From Thermoplasmatota archaeon (GTDB lineage: Archaea; Thermoplasmatota; Thermoplasmata; UBA10834): a DNA stretch of 64,000 bases. The notes under the pieces are model-generated. The model saw only the letters and a list, made by a program, of their open reading frames with translations, did not search any database and was not told the DNA's origin. Location: NCBI GenBank assembly GCA_018818785.1, contig JAHIRF010000005.1, positions 186,001 to 250,000 of the forward strand, written 5' to 3'. Both the position numbers and the translations under genes were made by a program. Of the stretch, positions 1-64,000 are shown piece after piece; position 1 is the first letter of the stretch, and the number at the start of each line of letters is the position of its first letter.

Positions 1-798
1 CCCGATATAGGCGAGAAGGTAGCGTATGACGCGATGGACAAGATAGAGGCGCTGGTGCGCCAATACGATATCGTGTTCGTCACGGCTGGCATGGGCGGCG
101 GAACGGGCACGGGAGTCGCGCCAGTCGTAGCAGAGGCTGCGCGAAGACACGGCGCGATATCAGTCGCACTCGTGACGATACCCTTCGATATCGAGAAAGG
201 GAGGTTGCGCGTCGCGTTCAACGGGATCGCGAAGCTGAGGGAGAGCGCTCACAGCACGATCATACTAGACAACAACCGTCTGTTGAAGATCGCGCCCAAG
301 TTGCCGATCGAACAGGCGTTCATGGTGATGGACCAGCTCATCGTCGAGGTCGTCAAGGGTGTGACCGAAACGGTGTGCGAGACCAGCATGATCAATCTGG
401 ACTTCGCAGACTTCAGGAGCCTGATGCTCAAGGGTGGCGCGTCCACCGTGCTCTACGGTGAGAGCGAGGACGCTCAGAAGGTGGTCGCAGAGGCGATCAG
501 CAACCCACTACTGGATATCGACTTCGAAGGCGCCACAGGCGCGATGATCCATCTCACCGGTGGTCCGTCGCTATCCCTGCGGAAGGCGTACGAAGTCTTC
601 AACGGTATCACGAACAAACTCGGAGATTGCGCCCACATCAAACTGGGCGCAAGAATAGATCCGGACATAGGCCAGAGCATCAAGCTGATGGCGATAGTCA
701 CCGGCGTCCGGACACCCGAAGATACGGACGCGTTCAGGCTCCCAGAAATAGACGGGCTGATCAGCGCCCGGATCGCCATGGCAAACGTGTTAGGATGA
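1..798 (+). CDS. ftsZ1: Cell division protein FtsZ1, 5'-truncated by the window edge
   Basis: This is a tubulin-like GTPase that polymerises into the division ring. The frame is open from base 1, so the N-terminal GTP-binding part lies outside the window. Visible are the tubulin signature (TAGMGGGTGTG, about residues 22-32 of the visible part), a TIILDNNRLL stretch, the T7 region (INLDFADF) and the C-terminal domain. The segments FMVMDQLIVEVVKGVTETV and NPLLDIDFEGATGAMIHLTG follow haloarchaeal FtsZ1 as I recall it, rather than FtsZ2. The protein ends soon after the core fold, without a long tail. It converges on the TrmJ-like gene across a strong hairpin. A separate FtsZ2 lies at 55824-56981. 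Confidence 0.93.
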   Translation, partial: PDIGEKVAYDAMDKIEALVRQYDIVFVTAGMGGGTGTGVAPVVAEAARRHGAISVALVTIPFDIEKGRLRVAFNGIAKLRESAHSTIILDNNRLLKIAPKLPIEQAFMVMDQLIVEVVKGVTETVCETSMINLDFADFRSLMLKGGASTVLYGESEDAQKVVAEAISNPLLDIDFEGATGAMIHLTGGPSLSLRKAYEVFNGITNKLGDCAHIKLGARIDPDIGQSIKLMAIVTGVRTPEDTDAFRLPEIDGLISARIAMANVLG

Positions 799-830
799 TA
801 TCCTCCCCCACATATACAACAACAAAAAAT

Positions 831-870
831 GCGCCCCCTACCGTAACTTTGGGGGGCGCCACAGATTTTT
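831..870. terminator. Bidirectional hairpin terminator between ftsZ1 and the TrmJ-like gene
   Basis: The arms GCGCCCCC (831-838) and GGGGGCGC (852-859) form a perfect 8-bp GC stem with a 13-nt loop. A T-run follows on the plus strand (866-870). An A-run precedes it (824-829), which reads as a T-run on the minus strand. It sits exactly between two convergent genes. Archaeal termination depends mainly on T-runs, so the hairpin's role is inferred. Confidence 0.55.
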
Positions 871-881
871 CCGGAAATCAA

Positions 882-1658
882 TCATGATTCAAGCTCAGTC
901 TTCGCATCATCCTTCTTGGCCTTGGACGAGGTCTTCCTGGGCCTCTTCTTGGGCAGCTCTCCATGGGTCGCCTCCTTTATGGCATTGTCCAGGACCCCCA
1001 TGAGCGAATGGAATTCCCAGGTCGATGGGACCGCTCTCGACACGATCCGCCTGAACATGACCTTCGTCTTCCCCTTCTTGTGCTCGGGCCAATCGATGCA
1101 GTCGAGGAGCATGGCGAAGTATTCGTGCAGTTTCTCAGTCTCCATCTCGGAGGCCAGTTGCGGTTCCCATCTCTCCACACCTGTTGCGAAGAGCTCGTAG
1201 AACACTATCGCCGCGGCATGGCTGATGTTGAGGATAGTGTATGCCGGATTCGCTGGAATAGTGATGAGGAAGTCGCAACGCCTGAGGAGTTCCTTGTCGA
1301 GTCCGAAATCCTCTCGACCGAAAAGGATCGCGATGGTGCCATCGAACTCCTTGATCTTCTGCGAGAATTCCTTCGGAGTCATCGAGATCCTCGCGAAATG
1401 CTTCTCGTTGCAGGTATCGATTCCAGAAGTGGCAGCCACGAAATCAACACCCTGGAGCGCCTCCTCGTCGGTGAACACTCTCTTCGCGTTCTTGAGGATG
1501 TCCGTGGCGTGCATCGCGCGCTTGATCGCCTCCTCGCCTATGGCGCAAGGTCTGACGAGCACCAATTCCTCGAGCCCGAAGTTCTTCATGGACCGCGCGA
1601 TCGCCCCGACGTTGCCGTCGTGCAACGGTTCTACCAGTACTACCCTGAAGTGCGGCAC
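882..1658 (-). CDS. SPOUT (TrmH-family) RNA 2'-O-methyltransferase, TrmJ-like
   Basis: 258 aa with a GTG start. The SPOUT/SpoU motifs are clear: EPLHDGNVGAIARSMKNFG at residues 10-28, LFGREDFGL in the middle, and the knot motif IPANPAYTILNISHAAAI. The family methylates ribose 2'-OH groups from SAM; archaeal TrmJ acts on position 32 of tRNA. The last ~25 residues are a basic, Lys/Arg/Ser-rich tail that probably aids RNA binding. It is divergent from truA, another tRNA modification gene, only 52 bp away. Assignment to TrmJ rather than another SpoU subfamily is by overall resemblance. Confidence 0.85.
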   Translation of the reverse strand: MPHFRVVLVEPLHDGNVGAIARSMKNFGLEELVLVRPCAIGEEAIKRAMHATDILKNAKRVFTDEEALQGVDFVAATSGIDTCNEKHFARISMTPKEFSQKIKEFDGTIAILFGREDFGLDKELLRRCDFLITIPANPAYTILNISHAAAIVFYELFATGVERWEPQLASEMETEKLHEYFAMLLDCIDWPEHKKGKTKVMFRRIVSRAVPSTWEFHSLMGVLDNAIKEATHGELPKKRPRKTSSKAKKDDAKTELES

Positions 1659-1680
1659 GGCATCACGACAGATGCCCTAG

Positions 1681-1690
1681 GTATTTAACT
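1681..1690. promoter_or_regulatory. Shared TATA-like box for divergent TrmJ-like gene and truA
   Basis: The intergenic region of 52 bp has one AT-rich element (GTATTTAACT). It lies about 25 bp from the truA GTG and about 28 bp from the opposite GTG. That spacing would give nearly leaderless transcripts in both directions from a single box. The same arrangement occurs at 37810-37863. Confidence 0.45.
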
Positions 1691-1710
1691 CTGTAGCAGA
1701 TAATCTGGGC

Positions 1711-2529
1711 GTGAGCGGCGAAGAGGAGATACGGGTCGCGCTTAAGGTCGCATACGATGGCACGAACTACTTCGGCTTCCAGAGGCAGCCGGGCAGAGTG
1801 ACCGTCGAGGGAGCACTTGTGACAGCGCTCGACAAGGTGGGTGCAATCAGCTCGCCGAGGGAGTGCGGGTACCGAAGTTCCAGTCGCACGGACCGGGGCG
1901 TGAGCGCCCTCGGGAACGTCATCTCCTTCCGCACGTCATTCCCGCTGCGGTCCATATGCTCAGCGATCAACTCTGAGCTGGAGGACATATGGGCGTATTC
2001 CATCGCTCGTGTCCCTGATGATTTCAATCCAAGAGCGGCCAGGCAGCGATGGTATCGATACTATCTCCCTAAGGATGGGCAGGACCTTACTGTAATGAAA
2101 GCCCTGGCCGAGAGATTCATCGGGATACATGATTTCTCATCATATGCCACGAAGGCCGATAGGAATCCGATGAGGAAGATCGACTCGATCGACATATCCG
2201 ATGAGGGGCTTTTCCATGCCCTCGATTTCCGGGCGGAGAGTTTTCTCTGGAACATGATCCGCCGGATCGTCTGGGTGATGAACGAGGGAAGCACAGGCAG
2301 GCTGGATCTGGCATCGATAGGGCCGGAGGCGAAGAAGAAGCTCATAAGAATCGGCCTTTCCCCACCCGAGTACCTCCTGCTCATGGATGTCGACTGCGGC
2401 GTCGAGTTCGAGCTGGACGAGCGCGCGCGGATACGCATAAAGCGGATGGCAGAGCGGATGATGAAGAGTCATTCTATGAACCTGATCTTCTCGGAGCATG
2501 TCCGCGACCTATCTCTTCGCGGGTTGTGA
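1711..2529 (+). CDS. truA: tRNA pseudouridine synthase TruA
   Basis: 272 aa with a GTG start. TruA isomerises uridine to pseudouridine at positions 38-40 of the tRNA anticodon stem-loop. The family motif with the catalytic aspartate reads SSRTDRGVSALGNVISF (about residues 56-72), and the N-terminus (VAYDGTNYFGFQRQPG) is typical. The region FLWNMIRRIVWVM matches the conserved C-terminal domain. The start is placed by a TATA-like box about 25 bp upstream, so the message is probably leaderless. It lies 36 bp upstream of the adenylate kinase start, probably in the same transcript. Confidence 0.95.
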   Translation: MSGEEEIRVALKVAYDGTNYFGFQRQPGRVTVEGALVTALDKVGAISSPRECGYRSSSRTDRGVSALGNVISFRTSFPLRSICSAINSELEDIWAYSIARVPDDFNPRAARQRWYRYYLPKDGQDLTVMKALAERFIGIHDFSSYATKADRNPMRKIDSIDISDEGLFHALDFRAESFLWNMIRRIVWVMNEGSTGRLDLASIGPEAKKKLIRIGLSPPEYLLLMDVDCGVEFELDERARIRIKRMAERMMKSHSMNLIFSEHVRDLSLRGL

Positions 2530-2565
2530 AGGTTGATATGTGCGGAGACTCGTACGCACGTTAAG

Positions 2566-3081
2566 ATGAAAGTGGCAGTGACAGGGACTCCAGGCGTCGG
2601 GAAGACCTCCGCGACCGCCCTCGTTCGTTCCATACGCGTCATACGGGTCAACGACCTAGTAGACGAGTACGACGCGATCACAGGCACCGACGAGGAGCGC
2701 GGTTCGAAGGAAGTGGACGTCGATAAGCTCAAGGCCGCTCTTTCGAAGATGGATGGGGATATGTTGCTCGAGGGGCACCTCTCCCACCTTCTAGGGGTCG
2801 ATATCGCCATCGTCCTGCGCTGCTCGCCAGCCGTTCTTCGCGAGCGTCTGGAGCTGCGTGGATGGAGCGCGGCCAAGGTCATGGAGAACATGGAAGCGGA
2901 AGCCGTTGATGTCATCCTCGTCGAGGCTCTGGGGTGCGTTCCAAAGACATGCGAGATAGATGCCACGGGCATGTCTTCCGAGGCGGTGGCCAAAGCGATT
3001 GAGGAAATCATCGCCGGAGAAAGTGAAAAATATCCAGTTGGCAATGTTGACTGGAGCCAGGAGGTTATGAGCTGGTTTTAG
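2566..3081 (+). CDS. Archaeal adenylate kinase of the AK6/Fap7 type
   Basis: 171 aa from the ATG at 2566. A TTG start at 2533 would add an unrelated 11-residue leader. The P-loop GTPGVGKTSA (about residues 7-16) sits directly at the N-terminus, and the short length with LELRGWSAAKVMENMEAEA matches the small archaeal AK6/Fap7 family. These enzymes interconvert AMP, ADP and ATP, and in eukaryotes take part in small-subunit ribosome maturation. The gene follows truA and overlaps the proposed start region of the next gene, so the three probably form one transcript. Confidence 0.88.
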   Translation: MKVAVTGTPGVGKTSATALVRSIRVIRVNDLVDEYDAITGTDEERGSKEVDVDKLKAALSKMDGDMLLEGHLSHLLGVDIAIVLRCSPAVLRERLELRGWSAAKVMENMEAEAVDVILVEALGCVPKTCEIDATGMSSEAVAKAIEEIIAGESEKYPVGNVDWSQEVMSWF

Positions 3082-3695
3082 AGAAGTATCGCACGGAGGC
3101 CGATAGGGTGCTGGCACCTGCCGCGCAGCAGCTCACCTCAGTCAACCCTCACCACATATCGGCAGCATCTCTGGTCTGCGCACTGTTCGCAGGCATATTC
3201 TTCGCGCAGCAGAGACCTGAGCTGTTCCTCCTGCTCGCATCCGCTTTCGTTGCATTGAACGGATTGCTCGACGCCCTGGACGGGAAGGTCGCCAGGCTGA
3301 TGTCCAAGGAATCCAAGCGGGGCGACTTCGTCGACCACATCATCGATAGATACGCGGACATGTTCATACTCGCAGGTATCGCCCTCGGTGCCTACTGTTC
3401 GTTGTTCGTCGGATTGTTCGCGGTCATCGGCGTGATGCTGGCCAGCTACATGGGCACGCAGGCCCAGGCGCTCGGTCTCCGTCGAGAGTACAGGGGCGTG
3501 CTCGGACGAGCCGATAGACTAGTGCTTCTGATCCTGGTCCCGATACTCCAGTACATCCTATTGTGGCTGGGCGGGGACTTCAGCAGCGACATCATGGGAT
3601 TGACTGTCATCGGATGGATGATGGTGTACTTCGGCATCGCTGGCAACATCACAGCTCTTCAGAGGGCCTGGATGATCTGGAAGTCACTTCCGTGA
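3072..3695 (+). CDS. CDP-alcohol phosphatidyltransferase (archaetidyl-alcohol synthase family)
   Basis: This integral membrane enzyme transfers a phospho-alcohol head group from or to a CDP-activated lipid. The family signature DG-x2-AR-x8-G-x3-D-x3-D is complete (DGKVARLM...GDFVDHIID), and about six hydrophobic segments follow. The first conventional start is GTG 3108, but the frame is open back to 3051. Residues encoded upstream (VLEKYRTEADRVLAPA) look like the normal N-terminal helix of the family. A perfect GGAGGT at 3060-3065 lies 6 nt before a CTG at 3072, so CTG initiation is proposed. The head-group substrate (inositol phosphate, glycerol or serine) cannot be told. Its 3' end overlaps the convergent priL by 12 bp. 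Confidence 0.87.
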   Translation: MVLEKYRTEADRVLAPAAQQLTSVNPHHISAASLVCALFAGIFFAQQRPELFLLLASAFVALNGLLDALDGKVARLMSKESKRGDFVDHIIDRYADMFILAGIALGAYCSLFVGLFAVIGVMLASYMGTQAQALGLRREYRGVLGRADRLVLLILVPILQYILLWLGGDFSSDIMGLTVIGWMMVYFGIAGNITALQRAWMIWKSLP

Positions 3696-4715
3696 CGGAG
3701 GTTTGAACCTCTTGCCTTTGGATCTGTAATATGTCAACGGATGGGCCATCCAATCCTTCTTGCACAGCGAATCAGGGTCGAAGCAGATGCCATAGCTCTT
3801 CATCGTGCTGCATTCGGGTGGAGTGTACTCCGTCCCGGAGATCTCCCCCGTGATATGCTGTATCTGGTACCGGGACTTGCTCTCGTCGAAATCAGGGGCT
3901 GATGAGAATGTCTCCAGTACCTCGTCAGAGTTCATGCCCAGTGTATGCAGGAACGATACCAATGCGAATCTCCCGGTGTGTGGGACGTTCTCTCCGCTCT
4001 GTATCATGGTGAGGAGCTTCTTCATGCATGGGGGGAATCTTATGATGCTGACCTTGCCCATGCTCCTCGCCTTGAACTCCGCGCGCTTCTCCTCCATGAT
4101 CTTGCTTATGACCGTGATGTCCTGGGAGAATGCGTTCATGATGTCGTCGTTGACCGCGAGTGGAAGCTCGGACGAGATCTTCTCCGTGAGCATCTGCTGG
4201 ATGAGTCTGACCAATCGCTGCTTTGTGACGATGACTCTACCATCTTGCAGCCGCTGATTGATGAGCTTCCAATCCTTGCTCCTCATCGCGGCAGAGAACC
4301 TCAGGAAATCGGTGAAATCCACGGAGATGGTATCCTCGTCCACCGAGACATTCAGTCCGAGCTCCTCAGCGACCGATTTGATGAACGTGAACTCCTCTCC
4401 TCTCAGATGCTTGTCAGCCTTCTTCGCCTCGGCGATGGCGTATCTGGTCACAAGCATCTGGTCGGTCACGGCCGATACTATCATCCTCGCGACTGGATAG
4501 CTCAATAATTCGTTGTTCGCATCTACTTCCGATGCCATCGGATGGTCCTCGATCATGCCGTTCTCCAGCGCTTCCATGACCCGTTCCTTTCCCATGAACC
4601 GGGCCCTTTCATAAGCTACGCTGGTGGTGAGCTTGCTCAGATCGACTCCGGTCTCCCTCAGATATGCAGATGCACCCTTCAGGAACGGATACTTCGCCGC
4701 CAGCTTGACATCCAC
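3684..4715 (-). CDS. priL: DNA primase large subunit PriL
   Basis: 343 aa with a GTG start. PriL is the regulatory, iron-sulfur subunit of the archaeal/eukaryotic-type primase that makes RNA/DNA primers with PriS. The C-terminal 4Fe-4S domain is recognisable: FPPCMKKLL, then TPPECSTMKSYGICF and a final SLCKKDWMAHPLTYY, giving the four expected cysteines. The helical N-terminal domain starts LAAKYPFLKGASAYL. PriS is not next to it in this window. Confidence 0.92.
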   Translation of the reverse strand: MDVKLAAKYPFLKGASAYLRETGVDLSKLTTSVAYERARFMGKERVMEALENGMIEDHPMASEVDANNELLSYPVARMIVSAVTDQMLVTRYAIAEAKKADKHLRGEEFTFIKSVAEELGLNVSVDEDTISVDFTDFLRFSAAMRSKDWKLINQRLQDGRVIVTKQRLVRLIQQMLTEKISSELPLAVNDDIMNAFSQDITVISKIMEEKRAEFKARSMGKVSIIRFPPCMKKLLTMIQSGENVPHTGRFALVSFLHTLGMNSDEVLETFSSAPDFDESKSRYQIQHITGEISGTEYTPPECSTMKSYGICFDPDSLCKKDWMAHPLTYYRSKGKRFKPPSRK

Positions 4716-4770
4716 GCCGTCCTCTCTCCTCTCTACTCGAATCGCCGCTCTGATTACAATAACTTGACTG

Positions 4771-6408
4771 CTACGATCTCTCTACATCTCCGCATACCAG
4801 ATATGATCGTGCCGATGCGAGGGCGGTCTCCTCGTCGAATATCTGCCAGAGATCCTCCGGATCATCAAATGGCCTCTTTCTCATTATCGCCATGGCCCTC
4901 CTCCTGCCTATCCCAGGGATCGCTTCGAGCATCGCCATCGATGCGGTGTTCGCATTCGTCGGATTTGCTATCCCCGTCACGCTCCTGGGGCCGCACCCGA
5001 TGATCGCGACATCGATATCCATTCCTATCTCGAAGGCGTATGGCAGGCCGACCAGGAGCGGGTAGGTGCCGACCTGCCTCCCGAAGGTCCTCCCGCCCTC
5101 CCTCAGTTCCGTACGGACATTCCTGAGGATGGAGCCGCTCGGCAGAAGTCTCTCCAGCATGGGCTGGTCGATCTGTTCCCTCACATCTCTCTTGAACTTC
5201 TCGAACTCCTTGCGGTGCCTGACGCCAGGTGAATCAGCGCGGTAGGGTACCACCTGCCGTATGTTTATTCGTCTGAGGAGGAGCCCTTCGTCCACGACCT
5301 TCTGAAGGAATTGGAGATTGAGCGCGTAGGTCTGCTTAGATTCCCCTTCGAGACCACATACGAAATTGATGCCTGGCAGAACATGGGGCAGACCGGATGG
5401 TCCGACCACTCTTCCCAATTCGTTGACGATCCTGACCGCTTCGATCGTCTGATCCGCTGATGCATTCAGGTTGTTCGCCTCCGCAACCTTAGGGTCTGCG
5501 GATTCCAGTCCGAAGGCGAGGACATTGCCGCTCGTGCAGTTCTCCACGATCGCTTTCAAGATCTTTCGAGACTCCTCTGGATGCGAGGCTATCACTGCGG
5601 GGTTCGCATTGTCTAGATGGAACACCCTCGGGCGCATCGTCTCCTTCACTCCCTTCAACAGGGACTCGATCGCCGCCACGTTCGGCCTCGGTGTCTCGCT
5701 CATGCCGACATCTTCTGATTTGTAGCAGAATACGCAGGACTGCGCACCCAATCGGATGTTTCTGACGCCCGCATCGGACAGGGCCGCGACCTCTCTCAAG
5801 ATGTCCTTCGGTTCGCGAAAGACGACTTCCCCTGATAATGGTTCGACGCAGAACTTGCACCCGCCGCTGATGTACCTGACGCAGCCACGATACATCTGTA
5901 CCTCGGCTATCAGTGGTCCTCCCGCGTCCGGGTGGATCGATGAGATGACCGCTCCAGCCTCCAGCCAGGAATTCCATTCCTCCTGACCTCTGCGCCTATC
6001 CTCCAGAGCCCCATTCGAAACGAGCTCGAACAGCGCAGCATCCAGATCCTCTGATACAATGTGGTCGAAGCATCCCTTCAATGCATCAGACAACCTGCGT
6101 TCGTCGACCCCTAGGCTGGCCACCTTCAAACCCTTGAACGACCCGCATATCTTGATGAGTTCCTTATCGCTTGCTGGCATTCCCCTGAGATACTTCCCGG
6201 GAACTGCCACCCTCCTGATCACAGCGAGCAGGTCGAACCCGCTGAAATCGTCCTCTCCATCCCTCCACTGGTCAACGGTCCTGTAGTGGCCCTCCGCTCC
6301 CGCTTTCGCGAGCGCGCCGAAGGCCAGTCTGGCATAGGGGGAGATATACGGCGGGACGCCAAGGCACGCAGGCTCATCGGTGTACCCGTCGAGGACGAGG
6401 GCTCTCAT
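4771..6408 (-). CDS. Radical SAM protein with C-terminal helix-hairpin-helix domain (COG1031 type)
   Basis: 545 aa. The ATG at 6408 is preferred over ATG 6435. The protein then begins MRALVLDGYTDEPACLGVPP, like the family as I recall it, and a TATA-like box near 6438 makes this start leaderless. The cysteine cluster is CVRYISGGCKFC, a C-x7-C-x2-C spacing instead of the classical C-x3-C-x2-C. A partial TIM barrel follows. The C-terminus carries a helix-hairpin-helix motif (LEAIPGIGRRRAMAIMRKRP) that usually contacts nucleic acid. The substrate is unknown; a role in nucleic-acid modification or repair is inference from the HhH domain. Confidence 0.82.
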   Translation of the reverse strand: MRALVLDGYTDEPACLGVPPYISPYARLAFGALAKAGAEGHYRTVDQWRDGEDDFSGFDLLAVIRRVAVPGKYLRGMPASDKELIKICGSFKGLKVASLGVDERRLSDALKGCFDHIVSEDLDAALFELVSNGALEDRRRGQEEWNSWLEAGAVISSIHPDAGGPLIAEVQMYRGCVRYISGGCKFCVEPLSGEVVFREPKDILREVAALSDAGVRNIRLGAQSCVFCYKSEDVGMSETPRPNVAAIESLLKGVKETMRPRVFHLDNANPAVIASHPEESRKILKAIVENCTSGNVLAFGLESADPKVAEANNLNASADQTIEAVRIVNELGRVVGPSGLPHVLPGINFVCGLEGESKQTYALNLQFLQKVVDEGLLLRRINIRQVVPYRADSPGVRHRKEFEKFKRDVREQIDQPMLERLLPSGSILRNVRTELREGGRTFGRQVGTYPLLVGLPYAFEIGMDIDVAIIGCGPRSVTGIANPTNANTASMAMLEAIPGIGRRRAMAIMRKRPFDDPEDLWQIFDEETALASARSYLVCGDVERS

Positions 6409-6631
6409 CGTCGCTGTGAACGGTTCTGTCCACATAATATGTTTCTATTTCGTCGACCACGTCCGACCTGCTCCCCCAAGCGCCTTCGTGTAAGATGATA
6501 ATCTATTAATCCGTCGAAATAATCATGTCTTCATAGCAATAACCGTAACAAACGACCATATCGGTTGTTCGAAATCGGAGAATCAACCAACGAGTTTCGA
6601 CGTTAACATAGACACAAAGGGGTAGAATCGA

Positions 6632-8068
6632 ATGGCAAAGAAATCCAAGCCGGCCAGTAGGAAGGCCGTGAAGAACGCGCCCGCCAAGAAGAAGGCGGTC
6701 AAGTCCAAGGCGAAGGCAAAGCCCGCGAAACCGGTATCCGTTGAAGCCATGCTGAAGAAGGCATACGAACCGGCCAGACTCGCGATGATCTACCACCCGT
6801 TCTACGAGGGTAAGATCGAGATCACGCCCAAGTGCTGCGTGAGAGACTTCAACGACTTCGCCATCTGGTACACGCCGGGTGTGGCAGAGTCATGCAAGGC
6901 GATCAACAAGGACAAGGAACTGTCGTATACCCACACGAACAGGTGGAACACGGTCGCTGTCGTATCCGACGGTACGAGGGTATTGGGTCTCGGCGACATC
7001 GGTCCCGAGGCTGGTATGCCGGTCATGGAGGGCAAGTCTCTCCTGTTCAAGTACCTCGGCGGCGTCGACGCATACCCGCTATGCCTCGGTACGAAGGACC
7101 CCGAGGAGATCATAAACACGGTCAAGCTGCTGCAGCCATCCCTCGGTGGCGTCAACCTCGAGGACATCTCGCAGCCCAAGTGCTTCTACATACTCGAGCG
7201 CCTGAGGAAGGAGTGCGAGATCCCTGTCTGGCACGACGACCAGCAGGGCACTGGTACGATCGTTGCTGCCGGTGCGGTGAACGCTGCGAAGATGGTCGGC
7301 AAGAAGCCGTCACAGATGAAGGCGGTCTTCATCGGTGCGGGTGCCGCAAACATAGCCATATCCAGGATCATGCAGGTCTCCGGCTTCAAGTGGGAGAACA
7401 TGATCATGTGCGATTCCAAGGGAACCCTTCATCCTGGCAGAGAGGAAGTCAAGGCCGAGTTCAAGGAGAAGTGGTTCATGTGTGAGAATTCCAACAAGGA
7501 ACGAGTCGTCGGTACATCACAGGATGCGATGAAGGGTGCCGATATCGTCGTCGCAGCTTCGAAGCCGGGACCTGGCACGATCAAGCCGGAGTGGATCAAG
7601 GGTATGGCGAATGACTCGATCGTGTTCGCCACAGCCAACCCGATACCTGAGATATGGCCATGGGAGGCGAAGGAAGCTGGCGCGAAGATCGTCGCAACAG
7701 GCAGGTCCGACTTCCCGAACCAGGTCAACAACTCGCTCGGATTCCCTGGCATATTCAGGGGAACCCTCGATGTCAGGGCTAGGACGATATCCGACACTAT
7801 GTGTCTGGCAGCCGTCCTCGAGATCGCGAAGACCGCGGAGGACAAAGGCCTCACCGAGGAATACATCGTCCCAACGATGGATGAGTGGGAAGTGTTCCCG
7901 AGAGAGGCAGCGGCCGTCGGTAGGGCAGCCATCAAGGAAGGCATCGCAAGGGTCAAGCTCAGCAGGCAGGAGCTCTACGAGAAGGCTGAGTCGATCATCA
8001 GGCGCGCAAGGAACCAGACAAAGTACCTGATGAAGGGCAGATACATCCCCCCGCCACCTAAGGCGTAG
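6632..8068 (+). CDS. Malic enzyme (oxaloacetate-decarboxylating malate dehydrogenase) with basic N-terminal tail
   Basis: 478 aa. The enzyme converts malate to pyruvate and CO2 with NAD(P)+. Family motifs are AIWYTPGVAE, LGLGDIGPEAGMPVMEGK, VWHDDQQGTGTIVAAGA (metal site), a Rossmann nucleotide-binding stretch AVFIGAGAANIA, and ATANPIPEIWPWEA. The first ~35 residues are almost only Lys, Ala, Pro and Ser and precede the usual start of the fold. They may be a nucleic-acid or surface-binding tail or a disordered extension. The 5' region (6436-6631) is AT-rich and holds divergent promoters for this gene and the radical SAM gene. Confidence 0.92.
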   Translation: MAKKSKPASRKAVKNAPAKKKAVKSKAKAKPAKPVSVEAMLKKAYEPARLAMIYHPFYEGKIEITPKCCVRDFNDFAIWYTPGVAESCKAINKDKELSYTHTNRWNTVAVVSDGTRVLGLGDIGPEAGMPVMEGKSLLFKYLGGVDAYPLCLGTKDPEEIINTVKLLQPSLGGVNLEDISQPKCFYILERLRKECEIPVWHDDQQGTGTIVAAGAVNAAKMVGKKPSQMKAVFIGAGAANIAISRIMQVSGFKWENMIMCDSKGTLHPGREEVKAEFKEKWFMCENSNKERVVGTSQDAMKGADIVVAASKPGPGTIKPEWIKGMANDSIVFATANPIPEIWPWEAKEAGAKIVATGRSDFPNQVNNSLGFPGIFRGTLDVRARTISDTMCLAAVLEIAKTAEDKGLTEEYIVPTMDEWEVFPREAAAVGRAAIKEGIARVKLSRQELYEKAESIIRRARNQTKYLMKGRYIPPPPKA

Positions 8069-8095
8069 GGTCCTGGCCAACGACCATTAAACCCT

Positions 8096-8127
8096 TTCAG
8101 AAAACCCTTATCCTTTCAATTTCTGAA
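8096..8127. terminator. AT-rich hairpin between malic enzyme and EF-1 beta
   Basis: TTCAGAAA (8096-8103) and TTTCTGAA (8120-8127) form an 8-bp inverted repeat with a 16-nt loop. It lies in the T-rich 116-bp gap between two convergent genes. It probably marks transcript ends from both sides. Confidence 0.35.
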
Positions 8128-8184
8128 CCGATAGATATTCTGCAGAGCATCCGCTATCTTCGAAACTGGGCAAGAATCTTATGT

Positions 8185-8451
8185 TCAGAGCAGTCCCATC
8201 TGGACGATCTCTACACTCTGGACGCCGCCGACGCCGGATATAGCTGCTTCCACCTGGTCAGCGCCGCCCTTCTTGTCGTCAAGGACCACGAGCACGTGCA
8301 ACGCTTTCAGGCCGAATGCGACGGGTTTCGTTTCGGAAGCCTTGAAAACAGCTCCCTCCGGCAGTACCTTCCGTATCTCCTTCACCAGACTGTCCAGATC
8401 GATATCGACACTCTCCGGAAGGATCCTGTACTGTAGACCTACTTCTCCCAT
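8185..8451 (-). CDS. ef1b: Translation elongation factor EF-1 beta (nucleotide exchange factor of EF-1A)
   Basis: 88 aa. aEF-1 beta promotes GDP/GTP exchange on elongation factor 1-alpha. The protein starts MGEVGLQYRILPESVDIDLD and contains KPVAFGLKALHVLVVLDDKK, both typical, and has the usual ~88-residue length. The ATG at 8451 is chosen over an upstream TTG because a GAGGTG ribosome-binding site lies 6 nt before it and the longer form would overlap the neighbouring gene. It is cotranscribed with the zinc-ribbon gene 10 bp upstream. Confidence 0.93.
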   Translation of the reverse strand: MGEVGLQYRILPESVDIDLDSLVKEIRKVLPEGAVFKASETKPVAFGLKALHVLVVLDDKKGGADQVEAAISGVGGVQSVEIVQMGLL

Positions 8452-8461
8452 GAAAGGCACC

Positions 8462-8632
8462 TCAAGGTCCGATGAATCCACATCCGGGACACTTGTACTT
8501 GACACTCTGGTCCCTGCAGTTCATGCATCTGCCGATTACAGCGTTCCCGCACTTCGGGCATGGGAACGTGGTCTCGGTCTTCCTGACGAGGCGTATGCCA
8601 CAAGAGGAGCATTTCTTTTCATGGTCGCTCAA
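8462..8632 (-). CDS. Small zinc-ribbon protein paired with EF-1 beta
   Basis: 56 aa with a TTG start. The sequence contains four CxxC-type knuckles (CSSCG, CPKCG, CMNC, CPGCG), enough for two zinc ribbons, and little else. It is cotranscribed with EF-1 beta, a linkage known in archaea, including the haloarchaeal two-zinc-finger protein HVO_2753. The start is supported by a GAGGTC ribosome-binding site 7 nt upstream. The open frame continues about 210 bp further upstream, but that part does not look coding. Function is unknown; the linkage suggests a role in translation or RNA binding. Confidence 0.85.
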
Positions 8633-8668
8633 AATCTTCGACCTCGGCGCTGAGATATAAGCTATTTG

Positions 8669-8678
8669 TATATAACCC
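8669..8678 (-). promoter_or_regulatory. TATA-like promoter of the zinc-ribbon/EF-1 beta transcript
   Basis: The minus strand reads GGTTATATAC. It lies about 40 bp before the TTG start, giving a predicted leader of about 15 nt that includes the ribosome-binding site. The divergent flavodoxin gene has its own weaker TTAAAT element at 8700-8705. Confidence 0.5.
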
Positions 8679-8740
8679 TTAGTGAGCTGGACAGCGAAGT
8701 TAAATCTATTGGATTCCATCAGTGCCAGGGGCTGACAAAT

Positions 8741-9208
8741 ATGAGAGGTCTGGTCGTTTACGACAGCTACTATGGAAATACGAAGGCGGTTGCCGAGGCC
8801 ATTGCCGAGGAGATCCGGGCAATGGGTCACGATGCGGTCATGCATTCTGCAAGGGAGAGCTTCCCGAAAGAGCTGGACTATGGTTTCCTATTCATCGGAT
8901 CGCCCACGCGTATGACCAAGATGACTAGCCGCACGAAGAAGTTCGTGAAGAAGCTCGGGAAGAGTTCCTGGAGCTCAAAGCCCGTGTATACGTATGATAC
9001 TATTATGACTGGTGCGATGGAGAACGCAGGGCGTTGGAGTGGGACGGCCGCTCAGAAGCTGCATGATCTCGCCAAAGATGTCGGTCTCAATCCAGACCCA
9101 TCGGTCCTGCACACCGATGTTACCGGCATGAAGGGACCGTTGGCAAAAGACGCAATCGACAAGGCGAAGGCGTATGTACGCGATAGCTTGTCGAAGCTCG
9201 ACAGATGA
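8741..9208 (+). CDS. Flavodoxin-fold protein
   Basis: 155 aa. The FMN phosphate-binding loop is [15 protein letters not shown] (about residues 9-23), and [20 protein letters not shown] follows the second strand as in flavodoxins and WrbA-like or protoporphyrinogen-oxidase-like proteins. The third loop contains [20 protein letters not shown]. It probably acts as a soluble electron carrier or small flavin oxidoreductase. The ATG at 8741 is chosen because the FMN fold starts there ([12 protein letters not shown]). Confidence 0.82.
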
Positions 9209-9467
9209 CGATGTGTCCTTGCTCCGATCATCTGGGTGCGTCTAGAGTCGACGCATTTCCCGTCAGTGTGATAACCCGTGGCAATGGTGCAGTTAATAAT
9301 ATTTGCCCAAAACGCTATTATTATTATCCAATTATTATAGTACAATACACCAAATATATGCTGTCTGGAGGGGAATCCGGCCCAAACCTCTCGATGGATG
9401 ATAGTCATTAAATACTTGAACGAACTACACGGGCTGCTAACGCAGCCTAGGGTATCTACGCCGCCCA
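9209..9467. other. Intergenic region upstream of tRNA-Lys
   Basis: I see no gene here. Positions 9294-9361 are very AT-rich with TTA/TAA repeats, including an inverted TAATAAT/ATTATTA pair, and may terminate the flavodoxin transcript. A TATA-like TTAAATAC at 9408-9415 is the likely tRNA-Lys promoter. A 6-bp GC stem (GGCTGC/GCAGCC, 9432-9447, loop TAAC) lies near the predicted transcription start. Confidence 0.5.
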
Positions 9468-9489
9468 GGGCCCGTAGCTCAGCTAGGTA

Positions 9490-9528
9490 GGAATCTCATG
9501 CATTCTCGATGTTATGGTTTCCCTAGAA
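9490..9528 (+). other. Putative archaeal tRNA intron in the D-loop
   Basis: The exon bases CUAGG (9483-9487) pair with intron bases CCUAG (9522-9526). Three-nt bulges UAG (9488-9490) and AAA (9527-9529) flank this helix, and a short GAA/UUC intron helix follows. Cleavage after the second base of each bulge gives a 39-nt intron. The outer D-stem helix is separated by an unpaired AG, so the motif is relaxed rather than perfect. Confidence 0.75.
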
Positions 9529-9567
9529 AGAGCATCTGCCTTTTAAGCAGGTGGCCCGGGGTTCGAA

Positions 9568-9597
9568 TGACTACGCCATACAGACTAGTCTCGGAAA
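9568..9597 (+). other. Putative archaeal tRNA intron in the T-loop
   Basis: Outer helix: the T-stem CGGGG/CCCCG. Central helix: exon UUCG (9562-9565) with intron CGGA (9592-9595). Bulges: AAU (9566-9568) and AAU (9596-9598). Intron helix: GACUA (9569-9573) with UAGUC (9586-9590). Cleavage after the second bulge base restores the universal T-loop UUCGAAU. Confidence 0.82.
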
Positions 9598-9635
9598 TCC
9601 CCGCGGGCCCGCCGGGCGTCGACTGCGGACCGGGG

Positions 9636-9664
9636 GAGAAACGGAACGAATCCCACGGTTTCTC
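9636..9664 (+). repeat. Inverted repeat between tRNA-Lys and rpoH
   Basis: GAGAAAC (9636-9642) and GTTTCTC (9658-9664) form a 7-bp hairpin with a 15-nt loop in the 86-bp gap upstream of rpoH. It could end the tRNA transcript or lie in the rpoH leader; the sequence does not decide. Confidence 0.3.
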
Positions 9665-9697
9665 TGTAGAATACCCTTCGCCAGTATGGTGATTAGG

Positions 9698-9955
9698 ATG
9701 GCCGGAGAATTTAACGTCTTGGAGCATGAGCTCGTACCCGAGTATCATCTTCTGTCGGAGAAGGAGGCCGAGAAGGTCCTTAAGCAGCTGAAGCTTACGA
9801 AGGACCAGCTTCCAAAGACAAGGATAACTGACCCGTGCATTCGCACGCTCGATGCGATTGTTGGGCCAGTCGAAGAGGGAATGGTAGTCAAGATCGTCAG
9901 GCGCAGCTCAACGAGCGGCGTGTCGATCTGTTACAGACTTGTAGTGCGGGGGTGA
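9698..9955 (+). CDS. rpoH: RNA polymerase subunit H (Rpo5, RPB5 C-terminal homologue)
   Basis: 85 aa. Subunit H is the small jaw component of archaeal RNA polymerase. The body [19 protein letters not shown] and the C-terminal [15 protein letters not shown] are characteristic, as is the ~80-residue length. ATG 9698 is chosen over ATG 9686 because GGTG lies 6 nt upstream and archaeal H starts just before the HxLVP segment. It opens the rpoH-rpoB-rpoA1-rpoA2-rpl30e-nusA operon, 4 bp before rpoB. Confidence 0.94.
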
Positions 9956-9959
9956 ACCC

Positions 9960-12900
9960 TTGAGGGAACTTGTTGAAACCTATTTCAGGGAAAGAAGTGT
10001 AGTCAACCATCACACAGCGTCGTACAACGATTTCCTGCCGACGATAGACCATCCGAACAGCAGGATGCAGACGATCGTGGACAACGTCCGCGCATCTCCC
10101 GACGAGGCCGACAGGGGGATAATCCGGCTCGACCCAGACCGGACCGAGGGCAAGATCATCGAGATCAGGATCGGTCGCAGAAGGGACGAGAAGACCGGGC
10201 GCGTTGATCCAAGCGCCAGGCCGACGATATCTGTCGGAAGGCCGGTGATCAAGGAGGCCAATGGTGCCACCCACGACCTCTATCCGATGGAGGCGAGGTT
10301 GAGGAACCTCAATTACTCCGCACCGATTCATCTCGAATTCACGATCGTAGAGGACGGGATCGAACGCGAGCCAGAGAGGGTGCACATCGGTGACCTGCCC
10401 GTAATGATACAGTCCAAGAAGTGCAACCTGCACAAAGACAACATCGACATGGACCGCGAACCGACCGACGAAGACGTCCGCGAGTTTCATGTGAAGATGG
10501 GCGAAGATTTGTGCGACCCAGGCGGCTATTTCATCATAGGTGGTACCGAGAGGGCGCTGATATCCCTCGAGGACCTCGCGCCGAACAGGGTCATGGTCGA
10601 GATGAACGAGCGCTACGGCACGAGCCTACACGTTGCGAAAGTATTCTCGCAGAAGGAAGGTTACAGGGCGCTCACTCTGATGGAGAAGAAGAAGGACGGT
10701 ATACTGGTCGTATCAGTGCCCGCTGCCTCCGGTCAGATCCCGTTAATAGTCCTCATGAAGTCTCTCGGGATGGAGAGTGATGAGGAGATATACAAATCGA
10801 TAGTGTCTGATCCGCAGATGGCGAACATCGTGTACGCCAACATCGAAGAGTGTCAGAACAAGAAGCTGTATCCTCCGAACGGCATCTACACGACCGAGGA
10901 CGCGATACTGTTCCTCGAGAGGAAGTTCGCGACTGGCCAGGCGAAGGAATACAGGGCGAAGAAGGTCGAGAGCATAATCGACCGGTCCCTGCTACCACAC
11001 CTTGGTGACACCTCGGATGCGAGGATGAAGAAGTCCATATTCCTGGGCCGTGTCGCCAGAGCCATACTCGAACTTGAGCTCGGCAAGCGTAAGGAGGACG
11101 ACAAGGACCACTACGCTAACAAGAGGTTGAAGCTCGCAGGCGACCTGATGGAGGACCTCTATAGGGTCGCTTTCACCAACCTGATCAAGGACCTGAAGTA
11201 CCAACTGGAGCGAGGGTACACGAGGAAGAAGGGCATGAGGATATCCTCGGCCATAAGACCTGATCTACTCACCCACAGGTTGCTCCATGCGTTCGCGACC
11301 GGCAACTGGGTCGGCGGAAGGGCTGGTGTCTCTCAATTGCTGGACAGGACGTCCAACATGAGCGCGCTGTCCCACCTTAGGAGGGTAACATCGCCACTCA
11401 CCAGGAGCCAGCCTCACTTCGAGGCGAGGGACCTGCACCCCACTCAATGGGGTCGATTGTGTCCGAACGAGACTCCTGAAGGTCAGAATTGCGGTCTGGT
11501 CAAGAACTGCGCTCTCATCATCGATGTGAGTGAGGGGACGGACGACAAGGAGGTCATCTGGCTCCTGCGCGACCTTGGCGTGAAGGAGGTCAGCGAGCAG
11601 CAGACGACCGAGACCCGTGTCTATGTCAACGGTGACCTGATAGGTCTCCACGACAAGCCCAAAGAGCTGGTCGAGGAGATACGCCAGAGGCGCAGGTCCG
11701 GCCTGTTGTCGCACGAGGTCAACATACGCTTCGACAACAACATGAATGAGATCATTATCAACTGCGACGAGGGCAGGCTGAGGAGGCCTCTGCTCGTCGT
11801 CCGCCACGGCAAGACGCTCATGACCCGGAGGCACATCGAGGACATGCGGTCGCATAAGGCGAAGTGGTCCGACCTCATACGCGAGGGAGTCGTCGAATGG
11901 ATCGATGCGGAAGAAGAGGAAGATTCCTATATCGCCGTGTTCGCGCACGAGACACCTCAGAAGTGTGAGCACTGCGGAAAGTTCCTGTCCACACTCGATG
12001 TGGAATGGCGCAACCCTGGAGAGGAGGGCAAGACCGTCCTGGAGTGCAAGTCATGTGGCGGCACGATGCAGATCGAATCGCAACTGAAGGATAACCACAC
12101 TCACCTGGAGATCGACCCGATGGTCATCCTGGGTGTGTGTTCAGGCATGGTTCCGTACCCCGAGCACAACTCTAGCCCGAGGGTCACCATGGGTGCGGGT
12201 ATGGCCAAGCAGTCGTTGGGCCTGAGTTCGTCCAACTACCGCATAAGGCCGGATACCCGGAGTCACGTGATGCACTATCCGCAGCGGTCGTTGACGACCA
12301 CGAAGACGATGGAGTTCGTCAACTTCATGCACAGGCCCGCGGGACAGAACTTCGTTGTCGCGATAATGTCGTATCAGGGTTACAACATGGAAGATGCGAT
12401 CGTCATGAACAAGTCCTCCGTCGAGAGGGGGCTGGGCCGATCGACCTTCATGAGGACCTACAGGGCGGAGGAGCGCAGGTATCCGGGAGGTCAGGAGGAC
12501 CACTTCGAGATACCGAGTCCGGATGTTAGAGGCGCCAGAGCCGACCTCTCCTACAGCAACTTGGGTGAGGACGGTCTCATCGGCCCTGAGACGAGGGTCG
12601 AGGGCGGTGATGTGCTCATAGGCAAGACGTCACCTCCGAGGTTCTTGGAGGAGGAAGCTGATTTCCTCACACCTCAGAAGAGGAGGGAGACATCCGTCAC
12701 GGTCCGTCCAGGCGAGAGCGGCTGGGTCGACTCCGTCATGCTGACTGAGTCCGAGAACGGGTCGAGGCTCGTCAAGGTCAAGGTCAGGGATCAGAGGATC
12801 CCGGAGCTGGGGGACAAGTTCGCTTCCAGACACGGCCAGAAGGGTGTCGTCGGATTGCTCGTGCACCAGGAGGACATGCCGTTCACTGGTGACGGATTGA

Positions 12901-13546
12901 TCCCAGACCTGATCATCAACCCGCACGCCATCCCATCCCGTATGACCGTCGCCCACGTGCTGGAGATGGTCGGCGGCAAGGTCGGCTCGATGGAAGGCAG
13001 ATTCATGGACGGTACCGCGTTCAGCGGCGAGACGGAAGAGGCGATCAGAGACGCGCTCATACGGAACGGGTTCAAGCATAACGGTAACGAGGTCATGTAT
13101 GACGGGGTCACCGGCCGCAAGATAGAGGCGGAGATATTCATCGGCGTGATCTACTACCAGAAGCTGCACCACATGGTATCTGGTAAATTGCATGTCAGGA
13201 GCAGAGGCCCGGTCCAGATACTCACCAGACAGCCGACCGAGGGGCGCTCGAGGCAGGGCGGTCTGAGATTCGGTGAGATGGAGAGGGATTGCCTGATCGG
13301 TCACGGGGCCGCGATGGTCATCAAGGACAGGCTCTTGGATGAATCTGATGGTACGCTGCAATATGTCTGTGGCAACTCGAGCTGCGGACATATCGCGATC
13401 CTGGATAGGAGAGGCACGTTGAGGTGCCCTGTCTGTGGCAATAACTCGAAGATATACCAGGTCCAGACATCCTACGCGTTCAAACTGTTGCTCGACGAGC
13501 TTCTGTCGCTTGGTGTCGCCATGCGCCTTCAACTGGAGGATTTGAA

Positions 13547-13550
<4 letters not shown>
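9960..13550 (+). CDS. rpoB: DNA-directed RNA polymerase subunit B (unsplit)
   Basis: 1196 aa with a TTG start preceded by GGGGGTGA. It is the second-largest catalytic subunit and is undivided; many methanogens and halophiles split it into B'' and B'. Recognisable blocks include the N-terminal lobe, a central zinc site (CEHCGKFL...CKSCGG, about residues 668-703), [11 protein letters not shown], the [15 protein letters not shown] motif, and a C-terminal zinc ribbon (CGNSSCGH...CPVCGN). Its end overlaps rpoA1 by four bases (ATGA), implying translational coupling. Confidence 0.97.
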
Positions 13551-17778
<4,228 letters not shown>

Positions 17779-17780
17779 AC

Positions 17781-18059
17781 ATGATAGATATCGCGAGAGC
17801 TCTGAAGACAGCGGCTGCATCGGGAGACGTCAGGTTCGGCCTCGCAGAGACTAAGAAATCACTGAAGAACGGCGAAGCGAAGATGGTCGTCGTGGCAAGC
17901 AACTGTCCCGAGAAAGATGAGTTGCAGGCGACCTCGAGCGTCAAGGTGATCGCATTCCCTGGATCGAACCTCGAACTTGGTTCGGCATGCGGGAAACCCT
18001 ATCCGATCTCCGCGCTCGCTGTAATCAGCCCTGGAGAGTCGAACATACTATCTGCCTGA
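17781..18059 (+). CDS. rpl30e: Ribosomal protein L30e-like protein
   Basis: 92 aa, L7Ae/L30e superfamily. MIDIARALKTAAASGDVRFG and KMVVVASNCPEKDEL are typical of archaeal L30e, which normally lies between rpoA2 and nusA as here. It starts 2 bp after the rpoA2 stop. It binds rRNA in the large subunit. Confidence 0.92.
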   Translation: MIDIARALKTAAASGDVRFGLAETKKSLKNGEAKMVVVASNCPEKDELQATSSVKVIAFPGSNLELGSACGKPYPISALAVISPGESNILSA

Positions 18060-18071
18060 AGAGTTGGTCCA

Positions 18072-18497
18072 ATGGGAGACATCACCTTTACGGAGGACAC
18101 CCTCCGGTACATTTCTCTTTTCGAGAAGATAACTGGCACTCAGGTCAAGGACTGTATGGAGACTGAGGAGAAGCTCGTCTTCGTGGTCGAGAAAGGCCAG
18201 GGGTCAAGGGCCGTGGGCAAGAAGGGCGAGAATGTCATCCGCCTGAAGAACCTCACGAGCAAGAACATACATGTGATCGAGTACTCGGAAGATCCAGAGA
18301 CATTCGTGAGGAACGTGTTCCACACGTACAGCGTGCAATCCGTCGCGCTCGAGGACCGCGGGAACATAGTGCACGCGACGGTCACCGTCGACCCAAAGGT
18401 CAAAGGGAAGGCGATAGGCAAGAACGGCCGTAACCTGAGGATCGCCAGGGAGATCGTCAGCAGGCATCATAACATACAGAGCATCAGCGTCGCTTGA
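18072..18497 (+). CDS. nusA: Archaeal NusA (two KH domains)
   Basis: 141 aa. It has two KH RNA-binding domains, each with a GXXG loop (VGKKGENVIRLK and IGKNGRNLRIARE). Archaeal NusA lacks the bacterial N-terminal polymerase-binding region and the S1 domain, which matches the short length. It closes the RNA polymerase operon. The ribosomal and elongation-factor genes that often follow are absent, and its end overlaps a convergent radical SAM gene by 14 bp. Confidence 0.95.
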   Translation: MGDITFTEDTLRYISLFEKITGTQVKDCMETEEKLVFVVEKGQGSRAVGKKGENVIRLKNLTSKNIHVIEYSEDPETFVRNVFHTYSVQSVALEDRGNIVHATVTVDPKVKGKAIGKNGRNLRIAREIVSRHHNIQSISVA

Positions 18498-19569
18498 GCG
18501 GCGAACGCTCGACCTCGAGCCTGTCCGCGGTCGGATATTCTTCCACGATGAATGATTCCAGTTCGAGCTCCCCTGCGATCTCCTCCAGCACCCATGGGGC
18601 GATCTCGAGCCTCTTCTTCTCGAGATCGACGAACATGAGTCTTCTGGGCACTTCGAACCTCTGCCTCAGCATCTCCATGGTCCCGCCAATGTCTTTCGTC
18701 TCTATGACGCCCTTGAGCAGGGTCGAATCATTCGTGAGTATCTCGTGCGGTTTCCGGACGTTTCGCGCCCTCCTCGTTATCCTGTTCCGGAGCTGGACGC
18801 CGTCCTTGAACGCGGACGAGCAGTAGTGTATGGGGACCGATACGTCCATTCTCAGCAGTCCGAGCGCGAGTTCCTCGCTTCCGGCGATCCCGGAAGATGC
18901 ATCGTCCTTGACGTCGAACCCTCGCGTCTTGAGCGCTTGCCAGTTGGTCTCGGAGCCCTCCAGTTCGTTTAGGTTTACGAAATCGAGCCCGGAACCGTCG
19001 GCAAACCTTATCGCGGCTTCCAGCCCTCCCTCGCATCCAGGAAGCGACGGTATCTCGAGTCCAGTGACCATGCCTCTCTTCACGGCAAATCTCGTCGCGG
19101 GGGCGAACATCGATCGATCCAATCGCCTCCAGATCACCGGGGTGGGATGGAACCGTATCTCATCGAGTCCGACCCTGGCAACCTTGTCGATCCTTTTCGT
19201 ATCGGTCGTCGAGGTGTACAGATGTATCTGATGGTCGTCCCCGAAATGCTTCTTTAGCATGCGGATGGCGTCCACGGTCCTGTCGATTGACAGTAGAGGG
19301 TCTCCTCCAGTGATTCCCGTTCCAAGGGCGTCGATGAGTTCGGCCTCTTCAATAATTTCATCAAGGGCCCTGACCCTCAGCTCATTCGCGAATATGACGT
19401 CTTTACCTTTCTTCTTGGCTGACAGAGGGCAGTAGTAGCATCTCTTCATGCACCTGCCGGTTATCAGAAGCACGAGCTTGGCACCTTTCTGGCACATGAT
19501 GCAGCCAGGCGCAAGCTTCCCAGTATATGCCGAACCTTTCTGCATGCGTCGGATCCTTGTCACGTCCAC
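18484..19569 (-). CDS. Radical SAM protein related to pyruvate-formate-lyase activases (COG2108 type)
   Basis: 361 aa with a GTG start; an alternative ATG is at 19545. The radical SAM cluster is GRCMKRCYYCPLS (C-x3-C-x2-C), followed by GITGGDPLLSIDRT, the SAM-binding glycine-rich segment. A further pair of cysteines, GCIMCQKGAK, precedes it by about 20 residues. The substrate is not known; the family is widespread in archaea. It converges on nusA and is divergent from pyrF. Confidence 0.82.
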   Translation of the reverse strand: MDVTRIRRMQKGSAYTGKLAPGCIMCQKGAKLVLLITGRCMKRCYYCPLSAKKKGKDVIFANELRVRALDEIIEEAELIDALGTGITGGDPLLSIDRTVDAIRMLKKHFGDDHQIHLYTSTTDTKRIDKVARVGLDEIRFHPTPVIWRRLDRSMFAPATRFAVKRGMVTGLEIPSLPGCEGGLEAAIRFADGSGLDFVNLNELEGSETNWQALKTRGFDVKDDASSGIAGSEELALGLLRMDVSVPIHYCSSAFKDGVQLRNRITRRARNVRKPHEILTNDSTLLKGVIETKDIGGTMEMLRQRFEVPRRLMFVDLEKKRLEIAPWVLEEIAGELELESFIVEEYPTADRLEVERSPLKRR

Positions 19570-19657
19570 TGATATCGGGGTTTTGGTAATTGAATGGATG
19601 CGCTAGCCATCCGGTCGTTTGCAAAGGATTAACGGCACGGTCGACGATTCGTAGACC

Positions 19658-20299
19658 ATGGAGAAGAACACTAGGATCATTCTGGCGCTCGATGTCACCT
19701 CCAGAGACGATGCCATGCGCGTGGTCAGAGCAGTCAAGGATCATGTCGACGGGATCAAGATAAACTGGCCATTGATCCTTGCAGCGGGTCCGGACATAAT
19801 ACGTGAGATGTCTGCAGTCAAGGACGTCATATGCGACATGAAGATCGCAGACATACCGAACACTAACCGTCTGATCGTGGAACAAGCTATGAGCCTAGGG
19901 GCATCCGCCGTCATCGCCCATGGTTTCACAGGCGACGATTCCGTGAGGGCGTGCGTGGAGGCTGCGAAGGGTCAGGTGTTCGTAGTGACTGAGATGAGCC
20001 ATCCAGGCGGAAAGCAATTCACTGCGCCTTTGGCGGACAAGCTAGCATATCTCGCAAAGACCGCGGGCGCAAGAGGCATAGTCGCACCGGCCACGAGGCC
20101 GGAGAGGATCGCCGCCCTCAGAAAGGTCATAGGTGATCTAGAGATAATCAGCCCTGGTGTGGGTGCTCAGGGCGGAAAGGCCTCGGATGCTCTAAATGCA
20201 GGTGCTGACTACATCATCGTCGGCAGGGCGATATACGAAGCCGCGGACCCGGGGAAGGCCGCTTCGGAGTTGGCCGCAGAAACCAAATCCTGTGTCTGA
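19658..20299 (+). CDS. pyrF: Orotidine 5'-phosphate decarboxylase
   Basis: 213 aa TIM-barrel enzyme that forms UMP in the last step of de novo pyrimidine synthesis. The catalytic D-x-K-x2-D array is CDMKIADIPNTN (about residues 67-78), the first strand is LALDVTSRDDA, and the phosphate-binding end is GADYIIVGRAIYEA. The length is normal. The ATG at 19658 is the only reasonable start. Confidence 0.95.
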   Translation: MEKNTRIILALDVTSRDDAMRVVRAVKDHVDGIKINWPLILAAGPDIIREMSAVKDVICDMKIADIPNTNRLIVEQAMSLGASAVIAHGFTGDDSVRACVEAAKGQVFVVTEMSHPGGKQFTAPLADKLAYLAKTAGARGIVAPATRPERIAALRKVIGDLEIISPGVGAQGGKASDALNAGADYIIVGRAIYEAADPGKAASELAAETKSCV

Positions 20300-20371
20300 T
20301 GTGCCCGTGCTTGGCGAGACATGTTCCGAACCGACGACCTGCCCATGCCAGATATTCGACTTATGTGGCAC

Positions 20372-20406
20372 CACGTCCGTAGGACGTGACCCCTAACGTA
20401 TATATA
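20372..20406 (+). promoter_or_regulatory. aglB promoter with adjacent palindrome
   Basis: ACGTATATATAG at 20396-20406 is a strong TATA box about 40 bp before the GTG start. Immediately upstream (20372-20388) is a perfect palindrome, CACGTCC-GTA-GGACGTG, in the position where archaeal activators or repressors often bind. No regulator is identified. Confidence 0.55.
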
Positions 20407-20440
20407 GTGCCCCAGGCATCGCTGGAGCTACTATCACTAG

Positions 20441-23400
20441 GTGGAATTATCGTTGGCCGAAACAAGGGATAGTCCTGCTAGGTCCCTGTTTCCCAAGCTA
20501 TCGAAGGGGGAGCGGGGTCCGAGCGAATTTGGTAAGTGGATGAGGGCGAATTGGACCGCATTGCTCATGCTGTCCTTCATATTCCTCCTGGCGCTCTTTG
20601 TACGGTCGTATTTCGCATATGATACGTCCGTTAACAACGGGTACTTAGTGTCAGGTGGATCTGATTCGTATTATTGGGACCGAATCATCAACTACCATGT
20701 CGAAACGGGCGATAGCCTATATTTCGACCCGATGTTGAACTATCCATTTGGCGGTATCAACCCGAGACCTCCGGTCTATAGCATGGCTATAGCCATCCCA
20801 GCCGTGTTCTCACAGGGGTTGTTCGGATCGATCGATGACGCGACCGGGTTCATGATCGTCTGGTCCACCGCCTTCTGGGGCGCCCTGACGGTCGTACCGG
20901 TGTACTTCCTCGGTAAGGAGACATTCGGAAGACGCGCTGGTATGGTTGCAGCGTTCTTCTTCTCCGTCATGCCAGCTCACGTCCAGCGTAGCGTGCTATC
21001 CAACGCGGATCACGACGCCTTGATCTTGTTCTTCATAGTGCTGATATTCTACTTCCTGCTCAAGTCTGTCAAGACCCAGGAGCACAGGAGATGGGTCACG
21101 AAGTGGAAGGACTGGTCAAGCATAAGGTCGGGGCTTAAGGACTACTTCGCGAACAGTCGAGCGCCGATCCTTTACGCGCTTCTCGCGGGTATCGCCTACG
21201 GCGTGCTGATGATGACCTGGGTGGGATTCGCGTATGTGACGGTCCTCATACTGGTCTATTACATCGCGCAGTTGTTGTTCAACAAGTTCAAGAACCAGGA
21301 TTCGACAAGCGTCACCATTCTGATGCTCTTCGCGTTCGGCATCGGTTACATCATTGCGCTCCCGTACTACATCAACTACTACGATTCCTTCATGGAGATC
21401 CGTTTCCTCGTGCCAGTCTACCTGACGATCGGTGCCATGGCCTTCGGAGGGATGTTCGTGATCACCAGGGACTATCCATGGACTCTGAGCCTGCCCGCGA
21501 TTGGCGGAGTGCTCTCGGTCGGTGTCCTGAGTGTGCTGATACTCTACCCTGAGCTGGGTGAGGCGATCATCACCGGTGCGGGTTATTTCCAGGCCAGCAA
21601 GCTGTACTCGACCATCGCTGAAGCGCGTGCACCCATATTCTCCGAGCTGGCGTTGTCGTTCGGCGTCGTGACATTCTTCATGTCTCTGATCGGTCTCGTC
21701 TGGGCAGTCATCAAGATCCCGAAGCGCGCAACGACCGAATACATGTTCATCGTCGTCTGGCTCGCAGCCTCAATCTTCATGGCGATCTCCGCTGGCAGGT
21801 TCATGTTCAACGCCGCGCCCGCCTTCGCATTGTCTGCTGGTTGGGTGCTGGTATTGATAATCGATGCACTCGATTTCGAGAGTGTGCGTAAGACCATGAT
21901 GGGTGCTGGCGGCTCCTTCCTGACTGTGTTCAGGAAGAGTATCAAGATCAGGCACATCGTGGGCGTGCTCTTCCTTGCGTTCCTGGTCGTTCTGCCAAAT
22001 GTCTGGTACTCCGTGGACGCTGGGATGCCTTCTGAAGTCAAGCGGATGTACGACAAGCAGGTCTACTCGACACTGCCGAGTTTCATGCAGCAAGACAATT
22101 ATGACGCGATAAACGGGACTTACTGGTACTTCGGTGCCTTCGGATACTCTTTGCCGCTTCCGACATACTACTTCCCTGCTGCCTGGGACTGGTTTTCTGA
22201 ACAGGACACCGACGTGGTTCCAGCTTCGAGCAAACCCGCATATGCTGCGTGGTGGGACTACGGTTTCGAAGCCATCGATGTAGGTGAGCACCCTGCAGTG
22301 GCAGATAACTTCCAGAACGGCTATCGGATGACTGGTAATATCATCCTCGCTCAGAGTGAGGATGAGGCCATCGCCCTGTTCGCATACCGATTGATCGAAG
22401 TGGGCCTCTCCAAGAGCGAAGATATGGAAGCCGGCATAATGACACTTCTCGAGAGCTACGGCATCTCGTCAGAGAGGATGTCTGAAATACGGTTTGGTTC
22501 CGGACAGGCACTCATAGACGAGGTGCTTGCGGATCCAGATATGTACGGTCCGATGTCCTCTGATTTGGATGTCGAGAACGCCCGTATCACCGTTGGTCGT
22601 GTCGAACTCTCGAAGATCGGAACGGACCTCCTGGTGGCTCTATACGATGATTTGTGCGCCTTCACTGGCTGGGAGATCAGGTACTTCAATGTGGACTCAA
22701 GGATGTTCCCTCTCTCAGGGTCGAGCACCGGCATATTCTATGCTCCCGCCAAACTCGCTGACCGAAGGTTCGCGGAAGGGTCCTCGATACCATACGACTT
22801 CTTCCGCATCGTCGCCGTGGACTCCAGCGGGGTACAGCACGAGCTCGAGGATCTCACGTACAATATGAACATCGTGAGTTACGAGGTAGTCTACACAGAG
22901 ATGTTCTACAACAGCATGTTCTACGCAGCCATGTGTGGCTTCAGCGGCTCCGACATCGGCCTCGAGGACGCGGGTCTGCCCGGTTACTCGGGAGATATCC
23001 AGAGCGAGACGCCGATGCCTGGATGGAACATGACTCACTTCCGGATGGTCTACAGGACTGCCTATTACAATCCGTACCCGACAGCCGAGATACCTTATCA
23101 CTCCGATGCGACCATCGCGATAAGCTACGATGAGGCGCTCGAGATAAGCGAGAAGATCGCGAACGGCGAGATGGAAGGATACGTATACGCTCCTGCTTCT
23201 GCCTACCAGAGCGGCACGGTGTTCTTGGAGTACTACCACGGTGCATATGTCAACGGAACTGTCACCACAGAGGAAGAATACCCTGTCGAGGGATTGGTGG
23301 TGACGATACTGGACGAGTACGGCATACCGCACCATGTGACCACAACCAACTCTGAGGGCGAGTATTCTCTGCTCGCTCCGTTCGGGAACGTCACGGTCGT

Positions 23401-26400
23401 GATCTCGCAAGGTTCGTACATGACGACCTCGCTGATAGGCACAAACGAGATCGATTACATTCAGTTCGATGTCACGGACGACCAGGCGATGAGAGTGAAA
23501 CAGGACCTGAACGGTGACGGGATACTAGACTACATAATCACCAAAGATTTCGTGATGGCCAGCACACCAGTGTCGGGCGATATCTTCTGGGATGTCGACA
23601 AGGAAGGCAATTACACCGTGGGCACGGACGAGCTAATCTCCGATGTTACCGTGGTCGCAGTCGATACCGTCTCCGGCAGGGCTTACACATTCGACGCCTC
23701 CGAAGGCACATATGAGGGTATGCTTCCACCGGGCCAATACGATTTCAGCGCGATAATGTTCGGCAAGAATCTGACGAACGCTGCGATGGCTGATGTCAAG
23801 GCCAACTCTGAATTCACACTCGACCTGCCAATCGTACCTGGCATAATCGTAGGCTACGCCAGCTATGTCGATGGTGAACCTGCAGCAGGCGTGGAACTTG
23901 TGCTTTCCGATATAGCGTCGGACATGCAGTTCGTCACGGTCACGGGCGAGAACGGCGAATACCTGTTCGATCGGGTCCTCGAAGCCAAGTTCAGGCTTCA
24001 GACGACAGAGCCTGGACTGATAGTGTTCGATGAGAAGTTCTCCGTCACGACCTACACCGAGGCGCGGAACATCACCGTCTACGACAAGGTCTCGATATCG
24101 TACAGGGCAACCGTCGACGGTGCTGCCGCAGCCTATGCTTCGTACCAGGTCTCGGATGACTATGATGCGTCCGAGTACCTTACCGGAAGCGCGGACAAAT
24201 ACGGAAAGATCAAACTCGACCTTCCGGTGGGACACTTTAGTCTATACGTCACATACAACTCAGGTGAAGTGACTTACGCAGGATCAATCGCGATAGATGC
24301 GAGCATATCGTCTACGGGCACGCTCGCACTCGCACAATCCTACAGAATCGTTGGCGGACTCCTGTCCCCTAGCGGATCCGTGGTGAAGAATTGCCATGTC
24401 ACATTCACATCGGAGAACGGCGCAAGGATCCCTGTCCAGAGCGACAAATATGGTGGTCTGGAGATATGGCTTCCAGCCGGCACGTACGCCGTAACTGCGT
24501 CCTCTATGGCAGAGGGCGGCATCTACTCATCCACTATCACGGTCAGTTCGAACATCGTCGGAACCAGCTTCAAGATGTCCACCGCGATCGCGATATCCGG
24601 GACTCTGTACATGGACTCCAATAGCGATGGAGCGATATCCTTGTCTGAGGCTGGTTTGGGTGGACTCATGATCTCCACCGACTCCTTCGGAAGGACGCAC
24701 TATTGGAGAGCGTATGCAGATGGTACATTCTCCATCATGATTCAGAAAGGTATCAAGACGGTCCTCACGAGTGGAAATGATGGATACTCGTCCTGGTCCA
24801 GCAGCATCCTCTTCGGCAGCGATGTCTCAGACACATCGTTAATAATGGTGCCGGACAAAGTGGTCATCACCGGCAAGGTGACCATGGGCTCCATCGGCAT
24901 CAGAGCAGTCGATATCCTGTTCGACCCAACGAGCACTAGCATATCTCCAGTCACCGTGGTGTCCGGAACGAACGGATACTTCTCCGTGGCAATCAATCCA
25001 TCGGAGTACACGGTCATAATCGATCAGGAATCATCCATCGTCGAGGGTCAGTGGTATCAGTACGAATCGGATATCGAGATATTGCCAGGTTCGGCATCCA
25101 CGACTCTGAACCTCCCCGTGATCACGCGAGTCGAGGTTTCTGGAAACATACTCGGGGCATCGTCTGATTTGAGAGTCAGCTTCACAGGGCCTGAAACCAA
25201 GGAACAGTCGCTCGACCTATTCAGCTATTCCATGCTTCTGATTCCGGGCACATACGACGTGTATGCGAGCGGCATCACTGGCAGCTCTAGCTACGCTCAG
25301 ATGCTCTCTTTCGATGTGTCCATCGACTCTCGTGTGTGCGATATCCACCTTGAGCTTGCCCACAAGCTGTCGGGGGCCATAACCCTAGAGAGCTCCACTG
25401 TGACCAAGCCGATCTCTATCACAGCTACCTCGCTGTTCGGCGTCCAGATATCCGACAAATCCTCAAGTTCTGGAGTCTACAGCCTGACTCTGCCTCAAGG
25501 GACCTATGTCGTCTCGTATCTTTTGGAGAGCACTCTGGCGGATGCATCCGGCACGAGGTACATCGAATACTATGACGAATCGATCGTCGAGATGAGCTCA
25601 TATGACGTCGTCGAGAGTCCAGAGCTTTTCATGCGGTTCGACAACACGACCTTGAGCGGACAGGTCGTCAATGAATACGGCACGCCTGTGACGGCGTTCG
25701 TTCAGCTGACCCCTAACGGAGACTACGGCATCGCGACATCGTTCGCAACATCGTCCTCAGGTTCGTTCTCGGCCAAGGTTCAGCCGGGAGACTATACGAT
25801 GTACGTCACGAGGTCGACTGACAAGCGTGTATCTATCAGCTATCTTCACATAGCTCGGAACACGCCAGTCGAACAGACGGTTACGCTCTCGGTCGGAGTA
25901 TACCTGAAGGGTACGCTGACAGTCGCAGGTTCGGCATCGCAGGAGACCGTTATGATCTCCAGTGGGGAGACGATACTAAGTCTCGTACCAGGAGCGGACG
26001 GATTCTTCAACGCGCTCGTGCCTAGTGGTGAGTTCATGGTCAGCTCTTCTGCCTCCAGGGTCGAAGGCGGCATGACCGTGAGCTACGGCCTCTCGAAGGA
26101 CGTGGCCATGAACAAGAGCGATGTCTTTGTCAACCTGGCTCTGGTCCGGGACACGGAACGTTCGGTCGTCGGAAGCTGGAATCCCACTGCGCTCAAGACG
26201 GTCGCGCTCGGAGGGGAGGTCAGCTATGTGATCGCCCTCGAGAACACGGGAAACGTCGCAGATACCTACATACTCTCATACTCGGGCAGCGACTTCGAAG
26301 TGACCTTCGAGCCGGCCCAGGTGTACGCAGATTACGGCACTTACGGCGATATGGTATACGTCATCGCGAAGATAATTGTCGGCGACTCGCTCGAAGCGGG

Positions 26401-27022
26401 GAACAATACACTCACTGTGACCGCGAAGTCGGATTCCCAGAGCAGCATCCGGTCTGATATCAACATGATCGTGAACGTGCTGCCGTCCCACTCAGTGATG
26501 ATCGAAAGCGCGAATATTGGCGAACCCGTCGACGGGAACAGCACCACCACTACATTCGTCGTGACCAATACCGGCAATGTCGCTGATGAGTTCACACTCG
26601 AGATCTCCAACCTGGAGTCGCTCGCTGGATCCGGCTGGACAGCGGAGATCGTGGATGTCAAGACGGACGAGGAAGTGACATCCGTCGAGCTAGATGCATT
26701 TGAAGAGGCGGAGCTCAAGGTAATATTCACGAGCATTCGCGTGACCCCTGACCCGAAAGTAGGAGCGGTCGTTCTGGCGGTCTCTACAGTCAACGACGGA
26801 ATCGAGTCGCAAGGCACGGTAGCAGTCAAGCTGCCGGACCTCGTAGTGGGTGTCGGCGATCTCGAGGTCGAACGGGACGACGTTTCGTATGTGTATGACG
26901 CGAGCCGCCTGTACCTGGATGTGTTGCTTGCAGCCATGCTCGCAGCTCTCGTGGCGATGTTCTTCATAATGAGACGCCGCAAAGGTCTCGGCAGATCATC
27001 TGAAAAGGGGGGTAAGAAATGA
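20441..27022 (+). CDS. aglB: Giant AglB/STT3 oligosaccharyltransferase with a multidomain C-terminal extension
   Basis: 2193 aa with a GTG start. AglB transfers the lipid-linked glycan to Asn in secreted proteins. The N-terminal half has about 12 membrane segments. Catalytic acidic sites are SGGSDSYYWD (71-80) and SNADHDA (187-193), with the TIAEAR loop at 391-396 and WWDYG at 604-608. FTGWEIRYFNVDSRMFP (741-757) is typical of archaeal AglB. The normal protein would end near residue 935. Here about 1200 residues follow, consisting of repeated beta-sandwich modules that look like carboxypeptidase-regulatory/CNA-B repeats, then two NEW3-like domains, a membrane helix (2159-2177) and a basic cytoplasmic tail. 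The extension probably stands outside the membrane. It is coupled to the next gene by ATGA. Confidence 0.93.
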   Translation: MELSLAETRDSPARSLFPKLSKGERGPSEFGKWMRANWTALLMLSFIFLLALFVRSYFAYDTSVNNGYLVSGGSDSYYWDRIINYHVETGDSLYFDPMLNYPFGGINPRPPVYSMAIAIPAVFSQGLFGSIDDATGFMIVWSTAFWGALTVVPVYFLGKETFGRRAGMVAAFFFSVMPAHVQRSVLSNADHDALILFFIVLIFYFLLKSVKTQEHRRWVTKWKDWSSIRSGLKDYFANSRAPILYALLAGIAYGVLMMTWVGFAYVTVLILVYYIAQLLFNKFKNQDSTSVTILMLFAFGIGYIIALPYYINYYDSFMEIRFLVPVYLTIGAMAFGGMFVITRDYPWTLSLPAIGGVLSVGVLSVLILYPELGEAIITGAGYFQASKLYSTIAEARAPIFSELALSFGVVTFFMSLIGLVWAVIKIPKRATTEYMFIVVWLAASIFMAISAGRFMFNAAPAFALSAGWVLVLIIDALDFESVRKTMMGAGGSFLTVFRKSIKIRHIVGVLFLAFLVVLPNVWYSVDAGMPSEVKRMYDKQVYSTLPSFMQQDNYDAINGTYWYFGAFGYSLPLPTYYFPAAWDWFSEQDTDVVPASSKPAYAAWWDYGFEAIDVGEHPAVADNFQNGYRMTGNIILAQSEDEAIALFAYRLIEVGLSKSEDMEAGIMTLLESYGISSERMSEIRFGSGQALIDEVLADPDMYGPMSSDLDVENARITVGRVELSKIGTDLLVALYDDLCAFTGWEIRYFNVDSRMFPLSGSSTGIFYAPAKLADRRFAEGSSIPYDFFRIVAVDSSGVQHELEDLTYNMNIVSYEVVYTEMFYNSMFYAAMCGFSGSDIGLEDAGLPGYSGDIQSETPMPGWNMTHFRMVYRTAYYNPYPTAEIPYHSDATIAISYDEALEISEKIANGEMEGYVYAPASAYQSGTVFLEYYHGAYVNGTVTTEEEYPVEGLVVTILDEYGIPHHVTTTNSEGEYSLLAPFGNVTVVISQGSYMTTSLIGTNEIDYIQFDVTDDQAMRVKQDLNGDGILDYIITKDFVMASTPVSGDIFWDVDKEGNYTVGTDELISDVTVVAVDTVSGRAYTFDASEGTYEGMLPPGQYDFSAIMFGKNLTNAAMADVKANSEFTLDLPIVPGIIVGYASYVDGEPAAGVELVLSDIASDMQFVTVTGENGEYLFDRVLEAKFRLQTTEPGLIVFDEKFSVTTYTEARNITVYDKVSISYRATVDGAAAAYASYQVSDDYDASEYLTGSADKYGKIKLDLPVGHFSLYVTYNSGEVTYAGSIAIDASISSTGTLALAQSYRIVGGLLSPSGSVVKNCHVTFTSENGARIPVQSDKYGGLEIWLPAGTYAVTASSMAEGGIYSSTITVSSNIVGTSFKMSTAIAISGTLYMDSNSDGAISLSEAGLGGLMISTDSFGRTHYWRAYADGTFSIMIQKGIKTVLTSGNDGYSSWSSSILFGSDVSDTSLIMVPDKVVITGKVTMGSIGIRAVDILFDPTSTSISPVTVVSGTNGYFSVAINPSEYTVIIDQESSIVEGQWYQYESDIEILPGSASTTLNLPVITRVEVSGNILGASSDLRVSFTGPETKEQSLDLFSYSMLLIPGTYDVYASGITGSSSYAQMLSFDVSIDSRVCDIHLELAHKLSGAITLESSTVTKPISITATSLFGVQISDKSSSSGVYSLTLPQGTYVVSYLLESTLADASGTRYIEYYDESIVEMSSYDVVESPELFMRFDNTTLSGQVVNEYGTPVTAFVQLTPNGDYGIATSFATSSSGSFSAKVQPGDYTMYVTRSTDKRVSISYLHIARNTPVEQTVTLSVGVYLKGTLTVAGSASQETVMISSGETILSLVPGADGFFNALVPSGEFMVSSSASRVEGGMTVSYGLSKDVAMNKSDVFVNLALVRDTERSVVGSWNPTALKTVALGGEVSYVIALENTGNVADTYILSYSGSDFEVTFEPAQVYADYGTYGDMVYVIAKIIVGDSLEAGNNTLTVTAKSDSQSSIRSDINMIVNVLPSHSVMIESANIGEPVDGNSTTTTFVVTNTGNVADEFTLEISNLESLAGSGWTAEIVDVKTDEEVTSVELDAFEEAELKVIFTSIRVTPDPKVGAVVLAVSTVNDGIESQGTVAVKLPDLVVGVGDLEVERDDVSYVYDASRLYLDVLLAAMLAALVAMFFIMRRRKGLGRSSEKGGKK

Positions 27023-27819
27023 AGGCCTTCGCAGTCCGAGCGATGACATTGGCAGTGATGACCCTCATGGTTCTGGCACTATGCGTGGTCGCGTTTGATC
27101 GCGCATCGACCAATGTGACCGCATACTCTCCGATCACGGTCTCCGTCGAAGTCGCCGCCGCGGCGGAGAAGTCTGCTATCATCCCAGGCAAGATCACCAT
27201 CGTGGGCGGTCCCGCAGCCGATGGATCGGGTAATTACTCGTACAAGGCGGAGATCATCGCTGACAACAAGACGGGCTCATCGGTCTCGCCGAGCACGGGC
27301 ACATCCTCATCCGGCAAGTTCGGACTGAACATCACCATGCCCGGGTACGGTCCTCAGACAATCACGCTGAAGGTCAACGTGACCTCGAAGAACTCGGCCA
27401 CGGGCGACAGTGTCAGCAAGATACACGAAGTGGAGATCAAGGTCGTCGACCCTATCATCCTGAGCGTCACCGTCCACAACACCGGTGTGGTCGATGCTAA
27501 GAATGTCACGGCGAGATTCTACGCCGATGGGATACTCCTGAACACGCAGATATTCAATGTATCCGCCGGTTCGTCCAAGGTGCTCAGACAGAACTGGACC
27601 TGGGTCAATGTCGCGAATGGCGAACATGTCGTATCCGTGATAATCGACGACCCGAAAGGGATCGTGGAGTTCAGCGACGGGAACAATGTCTATTCGATGA
27701 CAGTCTACATCGGAGAGCAGAGCAACCCAATCGGCGGCGTGCTGACGATCGGCGTGATCATCATGTCTGTGCTCGTGGGATTGACAATGCTGACCAAGCC
27801 GACCCGCAAGAAGAAGTGA
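27019..27819 (+). CDS. Membrane-anchored CARDB-type surface protein coupled to AglB
   Basis: 266 aa. It has an N-terminal hydrophobic signal/anchor (about 8-26), two beta-sandwich regions and a C-terminal membrane helix (about 240-258) followed by TRKKK. The second region (VTVHNTGVVDAKNVTARFYA...NWTWVNVANGEHVVSVIIDD) resembles a CARDB adhesion-like domain. Several N-x-S/T sequons are present, so it may itself be glycosylated. Its start overlaps the aglB stop by four bases, which suggests a partner or accessory role for the giant AglB; this is inference. Confidence 0.8.
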   Translation: MKAFAVRAMTLAVMTLMVLALCVVAFDRASTNVTAYSPITVSVEVAAAAEKSAIIPGKITIVGGPAADGSGNYSYKAEIIADNKTGSSVSPSTGTSSSGKFGLNITMPGYGPQTITLKVNVTSKNSATGDSVSKIHEVEIKVVDPIILSVTVHNTGVVDAKNVTARFYADGILLNTQIFNVSAGSSKVLRQNWTWVNVANGEHVVSVIIDDPKGIVEFSDGNNVYSMTVYIGEQSNPIGGVLTIGVIIMSVLVGLTMLTKPTRKKK

Positions 27820-27849
27820 TCTAGGGCGGACGAGATATGGTACTATTCC

Positions 27850-27870
27850 CTATCTGGGATAGATATTATA
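27850..27870 (+). promoter_or_regulatory. Thioredoxin promoter with small palindrome
   Basis: A TATA-like ATATTATA (27863-27870) is directly preceded by the palindrome CTATC-TGG-GATAG (27850-27862). This would place the transcription start near 27892, just before GTG 27902. The palindrome may be an operator or simply overlap the BRE position. Confidence 0.4.
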
Positions 27871-27901
27871 TCGCAGAAGCTCTTTGTGGCCAGTCAAGGA
27901 A

Positions 27902-28234
27902 GTGAGGCCTCTGTCAGAAGACATCGTACATCTTACGGATGCGAATTTCGAGACCGTCGTGAAATCCTCAGATAAGCTGATAATTGACTGTTGGGCACCA
28001 TGGTGTGGTCCTTGCAGGATGCTCGCGCCGACGTTCGAAGCGCTCGCGAAGGATTACAAGGGCAAGGTCACCTTCGCCAAGCTCGACACGGACGAGGCTC
28101 CTAAGATTGCGATGTCCATGGGCATCAACAGCATACCGACCTTGATATTCTTCAAGGGCGGGAATCAGGTCGAGAGGATGACCGGTGCTCATCCGAGGAC
28201 GAGCATCGAGAACACGATGAAGAAACACTTCTGA
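27902..28234 (+). CDS. trx: Thioredoxin
   Basis: 110 aa. The active site is CWAPWCGPCRMLAPTFE with the classical WCGPC redox pair, and the cis-proline segment is INSIPTLIFFKGG. It reduces protein disulfides in the cytoplasm. GTG 27902 is preferred over the longer TTG 27884 because the TATA box at 27863-27870 would start transcription after 27884, and the thioredoxin fold begins soon after 27902. Confidence 0.93.
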   Translation: MRPLSEDIVHLTDANFETVVKSSDKLIIDCWAPWCGPCRMLAPTFEALAKDYKGKVTFAKLDTDEAPKIAMSMGINSIPTLIFFKGGNQVERMTGAHPRTSIENTMKKHF

Positions 28235-28256
28235 TCGTTTTCGGAAGTGCCGCTCC

Positions 28257-28883
28257 TCAAAACTTCTTCAACACCTCTTCCAACTTTTCCTGAAGGTTCT
28301 TCGCGCTAGCGGCGACCGCCACCTCTCCACGCGTCTTCTCCAGCAGGCTCCTCGCGATATCCTGCTTCCGCCTTATGGCGACGATCGCATCGGGATAATC
28401 GAACCTCATCAGTGCCGTGTACAGGTCCTCCATCCTGTCCAGGAAGTAGTTCGCCCTGATCACGTTACTTCTCTTCAGCTCGTCCAGGGCGAGGCGTCTC
28501 AGCTCCCCGACCGAGTCCCCGAGCGCGAGCAGGTAGGCGACGCTGGATACCCCTAGGTCGTCCGGTGATGGCACATCATCCTTCTCTAAGATTGACAGGA
28601 TTATTCCAACCTCTGCATACTCCTGGAACGCGCTCTCCACATATCCGGCGGACCATAGGTCCGGATGGTCTGTGATGAGACTGGACAGCATAGAAGCCTC
28701 GTCCTTCAGATCATCCAGGGCTTCGGCGATATCCTCGTCCCTGTGGATGCTCTTCATTATCCCTCCTGACAGTCTTACGACCGTCCTGGACGATTTCAGG
28801 GCGACCTCTCTGATCTGGTCCTTCTCGTCGAGCTCCTCTTCTATCTTCGTGACCACTTTCTCCAGGTTAATCACTTTGAGCAC
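28257..28883 (-). CDS. Translin-family RNA-binding protein
   Basis: 208 aa, all helical. The segment AYLLALGDSVGELRRLALDE followed by MEDLYTALMRFDYPDAI matches the conserved core of translin/TRAX and their archaeal relatives (COG2178). Translin binds single-stranded RNA or DNA; in eukaryotes translin-TRAX removes small RNA passenger strands and processes tRNA. I cannot verify whether catalytic acidic residues of TRAX are present. The GTG start overlaps the end of purD by 13 bp on the same strand. Confidence 0.8.
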   Translation of the reverse strand: MLKVINLEKVVTKIEEELDEKDQIREVALKSSRTVVRLSGGIMKSIHRDEDIAEALDDLKDEASMLSSLITDHPDLWSAGYVESAFQEYAEVGIILSILEKDDVPSPDDLGVSSVAYLLALGDSVGELRRLALDELKRSNVIRANYFLDRMEDLYTALMRFDYPDAIVAIRRKQDIARSLLEKTRGEVAVAASAKNLQEKLEEVLKKF

Positions 28884-30199
28884 CCTCTGATATCATTCAT
28901 CCTAACTACCTTCGCTTCCAGCATGGTCCGCTTGCCTATGTCGTGTCTCACGAATACATTGCCAGAGACATGCTTGATCGCGTTCTCCGCGATCCTCTCT
29001 GCCTCGTATATCTCATCCGAGACGCCGACGATGCCGACAGACCTCGAGGTGGTGGTGTAGACCTTACCGTCCTTCTCGTTCACGCTGGAATAGTACAACA
29101 CCGCGCCCTCGTCCGATATCCCCTTCTCATCGACCTTGATCTCCTCTCCTGCGAGAGGTTTGGAGCCGTATCCTGCAGGCACGACGTACTTGCAGACGGA
29201 GGCCTTCCTGTGGAACTGGTTGAGACCGTTCGCGAGGTTCCCATCTGCCATCCCCTGACATATCTTCACGAAGTCGCCCCGCAACAATGTGAGGACATTC
29301 ATGGCCTCGGGATCCCCAAACCGTGCATTGAATTCGATGACCTTCGGGCCATCTTTCGTAAGCATGAACTGGCCGTACAGGGTCCCCTTGTATGGTGCCC
29401 CTTCCTTCTTGAGGGCACCGACGGTCTGCTCTATGATAGACACCGCCTGATCATAATCGCCCCTGGTCAAGAAAGGCAGCAGTCCGTCGGATTGCGAGTA
29501 CGAGCCCATGCCTCCAGTATTCGGGCCTTTATCCCCCTCATAGGCCCTCTTGTGATCCTGGACCGCTGGCATGGGCAGTATCCTGGTGCCGTCGCAGAAT
29601 GCCTGAAGTGTGAACTCCTCGCCGACCAGTTTCTCCTCGAGGACAATCTTGCTGCCGCCTATGCGATTCGATATTATCTCCTCCGAATAGCGCAGGATGT
29701 CTTCTTTGGTCATCATGTGCTCGCCGAAGACCTTCACTCCCTTCCCACCTGTGAGCCCGGTCGGCTTCACGACGACCTCGTTCCCGAGCTCGTCCAGGCC
29801 TGACTCGACCTCGTCAATCGTGTGGGCCTCGACGAACCTTACCGACCCCTTCAAACCATGTTCCCTCATCAGATTCCGCATGAAGATCTTCGAGGTCTCT
29901 ATCCTTGCAGCATCCTTGCAGGGGCTGGCAGTGGGTATGCCCGCGCTCTCGAGCCCGTCCGCCAGGCCGACCTCCAGAGGCGCCTCCGGTCCGACGACCG
30001 CGAGCTCAACGCTCTTCTCCTTGGCGTACTCGACCACCTTCGCCACATCCATCTCGTCGACGTAGAATGTGTCCTTGGCGATCCTAGCGATGCCGGGATT
30101 CCTGTTCTTCATCGCGACGAATATGTCCGCGCCAGATCTCGCGAGTCCGCTCACGATCGCGTGTTCTCGGGCACCTCCACCAACGGCCAACACTTTCAT
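28871..30199 (-). CDS. purD: Phosphoribosylamine-glycine ligase
   Basis: 442 aa from the ATG at 30199; a TTG 9 bp earlier is less likely. This ATP-grasp enzyme makes GAR in purine synthesis. Typical motifs are VLAVGGGAREHAI at the N-terminus, VVGPEAPLEVGLADGLE, KPTGLTGGKGVKVF (ATP-grasp loop), GPNTGGMGSYS and EFNARFGDPEAMNVL (metal site). The length is normal. It is the first gene of a purD-translin transcript, divergent from gatD. Confidence 0.95.
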   Translation of the reverse strand: MKVLAVGGGAREHAIVSGLARSGADIFVAMKNRNPGIARIAKDTFYVDEMDVAKVVEYAKEKSVELAVVGPEAPLEVGLADGLESAGIPTASPCKDAARIETSKIFMRNLMREHGLKGSVRFVEAHTIDEVESGLDELGNEVVVKPTGLTGGKGVKVFGEHMMTKEDILRYSEEIISNRIGGSKIVLEEKLVGEEFTLQAFCDGTRILPMPAVQDHKRAYEGDKGPNTGGMGSYSQSDGLLPFLTRGDYDQAVSIIEQTVGALKKEGAPYKGTLYGQFMLTKDGPKVIEFNARFGDPEAMNVLTLLRGDFVKICQGMADGNLANGLNQFHRKASVCKYVVPAGYGSKPLAGEEIKVDEKGISDEGAVLYYSSVNEKDGKVYTTTSRSVGIVGVSDEIYEAERIAENAIKHVSGNVFVRHDIGKRTMLEAKVVRMNDIRGCSK

Positions 30200-30331
30200 T
30201 ATATGCAACCGGCCAGGGCATCAGGCTCAGGTCTTAAGAAGATTCTCTCTGGAACATTGTTTTTTCGGCCATCATCCTCCCTTCTGACGCTCAGCAAATC
30301 ATTTAAGACGACTAACACCTTCTACCGCCCG

Positions 30332-31621
30332 ATGACCTATTCTGGCCTCATCGGAAAGCTCCTGGAGGCTACGGGAACGTCCGTCGGCGATGTGATCTCC
30401 GTGACCCGCGGCAAGGAGAAGACCACGGGCGTTCTGATGCCACACCACGAGTTCAGTTCGGAATCGATCATCACGGTGAAGTTGTCAAACGGTTACAACA
30501 TCGGTGTCCGCATAGACGGCAGTTCGCGCATCGGACTAATCTCCAAGAAGGAGTCGAAGACTTTGGTGAGCAGGTCGATGCCAACAGGGGATTCCAAGAA
30601 GGATGTCGCAGTCATAAGCACCGGCGGAACGATCGCATCTTATGTGGACTATAGGACCGGCGCGGTGCATCCTGCGAAGTCGGCGGAGGAACTGGTCTTC
30701 TCAGTGCCTGAACTGATGGATCTGTGCAATATCCGCGCGAAGGTTCTATATTCGATTCTCAGCGAGAACATGACCGTGAAGCATTGGCAGGGCCTGGCGA
30801 ACGCAGTCGCGGACGAGCTCAACGGCGGCGCGGCCGGCGTCATAGTACCCCACGGCACGGACACGATGGGATTCACTTCAGCGGCTCTATCGTTCATGCT
30901 CAGGAACCTCTCTGGACCGGTGGTCTGCGTGGGTTCCCAGCGCTCATCGGACCGTCCCTCATCTGACGCTAGGATGAATCTGCTTGCAGCCACTCGTCTT
31001 TGCGTCGACTCGGACCTGGGCGAGGTCGTCGTGGTCATGCACGGTGAATCCTCAGATACTTATTGCCATGCCCATCGAGGCACCAGGGTCCGTAAGATGC
31101 ACTCGTCCCGGAGGGACGCCTTCAGGAGCATCAACATCGACCCGATCGCGAAGGTAGAAGGGCCGGAGACGAGCTTCATTGGGCAGTATTCGAAACGTTC
31201 ATCGGGCCCAGTAGAGGTGCGGGACAAGATGGACCGGAAGGTCAGCCTTCTTTACTTCTATCCCGGTTTCGAGGGCGAGCATTTCGACCTCATAGCGAGC
31301 CATGTGAAAGGCGTGGTCGTGGCCGGTACGGGGCTAGGTCATGTATCCGAGGAGATCACAAGGTCGATCAAGATTGCCGTGGACAATGGAGTTCACGTGG
31401 TCGTGACGAGCCAATGCCTCTCCGGTACCACGAACCTCAACGTCTATTCGACCGGAAGGGACATGGTCGCCGCTGGCGCCCTTCCTCTCGGTGACATGCT
31501 TCCAGAGACGGCGTACGTGAAGCTCATGTGGGCACTTGGCCAGGCCAAGGACCACGACGCGGTCAAGAAGCTCATGCTGACCAACATATCCGGGGAGATA
31601 TGCTTGCGGAGGGAGGTCTGA
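30332..31621 (+). CDS. gatD: Glutamyl-tRNA(Gln) amidotransferase subunit D
   Basis: 429 aa. GatD is the asparaginase-like glutaminase of the archaeal GatDE complex, which turns Glu-tRNA(Gln) into Gln-tRNA(Gln). After an N-terminal barrel domain (GDVISVTRGKEKTTGVLMPH) come the asparaginase motifs VISTGGTIASYVDYRTGAV and VPHGTDTMGFTSAAL. ATG 30332 is chosen because a TATA-like CATTTAAG lies about 30 bp upstream; the longer open frame runs antisense through purD. gatE starts 2 bp after its stop. Confidence 0.95.
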   Translation: MTYSGLIGKLLEATGTSVGDVISVTRGKEKTTGVLMPHHEFSSESIITVKLSNGYNIGVRIDGSSRIGLISKKESKTLVSRSMPTGDSKKDVAVISTGGTIASYVDYRTGAVHPAKSAEELVFSVPELMDLCNIRAKVLYSILSENMTVKHWQGLANAVADELNGGAAGVIVPHGTDTMGFTSAALSFMLRNLSGPVVCVGSQRSSDRPSSDARMNLLAATRLCVDSDLGEVVVVMHGESSDTYCHAHRGTRVRKMHSSRRDAFRSINIDPIAKVEGPETSFIGQYSKRSSGPVEVRDKMDRKVSLLYFYPGFEGEHFDLIASHVKGVVVAGTGLGHVSEEITRSIKIAVDNGVHVVVTSQCLSGTTNLNVYSTGRDMVAAGALPLGDMLPETAYVKLMWALGQAKDHDAVKKLMLTNISGEICLRREV

Positions 31622-31622
31622 C

Positions 31623-33497
31623 TTGGACTACAAGAACCTCGGCCTCAGGGTTGGCATCGAGATACATCAACAGCTGAACACGGGTAAGCTGTTCTGCAGC
31701 TGCGATTCAGAGCTCGTCGACGAACACCACAAGGAATTCGTGCGGAACCTTCGCCCCACGCAGAGCGAGCTGGGCGAGATAGATAAGGCTGCGCTCGAAG
31801 AGGCGGAGAGGAAGCTCCAGTTCAGGTATCAGACGGTCCCGTGCTCGTGCCTGGTGGAGGCGGACGAGGAACCACCACACGATGCAAACAGGTTGGCGAT
31901 CGAAGCGTCCTTGGAGATGGCATTGCTTCTGGGGGCGATACCTGTTGACGAGATACACTTCATGCGAAAGATCGTGATCGATGGGTCCAATACGGGAGGA
32001 TTCCAGCGAACCGCGCTAATAGCCACCAAGGGGAGCTTCGAGCTTCACGGGAAGCGGTTCGGCATGTCATCGATATGTCTGGAGGAGGACGCTGCCAGGA
32101 AGATGACCGAGCACGCGTCGGAGGTCACCTACAGGCTGGACCGGCTAGGGATCCCACTGATCGAGATCGCGACGGACCCTGACATGTCGACTCCGGAGGA
32201 GGCCCGGGCCGTGGCCGCAAGGTTGGGCGCCCTGCTCAGGGCCACCAAGAAGGTCAGACGCGGCATAGGCACGATCCGCGAAGACATCAACATATCCATC
32301 GCAGGCGGCGCGAGGGTGGAGATCAAGGGTGCGCAGGACCTGCGCCTGATTCCTGTCTATGTCGAGGAGGAGGTCAAGAGGCAGCTCGCACTTCTGGATG
32401 TGAAGGACGTCCTGAGGAAGCGAGGAACGAAACCCGTCATCGTCGATATCAGGGACCTGTCCGGCCTCTTGAGGGGCACCAGCTGCAAAGTGCTTCGATC
32501 CGCCCTGGATTCAGGCGGTAGGGTGCTCGGGGTCAAACTAGAAAAATTCGCAGGCACCATGGGGCGTACGGAAGCCGGCGTCAAGCGATTGGGGGCCGAG
32601 ATAGCCGCTCACGCTCGTGTCGCCGGGGTCAAAGGCCTGTTCCATTCGGACGAGCTTCCGGGCTACGGCATAACCCGGGCGGAGGTCGAGGACATCGGCA
32701 CGATGCTGTCCGCAGAGGCTGAGGATGCATTCGTGCTCGTGGCGGATTCCGAGGAGAAGGCGAGGGCCGCCCTCACCCGCGTAGTCGACCGCGCGAACAT
32801 CGGCCTATCCGGAGTGCCGGAGGAAACCAGGGACCCGCTTCCAGACGGTCAATCAGTTTACAGCAGGCCGCTCCCGGGGAAGGATAGGATGTACCCCGAG
32901 ACTGATGTGAAGCCGATCCTGATCAGCGAGAAGGTGCTGAAGAGCATCGAACTCAACCTCCCCGAGTTGCCCGAGGCGAAGGTCTCGAGGTTGACGAAGG
33001 AGTATTCCATCAACAAGGAGCAGGCGGAGGCGTTGATCAACAACGCGTACGACGACGAGTTCGAGCTGCTCGCAGGGAGCCTGGGCAATGCTCCCGTGGT
33101 CGCGAGGATTTATCTCAACATATTCCCTGAGCTGGAGAAGGCGGGCCTGGACCAGGACAACGTGAAGGTGGAGATGGTCCGCGAACTTCTCTCCGCCCTC
33201 GATAAAGGGACCTTCGCGAAGGAGGCGATTCCGGACATACTGCACTGGATGCTCAAGAACGATGTCCGGGATGTCGAGAAGGCATCCGAATCACTCGGAG
33301 TGTCATCCGTCGGCCTATCCGATGTGCGCGCGATCTGCGAGCGAGTGGTGAAGGAGCGCGAATCTTACATAAAAGAGCGGGGCAAGAGCGCCCTAGGGCC
33401 GATAATGGGCATAGTCATGAAGGAGCTCCGCGGAAAAGTGGACGGAAAGATCATCAGTGAGATTTTGAACGAGAAGATAGAACAGCTCCTGAGTTGA
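31623..33497 (+). CDS. gatE: Glutamyl-tRNA(Gln) amidotransferase subunit E
   Basis: 624 aa with a TTG start right behind gatD. GatE activates the glutamate on the tRNA and receives ammonia from GatD. GLRVGIEIHQQLNTGKLFCSC is the usual GatB/GatE N-terminus, MYPETDVKPI follows the GAD-type insert, and the YqeY-like helical tail ends the chain (KSALGPIMGIVMKELRGKVD). The 3' end overlaps an antisense small gene by 44 bp. Confidence 0.95.
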   Translation: MDYKNLGLRVGIEIHQQLNTGKLFCSCDSELVDEHHKEFVRNLRPTQSELGEIDKAALEEAERKLQFRYQTVPCSCLVEADEEPPHDANRLAIEASLEMALLLGAIPVDEIHFMRKIVIDGSNTGGFQRTALIATKGSFELHGKRFGMSSICLEEDAARKMTEHASEVTYRLDRLGIPLIEIATDPDMSTPEEARAVAARLGALLRATKKVRRGIGTIREDINISIAGGARVEIKGAQDLRLIPVYVEEEVKRQLALLDVKDVLRKRGTKPVIVDIRDLSGLLRGTSCKVLRSALDSGGRVLGVKLEKFAGTMGRTEAGVKRLGAEIAAHARVAGVKGLFHSDELPGYGITRAEVEDIGTMLSAEAEDAFVLVADSEEKARAALTRVVDRANIGLSGVPEETRDPLPDGQSVYSRPLPGKDRMYPETDVKPILISEKVLKSIELNLPELPEAKVSRLTKEYSINKEQAEALINNAYDDEFELLAGSLGNAPVVARIYLNIFPELEKAGLDQDNVKVEMVRELLSALDKGTFAKEAIPDILHWMLKNDVRDVEKASESLGVSSVGLSDVRAICERVVKERESYIKERGKSALGPIMGIVMKELRGKVDGKIISEILNEKIEQLLS

Positions 33498-33642
33498 TGT
33501 CCTTCTTCGCGAGCACCGTGAGGAAGTCCTTGCAGTACCCGATCGCCGTCCCAGAGTCTTTCTCTTGACAGCTCAGGAAGCTCCTGCAGAGCTCGTCGAG
33601 GTCTTCCTGGTTGTTGTACTTCCTCTTCTTCTCAACGGTCAC
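33454..33642 (-). CDS. Small hypothetical protein, 62 aa
   Basis: Not recognised. From a GTG at 33642 preceded by GGAGAGG with 5-nt spacing, the frame uses the same GC-ending codons as the neighbouring genes (AAG, TAC, AAC, CTC, GAG). The protein is charged and contains two spaced cysteines (LCRSFLSC) plus a third (GYCKDF). Its last 44 bp lie antisense to the end of gatE. It lies just downstream of the HemK-like gene on the same strand and could share its transcript. Confidence 0.5.
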   Translation of the reverse strand: MTVEKKRKYNNQEDLDELCRSFLSCQEKDSGTAIGYCKDFLTVLAKKDINSGAVLSSRSKSH

Positions 33643-33709
33643 TGGAACCCTCTCCTGAAGGGATTCTCCCAATCGGGGCGGTGCCTAATAATACTTCTCG
33701 CTCACATTC

Positions 33710-34315
33710 TCAATGGCTGCCAATCTTCTGAACCAATCTGTACGCGAATATCGATTCGAAGAACATGTGCTTCTCCTCGATCATCTCCGTCTCGTACCGC
33801 TCCCTGGCTGCCCTGAGGATGCTCCTCAAGCCTCCAAGGGATGAGAGGATCATGTAGATCTCGCCCCTCGGTGAAAGATGCCTCCACGCGTGGTCTAGGA
33901 ACCTGATGATCACGTCCGACCCGTCCCCTCCTCCCGCCCAAGCCTTCTCCATCCAGCTGGGCGGACCATCCTCGTCCGGGAGATAAGGCGGATTGAACAC
34001 GATCACATCGAACAGCCCTGGTACCTTCTCGAAAAGATCGCTCTCGATCGCATCCATCTTCAAGTCGTTCCGCAGCGCGTTCGACCGTGCACACTGAACC
34101 GCATTGGGATTGATGTCGACAGCGGTCACCACGGCCCCGGCCTTCGCAGCATGGAGCGCCACTATCCCGCTGCCGGTGCCCATATCGAGCAGCTTCTGAC
34201 CAGGGGACGCCTCAGCGATCTTCAGTATAAGGAAAGAATCATCGCTGGGGTTGTACACCTCTGAGGCCACCTGTATGTCTATCGAATGATCGAGCTTCAC
34301 ATGGTCGGTATGCAC
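33710..34315 (-). CDS. HemK/PrmC-like N5-glutamine methyltransferase
   Basis: 201 aa with a GTG start. It is a class I SAM methyltransferase: LLDMGTGSGIVALHAAKAG (motif I), VTAVDINPNAVQCARSNA, and the NPPY motif in VIVFNPPYLPDED that marks N-methylation of glutamine or adenine. The short archaeal form corresponds to eukaryotic Mtq2, which methylates the GGQ glutamine of the release factor. That substrate is inferred from the family. Confidence 0.88.
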   Translation of the reverse strand: MHTDHVKLDHSIDIQVASEVYNPSDDSFLILKIAEASPGQKLLDMGTGSGIVALHAAKAGAVVTAVDINPNAVQCARSNALRNDLKMDAIESDLFEKVPGLFDVIVFNPPYLPDEDGPPSWMEKAWAGGGDGSDVIIRFLDHAWRHLSPRGEIYMILSSLGGLRSILRAARERYETEMIEEKHMFFESIFAYRLVQKIGSH

Positions 34316-34373
34316 ACCCTTACGATTAAGACTTTACCGAAAGAGGGTATTCTCCCTATCTGGAAGTACACCA

Positions 34374-35249
34374 ATGGAAGCATATGTCCTTGTCGTGATA
34401 GCGGCGGTCATCGCCGCCATAGCATACTCCTATCTGAGGCAGTTCAGTTTCTCCCTGGTTGCCAGTGCGACCTGCGGCGCGGTGTTCCTGTTCATGCTGA
34501 TCGATGCGGGAACCCGGGGCATAATTTACTCAAGAGCGATCGTGGAGTTCGGTTTCAGGCCAGAAGACTTGATTGACCCGAGCAGGTTCTACACGGTGCT
34601 CACATCGATGTTCACCCACGCGAGCTTCGGTCACTTGTTCATGAATGTGATCGCCCTCGCGTTCCTGGGGATGATCCTTGAGCAGCGTATAGGCACTCGT
34701 CAATACATCCTCATCTTCTTATTCGCTGGAGTGTGCGGAACGCTCTCCTTTGCCGCGTTCAGATGGAACGAGCCATTCGTGCTGGTCGTAGGGGCATCAG
34801 GGGCGATAAGCGGAGTGTTGGGCGCGCTTGTCAGGATGTACCCACACGAACGCATGACGCTGATATTCTTTCCTAGGATGCCTCTGCCGCTCTGGACGAT
34901 AATCTGCGGATTCCTGCTTCTTCAGCTTGTAATGCTGATTGGCGATTACGGGGTCGCGGTGGAGGCTCATCTGGGCGGTCTGGTCGCCGGGATGTTCGCA
35001 GCGCCTTATTTCGCGAAGGCGCAGGTCCTTCGAAGGGAGAAGAGGACCATCCCGGTCACCGCGTTGAGGAAACTCGCCACCACCCATGAGCTGAAGGCCA
35101 TGCTGGCCAGGATCGAGAACGAGGAGATCCCAGATGTCCGGAGCGCATGGATCGAGAAGTTCGTCTCTGTCGCCAGGTGCCCTGTGTGTGGGGCTGCTCT
35201 GAAGACGCGGAAGGCCGGTCTGTTCTGCGATCGAGGGCACCTGCTATGA
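34374..35249 (+). CDS. Rhomboid-family intramembrane protease with C-terminal zinc-binding tail
   Basis: 291 aa. Six or seven membrane helices carry the rhomboid dyad: Ser142 in VGASGAISG and His199 in VEAHLGGLVAG. The HASFGHLFMNVIALAFLG helix is typical. After a cytoplasmic linker the last 23 residues hold CPVCG...FCDRGH, a Cys3-His set (269, 272, 285, 289) that could bind one zinc. Rhomboids cut membrane proteins within the bilayer. The stop codon overlaps the next gene's start (ATGA). Confidence 0.9.
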   Translation: MEAYVLVVIAAVIAAIAYSYLRQFSFSLVASATCGAVFLFMLIDAGTRGIIYSRAIVEFGFRPEDLIDPSRFYTVLTSMFTHASFGHLFMNVIALAFLGMILEQRIGTRQYILIFLFAGVCGTLSFAAFRWNEPFVLVVGASGAISGVLGALVRMYPHERMTLIFFPRMPLPLWTIICGFLLLQLVMLIGDYGVAVEAHLGGLVAGMFAAPYFAKAQVLRREKRTIPVTALRKLATTHELKAMLARIENEEIPDVRSAWIEKFVSVARCPVCGAALKTRKAGLFCDRGHLL

Positions 35250-35839
35250 CCGACCGGGGTGCTCCTCCCAAAGTAAGAGTATTACGTCATGGCTGGATCG
35301 TGAGAGATGGCTCAAGAGTCGTGGACGCATCTTCGTCCGTCACCCTCATCGAGGAGGGTGACCATCGGTTCCTCGTCGATACGGGGGCATCCAAGGACTC
35401 GGACGCACTAATATGCGCACTCTCCGAGGTCGGCCTTCGCCCTCAGGATATTGATGATGTGGTGAACACTCATCTGCACATCGACCATTGCGGATGCAAC
35501 GACCTGTTCACGAATGCCCGGTTCCACGCACACGCATCCGAGGCCCCTCCTCTCGGAACCGTTCGATTCACCGGGGATGTCGATCTTTCCCCGCATGTCC
35601 GAGTGGTCCATACGCCGGGTCATACGAGAGGATGCGTATCGGTCTTCGTAGAATCGGATACAAGGTACGCGATATGCGGGGACGCCCTTCCCACTGAGGC
35701 CAATTATCGGTCATGGGTGCCTCCAGGGATTCATTTCGACCGTTCCCTCGCCTTGGCAAGCATGGGACTCATCGTCGGCTGGGCCCAGACAGTTGTCCCG
35801 GGCCACGACAAGCCCTTCACCGTCATGGGAAAGAAGTAA
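35246..35839 (+). CDS. Metallo-beta-lactamase-fold hydrolase
   Basis: 197 aa. The binuclear metal signature is THLHIDHCG, with further ligands in HTPGHTRGCVSVF and ICGDALPTEANY. It resembles lactonase/glyoxalase II-like hydrolases; the substrate cannot be told. It is translationally coupled to the rhomboid gene by ATGA, and the zinc-finger gene starts 25 bp further on. Confidence 0.85.
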   Translation: MTDRGAPPKVRVLRHGWIVRDGSRVVDASSSVTLIEEGDHRFLVDTGASKDSDALICALSEVGLRPQDIDDVVNTHLHIDHCGCNDLFTNARFHAHASEAPPLGTVRFTGDVDLSPHVRVVHTPGHTRGCVSVFVESDTRYAICGDALPTEANYRSWVPPGIHFDRSLALASMGLIVGWAQTVVPGHDKPFTVMGKK

Positions 35840-35864
35840 AACCAAGGACCGCAATGGGCTCGCG

Positions 35865-36500
35865 ATGAAAGCAGCACCTGCATCCATATCCGCCGAATGT
35901 CCAATATGTCGCGAGGAGACACTTCACGAGATACTTACTGGCAAGGTGGCAGGCAAGGCAAAGGCAGTCCTGGACTGTACGGCCAAATGTCGGCAGTGCG
36001 GACAGGTTCATCACATCACCTTGAGCGAGGACAAGCCAGTGGAGATACCTGTCATCGTCAGCTGGCTCAAGGATTCCAAGAAGGCCTCGGTCGTGTTCGG
36101 CCCTGATGAGGTGATATTCGTGGACGATGAGATCATGTGTGCGGAGACGCCAGCTCTCATAACATCCATCGAGTCCAAAGGCGCCCGCGTGAAGCGATGC
36201 AAGGCCAAGAACATCGATACTATCTGGGCCAAGAAGTTCGACAAGATCCGCGTGCCATTCTCGATCAACCATCAGGGTAAGAGCTACTCGGACCATGTCA
36301 TGGCGGTCCCGGACGAGGAGTTCATCATCGGCGACATGGTCGAGATCAGCAAGAAGCAGGTAGTCATCCACTCGATAAAGCTCGAGAACCGGGTCTTCAG
36401 ACGCGGTTCAGCGCTGGCCCGGGACATAGTCAGAGTCTATGGCAACCTCGTCAGGAAGACTGATCAGAACATGCCGCGCCCTCCAAGGTTTAAATCGTAA
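35865..36500 (+). CDS. Archaeal zinc-finger protein (HVO_0476/COG1326 type)
   Basis: 211 aa. The N-terminal zinc ribbon is ECPICREETLHEILTGK...CTAKCRQCGQVHH, followed by beta-rich domains (FIIGDMVEISKKQVVIHSIK). The family is conserved across Euryarchaeota but has no established function; RNA binding is often suspected. The ATG at 35865 is chosen because it directly precedes the zinc ribbon, and the longer frame overlaps the metallo-hydrolase gene out of frame. The promoter of pcm (TTTAAATCG) lies within its last codons. Confidence 0.78.
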   Translation: MKAAPASISAECPICREETLHEILTGKVAGKAKAVLDCTAKCRQCGQVHHITLSEDKPVEIPVIVSWLKDSKKASVVFGPDEVIFVDDEIMCAETPALITSIESKGARVKRCKAKNIDTIWAKKFDKIRVPFSINHQGKSYSDHVMAVPDEEFIIGDMVEISKKQVVIHSIKLENRVFRRGSALARDIVRVYGNLVRKTDQNMPRPPRFKS

Positions 36501-36520
36501 TAGCCCCCTTTGATTGTACG

Positions 36521-37183
36521 ATGGATTTCGACGGGGCTAGGGCAAGACTCGTGGCCGACCTCAGGCAGAGCCGTTTCATCAAGGATGATATGGTAGCGGA
36601 TGCGATGCTGAAGGTGCCCAGGGAGCAGTTCGTCCCGAGATCGATGCGGGAAGAAGCGTACACCGACTCTCCGCTCTCTATCGGTTCCGGACAGACGATA
36701 TCCGCTCCTCACATGGTCGCCATAATGGTGGAAGCGTCGCAGCTGAAGAGCGGGCACAAGGTGCTGGAGATAGGCGCAGGGTCGGGATATCACGCGGCGG
36801 TGGTCGCCGAGCTTGTCAGACCGGGCGGGAGAGTGTTCACGGTCGAGCGGGTGGCGTCTCTGGCGAAATTCGCGGGTGATAACATAAATCGCACGGGATA
36901 TGGTAATACCGTGCAGATAATCTGCGGGGACGGTTCAAACGGTCTTCCGGAGGAAGCGCCCTTCGACAGGATATTCGTCGCGTGCGCCGCCCCGGATGTC
37001 CCCATGCCCCTGAAGGCGCAGTTGGCCGATGGCGGGAGATTGCTGGTGCCCGTCGGCGGTCGATATTTCCAGAAACTGATGCTCGTGGAACGGAAAGGTT
37101 CGAAGTTCAATCAGGAAGACCTCGGAGGTTGCGTATTCGTTCCACTCATAGGCGAGCACGGTTATCGAACATCGTCTATGTGA
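36521..37183 (+). CDS. pcm: Protein-L-isoaspartate O-methyltransferase
   Basis: 220 aa. Pcm methylates isoaspartyl residues in ageing proteins to start their repair. Motifs are VPREQFVPRSMREEAYTDSP, IGSGQTISAPHMVAIM, VLEIGAGSGYHAAVVAEL (SAM site) and GGRLLVPVGG. A TATA-like element about 27 bp upstream gives a short leader. The end overlaps the convergent HAD gene by 22 bp. Confidence 0.95.
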   Translation: MDFDGARARLVADLRQSRFIKDDMVADAMLKVPREQFVPRSMREEAYTDSPLSIGSGQTISAPHMVAIMVEASQLKSGHKVLEIGAGSGYHAAVVAELVRPGGRVFTVERVASLAKFAGDNINRTGYGNTVQIICGDGSNGLPEEAPFDRIFVACAAPDVPMPLKAQLADGGRLLVPVGGRYFQKLMLVERKGSKFNQEDLGGCVFVPLIGEHGYRTSSM

Positions 37184-37809
37184 TCCAGTATCCTGCGCAG
37201 GTCCCGCCCTTCGACCACGATGTCCGCCCGCGCCCTCACCTCTTCGTCCTCAGGTGAGAACGCGATGCCGAGCGAGGATGCCTCAAACATGGTGACATCG
37301 TACCGTGAGTTCCCCACGCTCACGATGTCCTTCTGTCCTATGCCAAGGCGACGGGCGGTTTCTGTGACCGTGTTGCCCTTGTCCATCAGCCTCACCCGCA
37401 GGATACCTTCCCCGGATAGTCGATCATGAGCATCCGTACCAAGGCCGTTTGCGAACTGCATGTCCATGTCCAGTTGCTGGCATATGCGTTCAGAAAGCAG
37501 GTCGATGCCGGCCGATACGATGACGGTCCTGTGGCCAGCCTCCTTCAGGGTCGAGACGGTCTCCTCAGCTCCATTCATCAGAGGCGCATCATCGAGCATT
37601 TTCCGGATGACCTCTCGCGTGATCCCAGGATCCTTCTCGCGCCACAGCTCGATGTCCCTTCGGATGAACTCGCGGTCATCTATCTCTCCTCTGAGATACG
37701 CGTGAAGTGAATGGTCGTTGTTCACGCCGAACTTGCGGTGGACGAATACCCAGGAGCTGTCGACATCGGCGAGCACGCCGTCCATGTCGAAGACAACCAG
37801 CTTGGTCAC
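37162..37809 (-). CDS. HAD-superfamily phosphatase, SerB-like
   Basis: 215 aa from the GTG at 37809. Motif I is VVFDMDGVLADVDSSW, motif II VIVSAGID, and motifs III/IV DKGNTVTETARRLGI with VSVGNSRYDVTMFEA. The motif IV aspartate usually found in GDS is Asn here (GNSRYD), with Asp retained one turn on. The insert cap is helical as in phosphoserine phosphatase. Substrate could be phosphoserine or another small phosphate ester. The longer open frame adds 27 residues with no family match and would run past the shared promoter. Confidence 0.8.
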   Translation of the reverse strand: MTKLVVFDMDGVLADVDSSWVFVHRKFGVNNDHSLHAYLRGEIDDREFIRRDIELWREKDPGITREVIRKMLDDAPLMNGAEETVSTLKEAGHRTVIVSAGIDLLSERICQQLDMDMQFANGLGTDAHDRLSGEGILRVRLMDKGNTVTETARRLGIGQKDIVSVGNSRYDVTMFEASSLGIAFSPEDEEVRARADIVVEGRDLRRILDHIDDVR

Positions 37810-37829
37810 AGCCAGCCAATGGAACGAAG

Positions 37830-37839
37830 GTTTATTAAA
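37830..37839. promoter_or_regulatory. Shared TATA-like box for the divergent HAD phosphatase and TraB genes
   Basis: The 54-bp intergenic region has one AT-rich element (GTTTATTAAAA region). Its centre lies about 26 bp from the GTG on the left and 29 bp from the ATG on the right, so both messages would be nearly leaderless. Confidence 0.45.
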
Positions 37840-37863
37840 AGCATCTCCCGATGGAGCCTTCCG

Positions 37864-38568
37864 ATGATAACGCTGGTCGGGGTCGGGCACGTGTTCGCCA
37901 TATCGGACAATGTGAAGGATATCATCCGTTCGAAGAACCCCGAAGTGGTGTGTCTAGAACTGGACGCGGCTAGGTTCAACTCGCTGATGAGCAAAAACCA
38001 GAGCAAGAAGGTCCCGCTCCAGTATATGCTGCTTGCCAGCATCCAGCGTCGCATGGCCAATAAGTTCGGGTCCGAGGTCGGCGATGAGATGATGGCTGCT
38101 TTTGGTGCCGCCCAGGAGATCGGGGCCAAGGTGGCGTTGATCGACATGGAGGCTTCGGTGGTCTTCAGCAATATGTGGCGCACGATGTCCTTGAAGGAGC
38201 GGATCAACTTGTTCATGGGGGCACTCATAGGCCTGGTCGCCTCCAAAGAGAAGGTCGAGCACGAGCTTGATGCGTACGCGGATAACGAAGCGAAGTACCT
38301 TGACACGCTGGGTGAGCAGTTCCCGTCCATAAAGAAGGCGCTCCTGGACGACAGAAACGTTTACATGGCGGAGCGCATCGCATCGTTGGCGACCAAGCAC
38401 CAGAACATACTGGCGATCGTCGGGGATGGTCACATTTCGGGTCTGACAGCCGCTTTGGCCGGTCAGGAGGTCGAGACCGTCAGATTGAAGGATGTACGGA
38501 ACGGATCCGCGTTACCAGAGAGCTCATCCACCGATTATTCTATCAGCTATAGGTATGACAGCCAATGA
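37864..38568 (+). CDS. TraB/PrgY-family protein
   Basis: 234 aa. TraB-domain signatures are LVGVGHVFAISDNV near the start, PEVVCLELDAARF and the C-terminal VGDGHISGLTAALAG. Related bacterial proteins restrict pheromone or peptide signals and may be metalloproteases (Tiki-like); in archaea the function is not known. No C-terminal membrane domain is present, so this is the short form. Confidence 0.82.
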   Translation: MITLVGVGHVFAISDNVKDIIRSKNPEVVCLELDAARFNSLMSKNQSKKVPLQYMLLASIQRRMANKFGSEVGDEMMAAFGAAQEIGAKVALIDMEASVVFSNMWRTMSLKERINLFMGALIGLVASKEKVEHELDAYADNEAKYLDTLGEQFPSIKKALLDDRNVYMAERIASLATKHQNILAIVGDGHISGLTAALAGQEVETVRLKDVRNGSALPESSSTDYSISYRYDSQ

Positions 38569-38571
38569 TCG

Positions 38572-38613
38572 GAGGCGTGGGCCATCATCGCCGTCGGTCA
38601 TATCCTACGCCTC
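38572..38613 (+). terminator. Ten-base-pair hairpin after the TraB gene
   Basis: GAGGCGTGGG (38572-38581) pairs with CCTACGCCTC (38604-38613) with one G-U pair and a 22-nt loop. It starts 3 bp after the TraB stop. No long T-run follows on the plus strand, so it may be an RNA-processing or stability element rather than a terminator. Confidence 0.4.
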
Positions 38614-38670
38614 TCGTGAAAAGCATTTAGATAGGTAAGTGGTTTAGCAAGACGCTTGGCGGAGATATCC

Positions 38671-39387
38671 TTGAATGTGAGATTGCTGAACTACACCAAG
38701 AACCCGGACAAGGTATGTGCGGCAGCGGCACAATCGTGCTACTCTGAGAAGGGCGCTGGTGAACTGTTCGATACGACGGCCGATGACCGTGCCGAGAAGA
38801 TGATCACGAAGGTCGTGGGCATGGGGCATCTATCTGTCGTGGAGCATGCGTACTTCACATTCAGCGTAGAGGGTGTATCCAGATCCCTCACCCACCAGCT
38901 GGTCAGGCACAGGATCGCCTCCTATTCCCAGCAGAGCCAAAGGTATGTCGGCATGGCCAAGGCCGAATATGTGCTCCCTCCGTCCGTGGCTGGAGATGAT
39001 GGGGCTAGGATGAAGTACACTCAGGCGATGGACGCGGCCTGGAAAGCCTATCGTGAACTCGCTGAGCTCGTGCCCAAGGAGGACGCCAGATACGTGCTCC
39101 CGAACGCATGCCACACGAACATAACGGTCACCATGAACGCGCGCGAGCTCTGGCACATGTTCAGGCTCCGATGCTGCCGGAGGGCACAATGGGAGATACG
39201 AATGATGGCATGGAAGATGTTGGAGGAGGCGAAGAAGGTCGCCCCCATCCTCTTCGAGAACGCAGGGCCTGGATGCTTCGCTGGACCATGCCCTGAGGGT
39301 GAGTATTCGTGCGGGAAGCCCTACAGACGCGGCGCGATGCCCTCGGACGATGAATTGCTGGTCGAGAGCGCCAAACCACGCAGCTGA
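38671..39387 (+). CDS. thyX: Flavin-dependent thymidylate synthase ThyX
   Basis: 238 aa. ThyX makes dTMP from dUMP using FAD, NADPH and methylene-folate. The signature R-H-R-x7-S-x-R is [14 protein letters not shown] (about residues 85-98), and the C-terminal [12 protein letters not shown] region is typical. TTG 38671 is preferred over TTG 38656 because GGAG lies 6 nt upstream and [12 protein letters not shown] matches usual ThyX starts. Confidence 0.95.
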
Positions 39388-39430
39388 ATATTCTGGCTAT
39401 TACCACCAAGAGGCCGTCTCCGTCCGCAAA

Positions 39431-39442
39431 CCATATATATAC
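39431..39442 (+). promoter_or_regulatory. TATA box of rps17e
   Basis: CCATATATATAC lies about 40 bp before the rps17e ATG, predicting a leader of roughly 13 nt that includes the GGTGA ribosome-binding site. Confidence 0.6.
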
Positions 39443-39475
39443 CCTTCTCATTCGGAGAGTTTCACGGTGAGCCTC

Positions 39476-39667
39476 ATGGGAAACATCAGGCCGACATACA
39501 TCAAGAGGGTAGCAATCGAGCTGGTCCAGAATTACCCCGAGCAGTTCTCTGGTGACTTCCAGCACAACAAAGAGATGGTGTCAAAACTCACTGATGTACG
39601 GTCTATCACAATGAGGAACCGGATTGCTGGGTATGTGACGCGATACCGTACTCACTACGAAGCCTGA
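39476..39667 (+). CDS. rps17e: Ribosomal protein S17e
   Basis: 63 aa, the normal archaeal length. The sequence from [17 protein letters not shown] to [16 protein letters not shown] is characteristic. It is a small-subunit protein found in archaea and eukaryotes. The ATG is supported by GGTGA 5 nt upstream; the open frame continues upstream without homology. It stands alone behind its own promoter. Confidence 0.95.
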
Positions 39668-39767
39668 AATTGCGCCTATCATCTGGCGGTCCTCAAACCG
39701 GTTGATATTTTCATCTGGGCGTACCACGCCTATATAGCCATCAAATGATGTTCGAGTGTGCATAACT

Positions 39768-40745
39768 ATGCATCAATACGCGGTCGAAACACAATCACTT
39801 ACACGGGTCTTCACACCAAAGAAGCGAGAGGGCGAACCAGTCAACGCTCTCAATTCCGTCGATCTCAAGATAGAGACGGGAGAGCTGTTCGGCCTGCTTG
39901 GCCCGAACGGGGCCGGCAAGACCACACTTCTCAAGATACTATGTACCCTGCTTCTGCCGACATCCGGCAAGGCGTTCGTAGCCGGCCTGGACGTAGAGAA
40001 TCAGTACGAGGACATACGGACGAAGATCAACATGGTCAGTGGCGGCGAGATGTCCGGATACGGGCTCCTGACGGTCAGGGAGAACCTATGGATGTTCTCG
40101 CAGTTCTACGGTATCAAGAGCAAGGTCGCCAAGGATAAGATAGACCGTCTGTTGGAGACCTTCGGGATGACTGACAAGAGCAAAGCGAAGCTGAGGACGC
40201 TGTCCACTGGTCAGCGTCAGAAGATGAATGTGATAAGGGGCTTCGTCACAGACCCGGAGATCATATTCCTGGACGAACCCACCCTTGGTCTGGATGTCAA
40301 TGCCAGCCGCATCATCAGGACGTTCATCCTTGATTGGCTCAAGGATAACCCCGACAAGACCGTTGTGCTCACGACCCATTACATGGCCGAGGCCGACGAG
40401 CTCTGCGACCGGATCGCGATCATAGACCAGGGCGGGATACTCGCATGCGACACCCCTGAGAGGCTGAAGAAAACCGTCAGGATGAACACCATGCTCAGCA
40501 TGGATGTCACCCTGTTGAAGAACAGAGAGGTATTCCAGGGGCTGAACGGGGTGGGGAATGTCTCATTCGTCGACGATTCCGAACGCAATCAGACGCATGT
40601 GAAATTCGTCGTTCAGGACGACTCCTGCGTCTCAGACATAGTCTCCGGCGTTCTCGATCAGGGTTCCAAGATAATCTCGCTTCAGAAGACCGAACCTACA
40701 CTCGAGGACGTGTTCATCAAGATGGTTGGCAAGGGATTCGAATGA
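39768..40745 (+). CDS. ABC transporter ATP-binding protein (ABC-2 export type)
   Basis: 325 aa. Walker A is GLLGPNGAGKTTLLKIL, the signature LSTGQRQKMN, Walker B IIFLDEPTLGLD, and the switch histidine VVLTTHYMAEADELCD. The ~90-residue C-terminal part is typical of DrrA/NatA-like exporters. A TATATAG box at 39731-39737 gives a short leader before ATG 39768. The stop overlaps the first permease (ATGA). Substrate unknown. Confidence 0.93.
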   Translation: MHQYAVETQSLTRVFTPKKREGEPVNALNSVDLKIETGELFGLLGPNGAGKTTLLKILCTLLLPTSGKAFVAGLDVENQYEDIRTKINMVSGGEMSGYGLLTVRENLWMFSQFYGIKSKVAKDKIDRLLETFGMTDKSKAKLRTLSTGQRQKMNVIRGFVTDPEIIFLDEPTLGLDVNASRIIRTFILDWLKDNPDKTVVLTTHYMAEADELCDRIAIIDQGGILACDTPERLKKTVRMNTMLSMDVTLLKNREVFQGLNGVGNVSFVDDSERNQTHVKFVVQDDSCVSDIVSGVLDQGSKIISLQKTEPTLEDVFIKMVGKGFE

Positions 40746-41563
40746 CAGATGGCTGGCTTGTCAAGAACTTGAGGGCCATCCGCGGACGCGCGTACCCGAG
40801 GGTGATCGGCGCGGGCAGGGAGCCCAGCTGGATCTTCTTCGAGATAGTGCTGCCCTTGTTCACCGTCGCCGCCTATGCATATATCTACAAATTCATGGAC
40901 GCGCGCGCCGAGCTGATAGGATATGTCGTGCTCGGTGGAGCTATGACTGCCTTCTGGCTGAACGTGCTCTGGAACATGGCGTCCCAGTTCTACTGGGAGA
41001 AGGAGATAGGGAACCTTCAGCTGTACATGATAGCGCCGATCTCCAGGATGTCCGTGCTTGCAGGCATGGCCCTTGGCGGCATGTTCTCGACCACCCTGCA
41101 CGCCGCATCGACGTTGCTCATAGGCACGCTGCTGTTCAACATCACTTACCAGCTAGTCGATCCGATCATGTTGATACTGATATTCACCACGACACTGGTG
41201 GCCCTTTACGGCATGGGCATGATGTTCGCATCGATGTACCTGCTTTTCGGCCGCGAAGCCCATCATCTATCGAACCTGCTCACGGACCCCGTGTACCTGG
41301 TATCGGGTTTCTACTTCCCGGTGAATTCCTTGGGCACCTGGGCAGCGGCAGGCGCTTCGTTGATCCCGGTCACCCTGGGCTTGGACGCGATGCGACAGCT
41401 GTTCTTCTCGGATGTCTCGGGAGATGGGTTCCTGCCTCTCAATATCGAGCTGCTCATACTCGCCGGACTTAGCATCCTGTTCCTGGTCCTGGCGAAGTAC
41501 TCGCTCTCGTACATGGAATATCTGGGCAAAACGACTGGGAGGTTGACCTTGAGATGGCAATAA
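40742..41563 (+). CDS. ABC-2 type permease, first copy
   Basis: 273 aa with about six membrane helices. FYWEKEIGNLQLYMIAPISR is the cytoplasmic coupling-helix region of ABC-2 permeases, and PVYLVSGFYFPVNSLG with DAMRQLFF are conserved near the end. It overlaps the ATPase by 4 bp and the second permease by 10 bp, so the three genes form a tight unit. Confidence 0.9.
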   Translation: MTDGWLVKNLRAIRGRAYPRVIGAGREPSWIFFEIVLPLFTVAAYAYIYKFMDARAELIGYVVLGGAMTAFWLNVLWNMASQFYWEKEIGNLQLYMIAPISRMSVLAGMALGGMFSTTLHAASTLLIGTLLFNITYQLVDPIMLILIFTTTLVALYGMGMMFASMYLLFGREAHHLSNLLTDPVYLVSGFYFPVNSLGTWAAAGASLIPVTLGLDAMRQLFFSDVSGDGFLPLNIELLILAGLSILFLVLAKYSLSYMEYLGKTTGRLTLRWQ

Positions 41564-42432
41564 TGCACGACCTCCGGACCCTCAAGAACGCCGCGTGGCT
41601 TGGCTGGCAGATGGAGGCGAACTGGACGGACCCGTTCCTGTTCGCCACGTATTCGATAGTGAAACCCATCAGCGCGACCTTGATCCTGGTGTTCATGTAC
41701 ATGGTGGTGACAGGTGGGCAGACCAACTCTGCCTTCTTCTCCTACATGTACGTCGGGAACGCTCTCTACATGTACGTGGCCGAGGTGCTGTTCGGCGTGA
41801 CATGGGTCATCCACGACGATAGGGAGCATTACATGACCCTGAAACAGGTGTACATCGCTCCGATAAAATTCCCCGCGTATATTCTCGGCCGCTCAGCGAT
41901 CAAGATCGCGATAACCTCGGCGGGCGTGTTCGTGACCCTCTTGTTCGGAGTGATCGTACTTGGGGTCGGCATTGACATCGGAGCGGTAGACTGGCCGCTG
42001 TTCGCGGCCTCCATGCTCCTCGGTATGAGCTGCATATGCGTCCTCGGTCTGGCACTGGGCGGGGTCACGTTCCTCACGGCGAAGCACTCGATCGGCATAA
42101 ACGAGGGCGTCGCCGGCGTGTTCTATGTGCTCTCAGGAGTCATATTCCCGATCACGGCCCTCCCAGGGTGGGCACAGTCGATATCTAAGGTCCTACCGAT
42201 AACATACTGGATGGATTCCATGCGCCGGGCGCTTATGCCGGAGACGATGAGTGAGATGAACTCCTTGTCTGGCTTGGACGTGACCGGCCTGGGCACGTTC
42301 GACAACCTGTTCATCATGGCGTTCCTGGCACTGTCCGCCGCCATCTTCTTCATGATATCCCTCGGCGTGTTCAGGTATGCCGACAACGTCGCCAGAAAGC
42401 AAGGTAAGATCGACTGGACCACTGCATACTAA
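41554..42432 (+). CDS. ABC-2 type permease, second copy
   Basis: 292 aa, six predicted helices. HYMTLKQVYIAPIKFPAYIL is the coupling region and YVLSGVIFPITALPGWAQSI plus PITYWMDSMRRALM match ABC-2 permeases. It differs clearly from the preceding permease, so the exporter is probably a heterodimer in the membrane with an ATPase homodimer. Confidence 0.9.
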   Translation: MAIMHDLRTLKNAAWLGWQMEANWTDPFLFATYSIVKPISATLILVFMYMVVTGGQTNSAFFSYMYVGNALYMYVAEVLFGVTWVIHDDREHYMTLKQVYIAPIKFPAYILGRSAIKIAITSAGVFVTLLFGVIVLGVGIDIGAVDWPLFAASMLLGMSCICVLGLALGGVTFLTAKHSIGINEGVAGVFYVLSGVIFPITALPGWAQSISKVLPITYWMDSMRRALMPETMSEMNSLSGLDVTGLGTFDNLFIMAFLALSAAIFFMISLGVFRYADNVARKQGKIDWTTAY

Positions 42433-42482
42433 CGCCCAGGGGCATGGTTAGTTATTTCTACCGTTCCCCGCATGGAGGTGTC

Positions 42483-42495
42483 CGCTCAATGAGCG
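42483..42495 (+). repeat. Short inverted repeat upstream of tRNA-Arg
   Basis: CGCTC-AAT-GAGCG forms a 5-bp stem ending 8 bp before the tRNA. The predicted transcription start, from TTATTTCTA at 42452-42460, falls at its left edge. The tRNA-Lys gene also has a small GC hairpin upstream. Confidence 0.3.
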
Positions 42496-42503
42496 AAATC
42501 ATT

Positions 42504-42577
42504 GCCCGAGTGGGGTAGCTTGGATATCCTAGAAGCCTGCGGAGTTTCAGACCTGGGTTCGAATCCCAGCTCGGGCG
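42504..42577 (+). tRNA. tRNA-Arg (GCG)
   Basis: The acceptor stem GCCCGAG/CUCGGGC is perfect, with discriminator G at 42577. The anticodon stem GAAGC/GUUUC encloses the loop C-U-GCG-G-A, which reads CGC and CGU arginine codons. The T-arm CUGGG-UUCGAAU-CCCAG is regular. It is 74 nt, has no intron, and CCA is not encoded. Confidence 0.95.
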
Positions 42578-42697
42578 CCTCCTCATTCTTGATGAAAGAG
42601 GGCTCTGCATAGTTATCGGTTGGTGTTGTTGACGGTGCCATCGGCAAGATAGGGGTCGCATCCGATGTGCAGCTGGACGAACGGCTATCCTCTCTGT

Positions 42698-44128
42698 TCA
42701 GCTGTTCTGGATCTTCCTGAAGAACCCGTCGAGCTTCGATAACTCCTCTTCCGTCACCAGAGGCGTCTTCGGTTTGCTCAATATCCTCTTCACCTCTTCG
42801 CTCGCTCTTCTGATGAGCGATCCGCGCTTGTCCTCGCTCATCCTGTGCTCGATGGATGCTTCTGGGCGCGTCGATGCAATGATTTCCTTTCTGAACCTCG
42901 CCATGGTATGCCTCTTGCCGATGAAATTGCCGTCCTTCGCCGCGTCCCTGATAGTATCAAACGAGATCGCATCGTCATCGGTGTCGAACTCTCTCGCGAA
43001 CTCTTTCGCGACGTCCCATACCCAAGCATCGGCCACCAGCTGCTCGAACGAGGCCCCGGTCGCCATGTCGATCCCACCGAACCCCGAGGCCAGGTCGGAT
43101 GGTACCATGCTCTGGATCGAGATGTGCGGCACCCCTTCCCATACATTGCTCATACCATGCGCCAGATTCTCCAGACCGACGCCTATTACCATCGTCGGCA
43201 GTCCGTAGGATCTCCCCATCTGTCCGGCGCCGACCCTTATGAGTGGTACTTCGAGAGCGCCGTAGTCGATTGAGCCGGTCTTGAGATCTGCCGGACTCGA
43301 GTCCGTGCTGTATATGAACGGGGATCCGCTCTTCGCAGCCTGCGATATGACTAGGCTGGCCAGATTCTCCGCGTTGACCTGGGTCAATGTGCCCGAGACT
43401 GTCACTGGTGAAGATAGGCCGGTGACGGACGCGGCCATCGCGACTATCGGTATGCCGCCACGTGAGAGTTCCACTTGTCCTTCCACCAACCCCTTCTCGA
43501 AGGTGAGCGGTGATATCGGGCATTCTACGGCTGAGAAGATAGGTCTCTCGGCGAGTGCCTCCTCTCCTCCCGTGAAGATCGAGGCCATCTCGATCATCCA
43601 TCGTGCCTCCTCGGTGCCCGTGGCCATAGCCTGGATGTGTTTCGTTGTATGCATCATCGAGACCTTATGCTCGGTTATCCCCTTCAACCTCACAGGTTGT
43701 TCAAGGGCTCCGACCATGGGCCAGAAGAAATCTACCTGTGGCAGCTCGTTGACCAGTATGGCGAAATCCCTGAGGTCGTCCGATGTAGCGGACCTGGACT
43801 CCCCGGTCACAAGGTTCTTCACGAAAACTCCTTCGCCGCCGTTGGTGACATACATCCTATCGGGTGAGGGTATACTGATATCGTTCTTCCCATCCCTGGA
43901 CGCCAGAAGCACCGGTCGCTTAGCATCCGACACGGCCGACATCACCATCCTCTCATCCAGAAGCAGCCTCTTGCCGTCATCAGACCGCCGCGCGCCCGCC
44001 TTTTCGAGCATTTCAGATACTTGCTGGCTATGGACCTGTATGCCCACTTCGTCCAGCAATCTCAACGATACCCCGTGTATGCGCGCTATTTCCTCCTTGT
44101 CTAAGAACTCCAAACGTCCCCTCGCCAT
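42698..44128 (-). CDS. Trimethylamine methyltransferase (MttB/MtgB) family protein without pyrrolysine
   Basis: 476 aa from ATG 44128; the open frame extends 35 codons further without family resemblance. The whole chain follows the MttB superfamily: ARIHGVSLRLLDEVGIQVHS at the N-terminus and GMSNVWEGVPHISIQ and FGGIDMATGASFEQLVADAW towards the end. Trimethylamine MttB uses an in-frame TAG for pyrrolysine; here the frame is continuous with no TAG, as in MtgB-type enzymes that demethylate quaternary amines such as glycine betaine. No corrinoid protein or methyl-corrinoid:CoM/THF transferase gene is nearby, so the methyl acceptor is unclear. Confidence 0.88.
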   Translation of the reverse strand: MARGRLEFLDKEEIARIHGVSLRLLDEVGIQVHSQQVSEMLEKAGARRSDDGKRLLLDERMVMSAVSDAKRPVLLASRDGKNDISIPSPDRMYVTNGGEGVFVKNLVTGESRSATSDDLRDFAILVNELPQVDFFWPMVGALEQPVRLKGITEHKVSMMHTTKHIQAMATGTEEARWMIEMASIFTGGEEALAERPIFSAVECPISPLTFEKGLVEGQVELSRGGIPIVAMAASVTGLSSPVTVSGTLTQVNAENLASLVISQAAKSGSPFIYSTDSSPADLKTGSIDYGALEVPLIRVGAGQMGRSYGLPTMVIGVGLENLAHGMSNVWEGVPHISIQSMVPSDLASGFGGIDMATGASFEQLVADAWVWDVAKEFAREFDTDDDAISFDTIRDAAKDGNFIGKRHTMARFRKEIIASTRPEASIEHRMSEDKRGSLIRRASEEVKRILSKPKTPLVTEEELSKLDGFFRKIQNS

Positions 44129-44287
44129 CAGCAACACATCTCCTCTACGCCGAAGACCTGAAGCTCTCCATTTTGAATAATGTTTTGCTTTCTCGCGCCA
44201 TTTTCGGTCATGTTTCTGACATAGACCGTCCATTCGTATCCCTGACAGTGCGCAATCGATGATACTTTGATATTGACTGGCACCATT

Positions 44288-44620
44288 ATGCCCGCGAGGA
44301 GATCCCGGTACATGGAAGCGGAATGGCGCAAGGCCATGTTCAGATTCATTCTGAACAACATCGGACAGCTCGATCAGGACGAGTTCGATTCATGGGCCGA
44401 CGATGATTTCGACCTGGCACCACTGCTGGCTCCGTTCCTGAAGACGATGTCTGTGCATAGGGATAGGATATTGGCGGAAATGCATCAGATGTTCCCTACA
44501 GAGGTGTTCGATAGGTTCAAGGCAGAGCATCCAGAGATCGCTATCGACTCGGCGGACAAGGTCATATTCAAGATTGGCAAGGAGCTCGAGGCGATAAAAT
44601 CCATCGTGAGTTCGCTGTGA
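44288..44620 (+). CDS. Hypothetical protein, 110 aa
   Basis: Not recognised. It is mostly helical and charged, with an acidic stretch (DQDEFDSWADDDFDL) and a hydrophobic C-terminal helix (VIFKIGKELEAIKSIVSSL). Codon use resembles the neighbours. ATG 44288 is chosen; TTG 44267 and ATG 44312 are alternatives. It is divergent from the MttB-like gene and 199 bp upstream of the CoA-transferase fusion; that gap shows no convincing gene. Confidence 0.55.
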   Translation: MPARRSRYMEAEWRKAMFRFILNNIGQLDQDEFDSWADDDFDLAPLLAPFLKTMSVHRDRILAEMHQMFPTEVFDRFKAEHPEIAIDSADKVIFKIGKELEAIKSIVSSL

Positions 44621-44819
44621 GGCTCTATCCATCTCTAGTGCCTTCGACCTTTCATGGACGTCTTGGTCCATTGTTGTACGGTGCGTTTGTTGATGGCCTT
44701 TGCGGAGGACCAAGGTGGAAGTCGCATCCGAATTCCCGCCATCTACTGATGCCAGGTATCGATTTGGCGGACTTGTATGTACGTGCAAAACCGTTATTAT
44801 TCGGAATGGGATTTTGTAG

Positions 44820-46754
44820 ATGACCCAGATGACGAATAATGATGTTCAGCCTGTCGATGCAGACAAGAGAAGCCCATCAAAATCTCATTTCAGCCCTCAT
44901 TTGATGGCTGATTGGCAGGAAAAGTACCGCGAGAAGCTACGAACGGCCGAACAGGCGATCTCCACTATCCGTAGGGGAGACAAGGTCTTCATTGGGTCCG
45001 GTGCCGCAGAACCTCAGGTCTTGGTGAAGGCATTGATAGACTCCGCCGGGAGATTGGCGGACACTAGGATCATGCACATCATGACACTGGGTGTCGCGCC
45101 ATACACCGAGGAGAAGTTCACGGACCAGTTCAGGCACAATGCGTTCTTCATCGGTGCCAACACAAGAAAGGCGGTTTCAGAGGGACGGGCAGATTACACT
45201 CCAGTGTTTCTATCAGAGATACCTGCACTCTTCCGTTCAGGTCAGAGTCCGATTGATGTCGCACTGATACAGGTCTCACCACCGGACAAGCACGGCTACT
45301 GCAGCTACGGAGTTTCCACAGACGTAGTGAAATCGGCTGCAGAGTCAGCCTCGAAGGTGATAGCGGAGATCAATCCGCAGATGCCCCGTGCGCTTGGGGA
45401 TTGTTTCATCAACATGGATGACATCGACCTGGTTATCCCGATAGATGCGCCACTTCTCTATTCGAAGCGGGACCGAGCGGATGATATCGCGAAGAAGATC
45501 GGCAAGAACATCGCAGACCTGATCGAGGACGGATCCACGATCCAGATGGGTATTGGGACCATCCCCGACTCGGTGCTATATTATCTCACCGACAAGAAGG
45601 ATCTGGGCATACACACTGAAATGTTCTCTGACGGGCTCATGGAGCTTGCCCAGAGGGACGTCATCAACAACTCCAGGAAGACCATACACAAAGGAAAGAC
45701 GGTAGCATCGTTCTGCATGGGCAGCCGTGAGCTATACGATTTCGTGGATGACAATCCTGCTATCGAGTTCCACCCGACAGAATATACGAACGACCCGTTC
45801 ATCATATCTCAGAACGACAAGATGGTCGCGATAAACTCTGCGATCGAAGTAGACCTCACAGGCCAGGTATGCGCGGACTCGCTCGGCACGATGTTCTACT
45901 CTGGCATCGGAGGCCAGGTCGATTTCGTCCGTGGATCGGCCAGGTCAAAGGGCGGAAAACCGATCATCGCCCTGCCATCGACCGCCAAGGACGATACGGT
46001 CTCAAGAATATCCGTACACCTCCACGAAGGCGCGGGCGTCGTAACGACTCGTGGAGATGTCCACTATGTGGTGACCGAATATGGGACTGCATACCTGCAC
46101 GGGAAGAACATACGCGAGAGGGCGATGTCGCTCATCAGCATAGCACATCCCAAGTTCCGTCAGGATCTGATGGAAGCTGCGAAGGAGCTGAACTACGTCT
46201 ACGGCGACCAGAAGCTCGCACCTCAAACGACGAGGTATCCCGAGGAATTCGAGACGATCATGCGCGAGAAGCAAGGTAGCGATCTCCTCGTGAGACCGAT
46301 CAAGTCGACTGACGAGGAGATGCTCAGTGACATGTTCTACGACCTGAGCGATCAGACCATCATCAACCGTTTCTTCAGCATGCTCAAGTCGATGCCGCAC
46401 AGGAGACTCCAGGAGTTCTGTGTGATAGACTACGAATCCGAGATGTCCCTGGTCGTGCTGGATGGCAAGGGACCGAAACAGAAGATGATCAGCGTGGGAA
46501 GCTATCACCTGAACCCTTCAACCAAGCGCGCTGAGATAGCGTTCCTCGTCGCCGATGAATGGCAGGGAAGGGGTATCGGGACATACTTGATGCACGAGCT
46601 GGTCAAGATAGCGAGACAGAAGAAGATGAAGGGATTCACCGCGGAGGTCCTGAGGGACAATGTGGCGATGATCGCACTGATGCACAAGGCCGGCGTTCCG
46701 CCGAAGTCCGCGATCGTGAACGGGGGCTACTTGTTCACGATGGATTTCGAATAA
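44820..46754 (+). CDS. Acyl-CoA transferase/hydrolase fused to a GNAT acetyltransferase domain
   Basis: 644 aa. Residues ~25-460 form an acetyl-CoA hydrolase/transferase of the 4-hydroxybutyrate CoA-transferase type: GDKVFIGSGAAEPQVLVKAL, IQVSPPDKHGYCSYGVSTD, and the catalytic Glu in VVTEYGTAYLHGKN. Residues ~488-644 are a GNAT domain (LLVRPIKSTDEE...) with the acetyl-CoA loop EWQGRGIGTYLMHEL. The GNAT part could acetylate the enzyme itself or another protein, linking acyl-CoA state to activity; that is inference. A TATA-like TTATTATTC about 27 bp upstream makes the message nearly leaderless. Confidence 0.9.
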   Translation: MTQMTNNDVQPVDADKRSPSKSHFSPHLMADWQEKYREKLRTAEQAISTIRRGDKVFIGSGAAEPQVLVKALIDSAGRLADTRIMHIMTLGVAPYTEEKFTDQFRHNAFFIGANTRKAVSEGRADYTPVFLSEIPALFRSGQSPIDVALIQVSPPDKHGYCSYGVSTDVVKSAAESASKVIAEINPQMPRALGDCFINMDDIDLVIPIDAPLLYSKRDRADDIAKKIGKNIADLIEDGSTIQMGIGTIPDSVLYYLTDKKDLGIHTEMFSDGLMELAQRDVINNSRKTIHKGKTVASFCMGSRELYDFVDDNPAIEFHPTEYTNDPFIISQNDKMVAINSAIEVDLTGQVCADSLGTMFYSGIGGQVDFVRGSARSKGGKPIIALPSTAKDDTVSRISVHLHEGAGVVTTRGDVHYVVTEYGTAYLHGKNIRERAMSLISIAHPKFRQDLMEAAKELNYVYGDQKLAPQTTRYPEEFETIMREKQGSDLLVRPIKSTDEEMLSDMFYDLSDQTIINRFFSMLKSMPHRRLQEFCVIDYESEMSLVVLDGKGPKQKMISVGSYHLNPSTKRAEIAFLVADEWQGRGIGTYLMHELVKIARQKKMKGFTAEVLRDNVAMIALMHKAGVPPKSAIVNGGYLFTMDFE

Positions 46755-46795
46755 GTCTTATACGCTTCGTACGCAGATTACCGCCGAGGTTGCCG

Positions 46796-47638
46796 ATGCT
46801 GTTGGGCGCGCATGTATCCATCTCTGGGGGCGTTCAGAACGCTCCTCAACGCGCACGTGATGTCACATGCGATTGTATGCAGATATTCTCTAAGAACCAG
46901 ATGCAATGGAGGTCGAAACCGCTCGAGGCGACCGAGATCTCCCAGTTCAAAGAGAACCTGGGGAAGTTCGATATCCGCGAGACGGTCATACACGATTCAT
47001 ACCTGATCAACCTCGCGAGCCCGGACAAGACGCTGTTGACGAAATCGAGAGAGGCCTTCTTGGATGAAGCGGTCAGAGCGGATCAGTTGGGTGTCAGATA
47101 CCTGATATTCCACCCGGGCGCTCATGTTGGTTCTGGCGAGCAGGCCGGGCTGAGGACCGTTGCGGAATCGTTGAACTGGGTGCGGAAGGAGTTGGGCTCG
47201 AGCTCAGTGGAGTTCATAATCGAGATAACAGCCGGCCAGGGCAGCGTGCTCGGCCATTCCTTCGAGCAGCTTTCCAGGATAATTGATGTGTTGGATGATC
47301 AGAAGCGCGCGGGCATCTGTTTCGATACCTGTCATGCATACGCTGCTGGGTACGATGTGAAGACCCGATCGGGATACGAGAAGACATTCGCCCACTTGGA
47401 CGAAGTCCTAGGAGTAGAGATGGTCAAGGCAATGCACCTCAACGATTCCAAAGGGAAGCTAGGTTCCCATCTCGACAGGCATGATTCGATAGGGAGTGGC
47501 TTCCTCGGCATCGAGTGTTTCAAGCATCTCATGAACGACGATCGATGGGAGTCCGTTCCGATGGTTCTCGAGACGCCTCAGGCCGAAAAGAATTATGCCA
47601 ATGAGCTCAAGACTCTCCGTTCGCTCGTCGAGAAGTGA
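46796..47638 (+). CDS. nfo: Endonuclease IV (AP endonuclease)
   Basis: 280 aa TIM-barrel enzyme that cuts DNA 5' to abasic sites. It begins LLGAHVSISGGVQNAPQRA; zinc ligands are in IFHPGAHVGSG, GICFDTCHAYAAGYD, LNDSKGKLGSHLDRH and VPMVLETP. Length is normal. The 3' end overlaps the convergent rqcH by 32 bp. Confidence 0.95.
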   Translation: MLLGAHVSISGGVQNAPQRARDVTCDCMQIFSKNQMQWRSKPLEATEISQFKENLGKFDIRETVIHDSYLINLASPDKTLLTKSREAFLDEAVRADQLGVRYLIFHPGAHVGSGEQAGLRTVAESLNWVRKELGSSSVEFIIEITAGQGSVLGHSFEQLSRIIDVLDDQKRAGICFDTCHAYAAGYDVKTRSGYEKTFAHLDEVLGVEMVKAMHLNDSKGKLGSHLDRHDSIGSGFLGIECFKHLMNDDRWESVPMVLETPQAEKNYANELKTLRSLVEK

Positions 47639-49553
47639 GTTCCTGGATGTCGATCCCCGAACTCTCTAATATATCTAGATCGCCCGGGGGCAGGATGCTC
47701 TGTATCTCCTCTATCGGCACTCCGAACCTGTCGGCCAACACCTTGGCGAACCGGTTCTTCTCTATCCGACCGGGACGAAGGATCACCAGTCTCGTGCACT
47801 TCGCTCTGACCGCCGATATCGGTCCGCACATTATCTTGCGCTCATTTTCGTAGACGATCTCGCCGATCGCGAGTCTTATATCGATCTTGTTCGTGTAATT
47901 CCTCTTGCCTCGTATCACGAAAGCTCCCTTGGCGAGATATTCTCCGCTCTGCGGGGTCTTGCTGACCTGTTCTGGAAGCACCCAGTAGCCGGCAGCCGAC
48001 CCTATCTTCGCGTTCCATGCTTTTGATGTTGCGACCGCGAACTCGCACGCCTCTCTCAGGGTCTCCTCGCCCACTCCATCTTTCATCTTCACGACTATGC
48101 TCGGCGCACCGTGCATATCCGCATGGGCGTACCTGTCGCCATCGTCGAGATGTTTCTTGACGAGCATATCATTGCTCTTGGCATCCTTTCCACCGAGGAC
48201 TACCGCGTCCTCGCTGGATATGAACCACCTGTATCTCTCGAACCAGAATCTCTTGGTCGGCTTGTGCTTGGTCTTCTCTGCATCGGAGGCCTTCATCATC
48301 ATCTTCTTCTGCTGCTCTATCTCCTTTCTCGTCTCCACAAGGACGACGAGGAGGCCTTCCAGCTTCCTCTTGGCCTTCTTCGCATCTTCATAATATCGTT
48401 GAGCGCTGGATTCGACAGATCCCTTTATGTCCAGCCTAAAAGTCGCATCAGCGATCTTCACGTCGAGGATCGAGGACTTCCTGTCGAACGAGACCACACC
48501 CGGTATGTCGCCCACGTCTCCTGATGCGTCGACGTTCCGTTTCGCAGCCGCGATGATCGCGCTGACTTCGCCATATATTGCATACAACGCATCTCCCATG
48601 GCTTGCGCATCCTTGCTCTCATTCTGGAGGCTCGTCACAGCAGCCTCCTGTTGAGCGATCTTCCTCTTGAGCTTGCCTGAATCCTTCGATTCCTCAGCGA
48701 CCTTCTCCTTCTTGGTCGCGGGTTTCATCGATATGTATTCTTCAATGGCTTCCGAGAACGATGGGAATTCGCTCGTCTCTCCACCGTCGTATGTCCTCAT
48801 GCTGATGGGGACTACATCTTCTACCACGCCGCCTTTCTTGACGATTATCCCCTTCTCAGACTCCTTCGCTTCTTTCATCAGAGTCTTTATCATATCGAGG
48901 ATAGCGGAGGACTCATCCGCCGAGACATCCGCGGCCTCTCTATGAGGATCGATACCGAGGCGAGCGCACGCCTCCTCGCTGTATCTCCCACCCAGGTTCA
49001 TCCTGGTCGCAAGGGTCCTCACGATGTCCGCATCGGACGCCTTCATCATCTCCATGATCGCGCCTTGATCCATCTCGGACGGGTCAGGTATGGGTGGCGG
49101 GAATGCGAACTCTCTCCTCGCCCTGACTACCCTGTGCTTCCATGTGCGGCTGATGAGCGGCTGGATTATGATCCCGTCCTTCACGAGGACGACGTTGCCC
49201 TCAGCGAAGAGTTCCAGGACGAGTTCGTACTTGCCATCCTTCTCCAGCGTGAGCACGATTATCCTCTCGAAGCCCTGCTGCCTCACACCCGTCAGTCTGG
49301 CGTTCGACACTCTCTTCCTGAGCATCATGGCGAAGTCCGTGGGCTGCTGCGGCATCTCCTTCGTTTTGGTGGACCTAAAAAGCCATTTCCCGACGAAGAA
49401 ATTTATGAACTCCTTCCCCTCGCCACGGCTCTTCAGGGCGAGGATCAGATGTTCCCTTGTGGGCTGATAGACCTTATCAAGGTTCCAATCGACGTACCGC
49501 TGGAACTCCTTCACGACAGCTGTCACGTCGAAACTGCTCAGGGCTTCTTTCAT
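47607..49553 (-). CDS. rqcH: Ribosome-associated quality-control protein RqcH (NEMF/Rqc2 homologue)
   Basis: 648 aa. RqcH binds 60S/50S subunits blocked by peptidyl-tRNA and adds C-terminal tails to the nascent chain. The order is NFACT-N (SSFDVTAVVKEFQRYVDW...), a helix-hairpin-helix region (MEMMKASDADIVRTLATRMN), a long coiled coil and the NFACT-R domain with HADMHGAPSIVVKMKD. A minus-strand TATA-like element near 49583 gives a nearly leaderless ATG. Confidence 0.92.
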   Translation of the reverse strand: MKEALSSFDVTAVVKEFQRYVDWNLDKVYQPTREHLILALKSRGEGKEFINFFVGKWLFRSTKTKEMPQQPTDFAMMLRKRVSNARLTGVRQQGFERIIVLTLEKDGKYELVLELFAEGNVVLVKDGIIIQPLISRTWKHRVVRARREFAFPPPIPDPSEMDQGAIMEMMKASDADIVRTLATRMNLGGRYSEEACARLGIDPHREAADVSADESSAILDMIKTLMKEAKESEKGIIVKKGGVVEDVVPISMRTYDGGETSEFPSFSEAIEEYISMKPATKKEKVAEESKDSGKLKRKIAQQEAAVTSLQNESKDAQAMGDALYAIYGEVSAIIAAAKRNVDASGDVGDIPGVVSFDRKSSILDVKIADATFRLDIKGSVESSAQRYYEDAKKAKRKLEGLLVVLVETRKEIEQQKKMMMKASDAEKTKHKPTKRFWFERYRWFISSEDAVVLGGKDAKSNDMLVKKHLDDGDRYAHADMHGAPSIVVKMKDGVGEETLREACEFAVATSKAWNAKIGSAAGYWVLPEQVSKTPQSGEYLAKGAFVIRGKRNYTNKIDIRLAIGEIVYENERKIMCGPISAVRAKCTRLVILRPGRIEKNRFAKVLADRFGVPIEEIQSILPPGDLDILESSGIDIQELTSRRANGES

Positions 49554-49638
49554 CTGGATGATGAATCCTTGGTCTCGCTAATAAATGATGCGCATGCGCC
49601 CAGTATCTCCAGAAGGCCCTTCCCGATCCTCAATAACC

Positions 49639-49648
49639 TTTTAATATA
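49639..49648 (+). promoter_or_regulatory. TATA box of tRNA-Thr
   Basis: TTTTAATATA lies about 38 bp before the tRNA 5' end, predicting a leader of roughly 12 nt. Confidence 0.5.
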
Positions 49649-49681
49649 CCTGGCAGGATGACTTGCGGCCGGACACAGGAT

Positions 49682-49756
49682 GCCACTGTGGCTTAGAGGT
49701 ATAGCGACGCCTTGGTAAGGCGTAGGTCGAGGGTTCAATTCCCTCCAGTGGCTCCA
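49682..49756 (+). tRNA. tRNA-Thr (GGU), CCA encoded
   Basis: The acceptor stem is GCCACUG/CAGUGGC, discriminator U at 49753, and CCA (49754-49756) is in the DNA. Anticodon stem ACGCC/GGCGU encloses U-U-GGU-A-A, reading ACC and ACU. T-arm GAGGG-UUCAAUU-CCCUC is regular. There is no intron. Confidence 0.95.
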
Positions 49757-49843
49757 TCCCTTCTCTATCGTCATCTAGACGCGATGTCATGGAAAAATAT
49801 GAAAATCGAAAGGGTTTTCAGGTTTTCATCGACCGCTATCAGC

Positions 49844-52800
49844 TCACTCGACCACGGTGATCAAGACCTCGATCCTGAACATGCTCGAGGATCCGAGGAA
49901 TCCGAAGGTCGCTGCGCCGACATATGTCCCGGGGATGGCGGGCATGCCGTAATCGATGCTGAACGAGTACAGGCCGGACGAAACGAGCGGGGCTATCCCG
50001 GTCGCTGTTATGTATGTCCCTTCGACCCCTATCTGGACATTCAGTCCGAAGTATCCAGGGTTGCCGACAACCGTGTAGCCGAGCACCTTCACCAGGTATG
50101 TCCCATCAGCCACATCCCTCAGGGTGAGGCTCTCGTCCGATCCGCCTGCACCGACATACCAGTACGGTTCGTTCAAGGACGCTATGCCATCCTCGTTGGC
50201 GTCGTACCAGACACCCATGTCGATGTCTGGGCAATCAGACACTTCCCATACCGACACCTTCAGCACAGCTGCGCTCTCAACATAGATCGGCATCGTGTAG
50301 TCTGCGTTGGCCAGATCGGATTCGAAGTCGCTGCCCAGAACCCCCTGGTATATGGGCACGCTATCCCACTGGTATGATTTGGTCGGGTCCTCGCTACCTC
50401 CGCTCGCCGCGATCTCACCGTCGATCGTCACGTCGAACCATGCTGGTATCGATCCAGTCAAGGGATCTCCGTCCGAGATGTCCAGTTCGAGTTCGACCGC
50501 GGACGGTTCGAGACCGTTCAGAACGATCATCTTCGTGTATCCCTGGAGTGTCTCCGTCGGCGCATCGCCTGATATGAGCGGGCATCTCGTGACGATTGCG
50601 AACGGAGCTGGTGAACCTACTGCGGTCTCATAAGCACCGAGTGGAGCCGCTATCGCTTCCTTAGGTCCGCCCGTGTTCGTCCAGGAGCCGAATATGCCGG
50701 CGCCCATGTACCGCTCGTCGCTGGATGCGATGCCTGTCTCATAGTATCCAGGTCCGTAGGGGTCGTCGAACACTCCCTGCCACTCGCTCTCCGGATCAGT
50801 TGCCACCGGTGCGAGAACGTGTATGTTGATATCGGTAGGCAGGTCCGTCCATTCGACACAAGCCATGAGGTACGCGTTCGGATCTGGCATCTCAGTCGGG
50901 AGCGACCAGAATATCCTCCAGTCACCGACCTCGAACCTCCAGAATTTGTCGGTCACACCAGTGACCTCGTTGTTATATGGGGTATCGAAGTAGGATTCGC
51001 CACCGAATTCGAACTCGTACGACTGCGCAGGCACGTGTATCACGATTGGCAGGCATTGGATCCTCTCGCCATCATCTATGTAGACAGCTGCGCCGTACGA
51101 TCCGACATATGCATCATCGGGTACCGAGACGAGGAGTTCCCATGCAAGTTGTCCACCGGCAGGGACTGTCGCAGTCAGACTGGATGACCATTCTTCGGTC
51201 CCCGCCGCCCTTACCTCCGCCCACGGAAATTCATCCAGCTCATAATAGTCCAGCTGGAGGCTGACTTCAATTCCCATCATCGGGGCGATCGCCCTTATCC
51301 TGACGATCAGACCATCCGTTGTCCTCTCGATCGGGTCCTTGAGCATTATCTGGTTGGCGTTGCATTGCGAGCCGTCCACGCTGTACCTGAACAATTCCCA
51401 GTTCCCGGTGGTCTTCCCAACGGCACCATTGCCATTCAGATCCGCCCAGTCGTGCAGCTCGAGCCAATACTCGACATTCTGAACATAGTCCTGTTCAGGG
51501 TCGGTCTGCTCGTACGGGATGTACATGGTGACCTCCAGGAGGTCAGTGTCTGCAGGCACGTACGCTGTGATATCGACGAATATGTCCGACCTGGGCTTTG
51601 TGACGAAGTTCAGGGTATCACTGCCGGTCTTGAGCAGAATTTCCGGTGATACGACCACATCGGCATCCTCTGTGCCGAAGTTGGACGAAGTCACTCCCTG
51701 AACCGCTTCCTGTCCGGGCAGCATGAAGTTCGGGAACATCTCGTAGCTCTGTCCGTAGACATCGCCTGGGTAGACGACACCTCCGGTGAAGAGTGCTCCC
51801 TGAGTAGTGGAGACTACGCCTGCTGCACCGCTCATGGCATCCGTGAATGTCTTCGCGTTCAGCCAGCCAGTTCCTTGCTTGAACGGATCGAAGTGCATAT
51901 CATCGGCTGCTGCTAGCAGGACCGCCTTGGCGTAATCCTTCGCAGGCATCGCACCCTCGTTCGCGAGCTTGTACGCCTGGTATCCAAGAGCTGCGCCACC
52001 TGCTGCGGTCGGCGTCGCATGGCTCGTCCCACTTCCAAGCTGCGAGTGCCTGTACCCGTTCCCTATTGCTTCGTTGACCATGACGCTCATACTCGGGTCA
52101 TAGTTGAGCGGAGCCGGTTCCATGGAGTACATTCCAGATGCGATGATCTCGGAGTTCAGCTTGCCGTTCCTGCCAGGTCCGGAGTTCGAGAACGGAGCTA
52201 CGTCTCCCCACTGCGCATTGCCAGCGGGTTCGTAGCCCATGATGCCTCTGTACTGCATCGTCGTACCCGCACCAACATGGACCGAAGTGTAATCGGTCAC
52301 GCTGTGAACAGTGCCGTATCCGGGCCCACCGTTTCCGGAGGACCAGAACCAGAGTGTCGGTCCTGACATCGAGATCGTGGTGGCGATCATATCTATCAGC
52401 TGATAGCCCGCGGCCACAGTGGTATCTGACCATCCGTAGCTGTTCGTGACTATGTCTGCCTCATCGCCCGTGCCCAGGATCCCATCAACACCGTATTGCG
52501 CAAACAGCCACGCGTTCACCGTGCTTCCGGTGAATGGTATCGCTATGAGCTTAGCACCTGGTGCCATGCCCTCTAGCTGTCCGCCATAGGTATAGCCGTT
52601 GGCCAATGCTGCAGAGGAAGTCATAGTCCCATGCGTTCCCGCATAGGCTCCCATGAATGCTACTGCGTCGCCAGAATCTGCAACGAAATCCGCTCCATAT
52701 GTCCAGTCTGATGCGGGATACACATTGACTCCGTCGCTGATCCAGTAGACCATTCCGCCGGAGTAGTCAGCGTATCCATCGCCAGCGTTCCATGCGGAGA

Positions 52801-53827
52801 AGTCACTCTTCCCAGTGCTGGCATCGTACGCATCGAAATACGATATCTCATCACCCATGACGCACGCCTTGTCGTTGGTGAAGTCGAAATCGCGTGTGAC
52901 ATCGACGTAGACCGTGTCATAGACGCCGGCCACCTGTGAGTCCACAACCAGCACCGCGATGGATCCTCCCCAGAGCAGCTCAAGGGTCCAGTCAGGGCTG
53001 TATCCCATATGGACCACACCGCTCTGGCTCGAAAGCGCGTTACCATCGGCATCGGTCAGTCCCTTGATCAGGTACTTCGTGCCGTCGAACTTCACGTACT
53101 TGCTGTTCTTGACGGCGACCTCGGTCGAAGTGTCTACCACCCCTCCGCCTATGCTGCCGCTCGCCCATTGGTTGGCTGCATAGTCATCGTAGCAGATGGG
53201 CCATCCGGCGTATGTGCCGAACTCATACCTGGCCTGCTGTCCTTGCAGATCCGGATGAGCCATATCGAACCCGTCGTCGATGTCGGCCAGCAGTATCGTC
53301 TCACCCGTGTAACCGTCTTCCCACGCGGCCACCGCGCCATGTACTTCATCGACATCGATGTCCTCTGGCAACAGCGCAGCTATAGCGGCGGTCTCTTCCT
53401 TCGCGAGGTCCACTCTGTACGAATCGACCATCGGCTTTTCATAAGCAAGGATGCTCGTCACCGCATCGCTGTTCGCGAGCGCAAGAACCGTCTCCTTGTC
53501 CAGGGTCATGAGGCTCGTCAATTGGATGCCTGGGAATTCCTTTGCCTTTATCGGAGACAACCCTTTGGAGACCAGTAGTTCGTTGACCATCTCCTTATCC
53601 GATACGACCACATAGACTTCGAAGGGTCCGTCCGATTCCGCCAAGTCCTTCATGAGTCCGGAATCGATCTTGGACCCGCCCACATAGCCCACACTTCGCG
53701 CCACATCTCCGTTCACCGCTGCCTGCTCCGCAGCTGTCGGTGCGGAGCCGAGGACGACGAATGATGTCATCACCATCAGAGATGCCAACGCGAAACTGAG
53801 CGCAGCCTTCCTGAAAAACGTATTCAC
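49844..53827 (-). CDS. Large secreted subtilisin-like serine protease (S8)
   Basis: 1327 aa with a GTG start after GAGGGGGGT. A signal peptide (residues ~1-33) is followed by an I9-like propeptide region. The catalytic triad is Asp184 (ADIDDGFDMAHPDL), His399 (GTHGTMTSSAALANG) and Ser602 (GSGTSHATPTAAGGAA); the oxyanion Asn is 499 (SSGNGGPG). Asp and His are 215 residues apart instead of about 30, so an extra domain sits between them. About 650 residues of beta-rich domains follow, including a pre-peptidase-like repeat near the end (DGTYLVKVLGYTVVGNPGYF). No C-terminal membrane anchor is visible. Confidence 0.92.
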   Translation of the reverse strand: MNTFFRKAALSFALASLMVMTSFVVLGSAPTAAEQAAVNGDVARSVGYVGGSKIDSGLMKDLAESDGPFEVYVVVSDKEMVNELLVSKGLSPIKAKEFPGIQLTSLMTLDKETVLALANSDAVTSILAYEKPMVDSYRVDLAKEETAAIAALLPEDIDVDEVHGAVAAWEDGYTGETILLADIDDGFDMAHPDLQGQQARYEFGTYAGWPICYDDYAANQWASGSIGGGVVDTSTEVAVKNSKYVKFDGTKYLIKGLTDADGNALSSQSGVVHMGYSPDWTLELLWGGSIAVLVVDSQVAGVYDTVYVDVTRDFDFTNDKACVMGDEISYFDAYDASTGKSDFSAWNAGDGYADYSGGMVYWISDGVNVYPASDWTYGADFVADSGDAVAFMGAYAGTHGTMTSSAALANGYTYGGQLEGMAPGAKLIAIPFTGSTVNAWLFAQYGVDGILGTGDEADIVTNSYGWSDTTVAAGYQLIDMIATTISMSGPTLWFWSSGNGGPGYGTVHSVTDYTSVHVGAGTTMQYRGIMGYEPAGNAQWGDVAPFSNSGPGRNGKLNSEIIASGMYSMEPAPLNYDPSMSVMVNEAIGNGYRHSQLGSGTSHATPTAAGGAALGYQAYKLANEGAMPAKDYAKAVLLAAADDMHFDPFKQGTGWLNAKTFTDAMSGAAGVVSTTQGALFTGGVVYPGDVYGQSYEMFPNFMLPGQEAVQGVTSSNFGTEDADVVVSPEILLKTGSDTLNFVTKPRSDIFVDITAYVPADTDLLEVTMYIPYEQTDPEQDYVQNVEYWLELHDWADLNGNGAVGKTTGNWELFRYSVDGSQCNANQIMLKDPIERTTDGLIVRIRAIAPMMGIEVSLQLDYYELDEFPWAEVRAAGTEEWSSSLTATVPAGGQLAWELLVSVPDDAYVGSYGAAVYIDDGERIQCLPIVIHVPAQSYEFEFGGESYFDTPYNNEVTGVTDKFWRFEVGDWRIFWSLPTEMPDPNAYLMACVEWTDLPTDINIHVLAPVATDPESEWQGVFDDPYGPGYYETGIASSDERYMGAGIFGSWTNTGGPKEAIAAPLGAYETAVGSPAPFAIVTRCPLISGDAPTETLQGYTKMIVLNGLEPSAVELELDISDGDPLTGSIPAWFDVTIDGEIAASGGSEDPTKSYQWDSVPIYQGVLGSDFESDLANADYTMPIYVESAAVLKVSVWEVSDCPDIDMGVWYDANEDGIASLNEPYWYVGAGGSDESLTLRDVADGTYLVKVLGYTVVGNPGYFGLNVQIGVEGTYITATGIAPLVSSGLYSFSIDYGMPAIPGTYVGAATFGFLGSSSMFRIEVLITVVE

Positions 53828-54122
53828 TGTTTACCCCCCTCAATACCTAGACCACTCTGAGCGTGGTCTTAACCGTTAAGTCCGGAACCGCGATTAGCGG
53901 TATTATACTCTATCGGCGAAGGGCAAGGTCAGTAGGACGAAAACCGAAGGAAGATCGGTGCGCGAATGAACACTTCTGTCATCGAAGACACCCCCCTTCT
54001 TCTAGCCTCATCGATTCGTCGAAAACAGTCAGTCGGATGACGGGTTTCCTCGTCAATCTTAAAGTATGAAAACCATCTCTCGTGCAACGATAAGTATTGG
54101 AGCCCGAGAACGGAAGGATACG
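53828..54122. promoter_or_regulatory. Divergent control region between protease and DASS transporter
   Basis: No gene is seen in these 295 bp. AGACCAC (53849-53855) and GTGGTCT (53863-53869) form a 7-bp inverted repeat with a 7-nt spacer. It lies over the predicted protease transcription start, downstream of a minus-strand TTAACGGTTAA element near 53870-53880. A plus-strand TCTTAAAGTA near 54057-54066 is the likely transporter promoter. Confidence 0.45.
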
Positions 54123-55697
54123 ATGAACAAGTACTCTCCAAGACCCTGGTTCGTCCATGGCGTGAACGAGCCTGGTGATGAGATATCTGCCAGACGGATC
54201 GGGAAGTTGTTGCTCAACAAGCAGAGGACCGGCCTCTTCCTCGGCCCTCTGGTATTCGTAATCATCCTGCTCATCCCAGAGCCACAGTCCATGATAGATG
54301 CTGCGGCGAATGTCGGCGCATCCGAACACGCTCCTCAGATCGCATTGGGCACACTTCTCTGGGTCCTCATCTGGTGGATCTCAGAGTGTGTTCCGCTGGG
54401 AATCGCCGCGTTGATACCTCCGATAGTCTTCTCGATGTCGCGAATAGTCGGCTGGAAGACATCGCTCACATCATTCACTGACCCCATCATCTGGATATTC
54501 ATGGCCGGTTTCGTTCTTGCTGCGGCATTCAGGAAATGGGATCTCGACCGCCGCATAGCAGTGAGGTTGGGGTTGTTGTACAAGGGGAAGAACCCAATGA
54601 TCGCAGCATTCTTCGTCGCTGCGTTACCGGTGTTCATACTGACGCTCACGGGTTCCATCACGGCATCGACTGCAGTCGTGTTTCCATTCCTCATAGCATA
54701 TCTCTCGATGGCCGGCATCAAACCTGGTGGCAGATACAGTGAAGCTTGTATGCTCGTGCTCGCTCAGGCAGCGACCGCAGGTGCGATGCTGCTCCTCATC
54801 AGCACTCCGCCCAACCTGATCGCCAAGAGCACCGCGCAGGAATTCGGGAACATCGACATCACCTTCTTGGACTGGCTCATAATCGGAACGCCCCATGCCC
54901 TGATCGGTCTTCTCATCTCTTGGATCGTCGTTTTCAAAGTGTTGAGGCCCGAGGAGAAGAGTGTAGCCGCGGACCGCGGCAAGATGATGGCATTGTCCAA
55001 GCAGCTTGGTCGTATGAGCCGAGGGGAGAAGGTGGTCGTCGGTCTGTTGCTCACGGCGATCAGCCTGTGGGTGCTCCCGTCCGTGGTCAAGATACTGGCT
55101 GGCTACAATGCTGATCTTCTGCCTCTTTCGAACGATCTGACTGCCATAATGCCGGAGGCGATGCCCGCGGTCCTGGTGATTCTGCTCGCTGGTCTCATAA
55201 AGGTCAGGGGGGAACCGATCCTCAAATGGGAGGAACTCGCCCGTGGTATCGACTGGAACATCGTCTTCCTATTCGGAGGCGGCATCGCCCTCGGCATAGG
55301 ACTAGCCGAGAGCGGGTTCGCGAATTGGCTCGCCACGGGCGTCAGCGGTGCTCTGGGGCCGAACCCTGGCGCGTGGGCGATCTTCGCGATGTCCTGCGTG
55401 CTCGGGTTCTTGTTGACATATGCTGCATCGAACACGGCCGCTGCGTTGATTACCTGTCCTATAGCCGCGACCCTCGCATTGGGTGCAGGGGTGTCCCCGA
55501 TCCCGCCGATCATCGGGGCTGCACTCGCTTGTTCCATATCGAGTGCCATCCCGTCGACGACGCCACCGATGGCGATAGTCTACAGCTCTGGGTATGTCAA
55601 GATGTGGAGCATGTTCAAGGTGGGAATCATTTCCGACTTGCTCAGGTTGGGCGTGTTGATACTGATAGGTCCATTCCTCGCCAATATGCTCGTGTGA
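54123..55697 (+). CDS. DASS/SLC13-family anion transporter (sulfate or dicarboxylate)
   Basis: 524 aa from ATG 54123, preceded by GGAAGGAT; ATG 54066 lies too close to the TATA box. About 11-12 membrane helices. The substrate/Na+ motifs are TGSITASTAVVFPFL and LLISTPPNLIAKS in the first half and YAASNTAAALITCPIA in the second. Family members import sulfate, succinate or citrate with Na+; the anion cannot be told from sequence. Confidence 0.9.
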   Translation: MNKYSPRPWFVHGVNEPGDEISARRIGKLLLNKQRTGLFLGPLVFVIILLIPEPQSMIDAAANVGASEHAPQIALGTLLWVLIWWISECVPLGIAALIPPIVFSMSRIVGWKTSLTSFTDPIIWIFMAGFVLAAAFRKWDLDRRIAVRLGLLYKGKNPMIAAFFVAALPVFILTLTGSITASTAVVFPFLIAYLSMAGIKPGGRYSEACMLVLAQAATAGAMLLLISTPPNLIAKSTAQEFGNIDITFLDWLIIGTPHALIGLLISWIVVFKVLRPEEKSVAADRGKMMALSKQLGRMSRGEKVVVGLLLTAISLWVLPSVVKILAGYNADLLPLSNDLTAIMPEAMPAVLVILLAGLIKVRGEPILKWEELARGIDWNIVFLFGGGIALGIGLAESGFANWLATGVSGALGPNPGAWAIFAMSCVLGFLLTYAASNTAAALITCPIAATLALGAGVSPIPPIIGAALACSISSAIPSTTPPMAIVYSSGYVKMWSMFKVGIISDLLRLGVLILIGPFLANMLV

Positions 55698-55780
55698 TCG
55701 GGTGTTTCTTCACCTGGCGCGCGTCCGTTGAGCGCATGCCCGAGCGTGTGCGCGCGTGGCCGGTGCGCTCGTCCTACGCG

Positions 55781-55790
55781 CTTAAATACG
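55781..55790 (+). promoter_or_regulatory. TATA-like box of ftsZ2
   Basis: CTTAAATACG lies about 38 bp before the ftsZ2 ATG in an otherwise very GC-rich, CG-alternating stretch (55725-55780). Confidence 0.5.
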
Positions 55791-55823
55791 ATTGGAACAC
55801 AAGTGTACGTATAGGGATGCACG

Positions 55824-56981
55824 ATGCCACTGGATTTCATCAGTAGCGCGCTCAACAGGAATAGTGAGCGATCGTCTTCCGAGCAATCGAATGACGATCT
55901 CGAGATCGAGAAGATTGCAGCGGGCCTAAATGTCCGTATCAAACTAGTTGGTTGTGGTGGGGCCGGTTCGAATACCGTCACCAGGTGTTACGAGGACGAT
56001 CTATCCGGTGTCGAGATGATCGCGATCAATACAGATGCCAAACATCTTCTATCCGTCAAATGCGGCCGGAAACTGCTCATCGGAAAGTTGCTCACGAGAG
56101 GCATGGGTGCCGGTGCTAGACCTGAGATCGGTGAGAAAGCCGCGATGGAGAATGAACGCGAGATAGGAGAGTTCATGAAGGAGGCGCAGATCGTCTTCAT
56201 CACCGCTGGCATGGGCGGTGGGACTGGCACAAGTTCATCGTTCGTCGCATCGCGTCTCGCGAAAGAGGCACGTGCACTCACCATCGGGATAGTCACCCTT
56301 CCATTCAAATCAGAAGGCGAGATGCGGATGGAGAATGCGTTGTCGGGATTGACGCGCTTGTCGAAAGTATGCGACACCACGATCGTGATACCGAACGATA
56401 CGCTTCTCGAACTAGTCCCCAACCTCCCTGTCCAGGCAGCGTTCAAGGTCGCAGACGAACTTCTTCTGCAGACAATAAGAGGGTTGACCGAGATGCTCAC
56501 CCGCTCCGGATTGGTGAATGTTGATTTCGCGGACCTGAGGACGATCATGGACGAAGGCGGAGTCTCGTTGATCGGTGTGGGCGAGTCGGATAGTGCGCCC
56601 GGCGACCGCATGGACGAAGCGGTCGAGGAAGCATTGACTTCGCCGTTGCTTGGGATGATGGATCTGAAAGAAGCCAAGGGCGCTTTGATAAGGGTCGTCG
56701 GTGGTCCGGACATGGCCATTGAAGAAGCAGCGAGAGCCGCGGAGATCATCTCTGGCAGATTGAGGCACAATGGTCGGCTTATCTGGGGTTGCTCTCTCGA
56801 ACCGGAGATGTCTGGACGGGTCAAGATACTCCTCATAGCGACCGGGGCCAAATCGCAATATGTGCTTCGGAGAGATGGGGAAGATGCGGTCATGCAGTCT
56901 GCAGGCCAGGATTACCGTGGCGAGATCAATCTCCCGCCGGATATCCGTTCGGACGAAGACCTTGCGATGTTCGTCAGATGA
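55824..56981 (+). CDS. ftsZ2: Cell division protein FtsZ2
   Basis: 385 aa. GTP-binding parts are VGCGGAGSNTVTR, AINTDAKHLL and the tubulin signature FITAGMGGGTGTSSSF, whose last Gly is Ser here. VIPNDTLLELVPNLPVQAAF, ADELLLQTIRGLTEMLTRSG, VNVDFADLRTIM and IGVGESDS follow haloarchaeal FtsZ2 as I recall it. In archaea FtsZ1 builds the ring scaffold and FtsZ2 drives constriction. An N-terminal extension of ~35 residues, rich in Ser, Asn and Asp, and a C-terminal tail with an acidic end are present. It converges on feoB. Confidence 0.95.
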   Translation: MPLDFISSALNRNSERSSSEQSNDDLEIEKIAAGLNVRIKLVGCGGAGSNTVTRCYEDDLSGVEMIAINTDAKHLLSVKCGRKLLIGKLLTRGMGAGARPEIGEKAAMENEREIGEFMKEAQIVFITAGMGGGTGTSSSFVASRLAKEARALTIGIVTLPFKSEGEMRMENALSGLTRLSKVCDTTIVIPNDTLLELVPNLPVQAAFKVADELLLQTIRGLTEMLTRSGLVNVDFADLRTIMDEGGVSLIGVGESDSAPGDRMDEAVEEALTSPLLGMMDLKEAKGALIRVVGGPDMAIEEAARAAEIISGRLRHNGRLIWGCSLEPEMSGRVKILLIATGAKSQYVLRRDGEDAVMQSAGQDYRGEINLPPDIRSDEDLAMFVR

Positions 56982-56990
56982 AACCAAGCG

Positions 56991-58895
56991 TCATATCCCT
57001 AGAATGATGTGAGCCGTCGTTCCCATGATGAGTGCCAGCGAGACTGAGCCCAGCGCGACCAGGACCGTGCTCTTCATACCGAACTCCTTCACCATGACAG
57101 CGAATGCAGCGATGCACGGGAGGAATATGGCCATCACCAGCGCGAACACGAACATCTGTTCGGATGACAGCTCAAGCGCGAGATTGCTCGTGCCGAACAG
57201 TATCATCAACATCTGCAGAGCCATCTCCTTCCTCAGTATGCCGAACACCAGTGCGATCACGGTGACACCAGGAAGGCCTAGCATAGTCATCATGACCCAT
57301 TCTGAAGGGCCTATCAGTTTATCGAGCCAGCCAATGACCATCATCGTCTCGAGGATGATGCTTCCCGCAAGCAGAAGTGGGAATGCGATTGTGAGGAACT
57401 CCTTGACGCGCAGGTATGTCTTCGACAGTATCTGCATCAAGGATGGGGTTCTCAGGTCAGGTATCTCGAGGAATAACCCCGTCGGTTCGAACTTGATCGT
57501 CTTGTGCATCGCATAGCCGAGCGTCATGAATATGCCGCCGAGTATGACGTATATCAGCAATGCCCACCAGACACCTGCGTAATTCCCGACGGTGCCAATG
57601 ATGATCGCAGTCTGCGCGGAGCAGGGCACTGCGATCGTGATGAGTGTGGCGAGTATCAGCCGCTCTCTCTTCGACCCCATCGCTCTTGTGGCGAGTATTG
57701 CCGGCACATTGCATCCGTATCCGACGACCATCGGAATCACAGCTCGCCCGTGAAGGCCGAATCTGTGCATGACGCCGTCGAGCAATGAGACGACCCTTAC
57801 TAGATATCCCGTGTCTTCAAGGACGGCGAGCATCAGGTAGAATACCAGTATGTACGGGACAACGATCGCCAGCATCGCCTCGATGCTCAGATAGATTCCT
57901 TCGACGATCCCTTTGGCCACATCACTGGATAGACCGTTCTCGAAATCGTTGAAGGGCTGTCTGGCAATATCAGAATATGTCGATACGAGCAACCCCTCGA
58001 TCGCTCCACCGACGAATACCAGGGTCAGAAATACTGTTGCCAGTACTGCGACGAGGATAGGTATTCCGGTTGCGGGTCGAAGAGTGAGGTCTGAGATCAG
58101 GCTCCTATCCCGCCTCGCTGTGGCCACCTTGCCGACGGCTTCGCTTGAGATTCTGCCAGCTTCCCCGAACCTGTCCCTTTGGATGTGGACTATGATGTCT
58201 TCACCATGTTGCTTCTTGAAGTCCTTTTGCATCTCCTCGATGAGCGTCGCGATCTCTGGCGTGGCTTTCTCCGACATCTTCGGGTCCCCGCTCAGCAGCC
58301 TGATCGCAGCTGCTCTCAACGGGATGTCCCATCTATTCTCATCAAGGCGAGATTCGATCCTTCTGATCATCTCCTCTATGTGCGAATCGTAGCGGACCTT
58401 GAACTTGCTCTTCTTTCTCAGCTGGACCGAAGTGAACAGGAGCGAATCGATCCCTTCGCCAGTGGTCGCCACGGTCGGGATGACCGGAATCGATAGGATT
58501 CTTTCGAGCCGTTCGACATCTATTATGAGCTTCTTCTTCCTCATGATGTCGTACATGTTCAGCGAAGCGACGACATTGTATCCTGATTCTATGAGCTCAA
58601 AAAGGAACACAAGGTTCCTCTCCAACCTGGAGGAATCGAGCACTGCGATGACCGTATCTGGTCTCCTCTTGAAAAGAAGATCCGTGGCAACCCGCTCATC
58701 ATCAGTATTCCCCTCGAGTGAATATGTTCCTGGTAGGTCGATCACTGTGATCGTGGACCCCATGAACTTGGCCCGTCCTTCTGAGAATTCGACCGTGGTT
58801 CCGGGATAGTTGGAGCTGATGACTCCTACCCCAGTCAGTTTTCCGAATATCTGGCTTTTACCTACATTCGGATTCCCTGCGAGAGCGATCTCCAT
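56991..58895 (-). CDS. feoB: Ferrous iron transport protein FeoB
   Basis: 634 aa. The N-terminal G domain has LAGNPNVGKSQIFGKLTG (G1), NYPGTTVE (G2), IDLPGTYSLEG (G3) and ASLNMYD (G4). Two Gate domains with conserved cysteines follow (MVVGYGCNVPAI, ATLITIAVPCSAQTAIIIG). FeoB imports Fe(II). No separate feoA gene is present; the FeoA-like domain is on the regulator encoded 9 bp upstream. Confidence 0.95.
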   Translation of the reverse strand: MEIALAGNPNVGKSQIFGKLTGVGVISSNYPGTTVEFSEGRAKFMGSTITVIDLPGTYSLEGNTDDERVATDLLFKRRPDTVIAVLDSSRLERNLVFLFELIESGYNVVASLNMYDIMRKKKLIIDVERLERILSIPVIPTVATTGEGIDSLLFTSVQLRKKSKFKVRYDSHIEEMIRRIESRLDENRWDIPLRAAAIRLLSGDPKMSEKATPEIATLIEEMQKDFKKQHGEDIIVHIQRDRFGEAGRISSEAVGKVATARRDRSLISDLTLRPATGIPILVAVLATVFLTLVFVGGAIEGLLVSTYSDIARQPFNDFENGLSSDVAKGIVEGIYLSIEAMLAIVVPYILVFYLMLAVLEDTGYLVRVVSLLDGVMHRFGLHGRAVIPMVVGYGCNVPAILATRAMGSKRERLILATLITIAVPCSAQTAIIIGTVGNYAGVWWALLIYVILGGIFMTLGYAMHKTIKFEPTGLFLEIPDLRTPSLMQILSKTYLRVKEFLTIAFPLLLAGSIILETMMVIGWLDKLIGPSEWVMMTMLGLPGVTVIALVFGILRKEMALQMLMILFGTSNLALELSSEQMFVFALVMAIFLPCIAAFAVMVKEFGMKSTVLVALGSVSLALIMGTTAHIILGI

Positions 58896-58904
58896 CCCAT
58901 CACC

Positions 58905-59573
58905 TCATGCAGCTCTCGTAATCCGGAGAATCGCCCCTATTTCCCTGGCGATCGCCACCTTCGTGCCTTTCAGGGAGACTATGATCGGTCCTCCCATGGG
59001 GATCTTCTTCTCCAACTTCACCTCAGAGCCTGGTACGAACCCCATCGCGAGTATCCTGCACAGTTCGTCCTTGCTGTTGGATTCCAGATGTGAGATGGTG
59101 CCCAGTTCCCCCTCGTCGAGATCAAGCAGAAGGACCGTGTCGTCCGCGCATTTCTCACAAGGGATCCCCCTGCCACATTTCGGTATCTTCTTGCCGTGGG
59201 GACATTCGGATGGATGGTTCATCATCCTGCAGAGCTGCTTCTCTGCCTCATCTGATAATGCATGCTCCATCTTGCACGCCTGCTCGTGCCTCGAATTGCC
59301 TCTGATCCCGACGTAATCGTGCAAGAACCTCTCGAGGAGCCTGTGCTTTCTTGTTACGTTGCACGCGATCCTGCGGCCTTTAGGCTTCAGCGTGACACCC
59401 TTGTACTTCTCGTGCCTGATATAACCCTGTTTGGCGAGTTTCTGTATCATTTCGGTCACGGATGATGGTGAGATGGCCAGCGCATCCGCTATATCTGAAG
59501 TCCTTGCGAGGCCGCCATCCTCTGTCAGATTGTACACTATCTTGAGATACTGCTCAGTTATCTCCGAGGCCAT
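58905..59573 (-). CDS. DtxR/MntR-family metal regulator with Cys4 insertion and FeoA-like domain
   Basis: 222 aa. Residues 1-70 are the winged helix (DIADALAISPSSVTEMIQKL), 71-120 the dimer and metal domain with the anchor motif SRHEQACKMEHALSDE. Between it and the C-terminal SH3/FeoA-like domain (~145-222) lies a stretch with four cysteines at 124, 133, 139 and 142, which could bind zinc or an iron-sulfur cluster. It probably represses feoB when Fe(II) or Mn(II) is plentiful, since the two genes form one operon. Confidence 0.9.
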   Translation of the reverse strand: MASEITEQYLKIVYNLTEDGGLARTSDIADALAISPSSVTEMIQKLAKQGYIRHEKYKGVTLKPKGRRIACNVTRKHRLLERFLHDYVGIRGNSRHEQACKMEHALSDEAEKQLCRMMNHPSECPHGKKIPKCGRGIPCEKCADDTVLLLDLDEGELGTISHLESNSKDELCRILAMGFVPGSEVKLEKKIPMGGPIIVSLKGTKVAIAREIGAILRITRAA

Positions 59574-59663
59574 CTGACGGGAATTAGGCTGACCTAAATT
59601 ATAAATCTTGCTCCTGTAAACCGGCGTCTTCGAGGCCGCTGAACACGGTATCTGAGCGCGAAT

Positions 59664-59855
59664 TCACTTCCGATGGTCAAGGTACCGCTTGAATGGGTAT
59701 GTTTTCAGCTTGATATCCCTCTCACCATCCGGCGGATACTCTTCATCGTATTCCATCCTGGCAACATCGAGTTCCTTCTCGTTCAGAGAGGATGGCTCTA
59801 TTCCGTAATTCTGAACGAGCCAAGTCTCAAAGTCGAATTTCAACCGAACCACCAT
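59664..59855 (-). CDS. Small hypothetical protein, 63 aa
   Basis: Not recognised. Highly charged (DEEYPPDGERDIKLKTYPFK) with no cysteines. It follows the MinD-type ATPase gene by 43 bp on the same strand and may be the last gene of that operon. Codon use is less GC-biased than the neighbours. Confidence 0.5.
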   Translation of the reverse strand: MVVRLKFDFETWLVQNYGIEPSSLNEKELDVARMEYDEEYPPDGERDIKLKTYPFKRYLDHRK

Positions 59856-59898
59856 GAAAGGAAGCGGCGGATCGGGAGTTAAATCCTTCCATGAAAAG

Positions 59899-60786
59899 TC
59901 ATAGTTCTTCGAGCAGCGCAGATAATCGTTCCCAACACTGTCTCATCGCATCGATGGCAGGACAATTCAACCGATCATCGACGACGTTTCCCTTCGCCAT
60001 CTCCTCGGCCAGGATATCATCGTAGGGTATCTTTCCGAGGAAATCCACACCTCTCTCCATCGCCATCCTCTCAATGGAATCAGCGGCACCGACATTGATG
60101 TCACACCTATTCACGATGATGGCTGCTCCGACTTTGAAACCATGTAGCAAATCCAGTACCCTCTCGAGATCGTTCAGACCAGAACTGGTCGGTTCGGTGA
60201 CAATCACCGCGATGCTCGCGCCTGACAATGACGATATCACCGGGCACCCAACCCCTGGTGGACCATCGACCAGGATCAATTGGAGCCCTTGATCCATTGC
60301 CACCATTCGAGCTTTTTGTTTGACAATCGCCACCAATTTTCCGGAGTTCTCGGCACCTGGCTCCAAAAGTGCATGTACCATGGTTCCGCAGCTGGTATCG
60401 GAAACGAACCAATCGCCGACATACCTGTCCTTCATATCGATTGCTCCGTTGTCACATATTCTAGCACAAAGAGAGCATCCTTCACACGCATCTGCATCTA
60501 TCTTGATCCTACCCAGGCAGGGATTGCCCGTGCTTTGGATGGCATCGAATCTGCATGCGGGGATGCACCAACCGCAGCCAGAGCACTTGGTGTCATCTAT
60601 CGTCGCAATCTTCGAGCCGATGAACCGTTCACTCTGGACGATCTTTGGTTTGAGCATCAGGTGAAGGTTCGGTGCATCTACATCACAATCCGCCAACACC
60701 TTATCCTTCATGACAGTGGCCAGATATCCCAGGAATGTGGTCTTGCCAGTGCCACCCTTTCCGCTTATTACCACGATCTCCTTCAC
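59899..60786 (-). CDS. MinD-superfamily P-loop ATPase with inserted ferredoxin domain, copy 1
   Basis: 295 aa. Deviant Walker A is SGKGGTGKTTFLGYL at the N-terminus. Two 4Fe-4S motifs follow (CSGCGWCIPACRFDAI and CEGCSLCARICDNGAI, about 69-110), then the Walker B-like LILVDGPPGVGCPV. Such proteins occur in tandem pairs, for example with the bacterial ORP complex, and are thought to use ATP to move or insert metal clusters. It overlaps copy 2 by 4 bp. Confidence 0.9.
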   Translation of the reverse strand: MKEIVVISGKGGTGKTTFLGYLATVMKDKVLADCDVDAPNLHLMLKPKIVQSERFIGSKIATIDDTKCSGCGWCIPACRFDAIQSTGNPCLGRIKIDADACEGCSLCARICDNGAIDMKDRYVGDWFVSDTSCGTMVHALLEPGAENSGKLVAIVKQKARMVAMDQGLQLILVDGPPGVGCPVISSLSGASIAVIVTEPTSSGLNDLERVLDLLHGFKVGAAIIVNRCDINVGAADSIERMAMERGVDFLGKIPYDDILAEEMAKGNVVDDRLNCPAIDAMRQCWERLSALLEEL

Positions 60787-61643
60787 CGAGACACCTCCTT
60801 CAGGATGCGGTCCCTCAACTCAGAGAACACTCCGGCATATTCCGGAAGGCTGGAGATGAGTCCTCCTTTCGAATAGATCTCGGCGATCCTCCTATCTAGG
60901 GGTAGTGTGCCAGCTATCGGCATATCGACCGATTCACAAAATTTACGGATATCAGGGCCCGGAAGCCCCTCCTTGTTGACGAACACCATGGTTGGTATGT
61001 TGAGCTTCCTCGTCACGTTGAGCGCAAGTTTCAGGTCGTGCAATCCGAACGGAGTGGGTTCGGTCACCAGGACGCAGATATCCGATCCTCTGATACTCTC
61101 CACTGCTGTGCACGCCGTGCCCGGCGGACAATCTATTATCGTGACAGTGTCAGGAGGTAACGCCTTCTTCACCCTCCTGATCAATGAAGGGGCCGAAACC
61201 TCTCCCACCTTCAATCTCCCATATAGGAGGTTCAGTATGCCTCCTTTGGCTCTGATCACAGCACCCATCAAGTGATCTTTTTCCTCGATTGCGCCATCTG
61301 GACAGAGCATCGTGCATGCGCCACATCCGTGGCAGAGTTCATCGAATACCATGACTCTCTTCGGTAGCACGACGATGGCATGGAATTCGCATACCTCTGC
61401 GCATCTTCCGCATAACGTGCACAGGTCGTCATCTACCTTCGGCACGGGTCTGTGGGCAGGTTCCTCGGATTCAGAGGTCGCATTCGTGAAAATGTGGCAG
61501 TTCGGTTCCTCCACATCCAGATCGACAAGTAGAGAACCATCGGTCATCGCTGCGAGGTTCGTGGCGATCAAGGTCTTTCCAGTACCCCCTTTTCCGCTGG
61601 CTACCGCTATCCTGATGGAATCTCCTCCATTATCTGTTGCCAT
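60783..61643 (-). CDS. MinD-superfamily P-loop ATPase with inserted ferredoxin domain, copy 2
   Basis: 286 aa. Walker A is SGKGGTGKTLIATNL, the two cluster motifs are CTLCGRCAEVCEFHAI and CHGCGACTMLCPDGAI, and the Walker B-like strand is TIIDCPPGTACTAVES. It is related to, but clearly different from, copy 1, so they probably form a heterodimer. It follows the NifX-like gene by 2 bp. Confidence 0.9.
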   Translation of the reverse strand: MATDNGGDSIRIAVASGKGGTGKTLIATNLAAMTDGSLLVDLDVEEPNCHIFTNATSESEEPAHRPVPKVDDDLCTLCGRCAEVCEFHAIVVLPKRVMVFDELCHGCGACTMLCPDGAIEEKDHLMGAVIRAKGGILNLLYGRLKVGEVSAPSLIRRVKKALPPDTVTIIDCPPGTACTAVESIRGSDICVLVTEPTPFGLHDLKLALNVTRKLNIPTMVFVNKEGLPGPDIRKFCESVDMPIAGTLPLDRRIAEIYSKGGLISSLPEYAGVFSELRDRILKEVSR

Positions 61644-61645
61644 GA

Positions 61646-62005
61646 TCAGTGATGATGATCCTTACATGCGGTGTCATGGGTCGCAGGCTGCAACTTGCCA
61701 TCGGTCCAAAGCTTGATGGCATCTCTCGCAGTCCCGGTCGCTCCCACGAAGACATTGATGCCGAACGAGCTGAGCATGTCTATGGCTTTCGGCCCAAGAC
61801 CTGCACATATCATGATCTGCGCTCCAGTCTTCGCTATGTGTTCAGGGGGCTTCCCTAGGCCACCCATGTGCTCACTTCTATTCTTCACGATCAACACGTC
61901 GTTGGTGTCAAGGTCTACTACCGTGAATGTCGGCGCGCGGCCGAAGTGGTCGCTCACCATGTCATCTAATCCGCCTTTTTCCATTGTTGGTATGCAGAGT
62001 TTCAT
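61646..62005 (-). CDS. NifX/NafY-family protein (dinitrogenase cofactor-like), copy 1
   Basis: 119 aa. The fold is marked by PTMEKGGLDDMVSDHFGRAP and GAQIMICAGLGPKAIDML. Relatives bind Fe-Mo or Mo-Cu clusters (NifX, NafY, orange protein). The C-terminus ends in a possible metal-binding DTACKDHHH. Its ATG overlaps the stop of the upstream zinc-ribbon gene. Confidence 0.9.
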   Translation of the reverse strand: MKLCIPTMEKGGLDDMVSDHFGRAPTFTVVDLDTNDVLIVKNRSEHMGGLGKPPEHIAKTGAQIMICAGLGPKAIDMLSSFGINVFVGATGTARDAIKLWTDGKLQPATHDTACKDHHH

Positions 62006-62163
62006 CCGTTCGCACTCCTCTTCTTCTCAATCTTCTTTCTGAATCTCATCCCCCACCCTTCTCTGACGATATTGGTGGAGCCGCAGCAAAAGCATTTCGC
62101 AGGTTTGTCTGGCATGGCGATGTCGAGCCCGCATGCCGCACATCTGAACCTGAGGATCCTCAA
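62002..62163 (-). CDS. Small zinc-ribbon protein, 53 aa
   Basis: A TTG start overlaps the stop of the NifU-like gene (TTGA), with GAGGAGG 7 nt upstream; the stop overlaps the ATG of the NifX-like gene (ATGA). The protein has two Cys pairs (RCAACG and KCFCCG) and a basic tail (RFRKKIEKKRS). The double overlap, strong ribosome-binding site and metal motifs make it a real gene although it is very short. It may hand metal or clusters to its neighbours. Confidence 0.75.
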   Translation of the reverse strand: MRILRFRCAACGLDIAMPDKPAKCFCCGSTNIVREGWGMRFRKKIEKKRSANG

Positions 62164-62642
62164 TCTCTGTCCTCCTCATTCCTCGCCATTTTCTCTCTGC
62201 GGTCTCTTATCGCATTCCTGAAAGCTATTATGGCGAGGTTGGCGCAGTGCTTGTGATCCTCCGGAAGTCCACCTAGCGAGTGTTCGAGTTCCTCTGCCCT
62301 CAACTTCTCCGCCTCATCGATGGTCTTGCCAATGATCATCTTGGTCAGGCGGCTCCCGCAAGCTATCGTTGCGCCACAACCATCGGTATAGAAAGTGCAC
62401 CGCGTTATGCGGTCTTTCTCCACTTTTATCCATATCTCCATGGTGTCCATGCATAGACCGTCAGCGACACCGTTCCCGTCCGCCTCGTCGATGGGACCGA
62501 TGTTCGCTGGACTTCTGAACTCGGCGATGACATCCTTTGAGTAGATCGCATATTCATCCGCATCGATCGCGACCATTATGTTATCGACGAGTCTGTCGAG
62601 CTCAGAAGACTCCCGGTTATTGTTCATGGTGTTTTCATCCAT
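62160..62642 (-). CDS. NifU/IscU-like iron-sulfur scaffold protein
   Basis: 160 aa from ATG 62642. All three scaffold cysteines are present: DGLCMDTMEIW, TDGCGATIACGS and DHKHCANLA. The N-terminal ~25 residues are an extension and the C-terminus is charged. IscU-type proteins assemble [2Fe-2S] or [4Fe-4S] clusters on these cysteines. The start overlaps the upstream NifX-like gene by 8 bp. No cysteine desulfurase gene is in the window. Confidence 0.9.
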   Translation of the reverse strand: MDENTMNNNRESSELDRLVDNIMVAIDADEYAIYSKDVIAEFRSPANIGPIDEADGNGVADGLCMDTMEIWIKVEKDRITRCTFYTDGCGATIACGSRLTKMIIGKTIDEAEKLRAEELEHSLGGLPEDHKHCANLAIIAFRNAIRDRREKMARNEEDRD

Positions 62643-63057
62643 TCCTATTCGGTCCGTGAGGGCCATGTCCGTGATGTCCGGGTGATGTCCATGATCCCAT
62701 GCGCGTCAGTTCGCCTCTCCTATACGCTTCAATCGCGGCACTGACAGTCCCAACGGGTTTCATGAAGGCAGCGATGCCACTCCCATCCAGAACCATGAAT
62801 GCGTTCGGCCCCAGATTTCCAGTGATCACCACTTTTACTCCTAGGTCCACTACCTTTTGCGCTGCCTGGGTCCCAGCCCCGCTTGCGGAATCTTGGCCAG
62901 GGTTTCTCACCGCCCGATGTGATCCATCTGCTTCGACAACGATGAAGTAACTGCATCGGCCGAATCGTGGATCCAGAGGCGATTCCATCGAATCGCCCGT
63001 CGCGCTCACTGCTATGCATTGACTATTCTCGTCTTTCTCAACAATTTTCGAATTCAT
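62635..63057 (-). CDS. NifX/NafY-family protein, copy 2
   Basis: 140 aa from ATG 63057; GTG 63069 is an alternative that would overlap the preceding stop. LDPRFGRCSYFIVVEADG and VKVVITGNLGPNAFMVLDGSG give the family fold. The tail is rich in His and Gly (PGHHGHGPHG), a possible metal store. The upstream part of the longer open frame overlaps the zinc-ribbon gene and is rejected. Confidence 0.87.
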   Translation of the reverse strand: MNSKIVEKDENSQCIAVSATGDSMESPLDPRFGRCSYFIVVEADGSHRAVRNPGQDSASGAGTQAAQKVVDLGVKVVITGNLGPNAFMVLDGSGIAAFMKPVGTVSAAIEAYRRGELTRMGSWTSPGHHGHGPHGPNRNG

Positions 63058-63061
63058 ATGA

Positions 63062-63235
63062 TCACTCACAACATTGAGTTCCTCGCATAATGGTGCCACA
63101 ACCTGGACACAGCATCCTGTTGCATGGCACACCCCTCGTCGTGTGGGGCACTCTCTTCCCGCACTTCGGGCACACGCACGTGGGCGACCCGAACGCGGAA
63201 CAGTCATCACTCGAGGGTTCTTGGTCCTCTGTCAT
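63062..63235 (-). CDS. Small zinc-ribbon protein, 57 aa
   Basis: Start ATG 63235 has GGAGGGGAAGGA directly upstream. The pattern CVCPKCGKRVPHTTRGVPC followed by CPGCGTIM is a compact Cys6-type ribbon that I recall near Mrp and NifX genes in anaerobes. Two further cysteines are at the very end (TQCCE). A longer frame from 63370 is open, but that part matches the overlapping Gly/Arg-rich frame better. Confidence 0.75.
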   Translation of the reverse strand: MTEDQEPSSDDCSAFGSPTCVCPKCGKRVPHTTRGVPCNRMLCPGCGTIMRGTQCCE

Positions 63236-63392
63236 TCCTTCCCCTCCAGAATCTCTGAGGGCCCACCCGTCTCGGATTACCAAGATTGCATCCACACCGA
63301 CATGGTCTGCCCCTGGGCCCGAATCCTGGGTCACCGTATTGGCGATATTCTCGATTGTATCCTGCACCACGTCCTCTGTTGCCTCTCCTCAT
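63207..63392 (-). CDS. Gly/Arg-rich small protein with CRCGC motif, 61 aa
   Basis: The ATG follows the mrp stop codon directly (TAG-ATG), with GAGGTGA just upstream. The peptide is rich in Gly, Arg and Pro, with RGRGAGYN and RPCRCGC. It resembles the short Gly-rich proteins (DUF5320 type) found beside Mrp/NifX genes in anaerobes; that likeness is from memory. Its end overlaps the zinc-ribbon gene start by 29 bp in another frame. Confidence 0.55.
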   Translation of the reverse strand: MRRGNRGRGAGYNREYRQYGDPGFGPRGRPCRCGCNLGNPRRVGPQRFWRGRNDRGPRTLE

Positions 63393-64000
63393 CTAGTTCA
63401 CCTCTTCCTCAACCAACTCGATAATCCTGTCAGTGATTGGTTCGAAGGCCTTCGATATGCCATTCGAGCCGCCCGCAAATGGTTTGCCATCATCACCGCT
63501 CCTGGCGATCTCGGGATCAATGGGGAGCTTTCCAAGTATCGGTATGGACATATCTCTTACCGCTCTCTCGACTCCGCCGTCCTCGAACAGTTTTATCTCC
63601 TTTCCACAATGCGTGCATTGCAGGCCATACATGTTTTCAACAAGTCCCAGTGTTCTCAGTCCGACTGCCTTCGCGAAATTGATGGACTTCCTGACGCTTA
63701 GGAGGGCGACATCCTGAGGTGTTGTCACTATGATTGTTCCGTCAGGGGATGGGACGAGCTGGGCTACGCTCAATGGCTCGTCTCCAGTGCCTGGAGGCAG
63801 GTCGACGATCAGATAGTCCAGTTCGCCCCAGGACACCTCTTCGAGGAACTGCTTTATTGCGCCCATCTTCACAGGCCCTCGCCAGATCACCGGTGAGTCT
63901 GTGTCCTTGAGCAAGAATGCGATTGAAACGACCTTGATCGATGAGCCGAACATGGCTGGCACGATCTTCCCGTTCTCGTCGATGTTCAATGGCAGGTTCG
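63393..64000 (-). CDS. mrp: Mrp/NBP35-family P-loop ATPase, 5' part outside the window
   Basis: About 202 residues are visible; the N-terminus with Walker A lies beyond base 64000, and the frame stays open to the edge. Seen are the Mrp block VIWRGPVKMGAIKQFL, the LIVDLPPGTGDEPLS strand, IVTTPQDVALLSVRK and the cluster-binding CxxC in LQCTHCGKEIKLF. Mrp/ApbC proteins carry [4Fe-4S] clusters to target enzymes. It is the first visible gene of the operon that runs to about 59664. Confidence 0.93.
   Translation of the reverse strand, partial: NLPLNIDENGKIVPAMFGSSIKVVSIAFLLKDTDSPVIWRGPVKMGAIKQFLEEVSWGELDYLIVDLPPGTGDEPLSVAQLVPSPDGTIIVTTPQDVALLSVRKSINFAKAVGLRTLGLVENMYGLQCTHCGKEIKLFEDGGVERAVRDMSIPILGKLPIDPEIARSGDDGKPFAGGSNGISKAFEPITDRIIELVEEEVN

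Follow-up and report, generated by a model that had tools for sequence, protein, structure and literature searches.

The window analysed in this work is a stretch of 64,000 nucleotides (C12:186001-250000) of a Thermoplasmatota genome of 1.97 Mb that is 94.5% complete. At 9468..9611, on the forward strand like all other window features given below, it carries a tRNA-Lys(UUU) gene interrupted by two introns, recognized from its sequence, from ARAGORN analysis of the spliced form and from its conservation in relatives. Exon 1 (9468..9488, read from the sequence) comprises the acceptor 5' strand, the D-stem 5' strand and the D-loop up to U20. Exon 2 (9529..9567) starts with A21 and runs through the D-stem 3' strand, the anticodon arm with UUU at 9542-9544, the variable region, the T-stem 5' strand and the T-loop up to A59, while exon 3 (9598..9611) consists of U60, the 3' strands of the T-stem and acceptor, and discriminator G73. 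Between them lie a D-loop intron of 40 nt (9489..9528) at position 20/21 and a T-loop intron of 30 nt (9568..9597) at position 59/60, both delimited by sequence, fold and covariation; the positions follow standard tRNA numbering as assigned in this analysis. The exons read GGGCCCG-TA-GCTC-AGCTAGGT before the first intron, A-GAGC-A-TCTGC-CTTTTAA-GCAGG-TGGCC-CGGGG-TTCGAA between the two, and T-CCCCG-CGGGCCC-G after the second, which leaves a mature product of 74 nt, GGGCCCGTAGCTCAGCTAGGTAGAGCATCTGCCTTTTAAGCAGGTGGCCCGGGGTTCGAATCCCCGCGGGCCCG. The CCA end is not fully encoded, the sequence being GCCG. Downstream are located rpoH (Rpb5 C-terminal domain, 9698..9955; Pfam PF01191, 8.2e-25) and, directly after it, rpoB (9960-13550).

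The unspliced gene was missed by both ARAGORN and Rfam cmscan. Spliced in silico, it was called by ARAGORN as tRNA-Lys(ttt) with every stem paired, and excision thus gives a complete tRNA, as expected for introns of the EndA type. The precursor is predicted to fold into an interrupted cloverleaf (z = -2.97; an equally good fold in 1 of 200 shuffles), in which the D- and T-stems stay intact and each intron forms a hairpin on top. A split or permuted tRNA is ruled out, since the exons follow in order within 144 nt, and so is an assembly artefact, as independent assemblies show the identical layout. The leader (9448-9467) and trailer (9612-9625) of the gene can pair over 5 bp (CGCCC/GGGCG, p = 0.10), and 8-10 bp of such pairing was noticed in some relatives, with 9-10 bp in one genus of the family (L223, L238, L283, L288); with just 5 bp at this p value in the window, we do not claim it as a special processing signal.

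Both junctions of the Lys gene show 3-nt bulges flanking a 4-bp central helix, the arrangement of a bulge-helix-bulge (BHB) motif. In the D-arm, the D-stem GCTC/GAGC is followed by a 2x3 internal loop, the central helix CTAG/CTAG (9483-9486/9523-9526) and the intron helix GGAA/TTCC (9490-9493/9519-9522), with bulges GT|A on the 5' side (9487-9489) and AA|A on the 3' side (9527-9529), where the bar indicates the predicted cut. This motif is relaxed, because exon nucleotides AG at 9481-9482 are unpaired opposite the 3' bulge and form the 2x3 loop at the 3' site. In the T-arm, the T-stem is topped by the central helix TTCG/CGGA (9562-9565/9592-9595), two AA|T bulges (9566-9568 and 9596-9598) and the 5-bp intron helix GACTA/TAGTC (9569-9573/9586-9590); opposite the 5' bulge lies a single extra unpaired T (9591). 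The predicted cuts yield D- and T-arm sequences exactly as in uninterrupted tRNAs, and the D-arm GCTCAGCTAGGTAGAGC is common to the spliced tRNA-Lys(UUU) and the tRNA-Lys(CUU) of the same genome. An earlier note, made from the sequence alone, had described a tRNA-Lys(UUU) gene with introns in both loops, and this description holds. Its 30-nt estimate for the T-loop insertion was right and its figure of about 39 nt for the D-loop one was a nucleotide short. The T-loop helices and AAT bulges were also described properly, except that the unpaired T at 9591 was overlooked, and the reading of the D-loop motif as a relaxed BHB agrees with our fold.

A covariance search of the genome gave 42 tRNAs. 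In the anticodon list, which was taken from ARAGORN with tRNA-Thr(CGU), misread by the program as tRNA-Gly(gcc), re-read by eye, the other Lys tRNA has the anticodon CUU and a second Lys(UUU) does not occur. BLAST with the mature sequence found no further tRNA-Lys(UUU) in the 94.5%-complete genome; the missing part could strictly still hold an intact copy, but relatives need none. The second intact gene that the earlier note had named as the sign of a pseudogene was therefore not found. Neighbouring genes do use AAA codons (14 AAA, 122 AAG), and since this is the sole Lys(UUU) gene found, the locus is needed. A decaying pseudogene that acquired two insertions, with AAA codons read by another tRNA, would explain why standard tRNA finders are silent here. 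Against it, all stems are perfect once the insertions are excised, and the gene is the only tRNA-Lys(UUU) among the tRNAs found. Its exons are moreover near-identical across the family, and its introns vary only so as to keep pairing. Uniqueness, perfect exons and covariation rule this explanation out, leaving it a negligible probability.

Across the host's family the doubly interrupted gene recurs, in most cases a short way upstream of rpoH-rpoB. Among 60 sampled genomes of relatives, both introns were present in all 16 genomes of family f1 with a parsed gene and in both parsed genomes of the sister family f2. Other families of the class have Lys(UUU) genes with both introns, one or neither, the gene being intact in f6, f14 and f18, and two genomes (G026 and G044), read by eye, have three introns in it. 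When 84,980 species genomes were scanned, 70 records matched the D-loop-interrupted form; their titles name Thermoplasmatota, Methanomassiliicoccales, 'Euryarchaeota', unnamed archaeal MAGs and one 'Methanomicrobia' bin. No Thermoproteota title occurs among these 70; the pattern was tuned to the D-loop layout of tRNA-Lys(UUU), so that it is silent on other layouts. Parsing resolved the D-loop intron in 68 other named genomes, which all seem to belong to Thermoplasmatota; together with the window this makes 69 genes. The T-loop intron is also present in 58/69 and an anticodon-region intron in 20/69, the layouts being D+T in 43, D+anticodon+T in 15, D+anticodon in five and D alone in six genes. 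Within the phylum, the pattern matches 21 of 292 genomes, in at least two classes, compared with 0/292 for the reversed control. Long T-loop introns of about 65-120 nt were noticed in tRNA-Lys(UUU) at L257, L277, L268 and L290, where each gene also has D-loop and anticodon-region introns.

The rpoH motif lies downstream of tRNA-Lys(UUU) in most relatives, for interrupted and intact genes alike. This common neighbour identifies them as orthologues whose introns were acquired or lost at this very locus. The interrupted arrangement is ancestral at least to the order, and probably older still. The earlier note had considered the layout unusual for Thermoplasmatota; conservation extends over the whole family, at least 69 genomes have it, and it is older than was supposed.

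In the search pattern for the D-loop form, the D-stem and the CTAG central helix were fixed and the intron helix was left free; the invariance of the former two is thus uninformative. In the D intron helix (53 distinct rows), all seven pairs are changed on both sides, with 107 cells of two-sided change versus 40.0 in shuffles (0 of 500 shuffles as high) and a covariation score of 0.286 versus 0.105. For the T intron helix (six pairs, 40 distinct rows), whose register with the extra nucleotide was picked after both registers had been inspected, there are 89 such cells versus 40.2 (again 0/500) and the score is 0.306 versus 0.129. Covariation scores are inflated by kinship, yet sliding the partner strand, which keeps kinship, removes most of the signal: pairing in the D intron helix drops from 92% to below 47%. 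Covariation this strong argues for maintained introns and not for decay. Chance does not explain the layout either: dozens of genomes show it with covarying helices, and the backwards D-loop pattern matched none of 292.

Introns of euryarchaeal tRNA-Trp are known guide RNAs, and conservation of the Lys introns could likewise reflect a function as small RNAs, all the more that the D intron is near-identical across family f1. On the other hand, visual inspection of the introns revealed neither a C/D nor an H/ACA box, and between families the loop sequences are wholly different, with the BHB helices kept; we consider a guide function very unlikely. From these observations we conclude with high confidence that the locus is a functional, single-copy tRNA-Lys(UUU) gene, whose two EndA-dependent introns at 20/21 and 59/60 would be cut out by EndA and the exons joined by RtcB.

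Non-canonical introns were found in 3 of about 45 tRNAs of the genome. Outside the window, on the reverse strand, tRNA-Thr(CGU) (C12:44356-44456, L021) has a 29-nt intron of strict BHB type at 20/21, in the context GCTC-AGCG-GT|T-GCGCCTGC...GCAGGTGC-CGCT-AG|A-GAGC. The tRNA-Arg(UCU) gene on the reverse strand of C11 (near 84,700-84,815, about 84,770; L186), missed by the covariance search and recovered by targeted patterns, is interrupted twice, in the anticodon loop and, by a 22-nt strict-BHB intron, at 59/60. In family f1 the introns of Thr(CGU) and Arg(UCU) are found again, with changed helix sequences that still pair; in G006 and G008 the anticodon intron of tRNA-Arg(UCU) was lost or never present. 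The strict-BHB introns occupy the same positions as the Lys introns, which marks 20/21 and 59/60 as the sites that this lineage prefers for additional introns. The targeted patterns also recovered tRNA-Trp(CCA) (C11 near 84,330-84,480, reverse strand; L158), which the covariance search had not reported either; its anticodon loop holds an intron of about 100 nt with box C/D-like motifs, a feature familiar from tRNA-Trp of euryarchaea. With the same approach tRNA-Arg(CCG) was not found in the genome; it may lie in the missing 5% or be otherwise disrupted. In other families of the class, T-loop introns were observed in Lys-CUU (L108, L117, L120 and L121, in G027, G048, G038 and G056, respectively) and in an elongator Met tRNA (L118, G043). 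We also noticed a copy of the tRNA-Gly(GCC) 3' end (T-arm and acceptor 3' strand, the rest absent) at C1:287486-287510 (L133), near the contig end, which may mark an integrated element. The T-arm-like sequence GGTTCAAATCC occurs without a tRNA at C7:85308, C5:168268, C5:166744, C5:168983 and C8:77301, in two sets of similar intergenic stretches that are probably repeats or element ends.

Across the genome, PF01974 matches a single protein of 351 aa (C12, L062:724-1779), EndA, once in each half; each half is a full unit with PF02778 and PF01974. The C-half carries the Tyr/His/Lys triad and both bulge-binding Arg residues, and the N-half, read by eye, has PSKWW at the expected place of the His motif. 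Among 30 relatives of the class, the triad is kept in all, the two Arg in 27, and none has an insertion at the CSL (Aeropyrum) or ASL (ARMAN-2) site. Among proteins of solved structure, the fused beta-alpha construct 5x89 of Methanopyrus kandleri comes closest (E 9.5e-37). With its fused units, a triad in the C-unit only and two Arg, EndA is in its predicted architecture of the fused alpha'2 type, and as an alpha'2-like enzyme it would be homodimeric. It differs from an (alpha-beta)2 enzyme with CSL in being a single fused protein with no insertion at the CSL site, and from epsilon2 in having two units instead of three and no ASL. RtcB is encoded in the genome as well (2.1e-180). The endonuclease type, whose identification the earlier note had proposed, came out as alpha'2-like from domains and alignment. 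The note had also predicted a broad-specificity endonuclease; a loop conferring it was sought in the alignment and is absent, and as the enzyme is of alpha'2 type with neither known loop, its sequence lends no support to this prediction. In f18 genomes EndA is about 290 aa and Thermoplasma-like, and the tRNA-Lys(UUU) gene is intact. Families f6 and f14 have a long two-domain EndA though their tRNA-Lys(UUU) is intact, hence the long form alone is no predictor of introns.

For cleavage, ligation and the order of events we infer the following course. The precursor would keep its D- and T-stems, each topped by a BHB-type motif; an EndA homodimer would read each motif locally and cut each 3-nt bulge behind its second nucleotide, at four sites in all, and RtcB would join the three exons. 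In sister families, introns would have been gained or lost at the orthologous locus. The D-loop/T-loop elbow is impossible until both introns are gone, so EndA would have to find its cut sites through the local motif, without help from the mature tRNA body. Archaeoglobus EndA handles looser motifs at 37/38 via the mature body (PMC6379350), a mode that is unavailable here because the elbow cannot form beforehand.

By their predicted fold, the Lys introns are slightly relaxed against the canonical-BHB limit described for alpha'2 substrates, and two explanations of how they are cut deserve attention. The enzyme may be truly broad in specificity through a feature other than CSL or ASL, for example its complete N-terminal half, which is reduced in the Thermoplasma type. 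Dozens of genomes keep relaxed Lys junctions, which must therefore be cut by some means; the two full units make 351 aa versus about 290 aa in f18 with its intact gene, and the best solved relative, 5x89, was termed 'constrained broad' (PMC6379350). We regard this explanation as possible but rather doubtful, given that all 30 class relatives are without an insertion at either loop site, that the two Arg in 27/30 are those of narrow alpha'2 enzymes, and that f6 and f14 combine the long enzyme with an intact gene. Alternatively, the ordinary specificity of homodimeric EndA in this phylum may suffice, minimal BHB and possibly bulge-helix-loop (BHL)-like motifs being cut without the mature tRNA body. 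For the homodimeric EndA of Ferroplasma acidarmanus, cleavage of a mini-BHB at 30 °C has been reported, and the authors of that study state that homodimeric forms are able to cut BHL-like motifs (PMC8707768). The Thr and Arg introns of this genome are strict BHB, and neither Lys junction has lost a 3-nt bulge or the 4-bp central helix. Against it, other reviews confine alpha'2 enzymes to canonical BHB, or allow BHL solely for full-length pre-tRNA at 37/38 (PMC6379350; PMC4033280), and the full-length mode needs the elbow that the Lys precursor lacks. An ordinary enzyme of this kind has, in our estimate, about an even chance of being the answer.

We are equally divided on the wider proposal that, in much of Thermoplasmatota, both elbow loops of a single pre-tRNA are freed of relaxed-BHB introns by a homodimeric alpha'2-type EndA that has none of the known specificity loops. 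If true, it would break the accepted rule that non-canonical tRNA introns co-evolve with CSL or ASL loops, and recognition would rely on the motif only, the mature tRNA body being dispensable. Whether homodimeric enzymes accept looser motifs is answered negatively in PMC4033280 and in the alpha'2 comparison of PMC12397907, and positively in PMC8707768; the conserved Lys introns are natural substrates on which this disagreement can be tested directly.

Standard finders miss the interrupted gene, and as a consequence genomes appear to be without an essential tRNA-Lys(UUU). The genome paper on Methanomassiliicoccales reported M. luminyensis as having no tRNA-Lys at all and blamed a sequencing gap (PMC4153887). 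Hidden introns are a possible explanation for the absent UUU gene. As tRNA-Lys(CUU) is intact in the seven named relatives tested (M. luminyensis not among them), the absence of all tRNA-Lys is not fully explained in this way.

According to reviews, a euryarchaeal tRNA gene carries a single intron, located at the canonical position, and alpha4 and alpha'2 enzymes cut canonical BHB only (PMC4090602, PMC4033280). Doubly and triply interrupted Lys(UUU) genes across Thermoplasmatota contradict the former statement, and a loop-less fused EndA beside such introns makes the latter directly testable. In the papers searched we found no description of tRNA introns in Thermoplasmatota; the tRNAscan-SE 2.0 survey tables may already list some of them. 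Multi-intron tRNAs as such were already known (PMC8450103), mainly in Crenarchaeota, Thermoplasmatota not being among the exceptions named (PMC4033280), and both insertion positions, 20/21 and 59/60, are on the published list (PMC4090602). As in Thermoproteota (PMC4090602, PMC4033280), the introns are of BHB type, lie outside 37/38 and occur several per gene, up to three; the host lineage differs, few tRNAs are affected, and in place of an (alpha-beta)2 EndA with CSL there is a fused alpha'2-like one without it. Korarchaeum cryptofilum, with its alpha2 EndA, likewise combines a homodimeric type with non-canonical tRNA introns and was in 2014 the sole homodimer-bearing archaeon known to do so (PMC4033280), but its enzyme is said to share the (alpha-beta)2 specificity loop, where ours has no insertion. 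EndA of Methanopyrus kandleri (5x89), a species listed with multi-intron tRNAs (PMC4033280), is the nearest in sequence among solved EndA structures, is also without CSL or ASL and comes from a euryarchaeon in the old sense; in nature it consists of two separate subunits, whereas here both halves form one 351-aa protein. ARMAN-1/2, with the epsilon2 system, also have non-canonical introns outside Thermoproteota, of relaxed type, but their enzyme has three units and an ASL against two units and no ASL here. The Asgard Atabeyarchaeia and Freyarchaeia are a further case outside Thermoproteota with many such introns, over 90% of tRNA genes being affected (PMC11291895), in contrast to the small conserved set of the present lineage. 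The introns described here are ordinary in kind; the lineage and the enzyme are unexpected.
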